From the NCBI GenBank assembly GCA_026418295.1, contig JAOABP010000001.1, positions 186,001 to 250,000 on the forward strand: 64,000 nucleotides of DNA, in the 5' to 3' direction. Position numbers and translations under genes: made by a program. The notes under the pieces were generated by a model. It worked only from the letters and a program-made list of their open reading frames with translations. It was not told the DNA's origin and did not search any database. Every line of letters begins with the position of its first letter. Position 1 is the stretch's first letter. Positions 1-64,000 of the stretch are shown here, in pieces. This DNA is from Caldifarciminota bacterium. GTDB taxonomy: Bacteria > Hydrothermota > Tepidihabitantia > Tepidihabitantales > Tepidihabitantaceae.

Positions 1-960
1 GGAGTCAAAGAGAATTGCGGCATTGACACCGGCCGGCAGGGTGGAGCGGAGCCGTTCCAGCTCTCTGCGCGCCGCGCTGGCAACCCGCACGGTATTGGCA
101 TCAGGCCGGCGCTGAATCACGACAAATACGGTGCTCCCGCCATTATAGCGGGCAATGGTGGTCTTTTCCTCTGCACCCCATTCCACCTGAGCGATGTCCC
201 TGAGCAGGATCGGCGCATTACCCTTCATTCCGACCAGCGTGTTGCCGACATCAGCCGGGTCCTGATATTCGCCAATCAGCCGGATGAGATACTCCCGGCC
301 GTCAGCGCTGACTGTACCGGAGGGAAAGTTGAGGTTCTGTGCCTTGAGTGTCTGGGCAAGCAGGTCCACTGAGATACCCGCAGCGGTCAGTTTCTGGAGG
401 TCAATCCGGATCTGCAGCTGGCGCTTGGTGCCTCCGCCCACCATTGCGGAGGCAACTCCCGGCACCCGCTGGAGCGCATCTGCCAGATCGTCTGCTGCAT
501 CCCGGAGCGTGAGCGGGTCGATGTTGCCGTAAAGGCCGATCTGCAGGACCGGCATCATTGAGGCGTCAAGCTTGAGCACAAAGGGCCGGGAGGCGCCGTC
601 CGGCAGCTGTGCCACCGCCATATCCAGCCGGTCCCGGACATCAGCCGCAACCGCATCCAGATTGGTGCCCCAGGCAAACTGGAGCTGAATAATGGAAATG
701 TTCTCCAGCGAGCGGGAGGTAATGTCCTTGAGGTTGGAGATTGTGCCCACCCGCTGTTCAATCAGCCGGGTGACCTCTGATTCCACCTCGAGCGGACCGG
801 CACCCGGATAGGTGGTGACGATGATCACCGAGGGCAGGGTTACCTGCGGAAAGACATCAACCGGCATCCGGCTGACCCCGACCAGGCCGAAGATGATCAG
901 GACGAGTGAGACCAGGATCGTGGTTACCGGCCGGCGGATTGAAGTGTCAGTAAGCCTCAT
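1..960 (-). CDS. RND multidrug efflux permease, N-terminal part (runs off window)
   Basis: AcrB/MexB-type inner-membrane pump subunit that exports drugs or other small molecules using the proton gradient, together with the adaptor and TolC-like protein encoded just upstream. Only the first 320 residues are inside the window. They begin MRLTDTSIRRPV, followed by one hydrophobic segment at about residues 12-30 and the RND signature MPVDVFPQV at 32-40; the rest matches the periplasmic porter domain. The start codon at 958-960 overlaps the stop of the adaptor gene as ATGA, so the two are translationally coupled. The exact substrate class (drug or metal) cannot be told from this part. Confidence 0.93.
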   Translation of the reverse strand, partial: MRLTDTSIRRPVTTILVSLVLIIFGLVGVSRMPVDVFPQVTLPSVIIVTTYPGAGPLEVESEVTRLIEQRVGTISNLKDITSRSLENISIIQLQFAWGTNLDAVAADVRDRLDMAVAQLPDGASRPFVLKLDASMMPVLQIGLYGNIDPLTLRDAADDLADALQRVPGVASAMVGGGTKRQLQIRIDLQKLTAAGISVDLLAQTLKAQNLNFPSGTVSADGREYLIRLIGEYQDPADVGNTLVGMKGNAPILLRDIAQVEWGAEEKTTIARYNGGSTVFVVIQRRPDANTVRVASAARRELERLRSTLPAGVNAAILFDS

Positions 961-1838
961 TTTGCCTCCACCACCGTTACCCGTTGCCCTTCCTGGACCC
1001 GTTCCTTGCCCACGGTCGCCACCTTTTCCCCGGGATTCAGTCCGCTTGAAACCTCAACCCACTCATCACCGCGCAGACCGAGCTGGACCGTGCGGAACCG
1101 GGCAACACCGTTTTCAATTACGACCACCTTGGTTTCATCAGTGGTAAACAGCGCCGATGCCGGCACTGCGGGCACACCGGTTTTCTCCTCCACCACCAGC
1201 CGCGCCATTCCTGCCATGCCCGGAATCAGTCTGCCTTTCGGATTGGGGATGGTGATTTCCACCGTCGCCGAACGGCTCTGCGGATCAAGCATCGGGGTAA
1301 CCTGAGTAACTGTGCCCTCAAAGGTGGTGTCGGGAATGGCGGAGAAGCTGACCCGGGCGCGGGCGCCGCGCCGGACATAGGGCAGGTCCGCATCACTGAC
1401 AAACGCCTTCATCTTCAGCCGCTGACCATAGCGGGCGATTGCCGCAAAGGGCATTGCCGGTGTCACCGTCTGTCCGGGTTCAACATAGAGCTTGCCGACA
1501 ACACCGCTGATCGGCGACCGGACCGGTCCGGGCTTGTAGTCCATGCCCGGAATGTCATTCAGGACATAAGCGATCGGCTCGTCCTGGGCAACCGGACTGC
1601 CTTCCGGCTTGACGATTTCGGTGACTCTGCCGGTGATTTTGGAGGTGACGATCACCTGCTGTTCACCCTGCAGGATGCCGAGCAGCTGAATGGAGCGGGT
1701 TACGGTCCGGGGTTCAACAGTGATGACACTGACCCCGACCGGCAGTTCGGTCTGCTTTTTCCGGTTGTTACCGCAGCCGGTTGTGAGCAGAATCAGGATA
1801 ATGGTAAAATTAATGATTGTCCGATAATTAAGCCTCAT
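957..1838 (-). CDS. RND efflux periplasmic adaptor (membrane fusion lipoprotein)
   Basis: HlyD/AcrA-family adaptor of 293 residues that bridges the inner-membrane RND pump and the outer-membrane channel. The N-terminus is a lipoprotein signal: a hydrophobic stretch at about residues 8-19 ends in the lipobox LTTGC, with Cys22 as the predicted lipidated residue. Two lipoyl-like half motifs follow, including PISGVVGKLYVEPGQTV, and then beta-barrel and membrane-proximal segments. It lies 9 bp downstream of the TolC gene and overlaps the permease start by 4 bp, in the order tetR-tolC-adaptor-permease. It is short for an adaptor (AcrA is near 400), mainly because the coiled-coil hairpin is minimal. 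Confidence 0.93.
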   Translation of the reverse strand: MRLNYRTIINFTIILILLTTGCGNNRKKQTELPVGVSVITVEPRTVTRSIQLLGILQGEQQVIVTSKITGRVTEIVKPEGSPVAQDEPIAYVLNDIPGMDYKPGPVRSPISGVVGKLYVEPGQTVTPAMPFAAIARYGQRLKMKAFVSDADLPYVRRGARARVSFSAIPDTTFEGTVTQVTPMLDPQSRSATVEITIPNPKGRLIPGMAGMARLVVEEKTGVPAVPASALFTTDETKVVVIENGVARFRTVQLGLRGDEWVEVSSGLNPGEKVATVGKERVQEGQRVTVVEAK

Positions 1839-1847
1839 CTTTCCTCC

Positions 1848-3236
1848 TTAAAACTTTCCGGTCGCCCGCAGAAAACGGGCACGGGCGATCTGATAATTGG
1901 CAAGGGCGCTGAGCTCGCCCAGCCGGCTCTGGGTGAGCTGGAGCTGGATATCCAGATACTCCAGGTTGCTCAGCAGTCCGTTTTCATAGCGCTGTTCGGC
2001 AAGCCGGAACGCCTCCTCTGCCAGGTTCACATTCTCCTGCTGATAACGGATGTTGCGCCACTCCTGAGCCAGATTTTTCCCTGCCGCTTCAACCTCGAGC
2101 CGGATTGCCTGTTCCACCATGCCGACACTCAGAACCGCCTGGCGGTAACGGGACTGCGCCTGCTTCAGCTTGTGATAATTTGCCAGGCCGGTAAACAGCG
2201 GGAGACTGACACCCACCGTGGCATTCCAGTCCTTTCCCCACTGGTCATTGAACCCGACCGGCCGCTTGTAGTCGTAGTTGGCAGCAGCGAATAGCGTCGG
2301 CAGGTTGGCGGTGCGGGCGATCCGCACTCCGAGATCAGCAATCCGCAGTGCCTGGCGCAGCTGGACCAGCTCGGGCCGGTACCAGAGTGCGGAGTCAACT
2401 GCGGTACCGATGTCCACGGGCAGTGATTCTGCGGTCAGTTCTGCCTCAAGCCGGAGCGGGGTCTGGGGGTCAATGCCGAGCAGATTGCGCAGTGCCATGA
2501 TCGCCAGTCCGGCACCGTTTTCCGCCTGTGATACCTGATTGGCAAGGTTTGTCAGTCCGACCCGGGCACGCATCAGATCCAGCCGGCTGGCAAGCCCTTC
2601 ATCATAGAACCGTTCCACCTGTGCCACATGCCGTTCCAGCTGGCTGCGGGACTCTCTCAGGAGTTCAACCGATTTCTGTGCCAGCAGTGCCTGATAGAAC
2701 GCCTCCAGGGTCTGAACCTTCAACTGCTGTTTTGCCTGCTCATAGGCCGCCTTCTGGATTTCCAGAGTCAGCCCGGCAATCCGGTAGGCGTTGACCAGCT
2801 TGCCCCAGGTGAAGAGCGTCTGCTGGACCGAAGCCCGGAAGAGATAGTTGTTCTGGGAGCCGAGCGGGATCGAGACGGTGTCGGCACCGACCGGCAGGGG
2901 AATGGAGTCGGTGAAGCCGATGAGCTGACCGGTCGGGTCATAGACCCGCAGGGGCAGGCGCCGGTAGACCGGGCTGACCAGCTGAAACTCATTTAAGGTG
3001 CCGAGCCGGGTGTAGGAGCCGGAGGCGGAGATCTGGGGCAGAAAACTGCCAAAGGCAACCGCCTTGCCCGCTGCCGCCTCCAGCATCTTCTCCTGAGTCT
3101 GCCGGAGCTGGAGGTTATTTCTGAGCGCCAGCTCCACCGCCCGGTCCGGGTCCAGAACCAGCGTGTCTCCAGCCTGAACCGGCAGGCAGATCAGCGGTAT
3201 CAAAAGCAGCAGATATTTTAAATTTAATCGACTCAT
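1848..3236 (-). CDS. TolC-family outer membrane efflux protein
   Basis: Outer-membrane channel component of the efflux system, 462 residues, close to the usual size of the family. The N-terminal signal peptide is a run of leucines and isoleucines at about residues 7-18 with a likely cleavage site near residue 22. The remainder contains the two repeated OEP halves rich in Leu, Ala and Gln, with typical endings such as RLAEQRYENGLLSNLEYLD. The start codon overlaps the stop of the TetR gene by 4 bp (ATGA), which places it inside the self-regulated operon. A channel of this kind implies a Gram-negative (diderm) cell envelope. Confidence 0.95.
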   Translation of the reverse strand: MSRLNLKYLLLLIPLICLPVQAGDTLVLDPDRAVELALRNNLQLRQTQEKMLEAAAGKAVAFGSFLPQISASGSYTRLGTLNEFQLVSPVYRRLPLRVYDPTGQLIGFTDSIPLPVGADTVSIPLGSQNNYLFRASVQQTLFTWGKLVNAYRIAGLTLEIQKAAYEQAKQQLKVQTLEAFYQALLAQKSVELLRESRSQLERHVAQVERFYDEGLASRLDLMRARVGLTNLANQVSQAENGAGLAIMALRNLLGIDPQTPLRLEAELTAESLPVDIGTAVDSALWYRPELVQLRQALRIADLGVRIARTANLPTLFAAANYDYKRPVGFNDQWGKDWNATVGVSLPLFTGLANYHKLKQAQSRYRQAVLSVGMVEQAIRLEVEAAGKNLAQEWRNIRYQQENVNLAEEAFRLAEQRYENGLLSNLEYLDIQLQLTQSRLGELSALANYQIARARFLRATGKF

Positions 3237-3835
3237 TTTCCTCCCTTCGTTTTCAGGCTGATGCCATGAAAAAACAGATCCAGTGACTGTTCCGGTGCGG
3301 AGCCGATCCGCAGTTCCCGGGACATCAGCAGCAGACCGGTCCGGAAGGCATTGAGAAAGTTGAGCGCTGCCAGCCGGGGTTCAACCGGCCGGAACTCACC
3401 CTGCCTGATCCCCTGAACGATGATGCCGGCAATTCCGTCCAGCAGACGCCGGAGTTCGGGCAGGACCTGCTCCCGGAACCGCCGGTTCAGATTACACCGC
3501 TCCCGGTTCATCTCCGGAAAGATCAGCTCGGTGGCGCCGGGATAGGGGAGCAGTTTTTCGGTCCAGGTCTGAAAAACCCGGCTGAGCCGGGCGCGGGCAG
3601 AGAGCGGCTGACCGGCGATCTCCTGCAGGATGGTGTATGCCTGACTGAGCAGCCAGCGGATGATGCCCAGATACAGGTCCGGTTTGTCCCGGAAATAGAG
3701 ATAGACCGTGCCCTTGGCAACACCGGCACGCCGGGCAACATCGTCAATCCGGGTCTCATAATAACCCTGACGGCAGACGGTCGCAAACGCCGCCTGCAGA
3801 ATCTGCTCCTTTCGGGAGATGCTCTTTTTTCTCAT
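3233..3835 (-). CDS. TetR/AcrR-family repressor of the efflux operon
   Basis: DNA-binding regulator of 200 residues and first gene of the efflux operon. The N-terminal helix-turn-helix spans about residues 8-55, with the family signature GVAKGTVYLYFRDKPDLY; the C-terminal two thirds would form the ligand-binding and dimerisation domain. A near-perfect palindrome lies directly between its -10 box and its start codon, so autoregulation by blocking its own promoter is likely. No ribosome binding site is visible in the 22 bp between -10 box and ATG, because the operator occupies that space. The inducer is unknown. Confidence 0.93.
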   Translation of the reverse strand: MRKKSISRKEQILQAAFATVCRQGYYETRIDDVARRAGVAKGTVYLYFRDKPDLYLGIIRWLLSQAYTILQEIAGQPLSARARLSRVFQTWTEKLLPYPGATELIFPEMNRERCNLNRRFREQVLPELRRLLDGIAGIIVQGIRQGEFRPVEPRLAALNFLNAFRTGLLLMSRELRIGSAPEQSLDLFFHGISLKTKGGK

Positions 3836-3841
3836 TTATTA

Positions 3842-3857
3842 GACTGACTGGTCAGTC
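3842..3857. promoter_or_regulatory. Predicted TetR operator
   Basis: The sequence GACTGACTGGTCAGTC is a 16 bp palindrome with seven of eight positions paired. It abuts the -10 box of the efflux operon. A further half-site GACTGACC occurs at 3867-3874, inside the spacer between -10 and -35. TetR-family repressors commonly bind such TGACTGGTCA-type sites. Confidence 0.75.
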
Positions 3858-3885
3858 ATTATACCAGACTGACCCGGGCTGTCAA
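3858..3885 (-). promoter_or_regulatory. Promoter of tetR-efflux operon
   Basis: On the minus strand TTGACA (3880-3885) and TATAAT (3858-3863) are both perfect consensus hexamers separated by 16 bp. The operator follows immediately downstream. Confidence 0.8.
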
Positions 3886-3894
3886 ATTTTTTTC

Positions 3895-3922
3895 TTGACC
3901 CTGATTTCAACCCGGCTAAATT
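3895..3922 (+). promoter_or_regulatory. Promoter of the GMP synthetase subunit gene
   Basis: TTGACC (3895-3900), a 16 bp spacer and TAAATT (3917-3922), followed by a GGAGG ribosome binding site at 3931-3935 and a TTG start at 3942. It is divergent from the efflux operon promoter and lies only 9 bp from its -35 box. Confidence 0.6.
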
Positions 3923-3941
3923 GAGAAAAAGGAGGCAGTAC

Positions 3942-4904
3942 TTGATTCAGGAAATACCGGTTGCCAGGCTGAATGTTGAAGAGTTCATCAATACCCAGAT
4001 TGCGGCGATCCGCCAGGCGGTTGGTGACGGGCTGGCGGTCAATGCCCTGTCCGGCGGTGTGGACTCCTCGGTCGTGACCCTCTTGGGCCATCGGGCGCTC
4101 GGCGAACGGCTGAAGACCTACTTCATTGATACCGGGCTGATGCGTCAGGGCGAGCCGGAATGGGTGGTCGGACTTTTTGCCCGGCTCGGGGTCAGGGTGG
4201 AGCTGGTGCCGGCACAGGAGGAGTTCTTTACCGCCCTGCGCGGGCTCACCGATCCGGAGGCAAAGCGGGAGGCGATCACCCAGACCTTTTACCGGAAGGT
4301 CTTCGGCCGGCTCGTCCGGGAGAGCGGGGCAAGGTTTCTCCTGCACGGCACAAACTACACCGATGTTGAGGAGACGGTTGCCGGGGTCAAGCGTCAGCAC
4401 AACATCCTGGAACAGCTCGGGATTGACACGCAGAAGGAATTCGGCTACCGGGTGCTGGAGCCGCTGGTCCAGCTGCGCAAGACCGGGGTGCGGATGGTGG
4501 CACGGGCGCTGGGTCTGCCCAGAGAGATCACCGAACGTCCGCCCTTTCCCGGTCCGGCGCTGGCAGCCAGGGTGATCGGCGAGGTGACACCGGAGCGGAT
4601 TGCGCTCGTCCGGCAGGCAACCGCGATTGTTGAGGAGGAGCTGGCAGATTCGGGTGCGTTTCAGTATCTGGCGATTCTGCATCAGGATATGGTGACCGGT
4701 ATCCGGGAGGGAAAAAGGCAGTTCGGGTATCAGATTGAGGTCCGCTCCTGGGAAAGCAGTGATGCGGTGATTGCGGAGCCGAGCCGGCTTCCTTGGGAGA
4801 AACTGCTCCGGATCGCCAAGCGGATCACTACCGAGGTGCCGGGGGTGGTCAGCGTCACCTACAACATCGCCTCCAAACCGCCATCAACAATTGAGGCGGT
4901 GTAG
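3942..4904 (+). CDS. guaA: GMP synthetase, ATP pyrophosphatase subunit (split, archaeal type)
   Basis: Converts XMP to GMP: this subunit adenylates XMP and accepts ammonia from a separate glutaminase subunit. It has 320 residues and begins directly with the PPase domain. The P-loop SGGVDSS lies at residues 37-43, the conserved PFPGPALAARVIG is in the middle, and the C-terminal dimerisation domain ends in PPSTIEAV, the usual GuaA terminus. The class I glutamine amidotransferase domain of ordinary bacterial GuaA (about 190 extra N-terminal residues) is absent and not encoded nearby, as in archaeal two-subunit enzymes. The TTG start was chosen because GGAGG lies 6 bp before it; an earlier TTG at 3921 would put that site inside the gene. 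Confidence 0.93.
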   Translation: MIQEIPVARLNVEEFINTQIAAIRQAVGDGLAVNALSGGVDSSVVTLLGHRALGERLKTYFIDTGLMRQGEPEWVVGLFARLGVRVELVPAQEEFFTALRGLTDPEAKREAITQTFYRKVFGRLVRESGARFLLHGTNYTDVEETVAGVKRQHNILEQLGIDTQKEFGYRVLEPLVQLRKTGVRMVARALGLPREITERPPFPGPALAARVIGEVTPERIALVRQATAIVEEELADSGAFQYLAILHQDMVTGIREGKRQFGYQIEVRSWESSDAVIAEPSRLPWEKLLRIAKRITTEVPGVVSVTYNIASKPPSTIEAV

Positions 4905-4907
4905 TTT

Positions 4908-5747
4908 TCAGTATTCGGGCGGGAGTTTGAGGAGCTGGGCGTAGGAGAAGACCGGCCCGTCCTTGCAGACATACTTCGGGCCGACATTGCAGTGGCCGCA
5001 CTTGCCGATTCCGCACTTCATCCGGTTCTCAAGCGACAGAAACACATTTTCCGGGGCAAAGCCCAGTTCCTCAAGCACCGGATGGGTGTATCGGAGCATC
5101 ACCGGCGGACCGCAGACAAGGGCAATCGCATTCTCCCCCTTCGGTGCCACCGCCTTCAGGACATTGGGCACCAGCCCTTCCCGCTGGGGCCAGGAGGCGC
5201 CGTTGAGCCGGTCAACACAGAGCACCAGCTCCAGGTCGGACCGCTTTTCCCACTCTTTCAGCTCCTCCTTGTAGAGCAGTTCGCCGGGTGAGCGGGCGCC
5301 ATAGATGGCAAGAATTCTGCCGTAATTTTTCCGGTTTTCAGGCAGAAGCAGATGGGCGATGGTGGCGCGCAGGGTGGTGAAGGAGAATCCGCCCGAGACG
5401 ATGACCACATCCTTTCCCTGCATCAGCTCAAAGGGGTAGAAGTTGCCCCAGGGTCCGCGCATACCGACAGTTGCGCCCGGCTCCAGCTCGTGGAGCGCGG
5501 TGGTGAAGACCCCGACCCGCTTGACCGTGAACTTGACGAGCGGTTCGTGCGGTGCGGAGGCGATGCCGAAGGGCGCCTCACCCGCACCCGGAATTGAGAG
5601 GAAGGCAAACTGTCCGGGCAGGAACTTAAAGTTCTGCCAGTCGGACTCATTGACAAACGCCAGGTCAAAGGTCTTGAGGTCCCGGGCGTCATTCTCAATC
5701 ACCACCTTTTCAATCCGCATCGGAACCGGCAGATAGGGGTTGTTCAT
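4908..5747 (-). CDS. flxA: FAD/NAD-binding oxidoreductase subunit (FlxA/HydG-like)
   Basis: Predicted NAD(P)H-binding flavoprotein subunit that passes electrons into the iron-sulfur subunits encoded upstream. It has 279 residues: an FAD-binding barrel domain, an NAD-binding domain with CGPPVMLRYTHPVLEELGF, and a C-terminal 2Fe-2S cluster site CGIGKCGHCNVG followed by a further Cys in YVCKDG. This is the layout of sulfhydrogenase gamma, dihydroorotate dehydrogenase electron-transfer and FlxA proteins. The start is placed at ATG 5745-5747 (MNNPYLPVP); the reading frame stays open upstream only through A-rich repeat sequence. The four-helix-bundle gene separates it from the other flx genes. It converges with guaA, 3 bp apart. 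Confidence 0.85.
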   Translation of the reverse strand: MNNPYLPVPMRIEKVVIENDARDLKTFDLAFVNESDWQNFKFLPGQFAFLSIPGAGEAPFGIASAPHEPLVKFTVKRVGVFTTALHELEPGATVGMRGPWGNFYPFELMQGKDVVIVSGGFSFTTLRATIAHLLLPENRKNYGRILAIYGARSPGELLYKEELKEWEKRSDLELVLCVDRLNGASWPQREGLVPNVLKAVAPKGENAIALVCGPPVMLRYTHPVLEELGFAPENVFLSLENRMKCGIGKCGHCNVGPKYVCKDGPVFSYAQLLKLPPEY

Positions 5748-5760
5748 AGTGTTAGGAAGA

Positions 5761-5797
5761 ATGCAAAATGTAAAGTGCAAGATGCAAAATGCAAAAC
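5761..5797. repeat. A-rich 9-mer repeat, downstream flank of four-helix gene
   Basis: Four to five degenerate copies of a nine-base unit like ATGCAAAAT. Read in the orientation of the four-helix gene this is TTTTGCATTTTGCAT-like, so it is the inverted counterpart of the repeat at 6191-6229 on the other side of that gene. Confidence 0.75.
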
Positions 5798-5829
5798 GGT
5801 AAGGGCAGAGTGGCGGAATCCAAGCCGGG

Positions 5830-6180
5830 TCATCTTGACCTCTTCCGGGCGGTAATAATTGAGCGGGCGATGATTCTTGCCAGTTCGTTTGCCTGTGCAG
5901 CTGCCGAATTAATCTCTTCGCCACCAGCGATACCGCTGTGTTCTGCAAGTTTAAGCCAGAATTCGGCTTCCCGGAGTTCCTTCAGCACGAGCTGGAGTTT
6001 GTGGGTGAAATCAGCACGGCTCTCAGCGGCGCAGGCTTCATGATAATTGGCACCGGCAGATGAACCGGCGCGCAGCAGCTGAGTGGCGATGTGTTTTCCG
6101 GGCACGGTGCGGCTCAATCTGATGCTCAATTTAATGCAGTCGGCGGCAAAGTCAAGCAGTCGTGCGCTCAGATCGTTCAT
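5830..6180 (-). CDS. Four-helix bundle (S23/IVS-type) protein
   Basis: A 116-residue protein of the four-helix bundle family first known from intervening sequences inside 23S rRNA genes and related to the accessory bAvd protein of diversity-generating retroelements. Family features include LSARLLDFAADCIKLSIRL at the start, LLRAGSSAGANYHEACAAES in the middle and a long charged helix KLQLVLKELREAEFWL. Its biochemical function is not established; the family forms pentamers with a basic surface. It lies inside an otherwise contiguous flx operon with inverted A-rich repeats on both sides, which suggests it moved in. ATG 6178-6180 is taken as the start; an ATG at 6199-6201 lies within the repeat. 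No reverse transcriptase or rRNA gene is nearby. Confidence 0.85.
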   Translation of the reverse strand: MNDLSARLLDFAADCIKLSIRLSRTVPGKHIATQLLRAGSSAGANYHEACAAESRADFTHKLQLVLKELREAEFWLKLAEHSGIAGGEEINSAAAQANELARIIARSIITARKRSR

Positions 6181-6190
6181 ATTGCCCTGC

Positions 6191-6229
6191 TCATTTTTCA
6201 TTTTTCAATTTGCATTTTGAATTTTGAAC
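6191..6229. repeat. A-rich 9-mer repeat, upstream flank of four-helix gene
   Basis: Degenerate TTTGCATTTTGAATTTTGAA-like units, the inverted partner of 5761-5797. The repeat supplies the last ten codons and stop of flxB, ending in residues NSKCKLKNEK that are unlike the rest of that protein. Confidence 0.75.
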
Positions 6230-7216
6230 TGTCCCGACCGTCTGGCGGATGTCAATCCCGGCCGGACAGCTGATGATGCATCGGCCGCAGCCGACACAGG
6301 AGACCATACCCGCCTGCTCGACGGTATAGTAGAACTTGTCCATAATCCGGTTGCGGTATCTTGAAGCCGGGTCATGGCGCGGGTTATGGCCCGAGGCGTG
6401 CCGGGAATAGAGGGCAAACTGGCAGGAGTCCCAGACCCGGCACCGGACCGTCCTGCCCCGGACCGTCTCATCGGTGACATCAAAGCAGTGGCAGGTGGGG
6501 CAGAGGAAGGTGCAGGCGCCACAGTTGACACAGGTGAGGGCAAGGGTCTGCCAGAGCGGAGTGTCATAAAGACCGGGCAGCAGCTCCTGAAGTTTTCTGG
6601 TGTCAATCCGCAGGCTGATTTCAGCCTCCACCTTTTTCCGCTGTTCTTCGGCCGCGGTCAGATGTTTTTCCTCAGCCGGAGGCAGGTCCGCAACCAGTCT
6701 CTCACCCTTTTCCGTAACCGGTTCGGCGAGCAGTTCCTCTCCGAGCTCAACCAGCAGCAAATCCAGCCCCTCACTGCCCTGCGGTGAACCGCCGACCCCG
6801 AGGCAGAAGCAGGTGGGTGCGGTTCTGGTGCAGGCAACACCGATCAGGGTGGTTTTTTCCCGGCGCGCCCTGACATACGGGTCGGTCCTGCCCTCCTGGG
6901 TGTAGAACTTCACGAGAAAGGCGATGCCCCGGGCATCACAGGGCCGGATGCCGAAGACCACCTGCTGGGGTGGCGGTTCGGGTTCAACCGGATTGCCCTG
7001 CGGGTCAAAGCGCAGCAGCACCTCACAGCGGGGGAAGACAAAGCCCTTTGCCGGCTCCACAGTGTTGACCTCGTCAAGACAGGCCTCATCTGCCCGGCGG
7101 ATTTCCGCCCAGCTGGTGCCGGTTTTGTCCCGGACCGGTGCATAGAGGCAGACCTCCTGCGCCAGCCGGTCCAGCAGTTCATTCAGCTGTTTCCGGGTGA
7201 TGAGCCGGTGTTTCAT
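6191..7216 (-). CDS. flxB: 4Fe-4S iron-sulfur subunit (FlxB / sulfhydrogenase beta-like)
   Basis: Electron-carrying subunit of 341 residues, homologous in layout to sulfhydrogenase subunit beta. The N-terminal domain contains GIRPCDARGIAFL and the conserved CFCLGVGGSPQG segment. The C-terminal third has two ferredoxin-type clusters, CVNCGACTFLCPTCHC and CVGCGRCIISCPAGIDI. It would transfer electrons between the flavin subunit FlxA and the FlxC/FlxD proteins. Its start overlaps the flxC stop by 4 bp. The C-terminus runs into the A-rich repeat beside the four-helix gene, so the last ten residues are probably added by that insertion; the cluster ligands are intact and the protein is probably functional. 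Confidence 0.87.
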   Translation of the reverse strand: MKHRLITRKQLNELLDRLAQEVCLYAPVRDKTGTSWAEIRRADEACLDEVNTVEPAKGFVFPRCEVLLRFDPQGNPVEPEPPPQQVVFGIRPCDARGIAFLVKFYTQEGRTDPYVRARREKTTLIGVACTRTAPTCFCLGVGGSPQGSEGLDLLLVELGEELLAEPVTEKGERLVADLPPAEEKHLTAAEEQRKKVEAEISLRIDTRKLQELLPGLYDTPLWQTLALTCVNCGACTFLCPTCHCFDVTDETVRGRTVRCRVWDSCQFALYSRHASGHNPRHDPASRYRNRIMDKFYYTVEQAGMVSCVGCGRCIISCPAGIDIRQTVGTVQNSKCKLKNEK

Positions 7217-8061
7217 CGGATGAACTCCTGCGGGTCATCAGGTTTGAAGACGGTCAGGGCAGGCGGCTGACTCAAATCGGTGCCGGCATCACCGCCGAAC
7301 CGTTCCCGGACCGTTTTTGCCACCCTGCGGTTGAAGCGCATCAGGTCAATTCCGACCGGACAGGCACGGTGGCAGGCACCACACTCCACACACCTGCCCG
7401 CCATGTGCAGGGCGCGGATGATGTGATAGACCATATTGTCGGAGAGGTTGTGGGTCCTGCCCACAAGCTGGGGCATCGAGGCATCAACAAAGCAGACCGG
7501 ACAGTAGCAGTTCGGACAGACCTGACGGCAGGCATAACAGCGGATGCACCGGTCCAGCTCCGCACTCAGCCTTTCCCAGCGCTCATCCGGAGAGAGCTGT
7601 TCCCACTCCGCATCCGCCCTTGAGACCTCCGGGTCCGGCTCGGCAACCGCTGCCGGTTCGCCGATCATCTCATCATAGATTAGTGGATTGGGATGACGGC
7701 AGACCGCACAGGCGACCGATTTTCTGCCATTTTCCACGATCCCCTCACAGCCGATACCGAGGATATAAAGGTTTTCCCGTTTGAGCTGATTCTCCTGAAG
7801 CAGGACGGTGATTGAGCGGGCATCACAGCCCCGGGCAACAACCGCAACCTTTCCCCGGTCCCGGACCTTGAGCAGATAATTGGCAAGGTTCTGGGCACAG
7901 CTAGTACTGGCGGTCAGGTTTTCCGCCTGCTCAGGTGTGGTCGCAAACAGCACCGGGCTGATTCCGGAGTCGGACGGAGGACCGGAGCCGATGACCATCA
8001 CCACCTCACCCTTTTCCAGCAGTTCCCGTGCCCGCTGACGCAGTTTTTCGCTCCGGTCCAT
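7213..8061 (-). CDS. flxC: 4Fe-4S dicluster electron-transfer subunit (FlxC-like)
   Basis: Iron-sulfur protein of 282 residues. The N-terminal half resembles the F420-hydrogenase/formate dehydrogenase beta family, with VVARGCDARSITVLLQENQ and cysteines in GIGCEG and CAVCRHP. The C-terminal part has two cluster motifs, CIRCYACRQVCPNCYCPVC and CVECGACHRACPVGIDL, of the HdrC-like kind. With flxD, flxB and flxA it forms the four-protein Flx (Flox) set which, in organisms studied, links NAD(H) to HdrABC. No hdr gene is in the window. It overlaps flxD by one base (TAATG) and flxB by four. Confidence 0.85.
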   Translation of the reverse strand: MDRSEKLRQRARELLEKGEVVMVIGSGPPSDSGISPVLFATTPEQAENLTASTSCAQNLANYLLKVRDRGKVAVVARGCDARSITVLLQENQLKRENLYILGIGCEGIVENGRKSVACAVCRHPNPLIYDEMIGEPAAVAEPDPEVSRADAEWEQLSPDERWERLSAELDRCIRCYACRQVCPNCYCPVCFVDASMPQLVGRTHNLSDNMVYHIIRALHMAGRCVECGACHRACPVGIDLMRFNRRVAKTVRERFGGDAGTDLSQPPALTVFKPDDPQEFIR

Positions 8062-8492
8062 TATGGCAGCTCCTTTTTCAGCCTTCTGTTCGGACCCAGC
8101 TTTTTCACCTTTTCGGTCACCTCGGTGACCAGTTTGGCAAACCGCTCCCCTTCAGATGCGGACACCCAGGCAAATGTTACCCTTCCGGGCTCAATGCCGC
8201 AGAACTCGAGGAGGTCGTTTAAGACCGCAAACCTCCGCCGGGCAACAAAGTTGCCGGTCAGGTAATGGCAGTCGCCCGGATGACAGCCGGACACGAGCAC
8301 GCCGTCCGCACCCTGCTGCAGTGCCTGTAAAATAAAAAAGGGGTCAACCCTGCCGGAACAGGGGACCCGGATCACCCGGATTGAGGGCGGATAGTGGAGC
8401 CGGGAGATGCCGGCAAGGTCCGCACCCGCATAGGAGCACCAGTTGCAGAGAAAGGCGACAATTCTGGGTTCAAAATTTTCTGCGTCCGGCAT
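8061..8492 (-). CDS. flxD: MvhD/FlxD-family 2Fe-2S hydrogenase delta-like subunit
   Basis: Small iron-sulfur protein of 143 residues of the methyl-viologen hydrogenase delta family. The family cysteines are present in FLCNWCSYAGADLAG, VPCSGRVD and SGCHPGDCHYLTGN. In methanogens MvhD connects hydrogenase to heterodisulfide reductase; FlxD does the same job for the NADH-dependent Flx proteins. It is the first gene of the operon, with a promoter 11 nt upstream of its start and no visible ribosome binding site. Confidence 0.92.
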   Translation of the reverse strand: MPDAENFEPRIVAFLCNWCSYAGADLAGISRLHYPPSIRVIRVPCSGRVDPFFILQALQQGADGVLVSGCHPGDCHYLTGNFVARRRFAVLNDLLEFCGIEPGRVTFAWVSASEGERFAKLVTEVTEKVKKLGPNRRLKKELP

Positions 8493-8503
8493 TTTGAATA
8501 AAA

Positions 8504-8531
8504 ATTATAATCATCCGGCAAATGGTGTCCA
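8504..8531 (-). promoter_or_regulatory. Promoter of flx operon
   Basis: On the minus strand TGGACA (8526-8531), a 16 bp spacer and a perfect TATAAT (8504-8509). The start codon of flxD is only 11 nt downstream of the -10 box, leaving a leader of about 4-5 nt. Confidence 0.65.
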
Positions 8532-8566
8532 GTCTGACCGCATCTGCGGTGAAAAAGGCAATAGCG

Positions 8567-8651
8567 GGATTTCTCGACTCCGCCTCGCTATCGCTCGGCG
8601 TCGCTCGAAATGACGGGAGGGAGAGGTCATTCCGAGCGTAGTCGAGGAATC
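8567..8651. repeat. Dispersed palindromic intergenic element, copy 1
   Basis: An imperfect palindrome of about 85 bp. The left arm begins GATTTCTCGACT and contains CGCTCGAAATGAC; the right arm reads GTCATTCCGAGCGTAGTCGAGG and continues to GAATC. A shorter copy occurs at 10792-10835. Such elements are often scattered between genes as REP/BIME-like or MITE-like sequences. Confidence 0.8.
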
Positions 8652-8659
8652 ACTTTCAC

Positions 8660-8699
8660 AATGCAAAATGCAAAGTGCAAAATGCAAAATGTAAAATGA
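8660..8699. repeat. A-rich 9-mer tandem repeat, copy with palindrome 1
   Basis: Four to five tandem units of the form ATGCAAAAT/ATGCAAAGT/ATGTAAAAT, 8 bp after the palindromic element. The same combination and order occurs at 10844-10887, so palindrome and 9-mer array behave as one composite repeat. Confidence 0.8.
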
Positions 8700-8717
8700 A
8701 AGCAGGAAACAAACCGC

Positions 8718-8747
8718 TTGACAGAAAGCGGGGTGATGGGTTATTAT
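8718..8747 (+). promoter_or_regulatory. Promoter of gene 8784-9338
   Basis: TTGACA (8718-8723), an 18 bp spacer and TATTAT (8742-8747). The TTG of this -35 box also happens to open the reading frame, but it is better read as promoter than as a start codon. Confidence 0.6.
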
Positions 8748-8783
8748 TTCCCGGTGTGGCAGAGCCACAGCAGGGAAAGTGAT

Positions 8784-9338
8784 ATGCTGGTAGCGCAGGG
8801 CACCAGCACCGTGCATTACTATCTGTATGAGTATACGGATGAGGAAGGTAATCCTCACGCAGTAATTTTTGAGGATTACAGCGTTGACAGTGAATCACCC
8901 GGTCCGGAATTTGTTGAGGTTACAATAGAACAGCTGCATCAGCGCGGATACCTGACTGCAAGTGAAAGGCTCGCTCAGACACCCAACGCAACAATTGACA
9001 CTCATACTTATGGTGGATTCAAGGCTGAGTCCTGGTTTGTGGGCTGGATAGATCAGCGCACCGGAAAGAAGAAATATGACAGTGGTGGAAAAACTACCCG
9101 GCCAAACCTGGGCGAATTATATCTGGATATGTGGTACAAAATAGTGAACGCACAGGGTGTTCAGGTGAATTTATTAGATCCGCCGCCAATTATACGACAC
9201 CAGTCTGACTCGATTGCATGGCATCATACTGCAGGTCATGGCGCAGGAACGACACATTCTCACTTTATCAAAGGCGAGCACGAATTCCAACTTCCGCCCG
9301 AGGCGATAATTCAGAGTCATGTAGAAGCCCAGTGGTAG
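8784..9338 (+). CDS. Protein of unknown function, His-rich C-terminal segment
   Basis: I do not recognise this 184-residue protein. It has no signal peptide or membrane segment. The N-terminal half is acidic with many aromatic residues (STVHYYLYEYTDEEGNPHAV); the C-terminal part holds a histidine cluster WHHTAGHGAGTTHSHF that could bind a metal or form a catalytic site. ATG 8784 is taken as start because an upstream TTG is part of a promoter. It is followed after 4 bp by the secreted beta-propeller-like protein and is probably cotranscribed with it. The pair sits between two copies of the composite repeat, which raises the possibility of local transfer. Confidence 0.6.
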   Translation: MLVAQGTSTVHYYLYEYTDEEGNPHAVIFEDYSVDSESPGPEFVEVTIEQLHQRGYLTASERLAQTPNATIDTHTYGGFKAESWFVGWIDQRTGKKKYDSGGKTTRPNLGELYLDMWYKIVNAQGVQVNLLDPPPIIRHQSDSIAWHHTAGHGAGTTHSHFIKGEHEFQLPPEAIIQSHVEAQW

Positions 9339-9342
9339 AACC

Positions 9343-10788
9343 GTGGGAATCCTGTATCAGGGGGCAGAGCCACATAGCAGATGCCGGGTTCTGCCCCTTT
9401 TAGCTGCTCTCATGCTGAGTTTTTTTAATTTGGTTAATGCCATCGACATATTATGGACCCGGCGGTATAATTTCGCATTTGACAAGTGGGCTTGGGGAGA
9501 TATTGACATTCTAACTGGAGATTTGATTGTGGCGGGCGAGAGTGATGTCGATTCCAATCCGGTCTTTGTGCTCATCCGGTATAACCGCGACGGTGATACG
9601 GTCTGGACCCGGGTGTTTGACAGTCCTTATCTGGACTGGCTTCATGGCTGTGCGGTTGACCGGGCAGGGAATGTCATCATTGCGGGCTCAATGACTTCGG
9701 GTGGCGGGGTGGTTAAATATGACCGGGACGGCAATCTGTGCTGGTATCGGCGGGTGTATCCGCGGCAGACAAATTACTTCTCCGGGGTGGCGAGCGATGA
9801 ATCACTGAACATTTATGTCGCCGGTGGACGCGGGAGTAATGCACAGCTGATGAAACTTTCACCTGCCGGTGAATCGCTGTGGTTGAAGGTGTATGATTTC
9901 GGCTATCCGCTTGAGGATATTGTTTCGCTGTATTATTCAACTGACGGTTACATTGCGGGAGCAGGGGATATTGCAGTTGGGGGAGGTCAGTTTGACTGTT
10001 TAAGTATAAAATGGAATGCAACTGGTGATGTTAGTTGGTTCCGCATTCTTCATATCAAACCCCAGGATGAAGCTAGAGATATTACCGCCGATTATGAAGG
10101 CAACATTTATATCACCGGTGATGTCTGGGAGGAGACGCAGCAGGGGATTGTCCAGCCGGACTCGTTTGTTACCGCCTGCTATCAGCCGGACGGCAGGCTG
10201 GACTGGGTCAGAGTTGACGGGTTAAGCCATTACAGCTGGGGTGAGGGGATCGGGTTTGATCCCTCGGGTCAGCTGCTGGTTGCCGGTGGCTGTTATGACA
10301 GCATTCTTGATGAATCGAGCGGTGCGATTCTGTGTTACAGTCTGGACGGCACACTGCTGTGGCACTGGACCTACCGGCAGGAGAACCAAAACTGCCGGTT
10401 TACCGATATCGTTATTGCCCAGCCCGGGGTGTGCTATGTTATTGGTGAGGTTGTCAGTGCTGATAATGATACCAGCGACTTTCTGGTGCTGAAACTGCGG
10501 TATCCGGTCGGGATGGCGAAGAGACGGCCGGCAGAAGTGCCGGGAGGTGATATTGCCTTTACCACTCTGGTCAGGGCGGGTGCACCTTTGCGGTTTTCTT
10601 TGCCCGGTGCTGGTGATTACCGGCTGGTGGTGCGGGATGTGAGCGGACAGGAGCGGGTGGTTTATGCGGGTTATCTGCCAGCAGGGGAGAACCACCTCAG
10701 CCTTCCCCAACTGCCCGCGGGTGTGTATTTTCTTGATCTTGCTGGTGCAGGGACACACAGCCGTCACCGGCTGGTGGTGGTGAAATAG
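9343..10788 (+). CDS. Secreted protein with SBBP-like beta-propeller repeats and C-terminal sorting tail
   Basis: Predicted exported protein of 481 residues. After a hydrophobic N-terminal segment (LLAALMLSFFNLVNA) comes a series of about 50-residue repeats built around phrases such as GDTVWTRVFDSPYLDWLHGC, VDRAGNVIIAG and GDVSWFRIL. These are typical of SBBP/beta-propeller repeats found in surface proteins. The last 80 residues form a Por-secretion-like tail ending PQLPAGVYFLDLAGAGTHSR and then a short basic end. It is therefore a probable substrate of the PorU/PorV sorting machinery encoded at 58915-63945. Its binding partner or enzymatic role is unknown. The GTG start follows the previous gene by 4 bp. 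Confidence 0.8.
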   Translation: MGILYQGAEPHSRCRVLPLLAALMLSFFNLVNAIDILWTRRYNFAFDKWAWGDIDILTGDLIVAGESDVDSNPVFVLIRYNRDGDTVWTRVFDSPYLDWLHGCAVDRAGNVIIAGSMTSGGGVVKYDRDGNLCWYRRVYPRQTNYFSGVASDESLNIYVAGGRGSNAQLMKLSPAGESLWLKVYDFGYPLEDIVSLYYSTDGYIAGAGDIAVGGGQFDCLSIKWNATGDVSWFRILHIKPQDEARDITADYEGNIYITGDVWEETQQGIVQPDSFVTACYQPDGRLDWVRVDGLSHYSWGEGIGFDPSGQLLVAGGCYDSILDESSGAILCYSLDGTLLWHWTYRQENQNCRFTDIVIAQPGVCYVIGEVVSADNDTSDFLVLKLRYPVGMAKRRPAEVPGGDIAFTTLVRAGAPLRFSLPGAGDYRLVVRDVSGQERVVYAGYLPAGENHLSLPQLPAGVYFLDLAGAGTHSRHRLVVVK

Positions 10789-10791
10789 AGG

Positions 10792-10835
10792 GACTTCTCG
10801 ATTATACCCCGCTTCGCTCGGCGTAGTCGAGGAAT
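10792..10835. repeat. Dispersed palindromic intergenic element, copy 2 (short)
   Basis: A 44 bp shortened version of the element at 8567-8651, with left arm ACTTCTCGATT and right arm GGCGTAGTCGAGGAATC. It begins just after the stop codon of the propeller protein and could act as a transcription terminator hairpin. Confidence 0.7.
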
Positions 10836-10843
10836 CGCTTAAA

Positions 10844-10887
10844 CAATGCAAAGTGCAAAATGCAAAATGTAAAATGCAAAATGAAAA
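10844..10887. repeat. A-rich 9-mer tandem repeat, copy with palindrome 2
   Basis: About five units of ATGCAAAGT/ATGCAAAAT/ATGTAAAAT in tandem, in the same order relative to the palindrome as at 8660-8699. The remaining bases up to the promoter at 11089 contain no gene that I can support. Confidence 0.8.
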
Positions 10888-11088
10888 GGGGGAGGGGTGC
10901 GGAGCTGAGGCGCTCTGCCGGTTTTCTCCATTCAGTTGGAGTCAGAAAAAGGGCGTAATTTCACATTTTCAACCTGACTTTCCGGGCAGGTGTTGCGGTA
11001 AGTTCCGGTTGTGCAGAGTGTTGGCAGGCTGATGCCGGTTTGTGCCGGAAAAGGGGGGGCAGTTCCCCCCACGGTCGGTTTATCGCAA

Positions 11089-11116
11089 TTGACAGTTTAT
11101 GATGCCGGGTTATACT
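11089..11116 (+). promoter_or_regulatory. Promoter of the BrxD/BrxHI-like cassette
   Basis: Perfect TTGACA (11089-11094), a 16 bp spacer and TATACT (11111-11116). The likely transcription start, about 7 nt further on, falls at the ATG at 11125, so the first gene appears leaderless. Confidence 0.7.
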
Positions 11117-11124
11117 GTATGGAT

Positions 11125-11988
11125 ATGGAAGGGCTGGCTGGCGTGCTGAAGGAGCTGGTCCGCCGGACACAGCAGGTGGTAAAGCGGATCGACGGCTATC
11201 AGGTCCTGCTGAGGGAGCCGGTGGCAAACGCCTATGAGCGGGCACGGGTGCTGGCGGAGATTGAGAAGCTTGTTGCCGGTTTTCCCGAGGGTGAGCTCCG
11301 GCAGAAACTGCAGGCGTGGCTGGTGTCGGAGCGGGCGCAGGTTGAGGAGGCAAAGTCGGAGTTCCGGTTTGAGTTCGGAAAAAGGCTGGTTGCCGGGCTG
11401 GAGGGGAGCGGGCTGGTAGTGCGGGGTCAGCTGCCGGTTCTGCGGATCGGATTTTTCACGGTCCGGGCAGATTTTGCCCGTGGTAAGGCGACCATCTTCT
11501 GGGGTCCGGAGATTGAGCAGATAAAGAGCGGGGTGCCGCTCGAACCGCTGGCGCTGGCAAGGCTGGTGCGGAGCTATCAGGAAAGTCTGGCAGGTAAAGG
11601 GATTAAGGAGCCGGCGGAGTTTCTTGTCCACCTGCTGGCGGCATATCGGCGCCGGTGCACCGCCGAGGGGCTGGCGGAAGGGGAGCGGGTTCTGCTTTCG
11701 GACCTGCTTGCCGAGCTGGTGCTTTTAAGTCAGCCTGAGAGTTTCCGGGTCAATCCGGTCCGGGAAAATTTTGTTGAGTATCCGCGCATCCGGTTCAGTT
11801 ATGACCTCTATCTGTTGAAGCGCTCCGGGGTGCGGGCGGTTGCCGGTCAGGAGCTGAGGCTGACCGTTGCCAACTTTGATGCGACCGCAAAGAAGAGCCG
11901 GGCGCTCTGGGTGCCGGACAGCGAGGAGGGGGACGGAACCTATTATTCCTATATTTCATTTGTGCCGGTCCGGAGCGCCGGTGCGTGA
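11125..11988 (+). CDS. Unknown coiled-coil protein, first gene of the ATPase/helicase cassette
   Basis: A 287-residue protein I do not recognise. Residues 1-90 are strongly helical and charged and probably form a coiled coil; about residues 100-135 look like a beta-rich segment (VRGQLPVLRIGFFTVRADF, then GKATIFWGPE); the C-terminus resembles a small beta sandwich. No signal peptide or membrane segment is present. It precedes the first ATPase gene by 27 bp and is probably its partner. The frame is open upstream to 11011, but a consensus promoter lies inside that stretch, so the start is set at ATG 11125 (MEGLAGVLKEL); ATG 11119 is the alternative. Base composition matches the host. Confidence 0.75.
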   Translation: MEGLAGVLKELVRRTQQVVKRIDGYQVLLREPVANAYERARVLAEIEKLVAGFPEGELRQKLQAWLVSERAQVEEAKSEFRFEFGKRLVAGLEGSGLVVRGQLPVLRIGFFTVRADFARGKATIFWGPEIEQIKSGVPLEPLALARLVRSYQESLAGKGIKEPAEFLVHLLAAYRRRCTAEGLAEGERVLLSDLLAELVLLSQPESFRVNPVRENFVEYPRIRFSYDLYLLKRSGVRAVAGQELRLTVANFDATAKKSRALWVPDSEEGDGTYYSYISFVPVRSAGA

Positions 11989-12015
11989 GCCGGACTGGCG
12001 GCAGAGGAGGTGGCA

Positions 12016-13281
12016 ATGGAGCGGGAGCTGGCACGGGCAGTAATCAACAAGCTCGGTTCCACCGGCACACCGCCGGAGTTCGGGATTGAGGCGTTTACCG
12101 TCGGGCTGGACCGTTATCTGAAGGTGATTGAGGAGGAGTATCTGGACGGCATCCTCAAGTTCAACCTTTCCAGCTTCAAGCTGATCACCGGCAATTACGG
12201 CGGCGGCAAGACCCATTTTCTCTATTCGGTGCGCAATCTGGCGTTCAGACACAACTACTGTGTCGCCTATGTGAGTCTGAACCCGACCGAGTGTCCGTTT
12301 GACAGGCTGGAGCTGGTCTATAAGGCGGTGGCGCTCAATCTGACCGCACCCCAGCCGACCGATGTGATTATGCCGCTGGGTGAGAAGGGGATTGATGCGG
12401 TGATCCGGCGCTGGGCAGGCGAGTGGCGGAAGAAGGAGGAGCGGACCGAACGGCTCGAAAGCTATCTGCTGGATCTGCCGATGACCGACTCCTCGAGCTT
12501 TTTCAATGCGGTGCGCGGGGCTTTCCAGTCGCTCTTGGCTGAGGACCTGGAGTCGTTTCAGGAGGCGGTGCAGTGGCTCAAGGGCGAGGAGGCAGACCGG
12601 GAGACCCGGGCGAAGTTCCGGATCTCGGAGCGGATTGACAGGTCGAGCGCCTTCCGGATGCTGCGCTCACTGGCGCAGTGGGTGCATGCGATCGGTTACC
12701 GGGGGCTGATTCTGCTGTTTGATGAGGCGGAGCGGGGAATGTCCATCGCCTCAGCCCGGGACAAGCGCCGGGCACTGGACAATCTGCGTCAGCTGGTTGA
12801 TGAGTGCGGCAACTCCCGTCTGCCCGGGGCGATGTTCTTCTATGCGGTCCCGGATGACAACCTGCTGCTTGAGGGTTCAGGTCCGGTTTATGAGGCGTTG
12901 AAACAGCGGCTCCGGAGCGTGTTTTCCGAGACCAATCCGGTCGGGGTGCGGATCAACCTTGAGGAGCTGGGGATGGAGCCGGTGGCGTTTCTCGAGGAGC
13001 TGGGGGTGAAACTGCGGGTGCTGTTTGAGCAGGCGTATGATGTCCGGCTCAGCGGTGCGGAGAAGGTGCTCAGGGTGCTGGCGCAGACCGCAATTGAGCG
13101 GTTTGTGCTTGATGTCAGCTACCGCCGGCTGTTTGTCGTTGCCGCGGTTGAGCTTCTGCACCGGCTCCGGGCGGAGCCGAACCTGAGCTTTACGGGCCGG
13201 GATGCGGAGAAACTGCTGCGGGTGACCACCCAGAAGCTGGAGAAGCGGGAGCAGGAGGCGGTGGAGAGTGAAGAGTTCTAA
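12016..13281 (+). CDS. BrxD-like AAA ATPase, copy 1
   Basis: P-loop ATPase of the BrxD/DUF2791 family, 421 residues. Walker A is GNYGGGKT at residues 59-66, Walker B is LILLFDEAE in the second third, and the rest is mostly helical. In BREX phage-defence loci BrxD occurs next to the helicase BrxHI; here two BrxD-like genes precede such a helicase with no other BREX gene. The start is ATG 12016, 5 bp after the ribosome binding site GAGGAGG at 12004-12010. The end overlaps the second ATPase gene by 14 bp. A role in loading or regulating the helicase on DNA is an inference from the gene pairing. Confidence 0.82.
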   Translation: MERELARAVINKLGSTGTPPEFGIEAFTVGLDRYLKVIEEEYLDGILKFNLSSFKLITGNYGGGKTHFLYSVRNLAFRHNYCVAYVSLNPTECPFDRLELVYKAVALNLTAPQPTDVIMPLGEKGIDAVIRRWAGEWRKKEERTERLESYLLDLPMTDSSSFFNAVRGAFQSLLAEDLESFQEAVQWLKGEEADRETRAKFRISERIDRSSAFRMLRSLAQWVHAIGYRGLILLFDEAERGMSIASARDKRRALDNLRQLVDECGNSRLPGAMFFYAVPDDNLLLEGSGPVYEALKQRLRSVFSETNPVGVRINLEELGMEPVAFLEELGVKLRVLFEQAYDVRLSGAEKVLRVLAQTAIERFVLDVSYRRLFVVAAVELLHRLRAEPNLSFTGRDAEKLLRVTTQKLEKREQEAVESEEF

Positions 13282-14623
13282 ACTGGTCTCCCATCCGGTT
13301 TTCGGCGAAGGGGAGGTCCTGGACAGCCGGTGGCAAGGGACTGAACTCTTGGTCCGGTTTCAGACCGGTCTGCGGCTCTGGCTGCCCCGGCACCGGGTGC
13401 GGTTTCTGGTTGAGGTTGACGAGTCGCTGCTCGATGCGGCGGTTGCCCGGAGTGCGGGCGTGGACCGGGTGAGCGCCTGCCGGATGATTGAGGCGTTCCG
13501 GCTCGGGATTGTGCCCCATCAGGATGTGGAGCGGTTCACCTTCGGCCGGGACCGGGAGCTGAAGCTGATTGACCAGGCGCTTGCCGGACTGGACCGGGGC
13601 AGGGGCGATGTGCTGATGTTTGAGGGTGAATACGGCAGCGGTAAGACCCACATCCTGGAGCTCGTCCACCACCGGGCGCTCCAGGCCGGGATGGCGGTCA
13701 GTCTGGTGCAGTTTGATCCGGTTGAGGTTTCCCCCCACCGGCCGAAGCGGGTCTACCGGGAGCTGGTGCGTAACCTGCGGTTCATCAGCGAGGGCCGGGA
13801 GGGCGGATTCCGGGAACTGCTCCAGCTGGCAACCCGGCTTGATCTCACCGACCATGTCTTCTTCGGTCCGCTCCTGCGCAAGCTGAAACGGCTCGAGCCG
13901 AACGCCCGGGAGAGCGAGGTGTTCTGGCAGTGGGTGGAGGGGGAGAGCACCAAGGAGTATGCGACCGAGATGCGCTCACCCTACCGGGTGCGCGGAGCGC
14001 AGGGGATTCCTGCCCTTTATGACTTCTCAACCGCCGCCGACTTCTACTGTAACATCATTTCCGCCATCTCCTGGATGAGCCGGCAGCTCGGTTTCCGGGG
14101 GCTGGTGCTGCTGCTGGATGAGGCGGAGACGGTGACCCGGCTCTGGGATATCGTCTATCTTTCCAAGAGCATCAACTTCATGGAGGGGCTGGTGCGGGTG
14201 GCGCTCAATGACCCTCAGCTCCGGGCGGTTTCGGACCGGCTGATTCACAATCAGGTCCGGCCCGTGCCCTATATCTACCGGGAGCCGGCACTGCTTTTGA
14301 TCTTTGCAACGACACCGACCCCGGGTGAATACGGCTATCTCCGGCTTGCCAATTCGGTCCGGCGGAGGCTGGAGCTGACACCGCTTGCCGAGCAGGCGCT
14401 GGTGGATGCGTTTGCGACCATGATCCGGGTTTACGAGCGGGCATATCCGGGCTTCAAACTGCCGGTTGAGGAGCAGAAACGGCTCCTTGCCTGGCTGGGC
14501 AGGCGCTCAAGTGGCGGGGTGCGGACCTTTATCAAGGGTTGTGTTGAGGCGCTGGATATCGCCCGGCTCCGGCAGCAGGGGATAATTTCCGCACCGGCGG
14601 AGATGTCAGGCCGGGCAGGATAA
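13268..14623 (+). CDS. BrxD-like AAA ATPase, copy 2, with N-terminal SH3-like domain
   Basis: Second ATPase of 451 residues. The first 50 residues contain LVSHPVFGEGEVLDSRW and LWLPRHRVRFL, a small beta-barrel pattern like that of CarD or UvrD-tail domains, which usually bind protein or nucleic acid. Residues 60-100 carry the family lead-in RMIEAFRLGIVPHQDVERFT before Walker A GEYGSGKTHILEL; Walker B is LVLLLDEAE. It shares the fold of the preceding protein but is clearly diverged, so the two may form a hetero-oligomer. The start GTG overlaps the previous gene by 14 bp, and the helicase starts 7 bp downstream. Confidence 0.84.
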   Translation: MKSSKLVSHPVFGEGEVLDSRWQGTELLVRFQTGLRLWLPRHRVRFLVEVDESLLDAAVARSAGVDRVSACRMIEAFRLGIVPHQDVERFTFGRDRELKLIDQALAGLDRGRGDVLMFEGEYGSGKTHILELVHHRALQAGMAVSLVQFDPVEVSPHRPKRVYRELVRNLRFISEGREGGFRELLQLATRLDLTDHVFFGPLLRKLKRLEPNARESEVFWQWVEGESTKEYATEMRSPYRVRGAQGIPALYDFSTAADFYCNIISAISWMSRQLGFRGLVLLLDEAETVTRLWDIVYLSKSINFMEGLVRVALNDPQLRAVSDRLIHNQVRPVPYIYREPALLLIFATTPTPGEYGYLRLANSVRRRLELTPLAEQALVDAFATMIRVYERAYPGFKLPVEEQKRLLAWLGRRSSGGVRTFIKGCVEALDIARLRQQGIISAPAEMSGRAG

Positions 14624-14630
14624 GGGAGAT

Positions 14631-16688
14631 TTGGCGGCATCAGAACTTGAAGGACAGGCAACCGGCAGGGAGATCCGGCAGGCACTGCGCCGGACCTGGC
14701 ATCCGTTCTTCAGCCGGTTCGGCAGTCTGACCACGGTCCAGCTCGAGGCGATTCCGGTAATTCTTGAGGGGAACAATCTGGTGCTGATCTCGCCGGCTGC
14801 CTCGGGCAAGACCGAGGCGGTGGTGGCGCCGGTGGTGGAACGGCTGCTGGCGCAGGGGTGCCGGGAGTTTTCCGTGCTTTACATCTCGCCGACCCGGGCG
14901 CTGGTCAATGACCTCTACCGCCGGCTGGCAGAACCGCTCGAGTATCTGGGGCTGAAGCTGGAGCGCAAGACCGGTGATCACCCTTCAATTGATGAGGACC
15001 GCCTGCCGTTCATGCTCCTGACCACCCCGGAGTCGTTTGATTCCCTGCTCTGCCGGCATCCCAGAATCTTCACCAGTCTCCGGGCGGTGATCATTGATGA
15101 GATTCACCTGCTGGACAACAGCCCGCGCGGGGATCAGCTGCGGATTCTGCTGGAACGGCTCCGGCTGATCAACCCTTCAGTCAGCTATTATGCCCTGTCG
15201 GCGACGATTGATGATGAGCGGATCGGTGAGCGGTACTTTCCGGCCGGGGTGGTGGTCCGGGTGGCAAATCAGCGGGAGATTGATGCCCGGCTGCTCCGGG
15301 CGGGCAGAGACTGGGCCGGAGCGGTGCTGGAACGGCTGATTGCACTCGGTGCCCACAAGGTGCTGGTGTTCTTCAATGCCCGGTCGCTTGCCGAAGCCGG
15401 GGTCCGGCTTTTTGACCGCACCCCGTTTACCGGCAGGGTCTGGGTCCATCATGCCAGCCTGACCCGGCAGGTGCGCGAGGAGGTTGAGGCAAGGATGAAC
15501 CGGGAGCGGACCGGGATCCTGCTCTGCACCTCAACCCTGGAGCTGGGGATTGACATCGGTGATGTGGATGCGGTCGTGCTTTACCGCCCGCCGTTCAATG
15601 TCTCCTCGCTCCTCCAGCGGATCGGCAGAGGCAACCGGCGCCGGGGGAACGGACTGGTCATGCTCGGGGTCTATCTTGACTCCTGGGAAAGGCTGCTGTT
15701 TGAGACCTTCATTGACCTTGCCCGGCAGGGCCGGCTTTATGAGAAGCGGTATACCCCCAGCCTGGCGGTCATTCCCCAGCAGATTGTGTCCTATCTGTTC
15801 CAGCGCCGGCGGATCGGCACGACCCGGGATGCGCTCCGGCGGATCTTTGCGCCGGTCTACGGCACAAGCCGGGTGGTGGAGCAGGTGCTTGATTATCTTT
15901 TGGAGCAGGGGATCGTCCAGACCGACCGCCGCGGGTTTCTCTATCCGGGTGAGGCGATCAGCCGGCGGATTGAGACCGGCAGGATTCACTCCAACATTCA
16001 GGAGAAGAGTTTCGGTCAGTATGAGGTGATTGATACCGCCACCGGTCAGCAGGTGGGCACGGTGTTCTTTGTGCTCGAGCGGTTCATGCTGGCGGGACGG
16101 TCCTGGGAGATAGTTGAACGCCGGGAGAAGGAGAAGCGGATCTTTGTCAAACCGCTGAATACCGTCTCTGACAGCACCAAGGTGTTTGAAGGCACCGGCG
16201 CCGGCGGTTACTATTACCGGCTGGCAGAGGTGTTGAAGAGCCGGATCTTCCCGGCACTGGCGCCGGAGGAGTTTCCCTATTACACCGATGGCAGCCGGGC
16301 GTTCATCTTTCATCTCCTGGGCACAACCTATGGAAATCTGCTGGCAGCGGCATTGCAGGTTGAGGGGGTTGATGCGGAGGATCTGGGGGGCAAGGTGCTG
16401 ACAATCCGGCTGCCGGATGACAAGGACCTGCACCGGATGCCGCTGCCGGGACGGGAGGCGCTCAAGGCGGTGGTGCGGGCACACCGGATTGAGTTTGAGG
16501 ACAGTCTGGGCTCGGGTGCCTTCTTCGACCTCCTGCCTGAGGAGCTGCAGGTTGAGGACCACCTGCTGGCGCTGGATGTTGACGGGCTCTGGGCGTATCT
16601 TGACACCTGGAAACTGGTGCGGATGGAGGTGCAGGCGGTGCGCGCCCAGATTGCGGAGCATCTGCCGGAGATGGTGGGCGATGAATAG
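14631..16688 (+). CDS. BrxHI/Lhr-like DEAD/DEAH-box helicase
   Basis: Superfamily 2 helicase of 685 residues. Visible motifs are the Walker A variant SPAASGKTEAV (about residues 55-65), TRALVNDLYRRL (Ia), the box IIDEIHLLD, ALSATI (motif III), STLELGIDIGDVDAVVLYR (V) and LLQRIGRGNRR (VI), followed by a 300-residue C-terminal region with winged-helix-like parts. This layout fits BrxHI and Lhr-core helicases. It starts with TTG after AGGGAG. Its stop overlaps the start of a glycosyltransferase by 8 bp. With the two ATPases it looks like a DNA-acting defence or repair machine; no nuclease or methylase is encoded with it. Confidence 0.88.
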   Translation: MAASELEGQATGREIRQALRRTWHPFFSRFGSLTTVQLEAIPVILEGNNLVLISPAASGKTEAVVAPVVERLLAQGCREFSVLYISPTRALVNDLYRRLAEPLEYLGLKLERKTGDHPSIDEDRLPFMLLTTPESFDSLLCRHPRIFTSLRAVIIDEIHLLDNSPRGDQLRILLERLRLINPSVSYYALSATIDDERIGERYFPAGVVVRVANQREIDARLLRAGRDWAGAVLERLIALGAHKVLVFFNARSLAEAGVRLFDRTPFTGRVWVHHASLTRQVREEVEARMNRERTGILLCTSTLELGIDIGDVDAVVLYRPPFNVSSLLQRIGRGNRRRGNGLVMLGVYLDSWERLLFETFIDLARQGRLYEKRYTPSLAVIPQQIVSYLFQRRRIGTTRDALRRIFAPVYGTSRVVEQVLDYLLEQGIVQTDRRGFLYPGEAISRRIETGRIHSNIQEKSFGQYEVIDTATGQQVGTVFFVLERFMLAGRSWEIVERREKEKRIFVKPLNTVSDSTKVFEGTGAGGYYYRLAEVLKSRIFPALAPEEFPYYTDGSRAFIFHLLGTTYGNLLAAALQVEGVDAEDLGGKVLTIRLPDDKDLHRMPLPGREALKAVVRAHRIEFEDSLGSGAFFDLLPEELQVEDHLLALDVDGLWAYLDTWKLVRMEVQAVRAQIAEHLPEMVGDE

Positions 16689-17910
16689 GGTGCTGGTGCT
16701 CGCCTATTATACCCCGCCGCTCGGACTTTCCGGGGTGATGCGGGTGACCAAGCTGTGCAAGTATCTGCCCGAATCCGGCTGGGAGCCGGTGATCATTACC
16801 GTCAAACCGGTCGCATACTACGGCTATGACCCGGAACTGCTCGGCGATCTGGAGGGCTCGGTCCTGATCCGGACCGGAAGTCTGGATGCCAACCGGCTGA
16901 TTCAGATTGTGCGGGAACGGGCAGGGGTGAGGTCAGGCGGTCGATCGGCAGTGGTGCCGGTCCGCTCCGGCAGCCGCTGGTCAAGACTGCTGAACTTCAT
17001 ACTCCTGCCCGATGCCAAGATCGGCTGGCTGCCGTTTGCCCTGCAGGCGGGCAGGCGGGCGATTGCCGAATATCAGCCCCGGGTGATCTTTGCCACTGCT
17101 CCGCCCTGGACCGCACTGCTTGCGGGTGTCCGGCTTGCCCGGGAGTCGGGTCTGCCGTTCGTTGCCGATTTCCGCGACCCCTGGCCTGCCGGCTTTCCGG
17201 AACCGCCGTTTTACCAGCGACCTATTCTGCGCCGGATGCTCAGGCGGATTGTGGAGACCGCAGCAGTGGTGCTGGTGGTCAATCCCGGGACCGGTGAACG
17301 ATTGAGACAGGCGCTGGGTGATGATGCCGGGCTTGAGGCAAAGCTTGAGGTGCTGGAAAACGGGTTTGATCCCCAGGAGCTGGCGGTTGAACCGGAAAGG
17401 CTTGAGGGTTTCAGTCTGGTATATGCGGGCAATCTCTATGAGAACCGGCAGGAGATCGGCGCTCTGGTTTCAGCACTGCAGGCGTTGCCCGATGTCCGGC
17501 TCTATCTTGCGGGTGATGCTGATCCGGCAAGCCGGGGTCTGCTGGCATCAAGCGGGCAGGCGGTTCTTCTGGGCAGGGTCAGCCATTCAAGGGCAGTGGC
17601 GCTGATGAAGGGGTCGGATGCACTGCTCTATCTGGGCAAGCCCAAACAGCCGGTGGGGCTGAAGCTGTATGAGTATCTGGGCGTAAAAAGGCCGGTAATT
17701 GTCTGGGGCGGTCCGGATGATGAGGCGGCACGGCTGGTGGCGGAGTTTGGTGCGGGTGTGGTCTGTCAGACCGGTGCGGAGCTGGCGTCAGCGGTCGCTG
17801 CGATCCGGGAAAATCCGGCGCAGTTTACCAGCCGGGACCGGCAGCGTCTGGACCGGCGTTTTCAGGCACAGCGGCTTGCCGGAATCTTTCAGCGGCTGGG
17901 CGCCGGCTGA
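16681..17910 (+). CDS. Glycosyltransferase family 4-like protein
   Basis: GT-B fold glycosyltransferase of 409 residues that would transfer a nucleotide-activated sugar to a glycan or lipid acceptor. The N-terminus MNRVLVLAYYTPPLGLSGVM is the typical acceptor-domain start of family 4 enzymes; the C-terminal half has LVYAGNLYENRQEIGALVSA and LGLKLYEYLGVKRPVI, with the donor-site glutamate-rich segment. The start ATG at 16681 overlaps the helicase gene by 8 bp, so it is probably read through from that cassette, although function suggests it belongs with the envelope-sugar genes on the opposite strand just beyond. It is convergent with the family 2 transferase, 6 bp apart. Confidence 0.85.
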   Translation: MNRVLVLAYYTPPLGLSGVMRVTKLCKYLPESGWEPVIITVKPVAYYGYDPELLGDLEGSVLIRTGSLDANRLIQIVRERAGVRSGGRSAVVPVRSGSRWSRLLNFILLPDAKIGWLPFALQAGRRAIAEYQPRVIFATAPPWTALLAGVRLARESGLPFVADFRDPWPAGFPEPPFYQRPILRRMLRRIVETAAVVLVVNPGTGERLRQALGDDAGLEAKLEVLENGFDPQELAVEPERLEGFSLVYAGNLYENRQEIGALVSALQALPDVRLYLAGDADPASRGLLASSGQAVLLGRVSHSRAVALMKGSDALLYLGKPKQPVGLKLYEYLGVKRPVIVWGGPDDEAARLVAEFGAGVVCQTGAELASAVAAIRENPAQFTSRDRQRLDRRFQAQRLAGIFQRLGAG

Positions 17911-17916
17911 TCAGAT

Positions 17917-18792
17917 TTATCGACTGACAATTTTTTTCAGGCGGAAAAGCAGAACCCGGAGCAGGGCTGAAAGTTCGAGCAGGGGCAGAAGGATGACCCC
18001 CTTGAGGATAAATGACGGTTTCCGGTTGTGCTTTCTGAGAAAACGGAAAAGTGAGCGGTGATTTTCATAGATCATTTTTATTCTGAGCGGGCTGGTGGAG
18101 GCGCCCAGTTTGTGGTAGACCCGTGCCTCAGGCAGATAGGCGAGCCTGCCACCCTGCTGGTAAATCCGGTAGCAGAGGTCAACATCGTTGTAGTAGATCG
18201 GAAACCGCTCATCAAATCCGCCGAGCGCCACGAGAATTGACCGGCGCAGGAGCAGACAGGATGCCATCGGCTGTTCAGCATACTGAGGCTTCTCATAGTC
18301 AAAATCCCGGCGCCGCCAGCGGTTGAGCCGGGAACAGTCGGGAAAAAGGCGGGGCAGACCGGTCAGCTCCCAGAGGACTGAGGAGAAGGTGGGAAAGGAG
18401 CGGATGGACAGCTGGGTTGTGCCGTCCGGATTGAGCAGGCGGGGCGCAACGCCGGCAACCTCGGGATGACGGTCAAGGTATTCGACCATCCGGTCAACCG
18501 CATCCGGGAAAAGCACCGTGTCCGGATTGAGCAGGAGGATGTATTCACCGCGGGCAAGGGCGATTCCCTGGTTATTGGCACGGGCATAGCCGTAATTGGC
18601 AGGGTTATGGATGATGCACAGCTGGGGATGGGCACCGCTGGTGACCGCCTGCTCCAGGAGCTGACGGGTGCGGTCCAGAGAGGCGTTGTCAATGACAATG
18701 ACCTCATAGGGCACAGACGGTCTGACTGATTTCAGGCAGGCTTCAATGTCCGCAGCACTGTTGAAGGTGACGATGACGATTGAGAGTTTCAT
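17917..18792 (-). CDS. Glycosyltransferase family 2 (rhamnosyltransferase-like)
   Basis: GT-A fold transferase of 291 residues. Motifs in order are IVTFNSAADIEACLKSV, IDNASLDRTRQLL, the metal/nucleotide site LLLNPDTVLF and the acceptor motif YYNDVDLCYRIYQQGGRL. A basic C-terminus with a hydrophobic segment (SFILKGVILLPLLELSALL) may sit on the membrane. It is the last gene of the rpmB-gmd-rmd-transferase run, so the sugar donor is plausibly the GDP-deoxyhexose made by the two preceding enzymes. Family 2 rhamnosyltransferases involved in polysaccharide or glycoprotein assembly look like this; the acceptor is unknown. Confidence 0.88.
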   Translation of the reverse strand: MKLSIVIVTFNSAADIEACLKSVRPSVPYEVIVIDNASLDRTRQLLEQAVTSGAHPQLCIIHNPANYGYARANNQGIALARGEYILLLNPDTVLFPDAVDRMVEYLDRHPEVAGVAPRLLNPDGTTQLSIRSFPTFSSVLWELTGLPRLFPDCSRLNRWRRRDFDYEKPQYAEQPMASCLLLRRSILVALGGFDERFPIYYNDVDLCYRIYQQGGRLAYLPEARVYHKLGASTSPLRIKMIYENHRSLFRFLRKHNRKPSFILKGVILLPLLELSALLRVLLFRLKKIVSR

Positions 18793-18806
18793 CGCCCGGA
18801 ACCGGG

Positions 18807-19736
18807 CTATACCCGCTGGCGGTAGTATTCCAGAAGATCGGCAAAGGTCTGTTCCAGCGGTATCTCCGGGTTCCAGCCGGTGATGAGCCGGAACTTCTCC
18901 GCACTGCCGCTGAGATAGGGGATGTCATAGGGCCGGATTTCGGTGGCACCGGAGCGAACCTCAACCGGCACCCGTGACATTCTGAGCATCAGCTCCACAC
19001 CATCCCGGAGCCGGATCGCATTGCCGGAGGTGATGTTGTAGGTCTCACCGCTGATGCAGTTTTCCATTGCCAGCACATATGCCCGGACTACATCCCGGAC
19101 ATCGGTGTAGTCCCGGCGCACACTCAGGTCACCCATCTTCAGCACCGGCTCTGCCCTGCCCTTCTCCACGAGGGCAATGTGCTGTGCCACCTTGGGAAAG
19201 ATAAACCGCGGTGCCTGGCCCGGACCGGTATGGCTGAAGGGCCGGACGATGACGATGTCCATACCCCATGCCTGATAATAAAGCCGGCAGAGCTGTTCGG
19301 CGAGGTGTTTACTGCGGGCATAGACGGTGAGCGGTGCGACCGGATCGGTTTCAGAATGGGGCGCTTCGCCCCGGCCGTAGACATCAGCAGAGGAGACAAA
19401 AAGGAGCCGGCAGGGAAGCATCAGCTGGTGAACTGCCAGGAGCAGTTTCAGGGTGCCGAGCGTGTTGATTTCATAGACCGGGACCGGATTCTTTTCCGCC
19501 TCAGCAACTGACGATACCCCGGCAAGATGAAATATCCATTCGGGCCGGGTCTGCTCCAGGACCGACTTCAGCCGGTCAAAGTCGCAGATGTCAACGCAGA
19601 ACAGCTCCGCATTCAGACCGTCCGGGGGCGGATTGAGATGGATGCCGGCAACCTCCCAGCCCAGCTTCTGCAGATATTGGCAGAGATGTCCGCCGACAAA
19701 CCCTTCAATTCCGGTGATCAGTGCGCGGCGGGGCAT
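18807..19736 (-). CDS. rmd: GDP-4-keto-6-deoxy-mannose reductase-like SDR
   Basis: NAD(P)-dependent extended short-chain dehydrogenase, 309 residues. The Rossmann motif GIEGFVGGHLCQYL is at the N-terminus and the catalytic pair is in TVYARSKHLAEQL. It is encoded 13 bp downstream of a GDP-mannose 4,6-dehydratase and resembles it throughout, including the ending FADLLEYYRQRV. The natural inference is reduction of GDP-4-keto-6-deoxy-mannose to GDP-D-rhamnose (Rmd). A second dehydratase or an epimerase acting on the same sugar cannot be excluded without phylogeny. Confidence 0.8.
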   Translation of the reverse strand: MPRRALITGIEGFVGGHLCQYLQKLGWEVAGIHLNPPPDGLNAELFCVDICDFDRLKSVLEQTRPEWIFHLAGVSSVAEAEKNPVPVYEINTLGTLKLLLAVHQLMLPCRLLFVSSADVYGRGEAPHSETDPVAPLTVYARSKHLAEQLCRLYYQAWGMDIVIVRPFSHTGPGQAPRFIFPKVAQHIALVEKGRAEPVLKMGDLSVRRDYTDVRDVVRAYVLAMENCISGETYNITSGNAIRLRDGVELMLRMSRVPVEVRSGATEIRPYDIPYLSGSAEKFRLITGWNPEIPLEQTFADLLEYYRQRV

Positions 19737-19749
19737 AATTCTGGTGAAT

Positions 19750-20703
19750 TCAGACCCGTTCGCGCCAGTAGTTCAGCAGGTCGGAGAGCGTCTGTTCAAA
19801 AGGTATCTGCGGTTCCCAGCCGGTAGCGGTGCGGAGCCTGGTGGCGTCACCGATAAGCAGCTGAACATCACTTGGCCGCATCCGGCTCGGGTCCTGCCGG
19901 ACTTCAAACTTTACCCGGGCATAACTTTTCAGAATGTCAACAACCTCAGCGATCCGGTAGCCCCGGCCCGTGGCGACATTGTAAACCTCACCCGGCACCC
20001 CCTTTTCCAGAATCAGATAATAGGCGCGCACCGTGTCCCGGACATCGGTGAAGTCCCGGACCGCATCAAGATTGCCGACATGAAGCACCGGCTCCCGCCT
20101 GCCCTTTTCCATCTCGGCGATCTGCCTGGCAAAGTTGGAGGTGACAAACACATGGCCCCGCCGGGGTCCGGTGTGATTGAAACCGCGGGTGCGGATGATG
20201 AACATCTTGTAGCTCTGGTGATACTGATAGCCCATCAGATCCTGCGCCACCTTGCTGACCGCATACGGGCTCAGGGGCCGGAGCGGATTGGTTTCCCTGA
20301 TCGGCACCTCATCGGGCAGGACCAGTCCGTACTCCTCACTCGAGCAGGCGATCTGAATCCGGCAGTCGCAGCCTACCGCCCGGACCGCCTCAAACAGGTT
20401 GATCTGAGCGATCACATTGGTGACAAAGGTTTCGGCAGGTGCCGCCCAGGACATCGGGACAAAGCTCTGGGCAGCGAGATGATAGATCCGGTCCGGTTTC
20501 ACACTGGCGATCAGCCGGTTGACCGAATAGGAGTCGCGCAGGTCGCAGTCGTGGAGCTTGATTCTGTCCCGGAGATGGTCAATGTTTTCGGTCCGGGAGC
20601 GCCAGCGGATCGTGCCGTGGACCTCGCCCTGCCCGAGGCTGAGCAGATACTCGGCAAGATGACTGCCGGCAAATCCGGTGATACCAGTAATCAGGTACTT
20701 CAA
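19750..20703 (-). CDS. gmd: GDP-mannose 4,6-dehydratase
   Basis: Converts GDP-mannose to GDP-4-keto-6-deoxy-mannose, the branch point to GDP-rhamnose and GDP-fucose. The 317-residue protein has the NADP-binding motif GITGFAGSHLAEYLL at residues 7-21, the catalytic region CSSEEYG and SPYAVSKVAQD, and family phrases such as GTIRWRS and VRDFTDVRDTVRAYYL. It is slightly shorter than Escherichia coli Gmd (373) and close to the shorter Pseudomonas/archaeal type. A ribosome binding site AAGGAGG precedes it, 9 bp after the rpmB stop, so it is cotranscribed with rpmB. Confidence 0.9.
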   Translation of the reverse strand: MKYLITGITGFAGSHLAEYLLSLGQGEVHGTIRWRSRTENIDHLRDRIKLHDCDLRDSYSVNRLIASVKPDRIYHLAAQSFVPMSWAAPAETFVTNVIAQINLFEAVRAVGCDCRIQIACSSEEYGLVLPDEVPIRETNPLRPLSPYAVSKVAQDLMGYQYHQSYKMFIIRTRGFNHTGPRRGHVFVTSNFARQIAEMEKGRREPVLHVGNLDAVRDFTDVRDTVRAYYLILEKGVPGEVYNVATGRGYRIAEVVDILKSYARVKFEVRQDPSRMRPSDVQLLIGDATRLRTATGWEPQIPFEQTLSDLLNYWRERV

Positions 20704-20712
20704 GCCGCCTCC

Positions 20713-20901
20713 TTATGCCTTCTGGACTTTGCCGGTGCGCAGACAGCGGGTGCAGACCCAGATCCGCCGGGTGGCGGTGCCCTCCTTCACCCGGACCCGC
20801 TGCAGATTGGGCTCCCAGCGCCGCTTGGTCACATTGTGGGCGTGACTGATGTTGGAGCCGACCATTCCGACCTTACCGCAAATCTCACAATGCTTAGCCA
20901 T
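20713..20901 (-). CDS. rpmB: 50S ribosomal protein L28
   Basis: Ribosomal protein L28, 62 residues. It begins [10 protein letters not shown] and has the [15 protein letters not shown] core and the ending [17 protein letters not shown]. Two CxxC pairs (CEIC, CTRC) would hold a zinc ion, the C+ form of this protein. A clear GGAGG precedes the ATG. It heads the operon leading into gmd and rmd, so sugar-nucleotide synthesis may be tied to growth-related transcription. Confidence 0.97.
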
Positions 20902-21005
20902 GATGTCCTCCTGTTAATAATAAAAATTGTAAACCGTATGCAAACCGATGCTTAAAGATACCGGAGAAATTCCGGGCTGTCAAACAAAGGCAGGGTGTCC
21001 GCTTT

Positions 21006-21254
21006 TTAAAGCCGGCTGAGGAGTTGCTCCTTGGAAATACCGAGCCGTTCAGCAACACGGGTGAGGATATCGTTAAGCGTGCCCTTGGCAAGCGTCCGGT
21101 GGAGGGGAATGGTGATCCGGTGTTCTCCGGAGCGGGTTGTCCGGCTCAGCTGGACATGACTGCCGCGCTGGCGCAGGGTCTGATAGCCGAGCCGGCGCAG
21201 GAGGGCGACAATCGTTTCGCCGCTAATCTGGGGCAGTTTCGGTGCCACCGGCAA
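21006..21254 (-). CDS. hicA: HicA-type toxin
   Basis: Predicted mRNA interferase of a type II toxin-antitoxin pair, 82 residues. It has the dsRBD-like HicA fold: LPQISGETIVALLRRLGY, the segment QRGSHVQLSRTTRSGEH with the catalytic histidine in GSHVQL, and IPLHRTLAKGTLNDIL. The gene is downstream of and overlaps its antitoxin by 32 bp, so the toxin is translated only with the antitoxin message. The reversed order (antitoxin first) is common for this family. Confidence 0.9.
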   Translation of the reverse strand: MPVAPKLPQISGETIVALLRRLGYQTLRQRGSHVQLSRTTRSGEHRITIPLHRTLAKGTLNDILTRVAERLGISKEQLLSRL

Positions 21255-21447
21255 CCTTGATTCTGGTGTGAATTGCCAGCGTCAGCGGTTTACCCTTCTT
21301 CAGCTCCTCCTCAAAGTGGCAGGCGGCAGCGTCTCTGAGTTCCTCAACCAGATTGTCAAGGGAGTCACTGCAGGTGAAGATGTCGGCGTTGATGCCGCGG
21401 GCACACCAGCATTTGCCATCAGTATAAACCTCAAACTTTATGATCAC
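21223..21447 (-). CDS. hicB: HicB-like antitoxin
   Basis: Antitoxin of 74 residues that would neutralise HicA. It begins MIIKFEVYTDGKCWCARGIN and has the partial RNase H-like fold typical of short HicB proteins; no separate DNA-binding domain follows, unlike long HicB. GTG is the start codon. The -10 box ends only 5 nt before it and no ribosome binding site fits between, so the mRNA should be leaderless. Confidence 0.82.
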   Translation of the reverse strand: MIIKFEVYTDGKCWCARGINADIFTCSDSLDNLVEELRDAAACHFEEELKKGKPLTLAIHTRIKVAGGTETAPD

Positions 21448-21452
21448 GATTA

Positions 21453-21480
21453 ATTATTGTTCGCTGCCTGGTGGAGTCAA
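21453..21480 (-). promoter_or_regulatory. Promoter of hicBA
   Basis: On the minus strand TTGACT (21475-21480), a 16 bp spacer and AATAAT (21453-21458), followed after 5 nt by the GTG start of hicB. Confidence 0.6.
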
Positions 21481-21494
21481 TAACAGTAACCCGG

Positions 21495-22940
21495 TTATTC
21501 AGGTTTTACCAGCGGCTGGACAATCTGCCCGGAAGGGGCAGGAATCTGCATGAAGTAGACACCGGCAGGGAGCAGGTGAAGGTTCCGGGCAGGAACTTTT
21601 CTGCCGGTCCGGTCGTAGAGGTGAAAGTCGGCGGGAAGTAAATTCACGGTTCGGGCGTTAAGTATCGTGGGAATTCGAAGGGCAGTGATTGAGTGATTTT
21701 CCACCGGCTGGCTGGTGAAAATTTCTGCCGGCACCCGGAGGTGGATTACCGCATTGCGGGTGGCATTGCCTTCGCCCAGCTCCCAGGAGCCTGCCTGCCG
21801 GTCGGCAAAGCAGAGGATGTGCAGGGTGTCGTCCACCACCTCCGCGAGGGAGGGAAAGCGCTTGCTGGTTTCATCCGGCTGGGTGAGCCGGACCGGCAGG
21901 GTCCAGGTTCTGCCGTTGTCAAACGAGGCACAGCCCCAGATGTCGGTGCGGGCGATGCCGGTAACAGGATCGATGTTATCCGGATTAAACTGCTCCCAGA
22001 CCACATAAAGCCGGTTCAGGTCGGAGTTGATGCGCCGGCGGTCAATCCCGATTGCGGGCCGGTCCAGTGCCAGCGTGTGGAGTCCGAGCCGGGCGGTGTC
22101 GGGAAAGCGGTATTCGCAGATCAGACTCCAGGCAGGGCGCTGATAAGGGCAGTAGTGCCAGAGCTGAACCTTGCCCCGGTCCGTGCCGTCATAAAGATCG
22201 CAGACCAGATGGGGCTGGATTGAGTCATAAACCAGACTGCCGGCAAAGAGGGAGCGGTTAAGTGGTCCGGGCACAGAGTCGGAGAGGCTGTGCACCGGAT
22301 ACCAGGTGCCACCGTTGTCCGGGGTTTCGCGGAAGAAAAGTTTCCTGCTGGTGTGTTCAGCCCAGACGAACCCGAGCCGGCTGGAGATTTTGGAGGCGGC
22401 GATATTGTGGCGGGGAAAGGGTCCGATTGGACCGAGGTTGCGGAAGGACCAGGGGCTGAGGTAGTAGAGGCTGTCGTTGCGGATTGCAGCAAATTTCGGA
22501 TAGCCGAACCGGGCAGCAGCAACCAGGCTGAACCGGGCATCAGTGGCAATTTCAGTTTCATAGAATCTGCCCGCACCGGCGTTTGAATCGCTGAAACAGG
22601 AGACGACCCTTCTGCCCTGCTCGAGACGGTCGGCGGAGATCAGCGGTCTGCCATTGGTGATATTGATGTCCAGCGAGCCGAGATTGCGCGGATAGGGGTT
22701 GAGCAGGACCGGTTGACGGAAACACCAGTTTTCACCCCGGGGTTTGAAGCTGTAGCGGATCGCACCATAGCCGTCCTTGTAAGTGATATGCAGTCCGCGC
22801 AGGGTGTCGTAATAAATGTAACGAAGTGCGGGACCGGGGAACTGGCGGTCCCGGGTGGTCCAGCCGACGGTGTCAGTTATAACTGACGGGTAGCCTGCAG
22901 TGAGGGCAAAAGTAAGCAGGATGAGAAGACGGGCTGCCAC
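21495..22940 (-). CDS. Secreted BNR/sialidase-like propeller protein with sorting tail, paralog 2
   Basis: Exported protein of 481 residues with an N-terminal signal (LLILLTFALTAG). The body has repeats with phrases such as SASFDNGRTW-like CASFDNGRTWTLPVRL and DNGGTWYPVHSL. These resemble the BNR/Asp-box (SxDxGxTW) repeats of sialidase-type beta-propellers, although catalytic residues of a true sialidase are not evident. It ends with a Por-secretion-like tail (FHLYDRTGRKVPARNLHLLP, then AGVYFMQIP). It starts with GTG one base after the stop of the similar gene 22942-24417; the pair looks like an old tandem duplication. Predicted to be handled by PorU/PorV. Confidence 0.78.
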   Translation of the reverse strand: MAARLLILLTFALTAGYPSVITDTVGWTTRDRQFPGPALRYIYYDTLRGLHITYKDGYGAIRYSFKPRGENWCFRQPVLLNPYPRNLGSLDINITNGRPLISADRLEQGRRVVSCFSDSNAGAGRFYETEIATDARFSLVAAARFGYPKFAAIRNDSLYYLSPWSFRNLGPIGPFPRHNIAASKISSRLGFVWAEHTSRKLFFRETPDNGGTWYPVHSLSDSVPGPLNRSLFAGSLVYDSIQPHLVCDLYDGTDRGKVQLWHYCPYQRPAWSLICEYRFPDTARLGLHTLALDRPAIGIDRRRINSDLNRLYVVWEQFNPDNIDPVTGIARTDIWGCASFDNGRTWTLPVRLTQPDETSKRFPSLAEVVDDTLHILCFADRQAGSWELGEGNATRNAVIHLRVPAEIFTSQPVENHSITALRIPTILNARTVNLLPADFHLYDRTGRKVPARNLHLLPAGVYFMQIPAPSGQIVQPLVKPE

Positions 22941-22941
22941 A

Positions 22942-24417
22942 CTAAGGCAGAATGAGCAGTTTCAGCATTTTGCCGGATTGGGACAGGAAATATACTCCAG
23001 CCCGGTCCGGCCGGCTTAATTTTTTACCGGTGAGATCATAAAAACGGGCACAGGAGCGCGGAGAAAATTGCCGGGTCCTGATTATCGTCGGCAGGTTCTG
23101 GAGTTGCCGATTCAGGTGCGGGGGAGCTTCGGAAATTCCCGGAATCTGGGTAACCGGGACCCGCAGGACCACCACCGGATTAACCGTCTGGGAGCCGTGT
23201 CCCTGCTCGTAGATGCCGGCGAGCTGGTCGATGACACAGATGATGAACAGGGAGTCAGTGATAATGGGAGCAAGGCACGGGCTGAGCCGGGAGCAGTTAT
23301 CCGGTCCGGTAAGCCTGAACGGCCGGCTCCAGTGCAGGCCGTTGTCCTGCGACTGGGCGATGAACAGGTCGGCGCGGGCGATCTGGGTCAGGGGTTCGTA
23401 GTTCAGGGAGTCATAGTTGAGCCAGAGGACAAACAGTGTGCCGTCCTCCTTCTGACCAATTGTTGGACGCAGGACAAATGGATCACCGGGTTCGGCACCG
23501 GCGAGCACCGAGCCGGGAGCGAAGCGGAAGACCAGCGACCATGCGGGACTGCGGTTTTCCTGCCAGTGCCAGATTTCTGCGGGATACTGGTGAGTGCCGT
23601 CCCAGATCTGAGTGACCACATTCAGCCGGTCATTGCGGTCAAAGATGGCATAGGCGCCCTGCCTGCCCGGTTTGGGACTGGTAATAGCGGTCGGAACAGG
23701 GAAGATATTCTGGGGTCCGGTCCAGTTAATGCCTCCGTCTTCCGAGATGTTGATCCAGAGTGCGGATGAGTCCTCATTGGTCCAGACCGCAGCCAGCCGG
23801 CTGGAGTTTTCCGAGCCGGCGATACTGTAGGTCGGATTTTCGGGCAGAAAGGGTCCGCAGACCGGAATCGGGTCGGTCCAGGTGATGCCGTAGTCGGTGG
23901 AACGGGAGTAAAGCAGAGTGTCGGCGGTATTGGGATCGGCACAGAGCAGATGGAGGTGGTTGTTGGCGGTGAAGGCGATCGGCGGGCGCTGACACTCAAT
24001 CAGACTTGAGTCTGGCGGGCGCATACTGAATATCCCTGAGCCCGGGATGCTTTCCACCGCAACTATGGGCCAGCGGGGTTCGCGGTTGATGTAACTGGAG
24101 ATAAAGGGGGAGCGGTAATAGGGCGAACTGCTCCTGGTGCAGACTGCGAGGTTTCCACCGGCGTTGCGCTGGGAGCCGAACACGCTTACCTCTCCGGACC
24201 AGGTCCGGGCAGGAAAACTGTAGAAGTTTGCCCACATCCCGGTTTTCACCCAGGCGGTGTAGATTCCGAACTCCGGCAGGTAATAGATGCGCTGCCATGC
24301 GGGACCGTAATTCTGCAGGTCAACACCGGTTGTGCCGATGGTATCAGCCGGGATGAGTGCAGGAAGCGGTGAGAACAGCGGTCCACAGATCAGCACCGTC
24401 AGCGGTATTAATTTCAT
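22942..24417 (-). CDS. Secreted BNR/sialidase-like propeller protein with sorting tail, paralog 1
   Basis: Exported protein of 491 residues, first of a tandem pair. The signal peptide is MKLIPLTVLICGPLFSPLPA. Asp-box-like phrases include STDYGITWTDPIPVC, SEDGGINWTGPQ and SQDNGLHWSRPFRL. The region from IARADLFIAQSQDNGLHW through VVVLRVPVTQI aligns by eye with the second paralog. The tail SCARFYDLTGKKLSRPDRAG, ending with YFLSQSG, is a shortened sorting domain. It has its own promoter and a GGAGG ribosome binding site. Ligand or substrate is unknown. Confidence 0.78.
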   Translation of the reverse strand: MKLIPLTVLICGPLFSPLPALIPADTIGTTGVDLQNYGPAWQRIYYLPEFGIYTAWVKTGMWANFYSFPARTWSGEVSVFGSQRNAGGNLAVCTRSSSPYYRSPFISSYINREPRWPIVAVESIPGSGIFSMRPPDSSLIECQRPPIAFTANNHLHLLCADPNTADTLLYSRSTDYGITWTDPIPVCGPFLPENPTYSIAGSENSSRLAAVWTNEDSSALWINISEDGGINWTGPQNIFPVPTAITSPKPGRQGAYAIFDRNDRLNVVTQIWDGTHQYPAEIWHWQENRSPAWSLVFRFAPGSVLAGAEPGDPFVLRPTIGQKEDGTLFVLWLNYDSLNYEPLTQIARADLFIAQSQDNGLHWSRPFRLTGPDNCSRLSPCLAPIITDSLFIICVIDQLAGIYEQGHGSQTVNPVVVLRVPVTQIPGISEAPPHLNRQLQNLPTIIRTRQFSPRSCARFYDLTGKKLSRPDRAGVYFLSQSGKMLKLLILP

Positions 24418-24434
24418 AAGTACCTCCAGTTTTA

Positions 24435-24462
24435 ACTATAACAGAGCGGCAATAGCTGTCAA
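24435..24462 (-). promoter_or_regulatory. Promoter of the tandem secreted paralogs
   Basis: On the minus strand TTGACA (24457-24462), a 16 bp spacer and TATAGT (24435-24440); a GGAGG site follows before the ATG at 24417. Confidence 0.7.
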
Positions 24463-24488
24463 ATAACAGGGTGGAGGAGTGTCAGAGG

Positions 24489-24517
24489 TTGACAATCGGT
24501 TGCGGGCGGGGTATAAA
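24489..24517 (+). promoter_or_regulatory. Promoter of the anion transporter gene
   Basis: TTGACA (24489-24494), a 17 bp spacer and TATAAA (24512-24517). It is divergent from the promoter at 24435-24462. The first ATG after it, at 24524, opens a 10-codon reading frame. Confidence 0.7.
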
Positions 24518-24523
24518 TCGGGA

Positions 24524-24556
24524 ATGTCTTTATTTCCGGAGTTTCAGCCTCGATGA
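24524..24556 (+). CDS. Possible 10-residue leader peptide
   Basis: A reading frame MSLFPEFQPR begins 6 nt after a -10 box, the same distance as in the leaderless genes of this window. Its TGA stop overlaps the ATG of the transporter gene as ATGA. It may couple translation of the transporter to that of the leader. No regulatory hairpin or run of a single amino acid is visible, so an attenuation role is not supported. Confidence 0.35.
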   Translation: MSLFPEFQPR

Positions 24557-25791
24557 TTCCGATTGTCGTATTAGGGCTGGTTCTGCTGCTGATTGCGGTC
24601 CGGCAACTGGGTCCGGTAAAATTTCAGATCTGGCAGGTGATGGCCGGCGGAGCGCTGGCAGTTCTGCTGAGCGGCAGTATCAGGCCGCTGGATGCCCTGC
24701 GGGCGGTGAACTGGGAGGTGATGCTTTTTCTGTTCAGCATGTTTCTGATCGGAGCGGCACTCGAGGAGAGCGGATATCTCGCCCGGCTTGCCTATCTGCT
24801 TTTCTGCCGGGCAAGGACGCGGGATCAGCTGCTGCTTGTGATCCTTTTCGGATTCGGGCTTCTGTCGGCACTGCTGATGAATGATACTCTGGCGATTGTC
24901 GGTACGCCGGTCGTGCTTTTAATGGCGGAAAGACACCGGATTAATGCCCGTGCCCTTTTGATTGCTCTTGCCTTTGCGGTGACGATCGGCAGTGCCGCAA
25001 GTCCGCTTGGCAATCCCCAGAATTTTCTCATTGCCACTGAGGCGGCAATTTCCAGCCCCTTTGTCGTATTTTTCCGGATGCTTTTGATACCGACGCTGCT
25101 CAATCTGCTGGTTGCCTTCGGAATGCTCAAGCTGTTTTACCGGGAGCATTTCAACAACACGGTGCTCAATCACTGTGCGGAGGAGATCAGCGACAGCCAC
25201 CTCGCCCGGCTTGCCCGGCTGGCGCTGATCCTGCTGGCAGGGCTGATTCTGATTAAAATCGTTGCCGGTCTGTTTTCTGCCGGTCCGGAACCGAAGCTGG
25301 TATACATAACAGTAATTGCTGCCCTGCCAATTCTGATCTTCAGTCCGCGCCGGCTCGAGCTGGTTCGGAAGGTGGACTGGCACACCCTGATCTTCTTTGC
25401 AGCGATGTTTATCCTGATGGCCAGTGTGTGGCAGACGGGGTTTTTTCAGTCCCTGATCGGCCAGCTGGAGCTGAATCTGCGTTCCCTGCCGGTAATTATG
25501 GTGGTGAGCGTGCTGCTGAGTCAGCTCATTTCCAATGTGCCGCTGGTGGCACTCTATCTGCCGATCCTGTTGGAGAACGGGGTGTCGGACCGGGCGCTGA
25601 TGGCGCTGGCAGCCGGAAGCACAATTGCCGGTAATATGCTGATTATGGGCGCGGCAAGCAATGTGATCATCATTCAGAATGCCGAGCGCCGGTCCGGGGA
25701 GACGATCACATTGATTGACTTTGCCCGGATCGGCATTCCGCTGACTCTGCTCAACGGGCTGGTTTATCTGGGATTTCTGTATCTGTTCTGA
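24553..25791 (+). CDS. ArsB/CitMHS/SLC13-superfamily anion transporter
   Basis: Inner-membrane transporter of 412 residues with about ten to eleven hydrophobic helices. The motif AASPLGNPQNFLIATEAAI near residue 155, and its counterpart AGNMLIMGAASNVIIIQNAE near residue 365, are the paired re-entrant signature of the ion transporter superfamily that contains ArsB, NhaD and the DASS/SLC13 carriers. The substrate (sodium-coupled dicarboxylate, arsenite or similar) cannot be decided from sequence; no ars genes are nearby. Its start overlaps the short leader frame by ATGA. Confidence 0.85.
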   Translation: MIPIVVLGLVLLLIAVRQLGPVKFQIWQVMAGGALAVLLSGSIRPLDALRAVNWEVMLFLFSMFLIGAALEESGYLARLAYLLFCRARTRDQLLLVILFGFGLLSALLMNDTLAIVGTPVVLLMAERHRINARALLIALAFAVTIGSAASPLGNPQNFLIATEAAISSPFVVFFRMLLIPTLLNLLVAFGMLKLFYREHFNNTVLNHCAEEISDSHLARLARLALILLAGLILIKIVAGLFSAGPEPKLVYITVIAALPILIFSPRRLELVRKVDWHTLIFFAAMFILMASVWQTGFFQSLIGQLELNLRSLPVIMVVSVLLSQLISNVPLVALYLPILLENGVSDRALMALAAGSTIAGNMLIMGAASNVIIIQNAERRSGETITLIDFARIGIPLTLLNGLVYLGFLYLF

Positions 25792-25802
25792 GCGGGCGGC
25801 AC

Positions 25803-25830
25803 TTGACACAGTCCGGTTCTGCAATATAAT
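25803..25830 (+). promoter_or_regulatory. Promoter of gene 25836-26684 (leaderless)
   Basis: Perfect TTGACA (25803-25808), a 16 bp spacer and perfect TATAAT (25825-25830). The GTG start lies 5 nt downstream, so transcription should begin at or within a base or two of the start codon. Confidence 0.8.
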
Positions 25831-25835
25831 CCATT

Positions 25836-26684
25836 GTGCTGGATACCGAAACGCTGCAAAGGCGGTTAGGAATACAGATCCTCTTTGATTTTACTGATAT
25901 CCTTGAAGCAATTGATTTTGCTGCCGGTAACGGCTTCGGGGTGCTGGAGCTCAACCTCGGTAACATCCGGTTCGGCAATCAGCTCCGGCAGGCAAGGATG
26001 CGTGCGCAGGTGCGCCGGTACGCCCGGGCAGCTGGGGTGAAGCTGGCGATTCATGCGCTGGAGGGTCCGTCGTTCTTTATTCCCAGCGAACGGGTGCGGC
26101 GCTGTGCGGTTGCAGAGCTGAAGCGGACCCTGGACTGGGCAGCCGATATCGGCGCCCGGAATGTCATAATGCATCTGGGGTTTGACATGCATTACGGTTA
26201 TGGGGGAGGCAACCGGTTTACTCACGAGGAGTTCCCGGAATATTATGAACAGGCACTGCTTGCGGCGCTCGGGGAACTGAAGTCCTATGCCCGTAACCGG
26301 GCGCGGCTGTGCGTGGAGAATGTCGGCGGGTTCCGGTTTGCACCTGCAAAGAAGATTTTACCCCGACTCCTGGGCGGAAGCCTGGGGTTGTGTTTTGATA
26401 TCGGTCATATCGCAATTCTGCCGAAAGAGCAGCAGGAGGTGGAGCTTGCCTTTTTCCATCGGTTCCGTTCCAGGGTCTTGCACGCCCATCTCCACCACAA
26501 CAACGGCATCAGGGACCAGCATCTGCCGCTGGGCGGGGGAACTGCCGATGTCAAGCCCTATCTGGAACTGCTGGTAAGCAGCCCGGCATGGCTGGTGTTT
26601 GAGACCCGGCCCCGGGAGGCAGCGCTTGCCAGCCGGGATTACTTCATTACCCGGCTGCTGCCGGAGCTGGGGGAAAAGGGGTGA
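25836..26684 (+). CDS. Sugar phosphate isomerase/epimerase-like TIM-barrel protein
   Basis: Xylose isomerase-like TIM barrel (AP endonuclease 2 family) of 282 residues. Metal-binding elements are spread as expected: MHLGFDMHYG, CVENVGGFRF with a likely ligand glutamate, LCFDIGHIAI and VLHAHLHHNNG. Such enzymes isomerise or epimerise sugars and sugar phosphates or dehydrate inositols; the specific reaction cannot be assigned. The GTG start was chosen because a perfect promoter ends 5 nt before it. The next gene overlaps by one base (TGATG), forming an operon with an epimerase and a small protein. Confidence 0.85.
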   Translation: MLDTETLQRRLGIQILFDFTDILEAIDFAAGNGFGVLELNLGNIRFGNQLRQARMRAQVRRYARAAGVKLAIHALEGPSFFIPSERVRRCAVAELKRTLDWAADIGARNVIMHLGFDMHYGYGGGNRFTHEEFPEYYEQALLAALGELKSYARNRARLCVENVGGFRFAPAKKILPRLLGGSLGLCFDIGHIAILPKEQQEVELAFFHRFRSRVLHAHLHHNNGIRDQHLPLGGGTADVKPYLELLVSSPAWLVFETRPREAALASRDYFITRLLPELGEKG

Positions 26685-27643
26685 TGGCCAGGGTGCTGGT
26701 GACCGGTGCCAACGGGTTCATCGGTTCCCATTTATGTGAATATCTGTTGCATCAGGGTTATCAGGTGCGGGCGCTGGTCCGCCGGACAAGCAACCGGCAG
26801 TGGCTGGAAGGTCTGCCGGTGGAGCTTTTTTTCGGAGATCTGACTTCACCGGATACGCTCAAGGATGCGGTGGCGGGCGTGCAGGCGGTTCTGCATACAG
26901 CGGCGGTGGTCCGGGCAAGGCGTCAGGAGGATTTCGTGCAGGTAAATTATGTAGGGACAAGGGTGCTCGCCCGGCTGGCAGCAGAGGCGGGTGTTGAGCG
27001 TTTTGTGCTCTTTTCATCAGTAGCGGCTGCCGGTCCGGGGTCACCGGATCGTCCGCTCGATGAAAGCCGTACCCCGATGCCGGTGAGTAACTATGGCCGG
27101 GCAAAGCTGGCAGCGGAAAATGCGGTTCTGGAGTTGAGGGGGCAAATGAAGGTCGTTATTCTCCGTTTTCCGGCGGTTTACGGACCAAGAGACCGGGACG
27201 GGCTCATGCTCTGGCGGACATTTGCCCGGGGCTGGGCACCGGTTCTGGGCGGAACCTTTTCGCTCATCTATGTTGCGGATGCGGTCCGGGCGGCGGTGCT
27301 GGCAATGGAGCGGGATGTTCCGTCCGGCGCAATTTATTTTGTTTCGGACGGTAACTGCTATAATTATGATATAATTGCCCGGGAATGGGAACGGATTACC
27401 GGGAAAAGATTACGGCGGCTCAGGGTGCCGCTGGTGCTGGGAATGCTGGCGGCCCGGATTTACTCCTGGTTGAAGCGGGAAGGAACGATCTTCAATCCGG
27501 ACAAGCTCCGGGAGCTTTGTCAGCAATGCTGGGTCTGTGAAAACAGACGGGCAGAAGCCGAGCTCGGTTTCAAGCCCGAATACGATTTGTGTAGGGGTGG
27601 CGAAATAACGCTGAGGTGGTATAAGGAGAGGGGATGGATATAG
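26684..27643 (+). CDS. NAD-dependent epimerase/dehydratase (extended SDR)
   Basis: Extended short-chain dehydrogenase of 319 residues. The Rossmann motif VTGANGFIGSHLCEYLL begins near residue 5, the catalytic YxxxK is in VSNYGRAKLAAENAV, and the serine lies in LFSSVAAAGPGSP. It resembles the dihydroflavonol-reductase/hopanoid-associated epimerase group more than the UDP-glucose 4-epimerases. Substrate unknown. The ATG overlaps the stop of the preceding isomerase-like gene by one base. Confidence 0.87.
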   Translation: MARVLVTGANGFIGSHLCEYLLHQGYQVRALVRRTSNRQWLEGLPVELFFGDLTSPDTLKDAVAGVQAVLHTAAVVRARRQEDFVQVNYVGTRVLARLAAEAGVERFVLFSSVAAAGPGSPDRPLDESRTPMPVSNYGRAKLAAENAVLELRGQMKVVILRFPAVYGPRDRDGLMLWRTFARGWAPVLGGTFSLIYVADAVRAAVLAMERDVPSGAIYFVSDGNCYNYDIIAREWERITGKRLRRLRVPLVLGMLAARIYSWLKREGTIFNPDKLRELCQQCWVCENRRAEAELGFKPEYDLCRGGEITLRWYKERGWI

Positions 27644-27969
27644 AGGAAGAGAATAAAAGCCGGGGTGCAAACCGGGGCAGGCGCATCCCGAATCCGGAAG
27701 GTGTTGCCCGCGAGCTGGAGGCGCGCTGTCAGGAGCTGGGGATCAGGGTGATCTATGATGACCTGCGCGGCGAAGGTGGAATCTGCCGGGTTCGTGACCG
27801 GCTGATGGTAATCATCAACCGCCGGGTTTCAGTTCAGACCAGGATCCGGATACTGGAAACAGCGCTGCAGCGGGCGGAGCGGTCAGTGTTTGTCTCTCCC
27901 GCGGAGAAAAGTCAGCCCGGTCAGACGGCGGTGGCGGATCCTGCCGGGGTCCGCAAGAAGGGCAATTAA
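27634..27969 (+). CDS. Small conserved hypothetical protein
   Basis: Protein of 111 residues that overlaps the epimerase by 10 bp. The first 25 residues are charged and probably disordered; residues 28-90 form a compact alpha/beta unit (LGIRVIYDDLRGEGGICRVR then LMVIINRRVSVQTRIRILE). Similar short proteins of unknown function occur in several phyla. The tail after residue 90 is polar. No signal, membrane segment or metal motif. Confidence 0.7.
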   Translation: MDIEEENKSRGANRGRRIPNPEGVARELEARCQELGIRVIYDDLRGEGGICRVRDRLMVIINRRVSVQTRIRILETALQRAERSVFVSPAEKSQPGQTAVADPAGVRKKGN

Positions 27970-27984
27970 TCCAGAACTCCCCGG

Positions 27985-28707
27985 TCAGTTGCCGGTTGCC
28001 AGCTGACGCAGGAGCCGTTCGGCTTCGGGCTTATCTTCAAGATAGAAATCGGCAGGATAGGTGGGTTTTGATGTCCTTAGCAGCAGGCGCAGCTGCTCGC
28101 GGGCAGCATCCCTTCTGCCCTGTTTGAGATAGACACGGGCGAGATCAAGCCGGATCACTGTGTAATTGGGATCGAGCTGCAGTCCCTTTATCAGATATCT
28201 TTCCGCCTGCTTCAGGTCCCCGCCGGCAAAGGGTGGCAGTTCGTAATAAAGGACACCAAGGGCATCATAAACGGTGGGATATTTTGGATCCAGTTCCAGT
28301 ACCCGGTGGAATGCCTTTTTCAACGCTGGCACCATAAATAATGAGTTCAGTACCCCTCTGGTCTCGCCGATCCTGCCCTGGGCAACCGCCCACCACATAT
28401 GGCCATCAGGATTATCAGGATTGACCTGCTGCAGGGTTTCGGCAATCGCCCGGGCGCGCTCAAAAAGTCTGACTTTACGCTCCCGATCCTGTTCCATTTC
28501 ACCCAGCTGAGTGTGGATCCGGGACCAGAGGTAAAGGGTCTGTTCATGGCGCGGGTCAAGCTGCCGGGCGTGAGCGAGCAGGTGATAGGCGGAGTCAAGA
28601 TAATGCGGATTGAGATGCCGGTTAAACAGAAGATAGGCAGCACGGTTACAGATTGTGTCAATCGTGCTGACCGTGGTTAGAAGGGAAAGAATGAGCAGAC
28701 AGTGCAT
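27985..28707 (-). CDS. Periplasmic TPR-repeat protein
   Basis: Protein of 240 residues with an N-terminal signal peptide (MHCLLILSLLTTVSTIDT), so probably periplasmic. The rest is tetratricopeptide-like helical repeats: AYHLLAHARQLDPRHEQTLY, TLQQVNPDNPDGHMWWAVAQ, VLELDPKYPTVYDALGVLYY and GLQLDPNYTVIRLDLARVYL. It probably binds another protein. Its start codon is one base after the stop of the acyl-CoA ligase gene, so the two are cotranscribed; similar TPR proteins are often encoded beside lipid-metabolism genes, but no direct role can be named. Confidence 0.85.
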   Translation of the reverse strand: MHCLLILSLLTTVSTIDTICNRAAYLLFNRHLNPHYLDSAYHLLAHARQLDPRHEQTLYLWSRIHTQLGEMEQDRERKVRLFERARAIAETLQQVNPDNPDGHMWWAVAQGRIGETRGVLNSLFMVPALKKAFHRVLELDPKYPTVYDALGVLYYELPPFAGGDLKQAERYLIKGLQLDPNYTVIRLDLARVYLKQGRRDAAREQLRLLLRTSKPTYPADFYLEDKPEAERLLRQLATGN

Positions 28708-30498
28708 TTATTCCTCCTGATACATGGAGTCGATCAGTGCGGTATATACCCGGCTGATTTCCGGACGCCGGGTTTTGAGCGTGGGAGTCAGAAGGCCGTT
28801 TTCCACCGTAAACGGCTCAGCAATGAGCCGGAACTTGCGGATCTGCTCATAAGGGGCAAAGGGGCGGAGACAGCGGTCAATTTCAGAACGGAACAGACTG
28901 ATGATCTGCGGGTGCGTGAGCAGGTCCTCATAGCGCTGAAAGGGTATGCGGTTTTCCCGGGCATAATCTTCCAGAGTGAGCCGGGCGGGAACCAGCAGTG
29001 CAACCAGATAAGGCCGGCGGTCGCCGATGACCACCGCCTGTTCAATGAATTTTGATGCCAGCAGTGCCTGCTCGATCGGCACCGGTGCAATGTTCTTGCC
29101 GTAGGAGTTGACGATCAGCTCCTTGATTCTGCCGGTAATGATCAGGTTCCCCTCAGCGTCAAACCTTCCCTGGTCGCCGGTGTGGAACCAGCCTTCAGCA
29201 TCAATTACCCGGGCGGTTTCCTCCGGCTTTTTGTAGTAGCCGAGCATGACATTGGGTCCGCGCACCAGAATTTCGTCATTTTCTCCGATCTTGACCTCAA
29301 CTCCGGGGAACGGTTTGCCTACCGTGCCGACCTTTTCGGCGCCGGGAACTGCCGCGCAGACGACGGGCGAGGTTTCGGTCAAACCGTAACCTTCAACAAG
29401 GTTGAACCCGAGATTCCGGATCGTGCGCGCCAGTTTCCGTTCGAGCGGTGCGCCGCCGGAGACAATGAGCCGGATTCTGCCGCCGCCCAGTTTCCGCAGT
29501 TTGCGCACCACCAGGAGGTCAAGGAGCATCTTTTTCAGCACCAGTCCGAGCGGAACCCGGCGCTTCCGGGATTTGAGCTGATGGTACCGGTTCAGGCTTT
29601 TAACAGTCGCCACCATCAGAATACGCTGGAGAGCCGGACCGGTAAGGACCTTTTCCTGAACCGCATTGTATACCTTTTCGAGCACGCGGGGGACGACAAT
29701 CAGCAGTGTCGGGCGGACTGCAGCCACATCCGCGCGGATCGTCTGGAGCGATTCCGCATAGGCGATGGCGGCGCCGGCAAAAAGCATGGTGTAATACCCG
29801 CAGGTCCGTTCAAACATATGACAGAGCGGGAGAAAGGAGACGAGCGTATCCTTCTCCGTGACATTGAAGCGCTCAATCGCCGCCTGAACATTGGACATGA
29901 TGTTGCGGTGGGTGAGCATGGCGCCCTTGGGCTCACCGGTTGTCCCTGATGTATAGCAGATGGTCAGCAGGTCATCAGGTTTTGCAGGGTAAGGTTCAAG
30001 CAGTTCCGGTCTGTTTTTCAGGGTTTCTGCCCCCTGCTGCTGGAGGCGGGTAAAGCTGATGAGTCCTGCATCGGCACCGGCTGCCGGCTCGAAAAATGTG
30101 ATGACCAGTTTCAAGCCCGGGATCGAGTTCAGCCGGGGGAGGAGCGGGTTGAGCAGTTCCGGTGACTCGACAAACAGGTGGGATACCTCGGCATCTCTGA
30201 GTATGTATTCTACCGCATCCAGGGCGAGGGTGTGATAGACGGGAACTACGACCACACCCAGCTTGATGGCAGCGAGATCGGCAATTACCCACTCCGGACG
30301 GTTGTAGGAATAGATTCCAACCCGCATTCCCGGTCTGACACCGCAGGCAGCCAGTCCGGCAGCGGTTTCGTCAACCAGCCGGTTCAGCTGGTCAAAGGTG
30401 ATCGGCTGAAACCGGCCTCTGACCTTGTGCAGCAGGGCAGGCTTGGGTCCGCAGCGCCGGACGGCGGCGCTGAATGCTTCATAGACCGTATCCTTCAT
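28708..30498 (-). CDS. Long-chain acyl-CoA synthetase (AMP-binding)
   Basis: ATP-dependent ligase that activates fatty acids to acyl-CoA via an acyl-adenylate, 596 residues. The P-loop-like motif TICYTSGTTGEPKGAMLTH, VEGYGLTETSPVV, the hinge region WFHTGDQGRFDAEGNLIITG and the conserved lysine region IVNSYGKNIAP are all present in order. This is the FadD/FAA type. A promoter lies with its -10 box 6 nt before the ATG, so the mRNA is predicted leaderless. Confidence 0.93.
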   Translation of the reverse strand: MKDTVYEAFSAAVRRCGPKPALLHKVRGRFQPITFDQLNRLVDETAAGLAACGVRPGMRVGIYSYNRPEWVIADLAAIKLGVVVVPVYHTLALDAVEYILRDAEVSHLFVESPELLNPLLPRLNSIPGLKLVITFFEPAAGADAGLISFTRLQQQGAETLKNRPELLEPYPAKPDDLLTICYTSGTTGEPKGAMLTHRNIMSNVQAAIERFNVTEKDTLVSFLPLCHMFERTCGYYTMLFAGAAIAYAESLQTIRADVAAVRPTLLIVVPRVLEKVYNAVQEKVLTGPALQRILMVATVKSLNRYHQLKSRKRRVPLGLVLKKMLLDLLVVRKLRKLGGGRIRLIVSGGAPLERKLARTIRNLGFNLVEGYGLTETSPVVCAAVPGAEKVGTVGKPFPGVEVKIGENDEILVRGPNVMLGYYKKPEETARVIDAEGWFHTGDQGRFDAEGNLIITGRIKELIVNSYGKNIAPVPIEQALLASKFIEQAVVIGDRRPYLVALLVPARLTLEDYARENRIPFQRYEDLLTHPQIISLFRSEIDRCLRPFAPYEQIRKFRLIAEPFTVENGLLTPTLKTRRPEISRVYTALIDSMYQEE

Positions 30499-30504
30499 AA
30501 ATGA

Positions 30505-30532
30505 AATATGAACAGTTCCCGGACAAAGTCAA
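30505..30532 (-). promoter_or_regulatory. Promoter of acyl-CoA synthetase gene (leaderless)
   Basis: On the minus strand TTGACT (30527-30532), a 16 bp spacer and CATATT (30505-30510), 6 nt before the ATG. It stands back to back with the promoter at 30546-30574. Confidence 0.65.
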
Positions 30533-30545
30533 GATGCGGGCGTGA

Positions 30546-30574
30546 TTGACACTGGTGCCAAAACTACCTATATT
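30546..30574 (+). promoter_or_regulatory. Promoter of YbbR-like gene (leaderless)
   Basis: TTGACA (30546-30551), a 17 bp spacer and TATATT (30569-30574). The GTG at 30581 begins 6 nt after the -10 box. Confidence 0.7.
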
Positions 30575-30580
30575 GATGTT

Positions 30581-31489
30581 GTGCATCTGCTCCGGATCAT
30601 CACCAGCAATCTCGGATTGAAGATACTGGCACTCTTTTTTGCAGTGTTTCTCTGGCTCGTGGCGGTGCTGGACCGGAATTATGAGGTCCGGGTGAAGGTG
30701 CCGATTGTCCTTGGTGACCAGCGGCCGGAGGCGCGGGTAATTACCGATGTTGATGCCCGGACTGCGGTGGTTACGATCAGCGGGAAGGGCAAGGAGCTGC
30801 TGCGGCTTCGTCCCCAGCGGCTGGAGTTCCGGCCGGTAGTGCCGGAAGGCAGATTCGGTTCCCGGCAGATCAAGCTGAATGTCAGTGATCTCAATCTTCC
30901 CGGCAATCTGACTGTCCGGGCGGTGGAGCCGGAGATGATCGAGGTACGGCTTGGTCCAGCAGCTTCCAGGGAGGTGAAGGTGACCGTGCCGACCAAGGGC
31001 CAGCCCGGAGGCGGGATGATGGTTTCCGAACTCCGGGTCAATACTCCGGTCCGGGTGACGGGGACGGCAGGAGATATTGAGCAGATTACCGAGATTTATA
31101 CTGAGACGCTGGATCTGAGTTCGGTGCGCAGTAACGAGGTTCGGAGGCTTGCGGTCCGGATGCCACAAGCAGGGGTTATGTGTACACCCGAAACGGTTGA
31201 GGTTGAGATTCAGCTGGAGAAAGAGGGGGCAAGGATTTTGCTCGGACTGCCGGTCCGGGTGGTGGCACCGCCCACCTGTGAAGTCCGGGTTGAGCCGGCT
31301 GAGGCACAGGTGGCGATTGCCGGTCCGGCAGACCGGATCGATTCCATTGAGCCATCAGATATTACGGTCCAGATCAAAATTTCCAGTTTGAGTCCGGGAC
31401 AGTACCGGCTGGGGGCGGATGTGGTGCTGCCCGAAAAGTTCCGGCTGGTGAAGATTGAACCGCTGCTTTTTGATGTGACCGTCCGCTGA
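30581..31489 (+). CDS. YbbR/CdaR-like domain protein
   Basis: Membrane-anchored protein of 302 residues. After a short cytoplasmic start comes one transmembrane helix (LGLKILALFFAVFLWLVAVL), then three to four YbbR-type beta domains outside the membrane, each about 80 residues (for example VKVPIVLGDQRPEARVI). In Firmicutes such proteins (CdaR) regulate the diadenylate cyclase CdaA, but no cyclase gene is visible here, so the partner is unknown. GTG 30581 was chosen because a promoter ends 6 nt before it; a longer frame from 30542 would contain that promoter. It is coupled to tsaD one base downstream. Confidence 0.82.
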   Translation: MHLLRIITSNLGLKILALFFAVFLWLVAVLDRNYEVRVKVPIVLGDQRPEARVITDVDARTAVVTISGKGKELLRLRPQRLEFRPVVPEGRFGSRQIKLNVSDLNLPGNLTVRAVEPEMIEVRLGPAASREVKVTVPTKGQPGGGMMVSELRVNTPVRVTGTAGDIEQITEIYTETLDLSSVRSNEVRRLAVRMPQAGVMCTPETVEVEIQLEKEGARILLGLPVRVVAPPTCEVRVEPAEAQVAIAGPADRIDSIEPSDITVQIKISSLSPGQYRLGADVVLPEKFRLVKIEPLLFDVTVR

Positions 31490-31490
31490 A

Positions 31491-32486
31491 ATGCTGATTC
31501 TGGGGATTGAGACATCCTGCGATGAGACCGCGGCAGCGGTGGTGGAGGATGGTCTTTCTGTCCGGTCCAGTGTTGTCTCTTCCCAGCTGGTGCATGCGCT
31601 TTACGGCGGCGTAGTACCGGAGCTGGCAGCACGGGCGCATATCCGGATGATTGTGCCGGTGGTGGAACAGGCACTGCGGGAAGCCGGAATCGATTATGCG
31701 CAGGTGGAGCTGATTGCGGTGACCCATGCCCCCGGACTGCTCGGTGCCCTGCTTGTCGGTCTGCCCTTTGCCAAGGGTCTGAGTTTCAGTCTGAACATCC
31801 CGTTTGTCGGGGTGAATCACATTGAGGGGCATATCTTTGCCCTCCGGCTTGAATATCCCCAGCTTCAGCCGCCGTATCTGGGGGTGGTGCTTTCCGGCGG
31901 TCATACCGAACTGCTGTTTGTTGATGACTGGTGTAAATATCAGGAGCTGGGGGCAACGGTTGACGATGCCTGTGGTGAGGCGTTTGACAAGGTGGCAAAG
32001 CTGCTGGGTCTGCCCTATCCGGGCGGGATTGAGATTGAACGGCTGGCACTTGAGGGCAGACCGGTAATAGACTTTCCGGTTGCCGATGCGGGCGGGCTGG
32101 ATTTCAGTTTTTCCGGACTCAAGACCGCGGTCCTTTATTATCTGCGCGAACACCCGGATGCACACCGGCCTGATGTGGCAGCTTCGTTTCAGGTGGCAGC
32201 GGTGCGCCAGATCACAAAAAGGGTGGAGCAGGCGGTCCGGCAGACGGGGATGAAAAAGGTGGGTGTTTCCGGTGGAGTAGCCGCAAACCGGTATCTGCGC
32301 CAGCAGTTGCAGCTGCTGGCGGACCGGCTCGGTTTTGAACTCCTGATTCCCCGGCCTCAGTTCTGCACTGACAATGCGGCGATGATTGCCGCCGCCGGCT
32401 ATGAGCGGTTCCGGCGGTCCGGGCCATCCCCGTTCGACCTGCCGGCATTTGCCCGGCGGTCGTTTGCCGGTTCAAATCAGCAATAA
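31491..32486 (+). CDS. tsaD: tRNA N6-adenosine threonylcarbamoyltransferase
   Basis: Universal enzyme that transfers threonylcarbamoyl to A37 of tRNAs reading ANN codons; 331 residues, the usual size. Motifs: ILGIETSCDETAAAVV at the start, the metal-binding histidines in GVNHIEGHIFAL, and VDDACGEAFDKVAKLLGLPY, LDFSFSGLKTAV and SGGVAANRYLRQ of the ASKHA fold. It follows the YbbR gene by one base. Other t6A genes (tsaB, tsaC, tsaE) are not in the window. Confidence 0.97.
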   Translation: MLILGIETSCDETAAAVVEDGLSVRSSVVSSQLVHALYGGVVPELAARAHIRMIVPVVEQALREAGIDYAQVELIAVTHAPGLLGALLVGLPFAKGLSFSLNIPFVGVNHIEGHIFALRLEYPQLQPPYLGVVLSGGHTELLFVDDWCKYQELGATVDDACGEAFDKVAKLLGLPYPGGIEIERLALEGRPVIDFPVADAGGLDFSFSGLKTAVLYYLREHPDAHRPDVAASFQVAAVRQITKRVEQAVRQTGMKKVGVSGGVAANRYLRQQLQLLADRLGFELLIPRPQFCTDNAAMIAAAGYERFRRSGPSPFDLPAFARRSFAGSNQQ

Positions 32487-32528
32487 GTTTTTTTCTGCGA
32501 CCGGGTGGGATGTCCTTTCTGCCGGGGA

Positions 32529-32556
32529 TTGACTGCGGATGGCAGGCAGATAGAAT
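32529..32556 (+). promoter_or_regulatory. Promoter of cysS
   Basis: TTGACT (32529-32534), a 16 bp spacer and TAGAAT (32551-32556). The ATG of cysS is 9 nt downstream of the -10 box, leaving almost no leader. Confidence 0.65.
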
Positions 32557-32565
32557 TGGCACAGG

Positions 32566-33954
32566 ATGAAGGTCTATAATACCCTCACACGACAGAAAGA
32601 TGAGTTTGTCCCGGTGGAGAAGGGCAGGGTAAAGATCTATACCTGCGGGCCGACCGTCTACTGGTTTGCCCATATCGGTAATTTCCGGGCATATGTGTTT
32701 GCCGACACCCTGCGCCGGGTGTTTGAATATCTCGGTTATGAGGTGCGCCATGTGATGAACATCACCGATGTCGGACATCTGACTACTGATGATGACCTGG
32801 GCGAGGATAAGCTTGAGGCGGGCGCCCGGCGGGAGGGGAGGACACCGGAGGAGATCGCCCGGTTTTATGAGCAGGCATTCTTTGCTGATGCGCAGAAGCT
32901 TAATATTCTCAGGCCGCAGATTGTCTGCCGGGCAACTGAACATATTCCGGATATGATTGAACTGATCCGGCGGATTGAGGCGAACGGATTTGCCTACCGG
33001 ACCAGTGTCGGGTTGATCTTTGATACCGGCAGGTATCCGGATTACTGGCGTCTGGGCAGACTGAATCTGGAGGAGCAGCGTGCCGGCGCCAGAGTGGCGG
33101 TGGACCCGGAGCGGCGTAACCCGTCCGACTTTGCGCTCTGGATTACGAATCAGCCCAGACACCTGATGCAGTGGGATTCGCCCTGGGGCCGGGGATTTCC
33201 GGGCTGGCATATTGAATGCTCGGCAATGTCAATCAAGTATCTGGGGGAGGAGTTTGACATTCACACCGGCGGAATTGACCATATCCCGATTCACCACACG
33301 AACGAGCGGGCGCAGAATTTTGCTGCTACCGGCCGGGAGGTGGTGCGCTACTGGATGCATAACGCCTTTCTCCAGCTGGGTGAGGCGCGGATGGGCAAGT
33401 CGGAAGGTAACATCATGACCGTCACTGAACTGGAAAGACAGGGGTACGAGCCCCTGGCATTCCGGTATCTGTGTCTGACCGCCCATTACCGGATGCCGCT
33501 TAATTTTACGATTGAAGCACTGCAGGGAGCGCAGAACGGACTCAGAGGGTTGCGGGAGCTGGGATTGAATGCCCGGACCTGGCAGGAGGCAGCGGGTGAT
33601 ACAGAGTGGCTGGAGCGGGCACAGCGGGAATTCCGGAATGCAATTGAGGATGATCTGAACCTGCCGCAGGCAATGGCAGTGGTCTGGAGTCTGGTGCGTG
33701 AGGGTAACCGGCGCCAGGACCGCCGTGCCTGGAAGCTGCTGCTTGATTTTGACCGGGTTCTGGGACTCCGGCTGGGAGAAACGGTCGAGGGGGAACAGGA
33801 CATACCAGCCGAGGTCCGGGCGCTGGCTGAGGAGCGGGAGCAGGCACGCCGGGCCCGGGACTGGGGAAGGGCGGACCGGTTGCGGGCGGAGATTTTAAGC
33901 CGGGGTTTTGTGATTGAGGATACAAAAGAGGGCTGGCGATTGAAACGTGCTTGA
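32566..33954 (+). CDS. cysS: Cysteinyl-tRNA synthetase
   Basis: Class I aminoacyl-tRNA synthetase, 462 residues. The zinc and ATP region [20 protein letters not shown] contains a HIGN version of the HIGH motif; ITDVGH and [19 protein letters not shown] follow, and [13 protein letters not shown] holds a KMSKS variant (RMGKS). The C-terminal anticodon-binding domain ends in [20 protein letters not shown]. The stop codon lies within the -35 box of the tRNA-Ile promoter. Confidence 0.97.
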
Positions 33955-33979
33955 CTTGCGACCGGTTTTATGTTAAATT
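33951..33979 (+). promoter_or_regulatory. Promoter of tRNA-Ile (and probably sppA)
   Basis: TTGACT (33951-33956), a 17 bp spacer and TAAATT (33974-33979), 11 nt before the mature tRNA start. The -35 box overlaps the last codons of cysS. Confidence 0.65.
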
Positions 33980-33990
33980 TACAGCTGTCT

Positions 33991-34063
<73 letters not shown>

Positions 34064-34072
34064 TTTTATTTT

Positions 34073-34951
34073 ATGAGTCGCCGGATACTGATTCTGATTG
34101 TGGCACTGACGGTGCTGGCAACCATTCTGGGCACCGCATTAACGGTCGGGGTTTTTCTTTCCGGAGTTAAGAAGGACGAAATACCGGCAGCGGGCGGTGC
34201 GCTTGGTTATCTCACTATTGAGGGGACAATAGCCGATTCCCGGGAGACGGTGCGTCAGCTCCAGTCGCTGGCAAAAAATGCACGGGTCAAGGGGATTCTG
34301 ATCCGGGTGGAAAGCCCCGGAGGCGGAGTGACAGCCGCCCACGAAATTTACTCCGAGATCAAACGTATCCGGGAGCAGGGTAAGCCGGTGGTGGTGTCAA
34401 TGGGTACGGTTGCTGCCTCGGGCGGGTATTATGTCTCGACACCGGCCGATGTGATCGTTGCCAACCCCGGTACCCTGACCGGTTCGATCGGGGTAATCAT
34501 GCAGCTGCCCGTGGTCCGCGGGTTGCTGGACAAGCTGGGGATGCGGGTGGAGACAATCAAGTCCCGGGAGGCAAAGGATGTCGGCTCACCTTTCCGGGAG
34601 ATGACCGATGCCGACCGGCGTCTGCTGCAGACAGTGGTTAATGATGTGTACAGCCAGTTTCTGGAGGTAGTGAGCCGGGAGCGGAAGATCCCGCTTGACA
34701 GTCTGGAAAAGATCGCCGATGGCAGAGTTCTGACCGGCAGACAGGCGCGGCAGTTCGGTCTGGTGGATACACTGGGTACACTTGAGGATGCCAAGCGGAT
34801 TCTGGCTGAGCGGTGCGGTATCAGGGGCGAGCCGAAGTGGGTTAAACCCCGTCCGAAACTGCGCCAGCTCTGGCGGGATTTTTTTGACGAGGCAGGAGAA
34901 CGTTTTTTCGGGGTGCGGAACTATCCCCAGCTTTTATACCGCTGGTTCTGA
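34073..34951 (+). CDS. sppA: Signal peptide peptidase SppA (S49)
   Basis: Membrane-bound serine protease of 292 residues that degrades signal peptides left after protein export. A single N-terminal transmembrane helix (ILILIVALTVLATILGTAL) is followed by the S49 core: VKGILIRVESPGGGVTAAHE, the nucleophile region GTVAASGGYYVSTPAD and the lysine-bearing later segment ISR-type TLTGSIGVIMQLPVV with a downstream KSREAKDVGSPFR. Size matches the short, single-domain bacterial and archaeal SppA. No separate promoter is seen, so it is probably read from the tRNA-Ile promoter. Confidence 0.93.
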   Translation: MSRRILILIVALTVLATILGTALTVGVFLSGVKKDEIPAAGGALGYLTIEGTIADSRETVRQLQSLAKNARVKGILIRVESPGGGVTAAHEIYSEIKRIREQGKPVVVSMGTVAASGGYYVSTPADVIVANPGTLTGSIGVIMQLPVVRGLLDKLGMRVETIKSREAKDVGSPFREMTDADRRLLQTVVNDVYSQFLEVVSRERKIPLDSLEKIADGRVLTGRQARQFGLVDTLGTLEDAKRILAERCGIRGEPKWVKPRPKLRQLWRDFFDEAGERFFGVRNYPQLLYRWF

Positions 34952-34997
34952 TTTTCCCCAACGGTTCATCAGGAATCTTTAATAATGTCCGGAGCGC

Positions 34998-35016
34998 CCG
35001 GCTCACGGCGAGCCGG
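34998..35016. terminator. Weak hairpin at the sppA / 35003 convergent end
   Basis: CCGGCTC pairs with GAGCCGG around a 5-base loop, between two converging genes. There is no run of T on either side, so it is at best a weak or factor-assisted terminator. Confidence 0.35.
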
Positions 35017-35398
35017 CAGGAGGAGTTACCTGCGGTTTAGTAGCGTTTCGGATCAGCCGGCGGGCACGGGTGAGCAGCCGGTGGATGGTGCGCAGTTTCT
35101 CCTCGGCAGTTTTCGGTTCAGTCTCGGATTTTGCCTGTTCCAGCATGGTCCGCGCCTGGGTTAGCAGCGATTCCGCAGTATTCAGCGAGCTTGTGGCTTC
35201 GGGGGAGAGCGGAACCGCCTTCGCCTGTGCCAGCCGGGCGGTAACCTGATTGAGGCTGGCTTCAGTCCGTTCAGTCTGCAGTCTGATTTCCTTCAGCGTG
35301 ATCCGGCGCGGTGTGCTCTTGCTGCCGGCAATGATGAATATGACACCGGCGATCACCAGTATGCCGACCGCCGTCCAGATAATTATCCTCAGCTTCAT
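35003..35398 (-). CDS. Small membrane-anchored coiled-coil protein
   Basis: Unrecognised protein of 131 residues. Residues 5-25 form one transmembrane helix (IIIWTAVGILVIAGVIFIIA). Residues 38-120 are helical heptad-like (TERTEASLNQVTARLAQAK, SLLTQARTMLEQAKSE), and the C-terminus is Pro-rich. A ribosome binding site AAGGAG precedes the ATG. It lies downstream of a second protein of the same plan (35462-35833) and secA. Confidence 0.72.
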   Translation of the reverse strand: MKLRIIIWTAVGILVIAGVIFIIAGSKSTPRRITLKEIRLQTERTEASLNQVTARLAQAKAVPLSPEATSSLNTAESLLTQARTMLEQAKSETEPKTAEEKLRTIHRLLTRARRLIRNATKPQVTPPAGSP

Positions 35399-35412
35399 CT
35401 TATACTCCTTTG

Positions 35413-35449
35413 GGGCGGGGGTTTGATCTCATTTCCCAAACCCCCGCCC
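35413..35449. other. Strong intercistronic hairpin
   Basis: A perfect 13 bp stem, GGGCGGGGGTTTG with CAAACCCCCGCCC, and an 11-base loop, between two genes on the minus strand. It lacks a T tract on the minus strand. It may be an RNA-stabilising or attenuating structure rather than a full terminator. Confidence 0.7.
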
Positions 35450-35461
35450 GGGATTGTTATT

Positions 35462-35833
35462 TTACTCCCCTCGTTTCGCCAGCCGTTTGAGCTTGCGGAG
35501 TTCGGAGATGTAGTCCTGAATCTCATTGCGCTTGTCGGTCAGCTGTTTGGAGTCGGTGAGCGTCTGGAACTCGGCGATCGCAGCCTGCGCCTTGGCCATT
35601 ACCTCCTGCGCCTTTTCTGCTGATGGTCCGCTCAGTCCGGCGAAGTCCTTGCCGAGGTCGTTGAGGATTTCATTCCAGCGGGCGACTTCCTTGGGAATGT
35701 CCGCGACCTCCACGACGCGCTTGCCCACCTTGGATTCCTGAGCACGGGTGCGGATCACCCAGATGCCGACGATGATGACGATGATGCCGAGGACGACATA
35801 CAGGATGATTCGGCTTTTCGGGATTTTTGCCAT
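35462..35833 (-). CDS. Small membrane-anchored coiled-coil protein
   Basis: Unrecognised protein of 123 residues with the same architecture as its downstream neighbour. A transmembrane helix at about residues 8-27 (IILYVVLGIIVIIVGIWVI) is followed by a helical region (VARWNEILNDLGKDFAGL, KAQEVMAKAQAAIAEFQTL) ending in a basic tail KLKRLAKRGE. The start is ATG 35831-35833 with an AAGGAGG site; the longer open frame runs back into the end of secA. A link to protein export is only suggested by the secA neighbour. Confidence 0.78.
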   Translation of the reverse strand: MAKIPKSRIILYVVLGIIVIIVGIWVIRTRAQESKVGKRVVEVADIPKEVARWNEILNDLGKDFAGLSGPSAEKAQEVMAKAQAAIAEFQTLTDSKQLTDKRNEIQDYISELRKLKRLAKRGE

Positions 35834-35844
35834 TGCTCCTCCTT

Positions 35845-38800
35845 TTATTTGGTTGTCCTGTTTTTGCTGCCCGCTGCTGACGGGATACCCGCCCGTCCGC
35901 AGCAATGTTTATATTTTTTTCCGGAACCGCAGGGACACGGGTCATTACGTCCGACCTTGGGTGTTTCCCGGCGGACCGGTGCGGCACCCGGACCTGATGC
36001 CGGCGGTGGCGTGCCTGCCTCCGGAGCTGCCTGCGGTTTATAGGCGCGCACCGGTGCCCGGGTCCTCGGGTTCAGCCGGTCCTCGCCGCTTTTCGGATCG
36101 AGCCGGAAAAGCACGCGCAGCGCCTGCTGATAAAACTCCTGCATCGTCTCACTGAACAGACGGAAGGACTCCTGCTTGTATTCCACGAGCGGGTCCTTCT
36201 GACCATAAGCCTGCAGGCCGATTCCTTCCCGCAGGATATCGAGCTGGTGCAGATGGTCGCGCCAGGCTTCATCCAGTGTGCCGAGAAATATCCGGCGGCA
36301 CCACTGGGGAAACCGTTCCGGACCGAGCTCTCCTGCCAGCTGCTGATAACGGAGGCGGGCGATCTCTTCCAGCATCGACTTCAACTGCTGACGGTTGTGC
36401 ACCGTTTTGACCGTTTCCTCCGGATTGATATCGGCAAGAAAGGTCTTGAGCATCTCGCCCCGCAGCCCGTCCCAGTTCCACTCGTCGGGGTTGCCGGTGG
36501 TAAACTGTTCAATCAGCCGGTCGAGATACAGATCCAGAATGTCATTAAATACGCCCGAGAGGTCCGGCTCCCTGAGAATGGTGTCCCGCAGACTGTAGAC
36601 CACCTCCCGCTGCCGGTTCATCACATCGTCATACTCGAGCAGGTGGCGCCGGATTTCCGCATTCCGGATCTCCACCCGCTTCTGGGCATTGGCAATCACC
36701 CGGGTGACCAGCTTGTTGGCAACCGGTTCATCCTCATCAGGTGCCCAGCGGTCAAGAATCGCTGCCATCCGGTCCGAACCGAAGAGCCGGAGCAGATCAT
36801 CCTCAAAGGAGAGAAAGAAGCGCGATGAGCCGGGATCGCCCTGCCGGCCCGATCTGCCCCGGAGCTGGTCATCAATCCGGCGTGCCTCGTGCCGTTCGGT
36901 GCCGATAACATACAGTCCGCAGGGGACCTCCTCATAGCAGCGGCCGGGTTTTTCCTCCCAGTAGGCACATTTGCCGTCCCCGGAAACGAGATAGCACCGC
37001 TCACCCTTGACTACTCCGGGACCGAGTTTGATGTCGGTGCCCCGGCCCGCCATGTTGGTGGCAATGGTGACCGCACCGGGCTGGCCGGCATAGGCGATGA
37101 TCTGGCTTTCGGCTTCGTGATTCTTGGCGTTGAGAATTGAATAGCGGATGCCGGTCGGACGGAGCATCCGGTCCAGCTCCTCAGATGCCTGGACCGAGGT
37201 GGTGCCGACCAGGATCGGCCGGCCGAGCTTGTGCCATTTGACGATCTCCCTGACCACCGCCTGATACTTTGCCTTCTTGGTGCGGAAGACCACATCCGGA
37301 TAGTCAATCCGGCGCACCGGTGCGTTGGTCGGAATTTCAATCACCTCCAGTTTATATACCTGATAGAGCTCGCTGGCGATGCTTAAGGCGGTGCCGGACA
37401 TGCCGGCGATCTTCTTATACATCCGGAAGTAGTTCTGCAGGGTAATGGTGCCGAAGGTCTGGGTTTCCTCCCGGACCTGAACCTGCTCCTTGGCTTCGAG
37501 CGCCTCATGCAGGCCGTCGGAGAAGCGCCGGCCCGGCATCAGCCGGCCGGTGAACTCATCAACAATTACCACCTGACCGTCCGGGGTCACCACATAGTCC
37601 ACATCCTTCTCAAACAGGGCATAGGCCTTGAGCAGGGCATGGATGTTTGCCAGCCGGTCACTCTTTTCCGCAAACTGGCGGTAGGTCTCCTCCTTGCGCT
37701 GTGCCCGTTCCTCCGGGGTGAGTCCGGGTTCAACATCCCAGCGGGCAAGTTCGGTGCTCAGGTCCGGAAGCACGAAGAAGTTCGGATCATGGGGGGACAG
37801 GGCGGCACGACCCTTGTCGGTCAGCTCAACTGAATGATCCCGTTCGTCAATGACGAAAAACAGCTCAGCATCAATTTCGGGCAGCCGTTTGTCCCGGCGC
37901 AGGATGCCATCCACCTGCTCAATTGTCCTTTTTACCCCCTCCTCCTGCTGGACCCGCATCAGCCGTTTGTTCTTCGGTGATCCGCGGAGCGCCTGCAGGA
38001 ACTTTATTCCTGCCTCACTGGTCTTTCCCTGGCGCCAGAGCCGTTCTCCCTCCTCGACCAGCCGGTCCACGAGCCGGTCCTGTTCCCGGAAGAGCCGGCT
38101 GATCAGGGGCACCAGTTCCTGCAGCTGTTTCTGTTTGGAAAAGCCGACCGGTCCGGAGATGATAAGCGGGGTGCGGGCTTCATCAACGAGGATGATGTCC
38201 ACCTCGTCAATGATCGCATAATGGTGGCCCCGCTGGACCTTGTCCTCCCAGGCGAGTACCATGTTATCACGCAGATAGTCAAATCCGAACTCGTTATTGG
38301 TGCCATAGGTGATGTCGCAGGCATACTGGGGCCGGCGTTCCTCCGGGCTCATCCCCGCCTGGATATAGCCGACGGTCAGGCCCAGTGATTCATAAATCGG
38401 TCCCATCCACTCCCGGTCGCGCCGTGCCAGATAGTCATTAACCGTGACCAGATGGCATCCCTTTTTCTCCAGCGCATTGAGATAGAGCGGCATCGTTGCC
38501 ACGAGCGTCTTGCCCTCGCCGGTCTTCATCTCTGCCACCTTGCCTTCGTGGAGAACAATTGCACCGATCAGCTGGACATCAAACGGCACCATGTCCCAGG
38601 TGATCTCCTGATTGGTCACAGTCCAGCGCTTGCCGACCAGCCGGCGGCAGGCCTCCTTGACCAGGGCAAAGGCTTCGGGCAGGATTGAGTCCAGTGATTC
38701 ACCGTCCCGGACCCGGGCGATGAACTCCTCGGTCTTTTTGGGCAGGTCGGAGTCGGCAAGGGTTTTATAGGTTTCATAGATGGAGTTGATCTCTGCCACC

Positions 38801-38868
38801 TTCTCCCTCAGCCTTCTTACCTCCCGTTCGCTCTTGCTCGGAACGAGCCGTTTCAACAAACCCAGCAT
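35845..38868 (-). CDS. secA: Preprotein translocase ATPase SecA
   Basis: Motor that drives proteins through SecYEG, 1007 residues. Visible are the Walker A region [39 protein letters not shown], the DEVD box [20 protein letters not shown], the long nucleotide-binding fold 2 with [17 protein letters not shown] and [20 protein letters not shown], and a C-terminal SEC-C zinc motif [20 protein letters not shown]. It is somewhat longer than E. coli SecA (901), with insertions in the first third (for example after residue 240). It starts 12 nt after a promoter -10 box without a clear ribosome binding site. Confidence 0.97.
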
Positions 38869-38880
38869 CTTAATGGAATT

Positions 38881-38909
38881 ATTTTAATAATTTGGGTATC
38901 ACTTGTCCA
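38881..38909 (-). promoter_or_regulatory. Promoter of secA
   Basis: On the minus strand TGGACA (38904-38909), a 17 bp spacer and TAAAAT (38881-38886), 12 nt before the secA ATG. It lies in the 50 bp between the HEAT-repeat gene and secA. Confidence 0.5.
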
Positions 38910-38918
38910 GATTTGACA

Positions 38919-40661
38919 TCAGCTCAGTTTCTTCACCGCCCGTTCCATTTCCTCGCGCACCTCGCGGAACCCCTCACGACCGATTGCGCTCCTGAGGGCG
39001 GGAATGGCACCCGGGTCACCGATCTCCGCCAGCGCCCGGGCTGCGGCTTTGCGCACCTCCTGACTGGAGTCGGAAAGGGCAACACACAGGTCGTGAACCG
39101 CCTCCGATGCTCTGATCCTGCCCAGCAGCCGGGCAACTTCCAGCCGGATTTCCGGGCGGAGGTCGCGCAGCCGGGGCAGGAGGCATTCCAGCGCCGCCTT
39201 TCCCGCACCGCTGAGCGCGCCCCAGTCCTGCCGGGCGCAGAAAAACTGGAGCCGGGTTCGGGGGTCGGTCGGGATATTGCGCTGGGCGACAAGCGCCTCG
39301 GCAGCCGCCTTGCGCACGGCAGCATCGGGGTCACTGAGCGCCTGAATCAGTGCGGGGGTTGTTTCCGGTGCAGGGGGAAAGTTCATGCCGAGGGTGTGTG
39401 CGGCATACTCGCGGGCGTTCGGGTTGGTATCACCGGTCAGCAGTTCCGCAAGTCTGCTGCCGGCGTCCGGGTAAGTCCGGGGTGTGATTGACCGTGCTGC
39501 CGCCTGCCGGACCTCAAGGTCGCCATCCCTCAAGGCAAAAAGCAGCCGGTCAAGCGCGGCGGTGCGGATCTGAGCCGGGGTGTCCGCCGGGAGCGAGCCC
39601 AGTGCCACCGCCGCATTCACCCGGACCTCAGTTTCGAGGTCATCAAGTGCGGTCACCAGCAGTTTGACCGCAGGCTCCAGATGAGCCGGCAGCAGGAGCC
39701 GGGCGGTAGTCTGAACCGCAACGATTTTCAGTTCCGGCGGTTCTTCGGTGCTGGTGATGAGCTGTTCGAACCGGTGCAGGGCTTTTTCCGGAGCGACCTC
39801 TGCCATCCGCTCCAGCACCTGTGCCTGAAGATGAACCATTCCCTCCTCTGCCAGGCGGGGTTCAAGCAGGCTGGCAAGCGAATCAAAGCTGTCGGTCTGG
39901 GCGATCAGGCGCTCCAGCTCCCGCTCTGCCTGTTTGCGCTCCACCTCCCGGTCCAGCAGTTTTGCCTGAGCCAGCCAGTAATCCAGGGTCTGTTCCGGCG
40001 TGCGCGGTTGAAACTGTCGGCGCCGGAGCGCATTCAGGGCAAAAATCCGTTCCTGCGGCTGGGCTGCCCGCAGCCGTTTGATCAGCTCCTGCTCAACTTC
40101 GGGCGAACCGGCACGGGCAAGCGCGTCCAGACAGTGCTCATAAAGCTGATAGAGCAGCATCAGATTTTTCAGGTGGCGCCGGAATTCAAGGTCAACCTGG
40201 CGGATTTCAGTTTCCAGCTCCGATTTCAGACCTTCGAGTTCAGACTGCGGGGCGTTCCGGCGCCGGGCTTCAGCCAGCAGCTTTTCATATTCGCTGACGA
40301 TCCCGGATTGAAATGTGATCCGGATCCGGTTGACCACCCGGGCAACCGGTCCCAGCCCGGTTTCTGCCTTTTCCCAGGTGAAATCATCATCTTCCGGCAG
40401 GGGCGCCAGCCTTTCCGGTGGTGGGGGGAGACGGTTGAGAATATCAAAGATGAAGTCAACATCCTCAACCCGGCCGGACTGCGCCCTGATGGTCACCACA
40501 TTCTTTGCCGATTCCAGCTCCTGTTCAAGCCGGGCAGAAAAGTCGCGCAGTTTATCTGCCAGTTCCGGCCGGTTAAGGTCAACAGTCTCCAGAAGATGCC
40601 AGATGGAAAGGAGACTTGAGACCTTAGACTTCGGGTCCCGACGGCCGAACAGCCATTTCAT
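38919..40661 (-). CDS. HEAT-repeat protein
   Basis: Protein of 580 residues with no enzymatic motif. The first 300 residues are helical and contain coiled-coil-like stretches; the C-terminal 350 carry at least six HEAT/PBS-lyase-type repeats such as TEVRVNAAVALGSLPADTP, LEVRQAAARSITPRTYPDAG, AAVRKAAAEALVAQRN and QEVRKAAARALAEIGDPGAI. These form a superhelical protein-binding scaffold. The start is set at ATG 40659-40661 (MKWLFGRRDPK): a TTG further up at 40697 adds a hydrophobic stretch but coincides with the -35 box of a possible promoter. It precedes secA; the partner is unknown. Confidence 0.75.
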   Translation of the reverse strand: MKWLFGRRDPKSKVSSLLSIWHLLETVDLNRPELADKLRDFSARLEQELESAKNVVTIRAQSGRVEDVDFIFDILNRLPPPPERLAPLPEDDDFTWEKAETGLGPVARVVNRIRITFQSGIVSEYEKLLAEARRRNAPQSELEGLKSELETEIRQVDLEFRRHLKNLMLLYQLYEHCLDALARAGSPEVEQELIKRLRAAQPQERIFALNALRRRQFQPRTPEQTLDYWLAQAKLLDREVERKQAERELERLIAQTDSFDSLASLLEPRLAEEGMVHLQAQVLERMAEVAPEKALHRFEQLITSTEEPPELKIVAVQTTARLLLPAHLEPAVKLLVTALDDLETEVRVNAAVALGSLPADTPAQIRTAALDRLLFALRDGDLEVRQAAARSITPRTYPDAGSRLAELLTGDTNPNAREYAAHTLGMNFPPAPETTPALIQALSDPDAAVRKAAAEALVAQRNIPTDPRTRLQFFCARQDWGALSGAGKAALECLLPRLRDLRPEIRLEVARLLGRIRASEAVHDLCVALSDSSQEVRKAAARALAEIGDPGAIPALRSAIGREGFREVREEMERAVKKLS

Positions 40662-40669
40662 AACAGAAT

Positions 40670-40697
40670 AGACTAATACAGTTATCAGTAAAATCAA
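40670..40697 (-). promoter_or_regulatory. Possible promoter of HEAT-repeat gene
   Basis: On the minus strand TTGATT (40692-40697), a 16 bp spacer and TAGTCT (40670-40675), 8 nt before ATG 40661. The -10 match is poor. Confidence 0.35.
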
Positions 40698-41111
40698 GAG
40701 GTTCTGTGTTCATCTCCACCTGCCCGGTGCAGAAATATGTGCTCAATCATGCACAGATCCAGTTTAAGTTATCTTATTGATAGATATATATTTAGCATTA
40801 CAGAAGCAATTTGGGGGGGCTAGCCCGGGGCAGGCCTGGATGCGGTTGGGGGGAAGGTTGCTGGTGATGCGGTGATTTATGGCTGGACCCGGGAGCCGGG
40901 AACGGGTTTATCCCGGGTTCAGATTCCGGTGCGGGTGTTGGTCCCAGCCGGAGCGGAGGGTGGGACAGACCCTTCAGAATTGATGCCGGAATATCGGTCA
41001 GGTTTGCCGGGGTGATACGGGGTCTGTGCCGGGCTGAATAGCGCACCGTTTGTGATTCCGGAGCAGGATGCTTTTTTTGCTCCGGCCGGCAGGGTGAAAT
41101 GCAATTAAAAT
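40698..41111. other. Non-coding region between the HEAT-repeat and subtilase genes
   Basis: I see no gene here. The left quarter is AT-rich (around 40760-40800). The remainder is GC-rich and holds two inverted repeats: ACCCGGGA at 40887-40894 with TCCCGGGT at 40911-40918, and CCGGAGCA at 41058-41065 with TGCTCCGG at 41078-41085, the second with a T7 tract in its loop. Short frames exist on the minus strand but their Pro/Ser-rich composition looks accidental. Confidence 0.5.
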
Positions 41112-41139
41112 TTGACAACGAGGACGGTAAAATTAAAAT
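41112..41139 (+). promoter_or_regulatory. Promoter of subtilase gene
   Basis: TTGACA (41112-41117), a 16 bp spacer and TAAAAT (41134-41139), then a GGAGG site at 41159-41163 before ATG 41171. Confidence 0.65.
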
Positions 41140-41170
41140 TGTCTAAGCAGTCAAAACCGGAGGTGTATTA

Positions 41171-44122
41171 ATGAGGAGATTTGTTCTGAGCGGTCTGCTC
41201 GTGCTTTTTGCCTTCGGCTTCGGGATGATCAGCCCGGAGCTGGAACGGCATCTGAGTACGGCGGCAGCTGACCAGAAGCTGCCGGTCCACATCGTCCTGA
41301 AAAACCAGTATGACACCCGGCTCCTTTTCTCGCAGGTTGACGGTCTGAGCCGGCAGGAGCGCCGGGTGCGGGTGGCACAGATTCTCGGCGACTTTGCCCG
41401 GAGAGAGCAGGAGTCCATCCTGCGCTATCTGGCGGAGCGGGAAAAGCAGGGCGAGGTCAAAGACATCCGCCCGATCTGGATTGTCAATGCGGTTGCCTGT
41501 GAGGCGACGCCGGCGGTGATCCGGGAGCTGGCGCAGCGGGCAGATGTCCACTATGTCAACTATGATCTTGCCTGGTGTCCGGACCTGCTGGAGAAGCCGG
41601 GCGCGCCTGCCGAGCCGCAGTATGATGCGACCTGGGGTGTGCGCAAGATAAGGGCGCCTGAGGTCTGGGCGCAGGGCTACACCGGCCAGGGTGTGGTCTG
41701 CGGCCACATTGACACCGGCTGTGACTACACCCATCCGGACCTGGCAGACCACATGTGGGAGGACCCCAACTACCCCTATCACGGCTGGAACTTTGAGGAA
41801 AACAACAACAACCCGATGGATCAGAACGGGCACGGCACCCACACTGCGGGCACGGTTGCCAGTGACGGCACCTCGGGCACCCAGTGCGGGGTGGCGCCTG
41901 ATGCCCGGATCATGGTCTGCCGGGTGCGGACCGTGGCGGACTCGGTGGCGGAGAGCCAGTGCTGGCAGGCGATGCAGTTTGTGGTCTCGCCCCCGCTCTC
42001 ACCGGCCAACGGTGCGGACCTCTACACGATGTCTTTGGGCTGGATGCTCTCCTGGAACCCGCATCAGGCGACCTGGCGTCAGGTGGCAGACAATGTCAAT
42101 GCGGCGGGCGTGATCCAGATCATCGCTGCGGGCAATGAACGGGGACAGGCAACACCGCCGAGTGCGCTCCGCTGTCCGGGCAATGTACCGCCGCCCTGGT
42201 GGAACCCGCAGAACACCGGCACCGGCACCCTTTCCGGCGTAATATCAATCGGCGCCACCGACTCAACCGATGCAATCGCCTACTTCTCCAGCCCCGGACC
42301 GGTTACCTGGCAGAATGTTGCCCCTTATAATGACTACCCCTATCCGCCCGGACTGACCAAACCGGATGTGAGTGCGCCCGGAGTGGCGGTCATCTCCTGC
42401 CGGATCGGCGGCGGTTATCAGAGCATGGACGGCACCTCAATGGCGACCCCGCACACTGCGGGCACGGTCTGCCTGATGCTCTCCAAGAACCCCAACCTGA
42501 CCCCGAGAATGGTGGACTCAATCCTTGAGGTAACCGCAGTGGACCTGGGAACCGCAGGCAAGGACAACGACTTCGGTGCGGGCAGGATTGATGCCTTTGC
42601 TGCGGTTACCGCTGTGCCGAGAGGACCCTACCTCAAGATGCTCCGGTTCTTCCTGGCAGACTCATCAGGCAACACCGACGGCTATATTGACCCGGGCGAG
42701 AGCGCCAGCCTGCGCTTCTGGCTCAAAAACGACGGCAACGCCTTCTGTGCCAACACCCGCGGGATTCTGCGCTCCTTTGACTTCCGGCTGCTGGTCACCG
42801 ACTCCACCGGCTCCTGGGGCACAATCGCACCGCAGGACAGCGCCTACAACCTTACCGACCGCTTCCTCCTCTTTGCCGACACCAGCCTGCGTGCCGGCAC
42901 ACTCCTCCCCTGCACCCTTTATGTTACCGGCGAAAGTGCGGACTATGCAACAAAATTCGGTATTGAACTCCGGGTCGGCATGCCGGGCCAGCTGATCTTT
43001 GACCACGACACCAACAACTGCCGGCTCAGTGTCTCCTGCCTCGGTGCGCTCGGCTATCTGGCACCGGAAAGCACCGGCTCCGGCTTCTGCTATCCCAAGA
43101 CCGCGCCATCAATCCTCACTCACGCCTCACTTGCCTGGGGCACCGACACCCTGTATGTTGTTGACCGCTACTACACCCGGCCCGTTACCGCACCGCCGGA
43201 TACCGAATTCCTGCTGGTTGACAGTCTGCGCAACATCTACCCGCCCCAGAAGGGTCATGAGCACTACCGCGCCTGGTTCTCAGACCGCAACCATCCCCGC
43301 TCAAAACTGCTCGTTGCCAGCCAGAACAGCTATGCGGACGGCACACCCGGCTACCGCGACTTTGTCACCATTGTCTACACGATTCAGAACAACGGCTCCA
43401 CCACCCTCTCCAACTTCTACGCCGGCATCTTTGCCGACTTCACGATTGACACCGCGGGCGACATCTGCGACCAGGACAGCCTGCGCCGTTTCATCTATAT
43501 CACCAGCGCGCAGGACAGCACACCGGTTGCCGGGATTAAAATTCTCGAACCGGACTCCGGAGTCCACCTGACCGCCATTGACCCGGCGATTTACTACCTG
43601 CCTGACTCCTCACTCCGCGATGCCCAGAAATGGCGGATGCTCAGCGGTCAGGTCCGCCTCCCCCGCTCCACCCGGCCCGACAACTGGGCGCTCTGTGCCT
43701 CAGCCGGACCGTTCACCATCAACCCCTTCTCCGCAATCCGGTTTGCGGTCGCCTTTGTCGGCGGTAATACCATCGCCAGTGCGCTCGTCAATGCGGACAG
43801 CGCCCAGCGCTGGTACCGACACTACATCGGCACAAAAGAGCCCGCCACCCCATCCTCACCGCTGGGCTCCGCACTCACCATCTCCCCCAACCCCTTCACC
43901 CGCAACCTCACCATCCGGCTCAATTTGCCCGAGCCCGCACCGGTCCGGCTCACCCTCCACGACATCTCGGGCAGAAAGGTGGCAGAAATCTATCAGGGAA
44001 CGGCACAGCCGGGCACCGGCGAACTCCGCTGGTCCGCAAAAGGGCTGAACCCTGGTGTCTACTTCATCCGGCTCCAGACACCGGGAATGAACACAACCGA
44101 ACGGGCAATACTCGTCCGTTAG
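41171..44122 (+). CDS. Secreted subtilisin-like serine protease with C-terminal sorting domain
   Basis: Exported S8 peptidase of 983 residues. A signal peptide (MRRFVLSGLLVLFAFGFG) and an inhibitor-like propeptide lead into the catalytic domain with the triad in VCGHIDTGCDYTHPDL (Asp), NGHGTHTAGTVAS (His) and MDGTSMATPHTAGTVCL (Ser), and the oxyanion Asn in QIIAAGNERG. A long beta-rich region follows and the last 90 residues are a FlgD-like/Por-secretion tail (ISPNPFTRNLTIRLNLP, LTLHDISGRKVAEIYQG, GLNPGVYFIRLQT). It is thus the clearest candidate cargo for PorU/PorV. Codons end in C noticeably more often than in neighbours, which may reflect high expression. Confidence 0.94.
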   Translation: MRRFVLSGLLVLFAFGFGMISPELERHLSTAAADQKLPVHIVLKNQYDTRLLFSQVDGLSRQERRVRVAQILGDFARREQESILRYLAEREKQGEVKDIRPIWIVNAVACEATPAVIRELAQRADVHYVNYDLAWCPDLLEKPGAPAEPQYDATWGVRKIRAPEVWAQGYTGQGVVCGHIDTGCDYTHPDLADHMWEDPNYPYHGWNFEENNNNPMDQNGHGTHTAGTVASDGTSGTQCGVAPDARIMVCRVRTVADSVAESQCWQAMQFVVSPPLSPANGADLYTMSLGWMLSWNPHQATWRQVADNVNAAGVIQIIAAGNERGQATPPSALRCPGNVPPPWWNPQNTGTGTLSGVISIGATDSTDAIAYFSSPGPVTWQNVAPYNDYPYPPGLTKPDVSAPGVAVISCRIGGGYQSMDGTSMATPHTAGTVCLMLSKNPNLTPRMVDSILEVTAVDLGTAGKDNDFGAGRIDAFAAVTAVPRGPYLKMLRFFLADSSGNTDGYIDPGESASLRFWLKNDGNAFCANTRGILRSFDFRLLVTDSTGSWGTIAPQDSAYNLTDRFLLFADTSLRAGTLLPCTLYVTGESADYATKFGIELRVGMPGQLIFDHDTNNCRLSVSCLGALGYLAPESTGSGFCYPKTAPSILTHASLAWGTDTLYVVDRYYTRPVTAPPDTEFLLVDSLRNIYPPQKGHEHYRAWFSDRNHPRSKLLVASQNSYADGTPGYRDFVTIVYTIQNNGSTTLSNFYAGIFADFTIDTAGDICDQDSLRRFIYITSAQDSTPVAGIKILEPDSGVHLTAIDPAIYYLPDSSLRDAQKWRMLSGQVRLPRSTRPDNWALCASAGPFTINPFSAIRFAVAFVGGNTIASALVNADSAQRWYRHYIGTKEPATPSSPLGSALTISPNPFTRNLTIRLNLPEPAPVRLTLHDISGRKVAEIYQGTAQPGTGELRWSAKGLNPGVYFIRLQTPGMNTTERAILVR

Positions 44123-44142
44123 ACCGAGCCTTACCTTAAACG

Positions 44143-44181
44143 GGCTGGGACATCAGGGCGTGTCCCAGCCTTTTTATTTTT
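44143..44181 (+). terminator. Rho-independent terminator after subtilase
   Basis: A perfect 10 bp stem, GGCTGGGACA (44143-44152) with TGTCCCAGCC (44161-44170), an 8-base loop and a T-rich tail TTTTTATTTTT. It marks the end of host-like sequence before the AT-rich defence locus. Confidence 0.92.
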
Positions 44182-44385
44182 CCGGATTAACACCGGCACG
44201 GTGAGGGGAACTGCCCGGACGGCAGAGCAAAAATTACGGTGCCCGATTTTCCTTACAACTTGTAAAATCGCAACTTACAGCAAAAACCTCCTCTCCGCCT
44301 CAATAAAAAATGTGAATTTCCCCGTTTTTCCGGACTCTAACTAATTATGAGGACCGCGGGCAACTGGCGGTATAAAATAAAATAT
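44182..44385. other. Spacer where base composition drops
   Basis: No gene is supported. Composition changes from GC-rich at the left to AT-rich from about 44240 on, so this is the left boundary zone of the defence locus. No integrase, tRNA end or direct repeat is visible. Confidence 0.5.
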
Positions 44386-44413
44386 TTGACATAAATCTCA
44401 GCTTCGTTAAATT
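44386..44413 (+). promoter_or_regulatory. Promoter of the DUF262/HNH gene
   Basis: TTGACA (44386-44391), a 16 bp spacer and TAAATT (44408-44413), followed by an AAGGAG site at 44445-44450 and ATG 44456. Confidence 0.7.
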
Positions 44414-44455
44414 AAATACAAACAATTGTAGGCACAATATCAAAAAGGAGAAAAA

Positions 44456-46117
44456 ATGAGAGTTAGCGACCTGATGAGCAGGGTCTACAATGGCGAGGTT
44501 GTAATCCCCGAATTTCAAAGAGGTTTCATCTGGGAACCTGAGGATGTCAGGGAACTCCTAGTTTCGCTTATCGGTGGATATCATGTGGGGAGCATGCTAG
44601 TTATAAGATTAAGCAGCGAAGATTCACCCTTTGGACTCCGGCTGATTGAGGGAGTTGAAAAAGTAAATGAGCAAGCGAAAATAGATTCTACGGTTACCGT
44701 AATTTTAGACGGTCAACAGCGAACTACAGCATTGTTCTACGCTTTACATGGACCGAAAATGCCATTAAAAGGAAGAAAGAGCCCTTATCTTTTCTACCTT
44801 GATTTGAAAAAAGCCCTCTCACAAGACTGGAATGATGCCGTGATTGCAGTCAATGTCAGCGATCACAAAGGGCTTGCCCAAATAAAACAGAACGATTATA
44901 TTGTTCCATTTACATTGCTCAGCGAAAGGGGTTATTTAGGTCTTGGAAATCTAATCCAAAGAATCGTTAATAAATTTGATGCCGAATCTTTTCGAATAAT
45001 AACAGACATCGTCAATGACTTTATTAATCGGGAGATCCACATCATAGAACCACCGCCGAGCACTTTCAAAAGGGATATTAGGGAAGGAAAAGATACCAAA
45101 GATAAAGAAAAGAAAGACACTGAGAAAAACAAGTATAATCTCGAATGGATTGCCGAAACTTTTGAACGGATAAATCGGACCGGAGTCCCTCTCTCGATCT
45201 TTGAACTTCTTACCGCCCGGTTGTACAAGTATGATATCAAACTGCGGGACCTCTTGGAGAATGCCAAAGAAGAATACGAGTTTGCCCGAATTATACATGA
45301 GGAGTATATATTAAAAGTGGTTGCGCTAAAAAGAAATCTTGAATTGAAACGCAGAAGTCTGCTTGAACTTGACCCAGAAAACTTTGAGCGTGACTGGCAA
45401 ACTGCCTGCGATTATCTTCAAATGGCTTACAACAGAATGAAAAATGATTACGGCATTATAAATTTCAAAAAATGGACACCGTACACAACCATGATCGTGC
45501 CCCTCGCTGCTATGCTTTATAGCGTCAGTCCCAAGGGACATAACTCAATGCGTAATTATGAAAAAATTGACAAATGGTACTGGATATCGGTGTTTGGCAA
45601 TAGATACGCTCAGGCTATTGATACAACCTCTTATCAGGATTATATTAGTATGAAGAACTGGTTTGAGGACGACAATAAAGTCCCAGAAACTTTGCGGAAT
45701 TTTGACATTAATACAGTCGAAATAGATGCCGAGAAACAATCCTCGGCAACCTACCGGGGCATCATGAACCTGATAATCTTGAAAGGAGCCCTTGATTTCC
45801 ACACCGGACAGAAATATCACTTTGACCCCGATAAAGTGGAAGACGATCATATCTTTCCTAAATCAATCTTTAATGAGAATAGGATAGCGAACCGAACGCT
45901 CATTGCTGACAACAGACACAAAATAAATAAGAAACCCTCTGAATACTTCAGTGAAAAAGAGAAAAAACTCGGAAGGGAGCAGCTGGTCCAAATCCTTGAA
46001 TCACATCTCATACCCAAGGATGCATTACCCGACTTGCTCAAAGACGACATCGAAAATTTCATGAACAAAAGAAAAGAAGCTATCTTGAATGAAATTAGGG
46101 CTCGAACTAACATATAA
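44456..46117 (+). CDS. DUF262/HNH protein, GmrSD-type (type IV restriction) nuclease
   Basis: Protein of 553 residues. The N-terminal DUF262 (GmrS/ParB-like) domain has IPEFQRGFIW at residues 17-26 and the nucleotide-handling motif LDGQQRTTALFYAL from residue 84. The middle is helical with a Lys/Glu-rich loop. The C-terminal quarter holds an HNH-type nuclease site in DDHIFPKSIF with the later Asn/His in NRTLIADNRHKINKKPSEYF, the DUF1524-like pattern. Fused proteins of this type restrict DNA with modified cytosines or act in phosphorothioate- and BREX-linked defence. AT-rich codon use (AAA, GAA, AGA) contrasts with flanking genes. It is the first gene of the acquired locus and has its own promoter. 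Confidence 0.85.
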   Translation: MRVSDLMSRVYNGEVVIPEFQRGFIWEPEDVRELLVSLIGGYHVGSMLVIRLSSEDSPFGLRLIEGVEKVNEQAKIDSTVTVILDGQQRTTALFYALHGPKMPLKGRKSPYLFYLDLKKALSQDWNDAVIAVNVSDHKGLAQIKQNDYIVPFTLLSERGYLGLGNLIQRIVNKFDAESFRIITDIVNDFINREIHIIEPPPSTFKRDIREGKDTKDKEKKDTEKNKYNLEWIAETFERINRTGVPLSIFELLTARLYKYDIKLRDLLENAKEEYEFARIIHEEYILKVVALKRNLELKRRSLLELDPENFERDWQTACDYLQMAYNRMKNDYGIINFKKWTPYTTMIVPLAAMLYSVSPKGHNSMRNYEKIDKWYWISVFGNRYAQAIDTTSYQDYISMKNWFEDDNKVPETLRNFDINTVEIDAEKQSSATYRGIMNLIILKGALDFHTGQKYHFDPDKVEDDHIFPKSIFNENRIANRTLIADNRHKINKKPSEYFSEKEKKLGREQLVQILESHLIPKDALPDLLKDDIENFMNKRKEAILNEIRARTNI

Positions 46118-46185
46118 ACGGCTACAGAACACTAACAAGAACTGAAAGACCGAAAGCCTGAAACGCAGAACATAGACATCTCAGC

Positions 46186-46213
46186 TTGACTTGGAATCGA
46201 AAAAGTCTATTTT
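46186..46213 (+). promoter_or_regulatory. Former mod promoter, now upstream of the helicase module
   Basis: TTGACT (46186-46191), a 16 bp spacer and TATTTT (46208-46213), 20 nt before the ATG of the methyltransferase remnant. No other promoter is evident before 46457, so it probably drives the membrane protein and helicase genes. Confidence 0.55.
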
Positions 46214-46233
46214 ACTGAAAAAGGTAATCTTAC

Positions 46234-46437
46234 ATGCCGCGGCGACGCAGGGAAACCACCACTCCACCGGTAGATGATTACCGCCACAACCGGAGCGCCC
46301 GGCGCAAAAACAACCCGCCCGCAGGCCTCGCACCAACCTTTACAGCCGCCCACGAGCGTCAGGTTGAGAAATACCAGTATGACCCCCACCTTGACCCCCA
46401 TCTGGTCTGGGCAGGCAAGGCAGAGCATCTGCATTGA
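46234..46437 (+). pseudogene. 5-prime remnant of a type III-like DNA methyltransferase (mod)
   Basis: A 67-codon frame whose product matches the start of type III-like/adenine-specific site-specific DNA methyltransferases: a basic N-terminus, VDDYRH, RRKNNPPAGLAP and especially EKYQYDPHLDPHLVWAGKAE. In intact proteins I know, that last phrase is followed by an HTSFEV-like segment and about 800 further residues with the catalytic domain; here it ends after AEHLH at a stop. The stretch is GC-rich like the chromosome, while sequence on both sides is AT-rich. The break lies near 46431. It is probably still transcribed and could be translated, but cannot methylate DNA. Confidence 0.75.
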
Positions 46438-46456
46438 ATTAGGAGGTGCGTCAGGG

Positions 46457-48643
46457 GTGAATGCATGGCTAATTTTACTCCTGCTTGGAGTTGTACTGAT
46501 AATGTTGGGTGCAACTGCAGTAGTTTTTAGCAGACGGAAACGTCACTCCCACCGACAACCGCCTGTAGCCGGTACGAAACCTAACACTCCAGTAGAGGAA
46601 CCGCCGCTAATTAAGACAGCTTCACAGGCAGAACAACCACTCCAATCAGAACCTACACAAGAATCAAAGTCGCCAAACCAACATTCGGAAAATAATATTA
46701 TTCCACAAGTGCCGGCATGTTTCCCCTCTGCCAATACAGAAGATTTCCGCGCCGGAGAGGCCTCAAATAATACGAGAAAATCAACGAAACCAATCAATCG
46801 TGGAGGAAGACCTCGAGAGTCCCTCGATAAGTACAGCTCCCGTAGACAAAGACAGAGCAGGAAGCCTAAATTTCTGAAACCTGAAATTATTTGCTTCAAG
46901 AAAGAACATCAGTGGATAATTGCAGTTGAGGTACCGGACGAATTCGTTGAAAAACCAGGTCTAACTGTTTTGCAAAACGGATCGCCTCTACAAAAATATG
47001 CGCAGAATGTTAACCTCTGGCTTCTGCAACAGTTATCAGGGGAAATAATCGTAAGTTGGGATGAGGCTGATATAAAACATACCAAAATTAATCTCGGCAA
47101 TGATAACTATCTACTCTTTAAATTGACCGGTCAAAATTCAGATCGGGGTCGACGCATCAAATCTCCTTCCTCTGGTTGGTATTTGGTGATAGTACCGGAA
47201 ACTTGGAAACGGGATGAATCGCGATCTGGACCCCCGCCGGTAGTTCCAGAGGTTGTTTCGATAAGCGACTACCAAGCTCATTTCTTTAATATTGAAAATG
47301 GTATTCCAGAAATTGCATTTCTCCTTCCTGATCGAATGCTTAAAATTATTGAATCCAAAAAGCAAAATTTTTATCTAACAGGACTTTCAATTGATAAATA
47401 CATATGCGACTCAATGGGGCCTCTATTTATAACCCTCCCTGAAATTACTACATCAGATTCTCTAGCGTGGCAAAATGTCCGCACAATCGTCGTTGGCGAA
47501 GAAGGAGGCGGAAGAAGACACTGGCGGATTGAATTTACGCCTTGCCCTAACCGGGAGAAACAAACTTTGCCACCCAAAATTGAGGCAATGAAGAGCGGAT
47601 GGTACTTCATCAGATTCTATAACCAAGATGAAGAACTAATTGAAAGCATGGACTTCAGGTTCGCATCTGGACTTAAAAAAGTGGAAATGACCGAGATGAA
47701 TCCTATACCCTCCCGGGATGGACATAAGCCAATACGTCTGGAATTTCTGCATGAACCAGACTGCTCAGTAAAATTATCCAGTAGTTCTTCAAAAATCCAG
47801 ATCGAGCGCCAACCGAATATTACAATTGCAATTATTCCTCCAGATTCAACATGTGATCAAAGCCGTTGGTCGATACGATCAGGGAACGGTTCTCCGATCG
47901 CAGTAGATATCTTGATAGAAAGAATTTGGTGGACAATCGGAGATGAGGATAATTACCCCAATGACTGGCAAGATCATCCCATCGTCGCAGCACGCACGGA
48001 CTTCAATCCTACCTCAAGTAAAGTCTTGTGGTTACGTCTCCCCAGACATCGGTGGGCAGAGGAAGTGCTGGTGGGATTTGAAAAATCAAGAGCCCGCACC
48101 TACAAAGTGAAAACAAACGAGCAAATCCTCGCCGTTCCGCTTCGCGAATTTACCGATTGTGCGGAAGTAGAGAATCAACAACATGAATGTTGTCTAAGAT
48201 TCTGGATTACAAATCGAAATCTGGAGGCTGAAGTTGTTATCCTCCCCTCTATTACCACGGATAAACATCTAAGGGTAGGGTGGGGTAGAAAAAAAACGGC
48301 CGTAGCGAAAGTGGTGATGCGGAATGGAAAAGGCGAAATTAAAGTCAATGGGAAACCTTCAGATGAATACTTTGTCCAAGCGCCGATCGAAGGCAAGCAA
48401 TTCCTGAAACGCCTGCTTAATCTCAAGGAGGTAAACGCCCTCTTGGCGGAAAAAGCATTGGATGTCGAGGTTAAAGGAAGTAACCCCACCACCACCCAAC
48501 AAATCAAAGCTGTAGCACATGCAATTGCACGCACTTTAATAGACTATGACTACCGCCTGAAACCGATATTAAAACAAGCCGGTTTTGGGGGATGTAGAAT
48601 AACTACGATGCATATTAACCGCGTAAGGAGAAATAAATCATGA
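46457..48643 (+). CDS. Membrane-anchored protein of unknown family, partner of the DUF1998 helicase
   Basis: Protein of 728 residues that I do not recognise. Residues 3-24 (AWLILLLLGVVLIMLGATAV) are a single transmembrane helix followed by a basic RRKRHSHR, so the bulk should lie in the cytoplasm. Residues 30-135 are a polar Pro/Gln/Glu linker ending in a basic patch. The remainder appears to be beta-rich modules, the first starting FKKEHQWIIAVEVPDEF; a short helical domain closes the protein. No nuclease or ATPase motif is seen. Start GTG 46457 has GGAGG 10 bp upstream; a longer frame from 46274 only reads the mod remnant out of frame. Its stop overlaps the helicase start as ATGA. Base composition is AT-rich. 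Confidence 0.8.
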   Translation: MNAWLILLLLGVVLIMLGATAVVFSRRKRHSHRQPPVAGTKPNTPVEEPPLIKTASQAEQPLQSEPTQESKSPNQHSENNIIPQVPACFPSANTEDFRAGEASNNTRKSTKPINRGGRPRESLDKYSSRRQRQSRKPKFLKPEIICFKKEHQWIIAVEVPDEFVEKPGLTVLQNGSPLQKYAQNVNLWLLQQLSGEIIVSWDEADIKHTKINLGNDNYLLFKLTGQNSDRGRRIKSPSSGWYLVIVPETWKRDESRSGPPPVVPEVVSISDYQAHFFNIENGIPEIAFLLPDRMLKIIESKKQNFYLTGLSIDKYICDSMGPLFITLPEITTSDSLAWQNVRTIVVGEEGGGRRHWRIEFTPCPNREKQTLPPKIEAMKSGWYFIRFYNQDEELIESMDFRFASGLKKVEMTEMNPIPSRDGHKPIRLEFLHEPDCSVKLSSSSSKIQIERQPNITIAIIPPDSTCDQSRWSIRSGNGSPIAVDILIERIWWTIGDEDNYPNDWQDHPIVAARTDFNPTSSKVLWLRLPRHRWAEEVLVGFEKSRARTYKVKTNEQILAVPLREFTDCAEVENQQHECCLRFWITNRNLEAEVVILPSITTDKHLRVGWGRKKTAVAKVVMRNGKGEIKVNGKPSDEYFVQAPIEGKQFLKRLLNLKEVNALLAEKALDVEVKGSNPTTTQQIKAVAHAIARTLIDYDYRLKPILKQAGFGGCRITTMHINRVRRNKS

Positions 48644-51600
48644 ACCCGATTGAACTGGCAAGAAAGGTAGAGGAAAGATATCGCAACTATCTTAAAACGA
48701 CATTTTACTTCAAAGACCCGCAACTCAGAAAATCATTTGAAGATGCGCTTGATTCAGGACATTTATGCAAAGGACCTTACATCGAAGCTACGCCGGTATT
48801 CAAACGAGGGAAGAAAACCTCTGAACTGTTTTCGGAACTTCTCGGGTCAAAACCTGATGATGGATTTATAAAAGCCATAGGTGATAGACACCTTTATAAA
48901 CACCAAGAAGAGGCGATCAGAAGAGCATTTGCTGGGAACAATGTCGTCGTCGCTACAGGAACAGGAAGCGGGAAAACCGAAGTCTTTTTCTACCCTATTT
49001 TGCTCCATCTATATCAGGAATTCCGATCGGGCAATCTCGGTCCTGGAGTGCGTGCCTTGATACTCTATCCGATGAACGCACTTGCTAATGATCAAAAGGA
49101 ACGTCTTGGTCAACTTTGCAAGGCACTAAAAGATGCGGGAACAGATTTCCACCTAACCTTTGGACAATATATTGGGGAAACTCCTGAGGATGAAAATGAC
49201 TTCCAGCGGCACGCACATGACCACCTGGATGAACGGCGTGAACAAGGTAACTCCATTTTAAAAGATGGACAAGTTATCCACGGAGAATTGGTTTTGCGTT
49301 CGGAAATGCGACACACACCGCCCCACATTCTCCTCACCAACTACTCAATGCTGGAATATCTACTCCTGCGACCTGACGACAGCCCGCTGTTTGACAATGG
49401 AAACGCCCAATGGTGGAAATTTCTTGTGTTAGATGAAGCCCATCAATACCGCGGCTCACGTGGAATTGAAATGGCGATGCTCATGCGACGTCTCAAACAA
49501 AGACTGCGCGAAGGAGGACGCAAAGAAACGTTCTGTTGTATTGCGACCAGCGCAACACTAGTTGGGCAAGACAGCGATAGAGCTACCGTTGCTCAATTTG
49601 CATCGGCCCTTTTTGGGGAAAAATTCCAGAAGGAAGATATAATTTTAGGTGATACAATTGCTGTTTCTGACCCCGGGCCGAAAGAACTCTCACTTGAAGA
49701 TTACCGCTGGCTGAAAGATTCTATTGATAATATCGATCAGCAAGACAGATCCCGACTCGCTGAAATAGCAAGCCGGGTAGGTGTTCAGCTGTCTGAAAAT
49801 GAAAAGTGGGAGAGAGCAGTCGGCAGGATACTGGAAACTGATGGCAGATCAACAAAGCTTCGACTTATGCTCACCGGTAATCCTGTTGAAGTTCCACACC
49901 TTGCCAATGAACTCTTCCCTAACCAGCCAAAAGAAGAAAGGATTTCGGCATTGACTCAATTGGTCGAACTCTTGATCAAAGCTAAGAATCCAGAATCCGG
50001 TGACCCGATTTTGTCTGCTCGGTACCATATTTTTCTGCGTTCACTGGAGGGTGCTTTTGTCTCTCTTTGGCCTGAAAACAAAGTTTTCCTTGACCGGAAA
50101 ACAATCGGCGAAGAAACATCGGCTTTCGAAGTAGCGTTATGCCGTGAATGTGGACAGCATTACTTTGTAACGAGTAAGAATTTCAAACAAGGAAAGGTTC
50201 AAGAGGCAATCCGGGATCCAAATAACCCTGATTTTGGAGTTACCTTTCTTCGACCTATTGAAACTGACGAGGAAGAAGTCGAAGGTAATGAATCTGACCG
50301 AAGCCAAAACATGCTCTTCCTGTGCATTAAATGCGGAGAAGCTCAGCCGCACCAGCTGACTTGTGGGCATAATAAATTTATCCGTATCGTCAAAGAAGCT
50401 CCGCCCGAAGATGACGATCGTGCCGATCAGTTGGCAAAATGCGGCGTCTGTGGCTATACCGGCGCTGGGCGTGATCCTGTTCGGGAAGTTATCCATGGCA
50501 CCGATGGACCGCATGCGGTGATAGCCACAACCCTCTATCAGAACCTTCCAGAAGAAAGAAGAAAAGTGCTTGCTTTTGCCGACGGACGTCAAGAGGCGGC
50601 TTTCTTTGCTTGGTATCTGGAAAGTTCATATAGAGATATTCTGAACCGCAACTTAATTCTGAGTGCAGTGAAAACGCTCGCACAGCACGCCCCCGAAGGT
50701 CTATCCCTAAAAGAACTCGCTAGAGAACTGTGCCACATTTTTCAAGATCACCAAATCTTTCCTCCTTCCATGGGAGGCCTGGACTTACGCCGCGAAGCTT
50801 GGATCGCACTTTATCGCGAGCTCTTAACTGATGAACAAAGGATTTCTCTGGAGGGTGTTGCGTCGATTCGATGGTCCATAAAGTGGCCCGATTGGTTTAA
50901 GATCCCTGAAATTCTGAAACAACCGCCATGGTCACTTGATGAACGAGAAGCACTGGATCTAATGCTTCTTCTCCTCGACACCATGCGAACCAGCGGTGCG
51001 GTAGAATTGCGGACAGAAAGTGGTATCTCCCTTAACTGGAATGACCTTAACCTGCAAGCATCACAAACGCGTTTCCGTATCGGCGCCCGGGGAAATCCAA
51101 GGGGAGTAAAAAGTTGGGATGGAAAAGGGGGAACACGTGCCCGCTTCCTTGCCAAGCTGTTGATGAAGGAAGATCCAAATATTTCAAAGGACAAAGCTCT
51201 AAAGATCGCGGAAAAAACATTGCAAGCTATCTGGGAATCAACAAAACAGTGCGAAGAAAGAGCTAGTAATAGCAATTCCCGTCTTCTACTCGCTATTAAC
51301 GATGCCCGGAGATTAAATCCTGACTGGTGGCGACTGCATCTAATCGGAGATAACGATACGATCTTTCAATGTAATCTATGCGGCCGTATTCAAGCTCTTT
51401 CCGTGCGCGGAATCTGTGCCCGCCATGGCTGCTCAGGCATGCTGGAACCTAAGCAATTGCGTGACCTACAACCTAATCATTACCGCGAACTTTACAATAC
51501 CGAATTACCAGGTTTGATGAGGGTAGAAGAACACACCGCGCAACTTGACAAAGAAAAGGCACGGGAGTTCCAAAGGGAATTCAGGAATGGCAAGATCCAC

Positions 51601-53337
51601 ATCCTGAGCTGCTCAACTACCTTTGAATTGGGCGTTGACTTGGGCGATCTCGACGTTATCTTTCTGCGTAACGTTCCACCGGAAGCATTCAACTACGCGC
51701 AAAGAGTAGGGCGAGCCGGACGCCGAAGTGGAAATCCGGGGTTTGCAATTACCTTCTGTCGCCGCGCCCCCCATGACCTCTACCATTTCTCTGAACCGGA
51801 ACGGATGCTAAGCGGTAAAGTTCGACCGCCAATTTTGACCCTGTGCAATGAAAAAATCATCACTCGTCATATAGTTGCGCTGACACTTTCTTATTATTTC
51901 CGCACCTTCCCTGAAAGGTTCAAAAATGTGGAAAGCCTGTTTATAGACCTTCAAAATCCCACTGGCGTTACCGATTTCAAATCTTTTCTCAATGAAAACT
52001 GGGATAAGCTGGAAAACTCCATCAGAGCGATTGTTCCCGATAGTCTAATAAATCACCTCGGATTACACGATAGAAGCTTGGTAGACAGAATCACAGGCAC
52101 CGAAAGTAGATTTGCGCTTGCAGAGGCCGAAATCTCAAGTGACTACAAAACAGTAATTCAACTTGAAGAAATCGCCAAAAACAATAAAAAATATTTGGAC
52201 GCGGAATGGGCACGAAAGAGAGCAGAAACAATCGCATCTGAAGACGTACTTTCCTTTCTCTCCCGTAAGACGGTTATCCCGAAATATGGGTTTCCTGTAG
52301 ATGTTGTTGAACTGGATGTTCAAAGAACCCAGCAAAATAAAGAAGCGTTCGAGGTCCTGCTGCAAAGAGATCTAAGCATCGCAATTTCCGAGTTTGCCCC
52401 GACAAGTAAAATCATAGCGAATAAAAAGTTATGGACATCATACGGACTAAAGAAGGTGGCTGAGAAAATCTGGCCAAAGAGATATTACAAGAAATGCACC
52501 AGACACAACATCTTCATCCACTGGGAAGAAGGAAAAGAAGAACCCGCCACGCCGTGTGGCGATAAATTGCATGCCGCCCGCTACATTATTCCCAGGTTCG
52601 GATTTATAACTGACCGTGACGGGCCCGAGGAACCAAAATCACGAACGGTCCGAGTATTCACCACGCGCCCATATTTTGCTGGTCCGTGTTCTTCCCACGA
52701 ATCAGGAGAAATCTTAGTGCCCCAGCAATCACCAGCCATCAGAATAAAGAAGGCATCTCCAGGCCTTATGGTTGTACTTTGCGAGGGGCAACGTGGAAGG
52801 GGTTTTTATATCTGCAGAGAATGTGGCGCAGGGTTCAAAAAACAAACGGCCAGCCATAATGACCCGTATGGACAAACTTGTTCCGGAACACTTGAACAGG
52901 TGTCACTCGGACATGAATTCGTAACCGACGTCTTACAACTTCAATTCCTTGTCCCCCCAAAAAATGATATTGATTCCGTCTGGTTCGCATATGCACTTGC
53001 ATATGCTTTGGTAGAGGGAGCTGCTGAAGAACTTGAAATACCTCCTTCTGATCTTAACGCAACCGTCGCCTACAGTGCACCTGCCCCCGTACTTCCAATA
53101 ATCATTTATGACGATTTGCCGGGCGGAGCGGGTATTGTTGCGCGCTTGGAAAACGAAGTTGTTCTAAGGGCATGCCTTACTGCTGCCCAGAAACGGGTAA
53201 GCGGAGTATGTGGTTGCGACGAGAACACCAGTTGCTACGGATGCTTAAGAAATTACAGAAACCAGTTCGCGCATGAAAAATTGAAACGGGGACCTGTTTA
53301 TCGTTACTTAGAACAGATACTGTCAAGATTGAAATAG
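48640..53337 (+). CDS. Large DEAD/DEAH helicase with DUF1998 zinc-binding C-terminus
   Basis: Superfamily 2 helicase of 1565 residues. The N-terminus has LCKGPYIEATPVFKRG, then a Q-like motif LYKHQEEAIRRAF, Walker A TGTGSGKTE at 106-114, ILYPMNALANDQ (Ia), VLDEAHQYRGS (DEAH, near 265), CIATSATLVG (III), STTFELGVDLGDLDVIFL (V) and NYAQRVGRAGRRSGN (VI, near 1025). Several CxxC zinc ribbons are inserted (CRECGQ, CIKCGE, CGVCGY, CNLCGR). The end is a DUF1998 module with CDENTSCYGCLRNYRNQFAH. MrfA-type helicases, DISARM DrmA/DrmB and Druantia DruE share parts of this plan, and a two-gene partnership with a large unknown protein recalls Druantia type III. Exact family assignment needs a profile search. 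AT-rich; ends the acquired module. Confidence 0.92.
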   Translation: MNPIELARKVEERYRNYLKTTFYFKDPQLRKSFEDALDSGHLCKGPYIEATPVFKRGKKTSELFSELLGSKPDDGFIKAIGDRHLYKHQEEAIRRAFAGNNVVVATGTGSGKTEVFFYPILLHLYQEFRSGNLGPGVRALILYPMNALANDQKERLGQLCKALKDAGTDFHLTFGQYIGETPEDENDFQRHAHDHLDERREQGNSILKDGQVIHGELVLRSEMRHTPPHILLTNYSMLEYLLLRPDDSPLFDNGNAQWWKFLVLDEAHQYRGSRGIEMAMLMRRLKQRLREGGRKETFCCIATSATLVGQDSDRATVAQFASALFGEKFQKEDIILGDTIAVSDPGPKELSLEDYRWLKDSIDNIDQQDRSRLAEIASRVGVQLSENEKWERAVGRILETDGRSTKLRLMLTGNPVEVPHLANELFPNQPKEERISALTQLVELLIKAKNPESGDPILSARYHIFLRSLEGAFVSLWPENKVFLDRKTIGEETSAFEVALCRECGQHYFVTSKNFKQGKVQEAIRDPNNPDFGVTFLRPIETDEEEVEGNESDRSQNMLFLCIKCGEAQPHQLTCGHNKFIRIVKEAPPEDDDRADQLAKCGVCGYTGAGRDPVREVIHGTDGPHAVIATTLYQNLPEERRKVLAFADGRQEAAFFAWYLESSYRDILNRNLILSAVKTLAQHAPEGLSLKELARELCHIFQDHQIFPPSMGGLDLRREAWIALYRELLTDEQRISLEGVASIRWSIKWPDWFKIPEILKQPPWSLDEREALDLMLLLLDTMRTSGAVELRTESGISLNWNDLNLQASQTRFRIGARGNPRGVKSWDGKGGTRARFLAKLLMKEDPNISKDKALKIAEKTLQAIWESTKQCEERASNSNSRLLLAINDARRLNPDWWRLHLIGDNDTIFQCNLCGRIQALSVRGICARHGCSGMLEPKQLRDLQPNHYRELYNTELPGLMRVEEHTAQLDKEKAREFQREFRNGKIHILSCSTTFELGVDLGDLDVIFLRNVPPEAFNYAQRVGRAGRRSGNPGFAITFCRRAPHDLYHFSEPERMLSGKVRPPILTLCNEKIITRHIVALTLSYYFRTFPERFKNVESLFIDLQNPTGVTDFKSFLNENWDKLENSIRAIVPDSLINHLGLHDRSLVDRITGTESRFALAEAEISSDYKTVIQLEEIAKNNKKYLDAEWARKRAETIASEDVLSFLSRKTVIPKYGFPVDVVELDVQRTQQNKEAFEVLLQRDLSIAISEFAPTSKIIANKKLWTSYGLKKVAEKIWPKRYYKKCTRHNIFIHWEEGKEEPATPCGDKLHAARYIIPRFGFITDRDGPEEPKSRTVRVFTTRPYFAGPCSSHESGEILVPQQSPAIRIKKASPGLMVVLCEGQRGRGFYICRECGAGFKKQTASHNDPYGQTCSGTLEQVSLGHEFVTDVLQLQFLVPPKNDIDSVWFAYALAYALVEGAAEELEIPPSDLNATVAYSAPAPVLPIIIYDDLPGGAGIVARLENEVVLRACLTAAQKRVSGVCGCDENTSCYGCLRNYRNQFAHEKLKRGPVYRYLEQILSRLK

Positions 53338-53540
53338 TATAACTGGGATAAATTCACTTCTCCAATTCTTTGCCTCGATAATCAGTGAATCTATTGTTCG
53401 TATGAACCAAGCAAGATATCAACTTTTTAATACTTAAAATTAAAGTACTAATCTTTATTTTCTCTTACAAAGCTTTAGACGAATTTTCAGTTGCCCCAAG
53501 ATAAACTCCACTGCTAAGTATTTGAACCGCACACTATTTT
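53338..53540. other. AT-rich spacer after the helicase gene
   Basis: About 200 bp without a gene, AT-rich like the module. It ends where GC-rich sequence of the res remnant begins, so the right junction of the replacement lies at its end. No terminal repeat shared with the left junction near 46431 is visible. Confidence 0.55.
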
Positions 53541-53666
53541 ATGAACACACATAGATGGGTCCAGGCGGTCAACCGGCATGGCGGGTTCGGAAAATGGGCG
53601 TTTACGGTCTGCCGGCTGCCTGTCAGACTGGCAGAGAAACTGAAATCAGCAGTCAGCAACCGCTGA
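53541..53666 (+). pseudogene. 3-prime remnant of a type III-like restriction subunit (res)
   Basis: A 41-codon GC-rich frame. Its product MNTHRWVQAVNRHGGFGKWA and following FTVCRLPVRLAEKL look like the extreme C-terminus of type III-like Res helicase-nucleases (also BPTD_3080-type), which end in a RWVxAVNNHGGFGRWAF-like phrase. The frame is closed by a stop 7 codons before the ATG, so the rest of the gene is gone. Together with the mod remnant at 46234-46437 it gives the two outer ends of a mod-res pair with the same orientation and order. Confidence 0.65.
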
Positions 53667-53709
53667 GCAGACCCGGATTCAAGCAAAATTCAGAAAGATG
53701 AAGTTGAGC

Positions 53710-54264
53710 TTAGGCTGAAAACGGATTTGATTTCACCCCTGCCCCGAGTTCCCAGCCCGCCTCAAGCGCTCTGGTGTTGAGGTCCAGATACTGTTTCGGC
53801 ACCCGGCTGGAGACCGCCTTTTTGAGCGACTCGAGGCTGACCAGCCCGGTAATCTTGGCAATCGCACCGAGGGTGAGGATGTTGGTGAACAGTTCCCTGC
53901 CCAGTTTTTCCCGGGCGGTCCGGGAAAGGGGCAGGCAGACCGTCTGGGGATGGGGACACTCCCGGACATAGAACTCGTCAATGATTGCCAGGCCGCGGTG
54001 TTTGAGGTCGGGGAGGTATTTGTCAATCGCCTGCTGGCTCAGACCGACAAGCAGGTCCAGTTTCCGGCATTTGGGATAGAGGATCGGACCGTCCGCAAGG
54101 ATGACATCAGCCCGTGAGGCACCGCCCCGGGCTTCCGGTCCGTAGCTCTGGGTCTGGACCGCATACCAGCCCTCATAAACCCCGGCCGCCTCGGCGAGGA
54201 TGACACTTGCCAGAATCACCCCCTGTCCGCCGGTGCCCGCAAGCCGGATTTCAAATTTCTTCAT
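53710..54264 (-). CDS. korC: 2-oxoacid:ferredoxin oxidoreductase gamma subunit
   Basis: Gamma subunit, 184 residues, last gene of the kor operon. It begins FEIRLAGTGGQGVILASVILAE, the hallmark GxGGQG motif, and has YGPEARGGASRADVIL and the later IDEFYVREC. With KorA, KorB and KorD it oxidatively decarboxylates a 2-oxoacid, probably 2-oxoglutarate, to the acyl-CoA and reduces ferredoxin, or runs in reverse for CO2 fixation. It overlaps korB by 4 bp. Confidence 0.93.
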   Translation of the reverse strand: MKKFEIRLAGTGGQGVILASVILAEAAGVYEGWYAVQTQSYGPEARGGASRADVILADGPILYPKCRKLDLLVGLSQQAIDKYLPDLKHRGLAIIDEFYVRECPHPQTVCLPLSRTAREKLGRELFTNILTLGAIAKITGLVSLESLKKAVSSRVPKQYLDLNTRALEAGWELGAGVKSNPFSA

Positions 54265-55085
54265 TCCCTTGCCCTTTCCCGGACCGACTGGTAAAGCTCG
54301 GTATAGGGCGGAACCTCCTGCTGGTCATGGAGCACGCCGATGACGAATCTGTCTTTGACCTGCCAGGGATCCGGCACCTTGCTGACATCAACCGAACGGC
54401 TCTTGAGCCACTCCAGCATCTTGACCGCATCGCCGATGCCCTGATATCTGCCATAGAAGGTCGGACACTGGGAGATGACCTCAACCACGCTGAACCCCTT
54501 CTTGTTGAGCGCCAGCTCAATCATCTTCTTGAGGTGGGCGACATGGAAGGTGGTGCTGCGGGCAACAAACATCGCACCCGCCGCCTTGGCGATGAAGCAG
54601 ACATCAAATGACCGTTCCACATTGCCGAAGGGTGCGGTGGACGCCTTTTCGTGGGTCGGGGTGGTGGGTGAATACTGACCGCCGGTCATACCGTAGGTGA
54701 AGTTGTTGACGACAATCACGGTGATGTCCAGGTTGCGCCGGGCGGTGTGGATGAAGTGGTTGCCGCCGATCGCCATGATGTCGCCATCACCGCCGATCAC
54801 CACCACCTTGAGCTCAGGCTTTGCCAGCTTGACCCCGGTCGCTGCGGGCAGGGCTCTGCCGTGCAGGGTGTGGAAGGTGTCGCAATCCAGATAGCCCGGG
54901 ACCCGGGAGGAACAGCCGATCCCGGAGATGACACACAGCTCATCCTGACTGATGCCGAGGTCCAGAAACGCCCGGACCATTGTGCCCATAATCGTGCCGA
55001 TGCCACAGCCCGGACAGAGGATATGGGGAAACCGCTCATCAAGCCGGAAGAAGTTGAGGAACCGGTCCTGAGTGATGTCAATCAT
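54261..55085 (-). CDS. korB: 2-oxoacid:ferredoxin oxidoreductase beta subunit
   Basis: TPP-binding beta subunit, 274 residues. Features include ILCPGCGIGTIMGTMVRAFL, GIGCSSRVPGYLDCDTFHTL, the TPP/metal region VVIGGDGDIMAIGGNHFIHT with NNFTYGMTGGQYSPTTPT, and the closing TFYGRYQGIGDAV segment. This is the short beta form typical of KorB, lacking an extra cluster domain. Starts overlap those of its neighbours by 4 bp (ATGA) on both sides. Confidence 0.94.
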   Translation of the reverse strand: MIDITQDRFLNFFRLDERFPHILCPGCGIGTIMGTMVRAFLDLGISQDELCVISGIGCSSRVPGYLDCDTFHTLHGRALPAATGVKLAKPELKVVVIGGDGDIMAIGGNHFIHTARRNLDITVIVVNNFTYGMTGGQYSPTTPTHEKASTAPFGNVERSFDVCFIAKAAGAMFVARSTTFHVAHLKKMIELALNKKGFSVVEVISQCPTFYGRYQGIGDAVKMLEWLKSRSVDVSKVPDPWQVKDRFVIGVLHDQQEVPPYTELYQSVRERARE

Positions 55086-56188
55086 ATTGCGGCAACTATC
55101 TCCTCCGGAGTGAGCATCTCGCCGTCATAGCGCTGAACCGAAACCACCGAAACATTCAGGTTGACGGTCCGCTCCACCTCGCGGTAGAGCTGTCCCTGGT
55201 TCATCTCGGGCACGATCACCCGCCGTGCCGAGCGCAATAGCCCGATCAGCCGCTGGCTGGGAAAGGGCCAGAGCATGCGCAGGCGCAGGATGCCGATTCT
55301 CCGGCCGGTCTTGAGCTCAACCTGATGCTTTGCCTCCATGGCAGAACGGGCAGCACTGCCATAGCAGACAATCACCGTCTCTGAACCCAGGTCCTGATAG
55401 TCCAGGTCCCAGAGCCAGCTCCGGTTGTCCTCAATCTTTGCCCGGAGCCGGTCCAGGTTCCACTTGATAATCTCAGGCTCGTCGGTGGGAAAGCCGTCCT
55501 TGCGATGGGTCAGGCCCGTGAGGTGAATCCGGTAGCCCTCACCGAAGCTGGCGATTGCAGCATCATAGTTGTTGGTATCGTCATAATGGTAATACTCTTC
55601 ACGCACCGGCTTGGGTTTTGCCGGCTGCCACAGTTTCACCTCTTCGGGCAGTTCCACCACCTCCCGCATATGGCCCACAATCTCATCCATCAGTACAATC
55701 ACCGGTATCCGGAGCCGTTCCGAGATGTTGACCGCCTCAACCGTCAGGTCAAAGCATTCGCGCACACTCCAGGGGCAGAGGGCAACGATCGGGTGATCCC
55801 CATGGGTGCCGTAGCGTGCCTGCATCACATCCGCCTGCGAGGTGCGGGTCGGAGTGCCGGTTGCGGGTCCGCCCCGCATCACATTGACAATGATGCAGGG
55901 CAGTTCTGCCATCACCGAATAGCCGATTCCCTCCTGCATCAGGGAAAAGCCCGGACCCGAGGTGGCGGTCATCGCCTTCAAGCCGGCAGCGGTTGCGCCG
56001 TTCATACAGCAGATTGAACCGATCTCATCCTCCATCTGAATGAAGGTCCCGCCCACTCTGGGCAGTTCCCGCGCCAGGTATTCGGCAATCTCGGTTGAAG
56101 GGGTAATCGGATAGCCGGCAAAGAACCGCACCCCGGCACGGATCGCACCGATGGCACAGGCTTCGTTACCGGAAAGGAGCTGCCTCAT
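55082..56188 (-). CDS. korA: 2-oxoacid:ferredoxin oxidoreductase alpha subunit
   Basis: Alpha subunit, 368 residues, carrying the pyrimidine-binding domain of the TPP site and the substrate-facing domain. Its signature is LSGNEACAIGAIRAGVRFF with AGYPITPSTEIAEYLARELP, then EDEIGSICCMNGATAAGLKA, TATSGPGFSLMQEGIGY and ARYGTHGDHPIVALCPWSV. These fit KorA (2-oxoglutarate-type) better than the pyruvate enzyme. ATG 56186-56188 is the start; the frame stays open upstream into korD but without a better start. Confidence 0.93.
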   Translation of the reverse strand: MRQLLSGNEACAIGAIRAGVRFFAGYPITPSTEIAEYLARELPRVGGTFIQMEDEIGSICCMNGATAAGLKAMTATSGPGFSLMQEGIGYSVMAELPCIIVNVMRGGPATGTPTRTSQADVMQARYGTHGDHPIVALCPWSVRECFDLTVEAVNISERLRIPVIVLMDEIVGHMREVVELPEEVKLWQPAKPKPVREEYYHYDDTNNYDAAIASFGEGYRIHLTGLTHRKDGFPTDEPEIIKWNLDRLRAKIEDNRSWLWDLDYQDLGSETVIVCYGSAARSAMEAKHQVELKTGRRIGILRLRMLWPFPSQRLIGLLRSARRVIVPEMNQGQLYREVERTVNLNVSVVSVQRYDGEMLTPEEIVAAI

Positions 56189-56430
56189 TTCTTTTTTGCC
56201 GGTGTGACAAAGATTGCCAGGTCCGGACAGCGCAGTTCGCACATCCGGCAACCAATGCACCGCTCCGGATACACAACCGCAATCCGGAACCGCTCATCCA
56301 GTCCCAGGGTCTGAGTTGGACAGAAGTTAATACAGATTCTGCATCCCTTGCAGAAGTGTTTAATTAACCGGTGCTTATGTCCCTTTGGTCCTGTGATCTC
56401 CACCGGCTCCTCAAGGAGAAACTTCTTCAT
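56185..56430 (-). CDS. korD: 2-oxoacid:ferredoxin oxidoreductase delta (ferredoxin) subunit
   Basis: Two-cluster ferredoxin subunit of 81 residues. Both 4Fe-4S motifs are complete: CKGCRICINFCPTQTLGL and CIGCRMCELRCPDLAIF. It collects electrons from the TPP subunits. It follows the deaminase gene by 2 bp and overlaps korA by 4 bp, so the four kor genes belong to a longer message that starts at purA. Confidence 0.93.
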   Translation of the reverse strand: MKKFLLEEPVEITGPKGHKHRLIKHFCKGCRICINFCPTQTLGLDERFRIAVVYPERCIGCRMCELRCPDLAIFVTPAKKK

Positions 56431-56432
56431 TG

Positions 56433-56912
56433 CTAATAGGGTCTGCCTGAACCGAGCTGTTTCCAGAGTTCAAACAGGCGCCGGCACTCCTGCTCCATGA
56501 AGCCGGGAACAAGCTCAGGCGGAGCCGGGTTATACCGGTTGAGCGTCTCGTTGGAAACTGGCAGTTCGTTAAATCCCGCATTGCGGGCATCCTCAATCCG
56601 GGCACCGAAGATGATCCGGCTTACCCTTGCCCAGTGTGCTGCGGTATAGCACATCGGACAGGGCTCGCAGGTGGTGTAAAGCTCGGTGCCGGAAAGGTCA
56701 ATTGTCTTGAGCTGGTGGCAGGCGGTCCGGAGCGCATTGATCTCCGCATGGGCGGTCGGGTCGGTATCATGCCAGACCGTGTTGTGGGCGCGGGCAATCA
56801 CCCTGCCATCTTTAACCAGCACACAGCCGAACGGTGCCTGACCGTTCTCAATCGCCCTTAGTGCCTGCTCAATCGCCAGGTTCATCGCGGTGTTTCGGTC
56901 AATCTCCGGCAC
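56433..56912 (-). CDS. Guanine deaminase-like nucleoside/base deaminase
   Basis: Zinc-dependent cytidine-deaminase-fold enzyme of 159 residues. Ligands are in TAHAEINALR (HAE) and TTCEPCPMCYTAAHW (PCxxC). The long C-terminal part NRYNPAPPELVPGFM, ending with an Arg/Glu-rich helix, matches Bacillus-type guanine deaminase better than tRNA adenosine deaminase TadA. It would convert guanine to xanthine. Its position after purA and hypB in one message is in line with a purine role. Confidence 0.82.
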   Translation of the reverse strand: MPEIDRNTAMNLAIEQALRAIENGQAPFGCVLVKDGRVIARAHNTVWHDTDPTAHAEINALRTACHQLKTIDLSGTELYTTCEPCPMCYTAAHWARVSRIIFGARIEDARNAGFNELPVSNETLNRYNPAPPELVPGFMEQECRRLFELWKQLGSGRPY

Positions 56913-56914
56913 GG

Positions 56915-57595
56915 CTATTCCCTTTTCCGGGCTGTTTTCCTGTGGAATCTTTTCAGCGCACCCTCCAGCCAGTCAAACCACTCCCTGAGTCCGGCGCCGG
57001 TGCGGCAGGAAAGCTGAATGATCGGCACCCTGGGCTTGAGTCTGCGCACCGCCCGGCTGAACTGCTCAATGCTGAAGTCAACATGGGGCAGGAGGTCAAT
57101 CTTGTTGATGATAATCACATCCGATTTTGAGAACATCAGCGGATACTTCACCGGCTTGTCACTGCCTTCAGGAGTGGAGATGAGCGTAACATTGTAATGG
57201 GCGGGCAGACGGAACTCAGCCGGACAGACCAGATTGCCCACATTTTCAATGATGAGCAGGTCCAGCCCCTCCAGCTCCAGCCGGGCAAACACCGGTTCCA
57301 GCATCATGCCGTCAAGATGGCAGGCACCCTGGGTGTTGAGCTGGGTGCAGCCCGCACCCTGAGCCACCACCCGGCGCGCATCCAGATCCCCCTGAATGTC
57401 CCCTTCAATCACCCAGAGCCGGTAGCGGTCCTTGAGCGCCTGAACGGTCCTTTCAACCAGACTGGTCTTGCCCGCACCCGGTCCGGACATGATGTTGATG
57501 CTTAAAACCCGGTGCCGGTTGAGCAGGCTGAGCTGTTTTTCTGCCAGGGCATCGTTTGACGCCAGAATCCGCTGCATCATCCGGATTTCAGCCAT
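56915..57595 (-). CDS. hypB: Hydrogenase nickel incorporation protein HypB
   Basis: Metal-binding GTPase that inserts nickel into NiFe hydrogenases, 226 residues. The P-loop is GPGAGKTSLVERTVQALKD; GDIQGDLDARRV, GACHLDGMML and the metal-site cysteine in IENVGNLVCPAEF follow, then the guanine motif INKIDLLPHVDF. The His-rich N-terminal nickel store of some HypB proteins is absent. No hydrogenase structural gene or hypA is in the window, so its target is encoded elsewhere. It overlaps the end of purA by 19 bp and precedes the deaminase by 2 bp. Confidence 0.95.
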   Translation of the reverse strand: MAEIRMMQRILASNDALAEKQLSLLNRHRVLSINIMSGPGAGKTSLVERTVQALKDRYRLWVIEGDIQGDLDARRVVAQGAGCTQLNTQGACHLDGMMLEPVFARLELEGLDLLIIENVGNLVCPAEFRLPAHYNVTLISTPEGSDKPVKYPLMFSKSDVIIINKIDLLPHVDFSIEQFSRAVRRLKPRVPIIQLSCRTGAGLREWFDWLEGALKRFHRKTARKRE

Positions 57596-58878
57596 CTGAG
57601 CCTCCTTGCATCCACAATCACGGTCTGATCCCTTCCGGAGCCGACTGAAACCATTGCCACCGGACAGTCCACAAGCTGGGCGATCTTTTCAATATACCTT
57701 TTTGCCCGGACCGGCAGGTCACCATAGCGCCGGCAGCCCGAAGTCGGCTCGCACCAGCCGGGCAGAGTGATATACTCGGGCTCAAGCCCGTCCGCGAGAA
57801 AAGGATCAAACTCCCGCACCTTTTTCCCCTGATAACGGTAGCCGGTGCCGATTCTGATTTCCGGCAGGGAGTCCAGGACATCAAGCTTGGTGATGACCAG
57901 CGCATTGAGCCGGTTGTAGCGGACCGCAGCCCGGACCAGTCCCGCATCAAACCAGCCGCAGCGCCTGGGTCTGCCGGTGGTGGCACCGTATTCCGCTCCC
58001 AGCTCCCGCAGTTGTTCCCCTTCCCTCTCCTGCAGTTCGGTCGGAAACGGACCCGCGCCTACCCGGGTGGTATAAGCCTTGGCAACTCCGACCGCCTCCT
58101 CAAGCCAGAACGGGCTGATACCACTGCCCAGCGCCGCACCCGCCACCACGGTTGAGGAGGTGGTAACATAGGGGTAGGAGCCGAGATCAATGTCCAGATG
58201 GGTGCCCTGGGCACCTTCAAACAGCACCCGCCGGTCCTGCCGGAGCGCCTGCTCAATCAGCAGGGTGCCGTCAACAATCATCGGCGTCAGCCCGCGGGTC
58301 GCCTCCCAGTATTCGGTCAGGACCTGCTTGAAGTTCAGCGGTTCTGCCTTGTAGACCTCCATCAGCCGGAAGTTGGCAGCTGCCACATTGCGCCGGAGTT
58401 TCTCCTCAAACCGGTCCTCATTGAGCAGATCACCGGCACGGATCCCGATCCGGGCATACTTGTCCCCGTATGCCGGTCCGATGCCTCTGCCGGTAGTGCC
58501 GATTCTGCGGTCTGCCAGCTGTTCCTCCTGAAGCCGGTCCAGAACCCGGTGATAGGGCAGAATCAGATGGGTCCGGCGGTCAATAAACAGCCGTTTTTCC
58601 ACCCGGATACCTTTTTTTTCAATTTCGTCCAGCTCCTCGTTGAGCCGGAAGGGGTCAAGGACACAGCCCAGCCCGATGACACAGCGGGTCCGGGCATATA
58701 GGATGCCGGAGGGCACCTGATGAAATGTGAATCTGCCCCGGGGCGAGCAGACCGTATGACCCGCATTCGGACCGCCCTGGAACCGGACCACCAGCTGGGC
58801 GGTCCGGGCAAGCAGATCAACAATTTTGCCCTTGCCTTCATCACCCCACTGTGTTCCGACAATCGTCAGATTTGCCAT
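57577..58878 (-). CDS. purA: Adenylosuccinate synthetase
   Basis: GTP-dependent enzyme of AMP synthesis joining IMP and aspartate, 433 residues, the normal length. Motifs: VGTQWGDEGKGKIVDLLAR at the start, QGGPNAGHTV with the catalytic His, TTGRGIGPAYGDKYARIGIR in the middle, EGAQGTHLDIDLGSYPYVT and the C-terminal TGRPRRCGWFDAGLV. It is the first gene of the purA-hypB-deaminase-korDABC run. No promoter or ribosome binding site is clear; transcription may come from porV. Confidence 0.97.
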   Translation of the reverse strand: MANLTIVGTQWGDEGKGKIVDLLARTAQLVVRFQGGPNAGHTVCSPRGRFTFHQVPSGILYARTRCVIGLGCVLDPFRLNEELDEIEKKGIRVEKRLFIDRRTHLILPYHRVLDRLQEEQLADRRIGTTGRGIGPAYGDKYARIGIRAGDLLNEDRFEEKLRRNVAAANFRLMEVYKAEPLNFKQVLTEYWEATRGLTPMIVDGTLLIEQALRQDRRVLFEGAQGTHLDIDLGSYPYVTTSSTVVAGAALGSGISPFWLEEAVGVAKAYTTRVGAGPFPTELQEREGEQLRELGAEYGATTGRPRRCGWFDAGLVRAAVRYNRLNALVITKLDVLDSLPEIRIGTGYRYQGKKVREFDPFLADGLEPEYITLPGWCEPTSGCRRYGDLPVRAKRYIEKIAQLVDCPVAMVSVGSGRDQTVIVDARRLRWLKSG

Positions 58879-58914
58879 GAGCCGGATTTCAGGAGGAGCG
58901 CAGTTGTGTCCGCA

Positions 58915-60030
58915 CTAAAACTGGTAGGAAAATGAAAACTTGTAGTTGGAGGTGGAGAAGTCGTAGATGAACTGGTCAACCCCGATGTCAAACTGGAAGC
59001 GCTGAAACCGGATGCCACCGCCAAAGGTCCAGCCGAGTGATTTGAATGAACCGAGCCCGCGCCGGGTCAGGAGGTCCTGGACACTGTAGTGATAGGTCTG
59101 ACCATCCTTTTCAAAAACCAGCCCGCCACGCTGGGCGGTAACATCTTCGAAATAGCCGAGCCGGAGAAAGGCGGCAACCACATCGAGATTCACCCCGGCT
59201 TCCACACCCAGACTCTTCCAGGCATCGCGCCATTCCGCAGCAAACTGCTCACCAAAACTCTTGGTGGAGTCGGAGAAGACCCCCACCATGAGTTTCGTGA
59301 TTTCCGGGGTGATTGCAACCGTAAACATATCCCGCTTGAGCGGATAATACGCCAGTCCGACCCGCAGCATCCGGGGCAGCGGATCCGACTCGCCGGAGGA
59401 GGTGTAGGAGATGTTGGGTCCGAGGTTTGCGAAAGACGCTCCGACATTGAGAAAATGGACCGGCTTGTAAAGAACACCGGCATCAAATGCCCAGCTGATA
59501 CCGGTGCCTCCTGCCTCAATCCCCAGTTCCGGCATCACCTTCCATACCCAGTCCGGCACCAGAAAGGAATAAATCAGTTTGGCAGAGATTCCCACGCCCA
59601 GATTGGGCAGTACCGGGAAGGCGTAACCGAGTGTCGGCGCGAGGTCAAAAGTCGTATACCTGCCCAGAAACTCACCCCGCTCGTTGATCACATCGGTCTC
59701 CCCGGTCGTGAGATAGATGAAATTGAAGCCCGCAGTGCCCTTGCCCGGAAAGTTGTGTGCCACTCCGGCATACTCATAGTACATTCCGGGCCAGAGGCCG
59801 GGCAGCCAGTTGCAGTGCATCAGGGTGGCATTGGTGCCGTTGAGGAATGCCATCCCGCCGGGGTTGTAATAAAGACCGGAGGCGTCATCGCTGATTGCGG
59901 TGAATGCACCGGCAAGAGATGTCGGACGGGCAGCGGGCCAGATGATGAGGAAGACCGCGCCCGGATTCTGGCTCGCTGATACCAGACTGAAGGCAACCGG
60001 CACCAGCAGCCAGTAGACTCTGCGCTTCAT
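58915..60030 (-). CDS. porV: PorV-family outer membrane protein
   Basis: Predicted outer-membrane beta-barrel of 371 residues of the PorV/PorQ (FadL-like) family. A signal peptide of about 19 residues ends near VSASQNPG; the start of the mature protein has the family phrase PTSLAGAFTAISDDASGLYYN followed by PGGMAFL, and the protein ends in an aromatic residue, KFSFSYQF, as expected for a barrel. In type IX secretion PorV shuttles cargo to the sortase PorU, which is encoded immediately upstream. It has a promoter and a GGAGG site of its own. Confidence 0.88.
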   Translation of the reverse strand: MKRRVYWLLVPVAFSLVSASQNPGAVFLIIWPAARPTSLAGAFTAISDDASGLYYNPGGMAFLNGTNATLMHCNWLPGLWPGMYYEYAGVAHNFPGKGTAGFNFIYLTTGETDVINERGEFLGRYTTFDLAPTLGYAFPVLPNLGVGISAKLIYSFLVPDWVWKVMPELGIEAGGTGISWAFDAGVLYKPVHFLNVGASFANLGPNISYTSSGESDPLPRMLRVGLAYYPLKRDMFTVAITPEITKLMVGVFSDSTKSFGEQFAAEWRDAWKSLGVEAGVNLDVVAAFLRLGYFEDVTAQRGGLVFEKDGQTYHYSVQDLLTRRGLGSFKSLGWTFGGGIRFQRFQFDIGVDQFIYDFSTSNYKFSFSYQF

Positions 60031-60063
60031 TATCGGACCTCCTTTACTTATCCTGATATATTA

Positions 60064-60091
60064 ATATTAAGCAACCGTTAGCTCAGGTCAA
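60064..60091 (-). promoter_or_regulatory. Promoter of porV
   Basis: On the minus strand TTGACC (60086-60091), a 16 bp spacer and TAATAT (60064-60069), then an AAGGAGG site before ATG 60030. Confidence 0.65.
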
Positions 60092-60111
60092 GCATACCCC
60101 TGACGCCGGTG

Positions 60112-63100
60112 TTATCGCTGCACCAGCAGTTTATCCCGGACCGCAACCCGCTGCACATCGGTTCCGTTCCGGAATTCGGCAGTCACGGTAAAAAGATAGA
60201 TGCCGTTCGCAACCGGCACCCCCTGCTCATCATTACCATCCCAGAAAATCTGATTGTAACCGAACCCGCACGGCAGAATCCCGAGGTCGCGGACCATTCT
60301 GCCACTGAGGGTCCAGATCCGGATCCGCACCGCTGCCGGCTGGCTGAGCGTAAAGGTGAAGAAAGCGGTGCACCGGACCGGATTGGGATAGACCAGAACC
60401 GAATCCAGTTTCAGCACTTCGGAGACCACCGGTCTGAGCCTCAACCCCACCCGGCTGGAGTTCAGGAGATTGTCCGCAGCCGAAACAAAGATTGAGTCCT
60501 GCGGACCCTCAAGGTTCAACTGCACCCGGCACCGGCAGCAGGAATAGGAGCTGTCGTCAAAAATCAGCCGGTCTGCAAGCGGGGTTGTATTCCGGTAATC
60601 ATTGACCATCAGCACCGGTTCCATTCCGGGAATCGGTGCGAGCAGAATACCGGAAGGGTCCTCGAGCACAATCTCCAGCAGGGCATCTGCCGGCAGTAAA
60701 TCATTGTCCTTCAAAACTCTGCCCTGATAACGGAATACAACGCTTGGACCGGTGCTGTCCGACGCCGGGGTCAGCACGGTTGTAAACTCAATTCTGTCCC
60801 TTAAAACCCCCAGCGGACCGGAATCGGTGGCAAGAACCGCACTGAACCGGCAGGAACCGGACAGAGGGGCATAATATCCGTTGCCGGTAAATATCGTGTC
60901 CGCCACAATCCCCCGCGGAAAGATACCTTCGCAGTAGAATCTGCCGTCCTCTAACCGGAAATTGCCCCGTGCCAGCTCAGAACCGGGCAGAGAATAACTG
61001 GCACTTATACCCAGCGGCGAATTGTAAGTCCGGTTCAGGACCGGACCGAAAAGACGCCATTCGGTGTTTGCCTTCTCCACCGGAAGCAGTGAGCGCAGCC
61101 GGAACCTGCTGCCGGTTGCCAGCGTCTCGGGTTTGATTACCGGTGGTTCCGGATTAAGGCGCGGAATTTGCACTCTGACTGCCGGATCACCGAACAGATG
61201 GTAACTCCGGTCTGTAGGCCAGGCTTGAAAAAAGCAGAATCCGATACTGCGTGCGGTATCGCCCGCACTGAGCAGGGGTGCCAGCAGATTACGGGCAAAG
61301 ACCAGGTTGTTCCCTGAAGGCGTGGCGGTTGAAGCGGCAACGCAGGCTATCGCACCGCCGGACATCCGCACCAACTCCTCCCCAATGCACTCCTGCCGGG
61401 TGTCATCAAACCTGCCCACCGAACAGCTGCCCATAAAGCAGAAGGGTGTCCGGTTGCCATTGCTGATATCCGAGAGCCGGTTGACCGTCAGCACCTCTTC
61501 ATGAGTCAATGCAAATGCCGAGCCGTGACCGAAGAAAAACCAGACGAGCGCCCCGAGATTCAACTGCCGCATCAGCTCCTGATTGGCACCGGGCTTGCTT
61601 TTTGGTCCGAGAAAAGGGAATTCAGTAAGATATACCTTTACCAGATCAAACCGGTCCCCTGCCATTATCCCGATCCCCTCACACTGCTCAATATGGCGAA
61701 AACGGAGTTCGTCGGGCCGGTCCGGATAGCGCTGGTATTCGTCGTCTGCCAGCAGAAGAAACCGTCTGGCCCAGTAGCCGGCTGGCTGATTCTCATACTT
61801 GATCACCTTCTGGACATATTCCCGCAGTTCATATCCGGAGCGGACACACACCCGGCCTAAAATCAGATCCGGACTTGCACCTTCACCATCCAGGTCCGCA
61901 TACCAGGCATCAAGCGCCAGCGTCCGGCGGTCTCCGGATTCAGGATTGAAACCCTCGCCAATTTCATAAGCGGGCACACCCGGGGTCTGCATCCTTCTCA
62001 GATTGTTCCGGTAATCATAGGTGGCATCGCCCACCAGCAGCACATATCCGGGCCGCTTTTCCTGCAGAAACCGCTTGACCGCCCGGGGTTCACGGAGTCC
62101 GAAATTGAACTCATCATAAATGTCCTCCAGCACCACCACCTCAGCCCGTCCATTTACGATTCCCGGCACTCTGCCATTCCGGTAACGGGCAAGCTCGCTC
62201 GCAGCGGGCAGAAACTCCCGGGGTGTGATAATGTAATAATCAGCCGGCAGTCCTGCCCAGAGCCTGCCGGGCTGCTTCAATTCAAGCCGTTTAACCCGGC
62301 GCAGCTGCTGCGGTGCGGCAATAGCGAAAACGGTTCTTTTCCGGATCTGGTAGCAGAACTGGGCGGTATCGCCATGCAACTCAAAATCCAGGACCGCCCG
62401 CGGATTGTCCGGATCAGTGACATCCAGAATCAGCGGTCGCGCCGGGACATCAATGATCCGGAACCGGAATCTGCCCGTATCATCAACATAAAAACTGAGC
62501 GGCCCGGTTGCCAGCGAGAGCCGGCGCCGGTACCTGATCTGCAGATAATCAAGGTGCACCCTCTTTTCTCCGTTTCCGCTCAGTCGCAGTTCCAGAATGT
62601 TCGTCCGGAAATCAGTAGGCAGTAAGGAGTCAACGACAAAGTCATACGGTGCGGGATAGGGTGACTGAGCAAACTGGAATCTGGAAACCAGGCGGTTGTT
62701 GAACAGCACCTCAATCTCGTTCTGAGCGGTCTCGTTATACAGTCTGCCCCGGATGCGTTCAATCTGCACCGGATATTTCAAATCCAGCCTGCAGGTAAAC
62801 GAGGTGCTGGTCCGGCCTGCAGGTTTGTCCAGTGTCGCCCAGATCCACAAAAGCCCGGCACGCGCCGGACAGTCGGCATCAACCTCCTGATGCAGCACAT
62901 CCCGTTCCTGCCAGCGGACCGGCGTGCCGGCGGTATCAGGCCCGAAACCACCGGGAATGTGCCGGCCTGAACCAGCACCCCAGGTGAGCCAGTATACATT
63001 TTCGCCGGTGTAAAGATTATGAACATGGGTGGAACAGTCACTCATCCAGTAGTCGGCACCAAGCGCATAGAAAATCAGGGTGTCACCGGGATCAAACCGG

Positions 63101-63945
63101 CCGTCTTCGGTCCCGGTGATCATCAGCGCAACCGGATTGAAGGTATCAGGATAATTTCCGGTATGGGGATTACGGCGCACAGTCCACAATCCGACAGTTC
63201 GGGGGTCAAGTCCACTTAAACCGACTCCGGCCTGTGTCAGTTCCTGTCCGGTGATCCGGTAAATACCGGTGGAATCGACCACCACCTTGAGCCAGAAAGG
63301 AAAATAGGCAAAGGGGTTCTGCCCCTGTGATCCGAAATCAATCTTCCAGTTTTTCGCCACCGCGCCATTTGCCAGCAGTCGCACTATTGCCTCATCCAGC
63401 GGATCGGACCTGGGATTGTTAACTGCGGGCTGCTCAAACTCCAGCTCCGCTTCAATCCGGTCAAACCAGACCAGTTGCCGGCGGCCCGCATCATACTGCA
63501 CCGGATTAAATCTCAAAGTGACAAACCGGACCGACCGCAAAACCTGTGGTGAATCAATCTCAACCGGACTGGAAGGGAAAATACCAGACCGCAGCCGGTC
63601 CTGAAGTTCCGGCTGGTTATCATCGTCAAAGGGAATAAAATTAACCACCGGCAGCGCCACATCCGGCACTGTTCCGCCCCGGTGTATCCGGAAATTCAAC
63701 CGCACATTCCCTTGCTGGGCAATACCCAGCCGGACAACCCGTGAGGGCAGGTCATATTTGCCGAACCCGGCAACCGGCTCAGCATCATCAAATTCAACCT
63801 GTGTCCGACCGCAGACCGATGTAACCTTGACCGGTCCGGGATAATAACTGACCACCACCCCTCGACTGTCAGAACGAATTATTTCCACTCTGCCGAAGAC
63901 GAACCCGGCAGAAACTAATAACAGCAGGAAAAGCCTTAATCCCAT
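60112..63945 (-). CDS. porU: Type IX secretion sortase PorU-like (gingipain-family C25 peptidase)
   Basis: Surface protein of 1277 residues. A signal peptide (LRLFLLLLVSAGFVFG) leads to an N-terminal beta region and a C25 caspase-like domain with ITPREFLPAASELARYRN, LLVGDATYDYRNNL, the catalytic His in LVWFFFGHGSAFALTH (near residue 805) and the catalytic Cys about 34 residues later in FCFMGSCSVGRFD. The end carries an Ig-like/FlgD-type domain, VLVYPNPVRCTAFFTFTLS through WDGNDEQGVPVANGIYLF. PorU cleaves the C-terminal tails of secreted proteins and attaches them to the surface. porV lies directly downstream. Several tailed proteins elsewhere in the window fit as cargo. Confidence 0.9.
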   Translation of the reverse strand: MGLRLFLLLLVSAGFVFGRVEIIRSDSRGVVVSYYPGPVKVTSVCGRTQVEFDDAEPVAGFGKYDLPSRVVRLGIAQQGNVRLNFRIHRGGTVPDVALPVVNFIPFDDDNQPELQDRLRSGIFPSSPVEIDSPQVLRSVRFVTLRFNPVQYDAGRRQLVWFDRIEAELEFEQPAVNNPRSDPLDEAIVRLLANGAVAKNWKIDFGSQGQNPFAYFPFWLKVVVDSTGIYRITGQELTQAGVGLSGLDPRTVGLWTVRRNPHTGNYPDTFNPVALMITGTEDGRFDPGDTLIFYALGADYWMSDCSTHVHNLYTGENVYWLTWGAGSGRHIPGGFGPDTAGTPVRWQERDVLHQEVDADCPARAGLLWIWATLDKPAGRTSTSFTCRLDLKYPVQIERIRGRLYNETAQNEIEVLFNNRLVSRFQFAQSPYPAPYDFVVDSLLPTDFRTNILELRLSGNGEKRVHLDYLQIRYRRRLSLATGPLSFYVDDTGRFRFRIIDVPARPLILDVTDPDNPRAVLDFELHGDTAQFCYQIRKRTVFAIAAPQQLRRVKRLELKQPGRLWAGLPADYYIITPREFLPAASELARYRNGRVPGIVNGRAEVVVLEDIYDEFNFGLREPRAVKRFLQEKRPGYVLLVGDATYDYRNNLRRMQTPGVPAYEIGEGFNPESGDRRTLALDAWYADLDGEGASPDLILGRVCVRSGYELREYVQKVIKYENQPAGYWARRFLLLADDEYQRYPDRPDELRFRHIEQCEGIGIMAGDRFDLVKVYLTEFPFLGPKSKPGANQELMRQLNLGALVWFFFGHGSAFALTHEEVLTVNRLSDISNGNRTPFCFMGSCSVGRFDDTRQECIGEELVRMSGGAIACVAASTATPSGNNLVFARNLLAPLLSAGDTARSIGFCFFQAWPTDRSYHLFGDPAVRVQIPRLNPEPPVIKPETLATGSRFRLRSLLPVEKANTEWRLFGPVLNRTYNSPLGISASYSLPGSELARGNFRLEDGRFYCEGIFPRGIVADTIFTGNGYYAPLSGSCRFSAVLATDSGPLGVLRDRIEFTTVLTPASDSTGPSVVFRYQGRVLKDNDLLPADALLEIVLEDPSGILLAPIPGMEPVLMVNDYRNTTPLADRLIFDDSSYSCCRCRVQLNLEGPQDSIFVSAADNLLNSSRVGLRLRPVVSEVLKLDSVLVYPNPVRCTAFFTFTLSQPAAVRIRIWTLSGRMVRDLGILPCGFGYNQIFWDGNDEQGVPVANGIYLFTVTAEFRNGTDVQRVAVRDKLLVQR

Positions 63946-63954
63946 TATGCTGTT

Positions 63955-63982
63955 AGCTTACCGCATCGGACTATTCAGTCAA
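63955..63982 (-). promoter_or_regulatory. Promoter of porU
   Basis: On the minus strand TTGACT (63977-63982), a 16 bp spacer and TAAGCT (63955-63960). The ATG of porU is 9 nt after the -10 box and no ribosome binding site is visible. Confidence 0.55.
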
Positions 63983-64000
63983 GAATACTTACCGGCGCTC

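Follow-up and report, generated by a model that had tools for sequence, protein, structure and literature searches.

An Ig-like protein with exchangeable C-terminal modules paired with a DruE-like helicase: a rare two-gene cassette, probably anti-viral

Introduction

In Druantia type III, one of the described defence systems that rely on a helicase of the DruE type, the sensor has been inferred to be DruH, a fast-evolving protein bearing Ig-like domains, with DruE acting as the effector, a helicase loading onto 3' single-stranded DNA (PMC13192584). The interaction between DruH and DruE is needed in this system (PMC13316683). In addition, a survey of the YprA family delineated a III-like branch whose helicases most often come without a nuclease (PMC12458937); the text of that survey mentions neither ribosomal domains, nor transmembrane (TM) domains, nor DruH.

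The stretch of DNA considered here (hereafter the window) comprises 64,000 nucleotides of a Caldifarciminota bacterium genome (GCA_026418295.1, contig JAOABP010000001.1, positions 186,001 to 250,000). A sequence-only reading of it had singled out two neighbouring genes as a candidate defence module made of a membrane-anchored protein and a DUF1998 helicase. The analysis described below indicates that this pair is probably a rare anti-virus cassette, in which the first protein (the partner) joins a tandem Ig-like core to a C-terminal domain that differs among relatives.

The Gene Pair and Its Genomic Site

The features of the locus are collected in Table 1. The gene coordinates confirm the ATGA overlap noticed earlier, which is predicted to couple translation of the two genes, and both share an AT-rich composition, as had also been remarked (GC 0.43-0.48 across ~44-54 kb, with the AT-rich stretch lying at about 44.2-53.6 kb, against 0.55-0.62 around). 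The longest frame of the partner gene (46274-48643, from ATG 46274) would give a 789-residue product. This reading was rejected in favour of the GTG, because the latter is preceded by a TAGGAGG and has a homologous start in relatives, and because the extra 5' codons (the first ~60) overlap a degraded methylase gene start.

Table 1. Features of the gene pair and its surroundings (positions in the window)
Feature	Position	Strand	Remarks
Partner ("sensor") gene	46457..48643	+	728 aa from GTG; relatives' starts homologous
Shine-Dalgarno-like TAGGAGG	46440-46446		upstream of partner-gene GTG 46457
N-terminal TM helix of partner	46463..46537	+	residues ~3-27; AlphaFold2 model (helix 2-27), alignment
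RGGRPR basic motif of partner	46799..46816	+	residues 115-120; alignments
Tandem Ig-like beta-sandwich core of partner	46874..48250	+	residues ~140-598; AlphaFold2 models, Foldseek
uS9-like C-terminal domain of partner	48284..48586	+	residues 610-710; PF00380, Foldseek, native-S9 alignment
ATGA stop/start overlap of the two genes	48640..48643	+	from gene coordinates
Helicase gene	48640..53337	+	1565 aa; DruE-like/YprA-family SF2; Pfam DEAD, Helicase_C, MZB
MZB/DUF1998 (MrfA Zn-binding) domain	52996..53247	+	helicase residues 1453-1536; Pfam PF09369, 8.6e-10
Stretch missing at the same site in G001 (same genus)	46118..53722	.	holds the pair and the methylase remnant

The site was compared with that in the genome of a congener, G001. 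The left flank of the island, a subtilisin-like protease gene whose product bears a sorting-type domain at its C-terminus (41171-44122), is 92% identical in G001, where it is followed by a GmrSD gene 71% identical to that of the window; the right flank (92% DNA identity) comes next, with nothing in between. Neither the helicase pair nor the methylase remnant occurs at this site in G001. Because G001 retains both flanks and GmrSD without the pair, the two genes behave as a single unit of gain or loss, which supports the earlier suggestion that they came in together.

The GmrSD-type gene of the window (44456-46117; DUF262 plus HNH) is type IV restriction-like and shared with the congener at the same site. 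Its solitary presence in G001 implies that it took no part in the arrival of the pair, and it is an older, separate resident that predates the helicase pair. GmrSD was likewise rejected as a third component of the system, for it stands alone at this site in G001 and the GmrSD of another locus (L018) is only distantly related. The methylase remnant (46234-46437) is a 67-codon frame that matches the starts of DNA methylase genes (E 6e-9), with relatives in Rhodothermus, Thermus and Planktothrix plasmids, and is cut just before the partner gene. It looks like a leftover gene start, the scar of a gene replacement.

Relatives, Pairing and Context

A profile search restricted to the partner core identified the partner in 12 other genomes, belonging to WOR-3, Bacteroidota, Omnitrophota, a putative archaeon and one unassigned organism, so that the comparisons below draw on just thirteen genomes in all, most relatives being metagenome-assembled. 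A single scan of 85,000 species genomes yielded six loci, among them L018, the one relative found in the phylum of the window (147 genomes searched, hence 2/147 with the window genome itself); one further locus was found in Omnitrophota, and the Bacteroidota group supplied another five. No partner homologue was present in 2.9 million viral contigs, nor in phage or plasmid records, and therefore no mobile carrier was seen. Because the contig behind the archaeal assignment (L014) is 10.7 kb long and bears, apart from the pair, just an ATPase gene, it may have been mis-binned; the exchange of modules discussed below is independent of this label.

In 10 of the 11 loci with readable downstream DNA (window, L013, L014, L015, L016, L018, L033, L034, L035, L036 and L068) a DruE-like helicase lies directly downstream of the partner, the helicases of L015 and L033 being readable only to the contig end. 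Two other contigs, L017 and L067, are too short to show what follows the partner. The exception is L034 (L034:3-1658, G681), where no helicase follows the partner and an integrase-like gene is found nearby. The proposal of a two-gene module is upheld by this conserved pairing. Most loci are located among restriction or defence genes: GmrSD in the window, a Type ISP system and GmrSD in L018, methylases in L016, an HNH/Mrr_N nuclease and methylases in L017, a TIR protein and HsdM in L035. The L013 and L036 loci lie among housekeeping genes. The TIR-domain gene of L035 (L035:4676-5866) sits directly upstream of the pair relative, with genes for a recombinase and for a type I methylase next to it.

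The Helicase

The sequence-only reading had credited the second protein with every SF2 motif, zinc ribbons and a DUF1998 end. Sequence and Pfam analyses agree: the full motif set is present (ATGTGSGKTE, DEAH, SAT, QRVGRAGR), together with many CxxC pairs and the DUF1998 domain. The suspected kinship with DruE was corroborated by PADLOC, whose best profiles were those of DruE (DruE1, 2.3e-190; DruE3, 7e-156), and insertions of the DruE type are found in the chain. No PLD or other nuclease domain was detected by Pfam, the chain ending just after MZB, and its length compares with 2002-2115 residues for reference DruE3 proteins. From these features the protein can be assigned to the DruE/YprA family of SF2 enzymes, as a member predicted to carry no nuclease.

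A phylogeny was built with six DruE3, three DruE1-like, two cyanobacterial and two ARMADA helicases as comparison set. The seven complete helicases of the family, 50-68% identical to that of the window, form one clade (100/100) apart from all of these; the six DruE3 proteins are themselves monophyletic at 100/100. Over any aligned stretch, identity between the family and DruE of types I and III, the cyanobacterial DruE-like proteins or the ARMADA helicases does not exceed ~31%. Within the clade, the helicases of the window and L013, both from systems whose partner ends in a uS9 domain, group together (98/98).

The Partner Protein

In an AlphaFold2 model of the partner, computed from six relatives (pLDDT 73 overall, mostly 75-90 in the folded part), an N-terminal helix leads through a disordered linker to an all-beta core, and the chain closes with a compact alpha/beta part. 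In Foldseek searches the core matched tandem Ig arrays (titin, OTK, NCAM, complement, GhpA), and a second model, with an Omnitrophota relative as query, again returned Ig arrays and showed a five-helix tail. The model thus supports the single TM helix and large beta-rich part read earlier from the sequence. The beta-rich part had also been considered of unknown family, a view that does not hold, as this part is made up of Ig-like domains arrayed in tandem, after which comes a Ribosomal_S9 domain. The linker extending from the TM helix to ~residue 137 is probably disordered (pLDDT < 50). The RGGRPR motif, invariant or nearly so in the alignments of TM-bearing partners, resembles an AT-hook when judged by eye.

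The partner core is 24-47% identical to that of the window across relatives, versus 43-68% for the helicase, meaning that the partner diverges faster. A comparison of the 728-residue protein with DruH had been proposed as a check, and no sequence match emerged: PADLOC gave no DruH hit at E<1, while E. coli DruH scored E=0 with the same models, and hhalign reached probabilities of 0.2% against one DruH and 9.4% against six DruH proteins, the faint alignment in the latter case (9%) falling within the Ig regions. The PDB sequence search was equally unsupportive. DruH homology thus found no support in these searches, and the partner, as far as its sequence tells, is not DruH and would define a new partner family.

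Exchangeable C-Terminal Tails

A feature overlooked in the sequence-only reading is that the last ~100 residues of the partner adopt a truncated fold of ribosomal protein uS9. Pfam recognized Ribosomal_S9 (PF00380; 6.9e-17), and Foldseek aligned the domain with the uS9 of numerous ribosomes at a TM-score of 0.6-0.74 on the target. The fused domain keeps the basic GRKKTA and IAR segments. As a complete ribosomal S9 it fails, since just profile positions 1-94 of 121 are covered and the C-terminal tail of ribosomal uS9 is missing. The possibility that it is the only S9 of the cell was discarded because a separate full rpsI exists in the window genome (C8:498769), as in every other genome checked. 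A recent capture of the host gene was also rejected, given that the fused domain is only 29% identical to host S9, against 41-45% among the fused uS9s themselves.

Whereas the partner core is common to all members, their C-terminal tails are not homologous to one another. The window, L013 and L014 carry uS9. Pfam and comparison with the PDB identified eL13 in L015/L016, L018 and L033, an assignment that is strong in L016 (5e-9 to eL13 chains in the PDB), moderate in L018 and weak alone in L033; the tail of L068 was read by eye as eL13. L036 and its close relative L067 end in C2H2-type zinc fingers and the L034 partner has a cysteine-rich end. The eL13 tail occurs in WOR-3 and Bacteroidota members. 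To our knowledge, bacteria have no eL13 ribosomal protein.

The closest view of an exchange is provided by L014 and L018, whose helicases are 78% identical over their length and whose partner cores are 72% identical. Partner identity runs to about residue 658 of L014 and then breaks abruptly, uS9 following in one and eL13 in the other. In the helicase tree, moreover, the uS9-tailed L014 sits inside the eL13-tailed group at 100/100. Taken together, these sequence comparisons identify the partner C-terminus as a swappable cassette, which may hold uS9, eL13, zinc fingers or a helical domain. The helical domain is shared by L017 and L035 (2e-9 between them) and was modelled as a five-helix structure; it had no match by Pfam, PDB sequence search or Foldseek, and is apparently another exchangeable tail.

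Proposed Function and Alternatives

The pairing of the genes, the domain make-up of their products, the exchange of modules, the family of the helicase and its lack of a nuclease are results of sequence analysis or modelling, from which we infer by analogy the defence function, the docking of the partner on the helicase, the ligand of the tail and the outcome. On balance, the pair would be a Druantia-III-like two-component anti-virus system, with the partner as modular sensor or adaptor and the helicase as effector. The conserved element would be the DruE-like helicase, which on replicating invader DNA presumably loads at 3' single-stranded regions. The partner would work as a modular receptor, in which an N-terminal anchor of variable kind (TM helix or coiled coil) is joined by a long flexible linker, usually bearing GGRPR, to a conserved tandem Ig-like body expected to dock on the helicase; an exchanged tail would carry specificity by recognising an infection-specific nucleic acid or ribonucleoprotein. 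After recognition, the partner may load or activate the helicase, which would then block the invader DNA by unwinding or displacement, perhaps handing it to host nucleases. The roles given to the Ig core and the tail follow the analogy with DruH sensing, DruE effector action and the need for the DruH-DruE interaction. Recognition of nucleic acid or ribonucleoprotein is favoured because the identified tails (uS9, eL13, zinc fingers) are nucleic-acid-binding folds and the basic GGRPR precedes the core. Tentatively, the pair could represent a previously undescribed polymorphic immune receptor of prokaryotes, an Ig-like scaffold with a DruE-like helicase that acquires specificity through swapped C-terminal modules such as uS9 and eL13, serving to read an infection-specific RNA, ribonucleoprotein or DNA, or as baits. 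Tails exchanged on a near-constant scaffold and helicase (systems 72-78% identical) offer a direct handle on sensing and, if this interpretation is true, would show ribosomal-protein folds put to a second and unusual use, one of them being of eukaryote/archaea type and carried by bacteria.

Some weight, although clearly a minor share, must be given to a far-diverged Druantia III (III-B-like) whose partner is a DruH beyond sequence recognition. The order of the genes with the partner first, their translational overlap and the DruE-family helicase would all fit, DruH also has tandem Ig-like domains (PMC13192584), the III-like branch is often nuclease-free (PMC12458937), and the faint hhalign alignment lies within Ig regions. 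However, PADLOC models that detect genuine DruH so readily found none here, DruH is ~1100 residues long, has a helical C-terminus that bears a nuclease and has not been reported to contain a TM or ribosomal domain, and the window helicase is not within the sampled DruE3 clade. The tails might instead be decoys of host ribosomal proteins, so that a phage factor binding or attacking ribosomes would engage uS9 or eL13 and trigger the helicase. Both are genuine ribosomal-protein folds, the full rpsI found in every genome checked would leave the fused copy free as bait, and in the fused uS9 the tail extending to the decoding site is missing. We regard this as unlikely: eL13 is not a bacterial ribosomal protein and still forms the tail of partners from WOR-3 and Bacteroidota, zinc fingers are found in further members, and the fused uS9s are closer to each other than to host S9.

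The sequence-only reading had favoured a membrane tether that keeps the helicase where phage DNA enters. A TM helix is indeed present in seven members (window, L013, L014, L016, L017, L018 and L035), but it is absent from the partners of L033, L036, L067 and L068, with L036 and L067 having a coiled coil instead, and L033, L036 and L068 nevertheless possess the same helicase. Anchoring would accordingly be optional on account of these at least four relatives, and tethering at DNA entry is rather improbable as the core mechanism. A DNA-repair pair similar to MrfA/MrfB, suggested by the MrfA Zn-binding domain at the end of the helicase, is hardly credible in view of the patchy distribution (in the phylum and between congeners), the defence-gene neighbours, the fast evolution of the partner and the DruE-type insertions.

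Comparison with Known Systems

What ARMADA, DISARM and Druantia I/II have in common with the window pair is the helicase core of the YprA family together with DUF1998. Neither a RapA/BrxHII-like helicase nor a PglX-like methylase, DrmC, DruA or DruB-D was found beside the helicase. The ARMADA helicases separate from the family at 100/100, and ARMADA companions are not adjacent in the window or the complete loci. As regards Druantia I/II, the gene upstream of the helicase in 10/11 loci encodes the Ig-like partner instead of DruA-D or DruM/F/G companions. In DISARM the corresponding parts are split into DrmA and DrmB, whereas here helicase and DUF1998 share one chain, whose match to DrmA is only 9e-17. 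With ribosomal uS9 and eL13 the tails share the fold and basic core residues (GRKKTA and IAR in uS9), and they differ by their fusion to a ~600-residue Ig-like protein and, for uS9, by the lack of the rRNA/P-site tail.

Compared with Druantia III, the window partner is shorter than DruH and without detectable DruH sequence homology, members of its family frequently bear a TM helix and have uS9, eL13 or zinc-finger modules as exchangeable ends, and the helicase family falls outside the clade of the six sampled DruE3 proteins; relative to type III-A, the 1565-residue helicase lacks the C-terminal PLD nuclease. The III-like/III-B systems, compared by published description only, have a DruE-like helicase that is mostly nuclease-free, as in the present case. 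Druantia III and the window pair nonetheless share the two-gene layout with the partner first and the genes overlapping or adjacent, an SF2 helicase of the DruE family that has zinc modules and DUF1998, and a tandem-Ig partner that diverges faster than the helicase (PMC13192584). The layout had already been said to recall Druantia III, and this system, with its fast-evolving Ig-like DruH, is indeed the nearest functional analogue.
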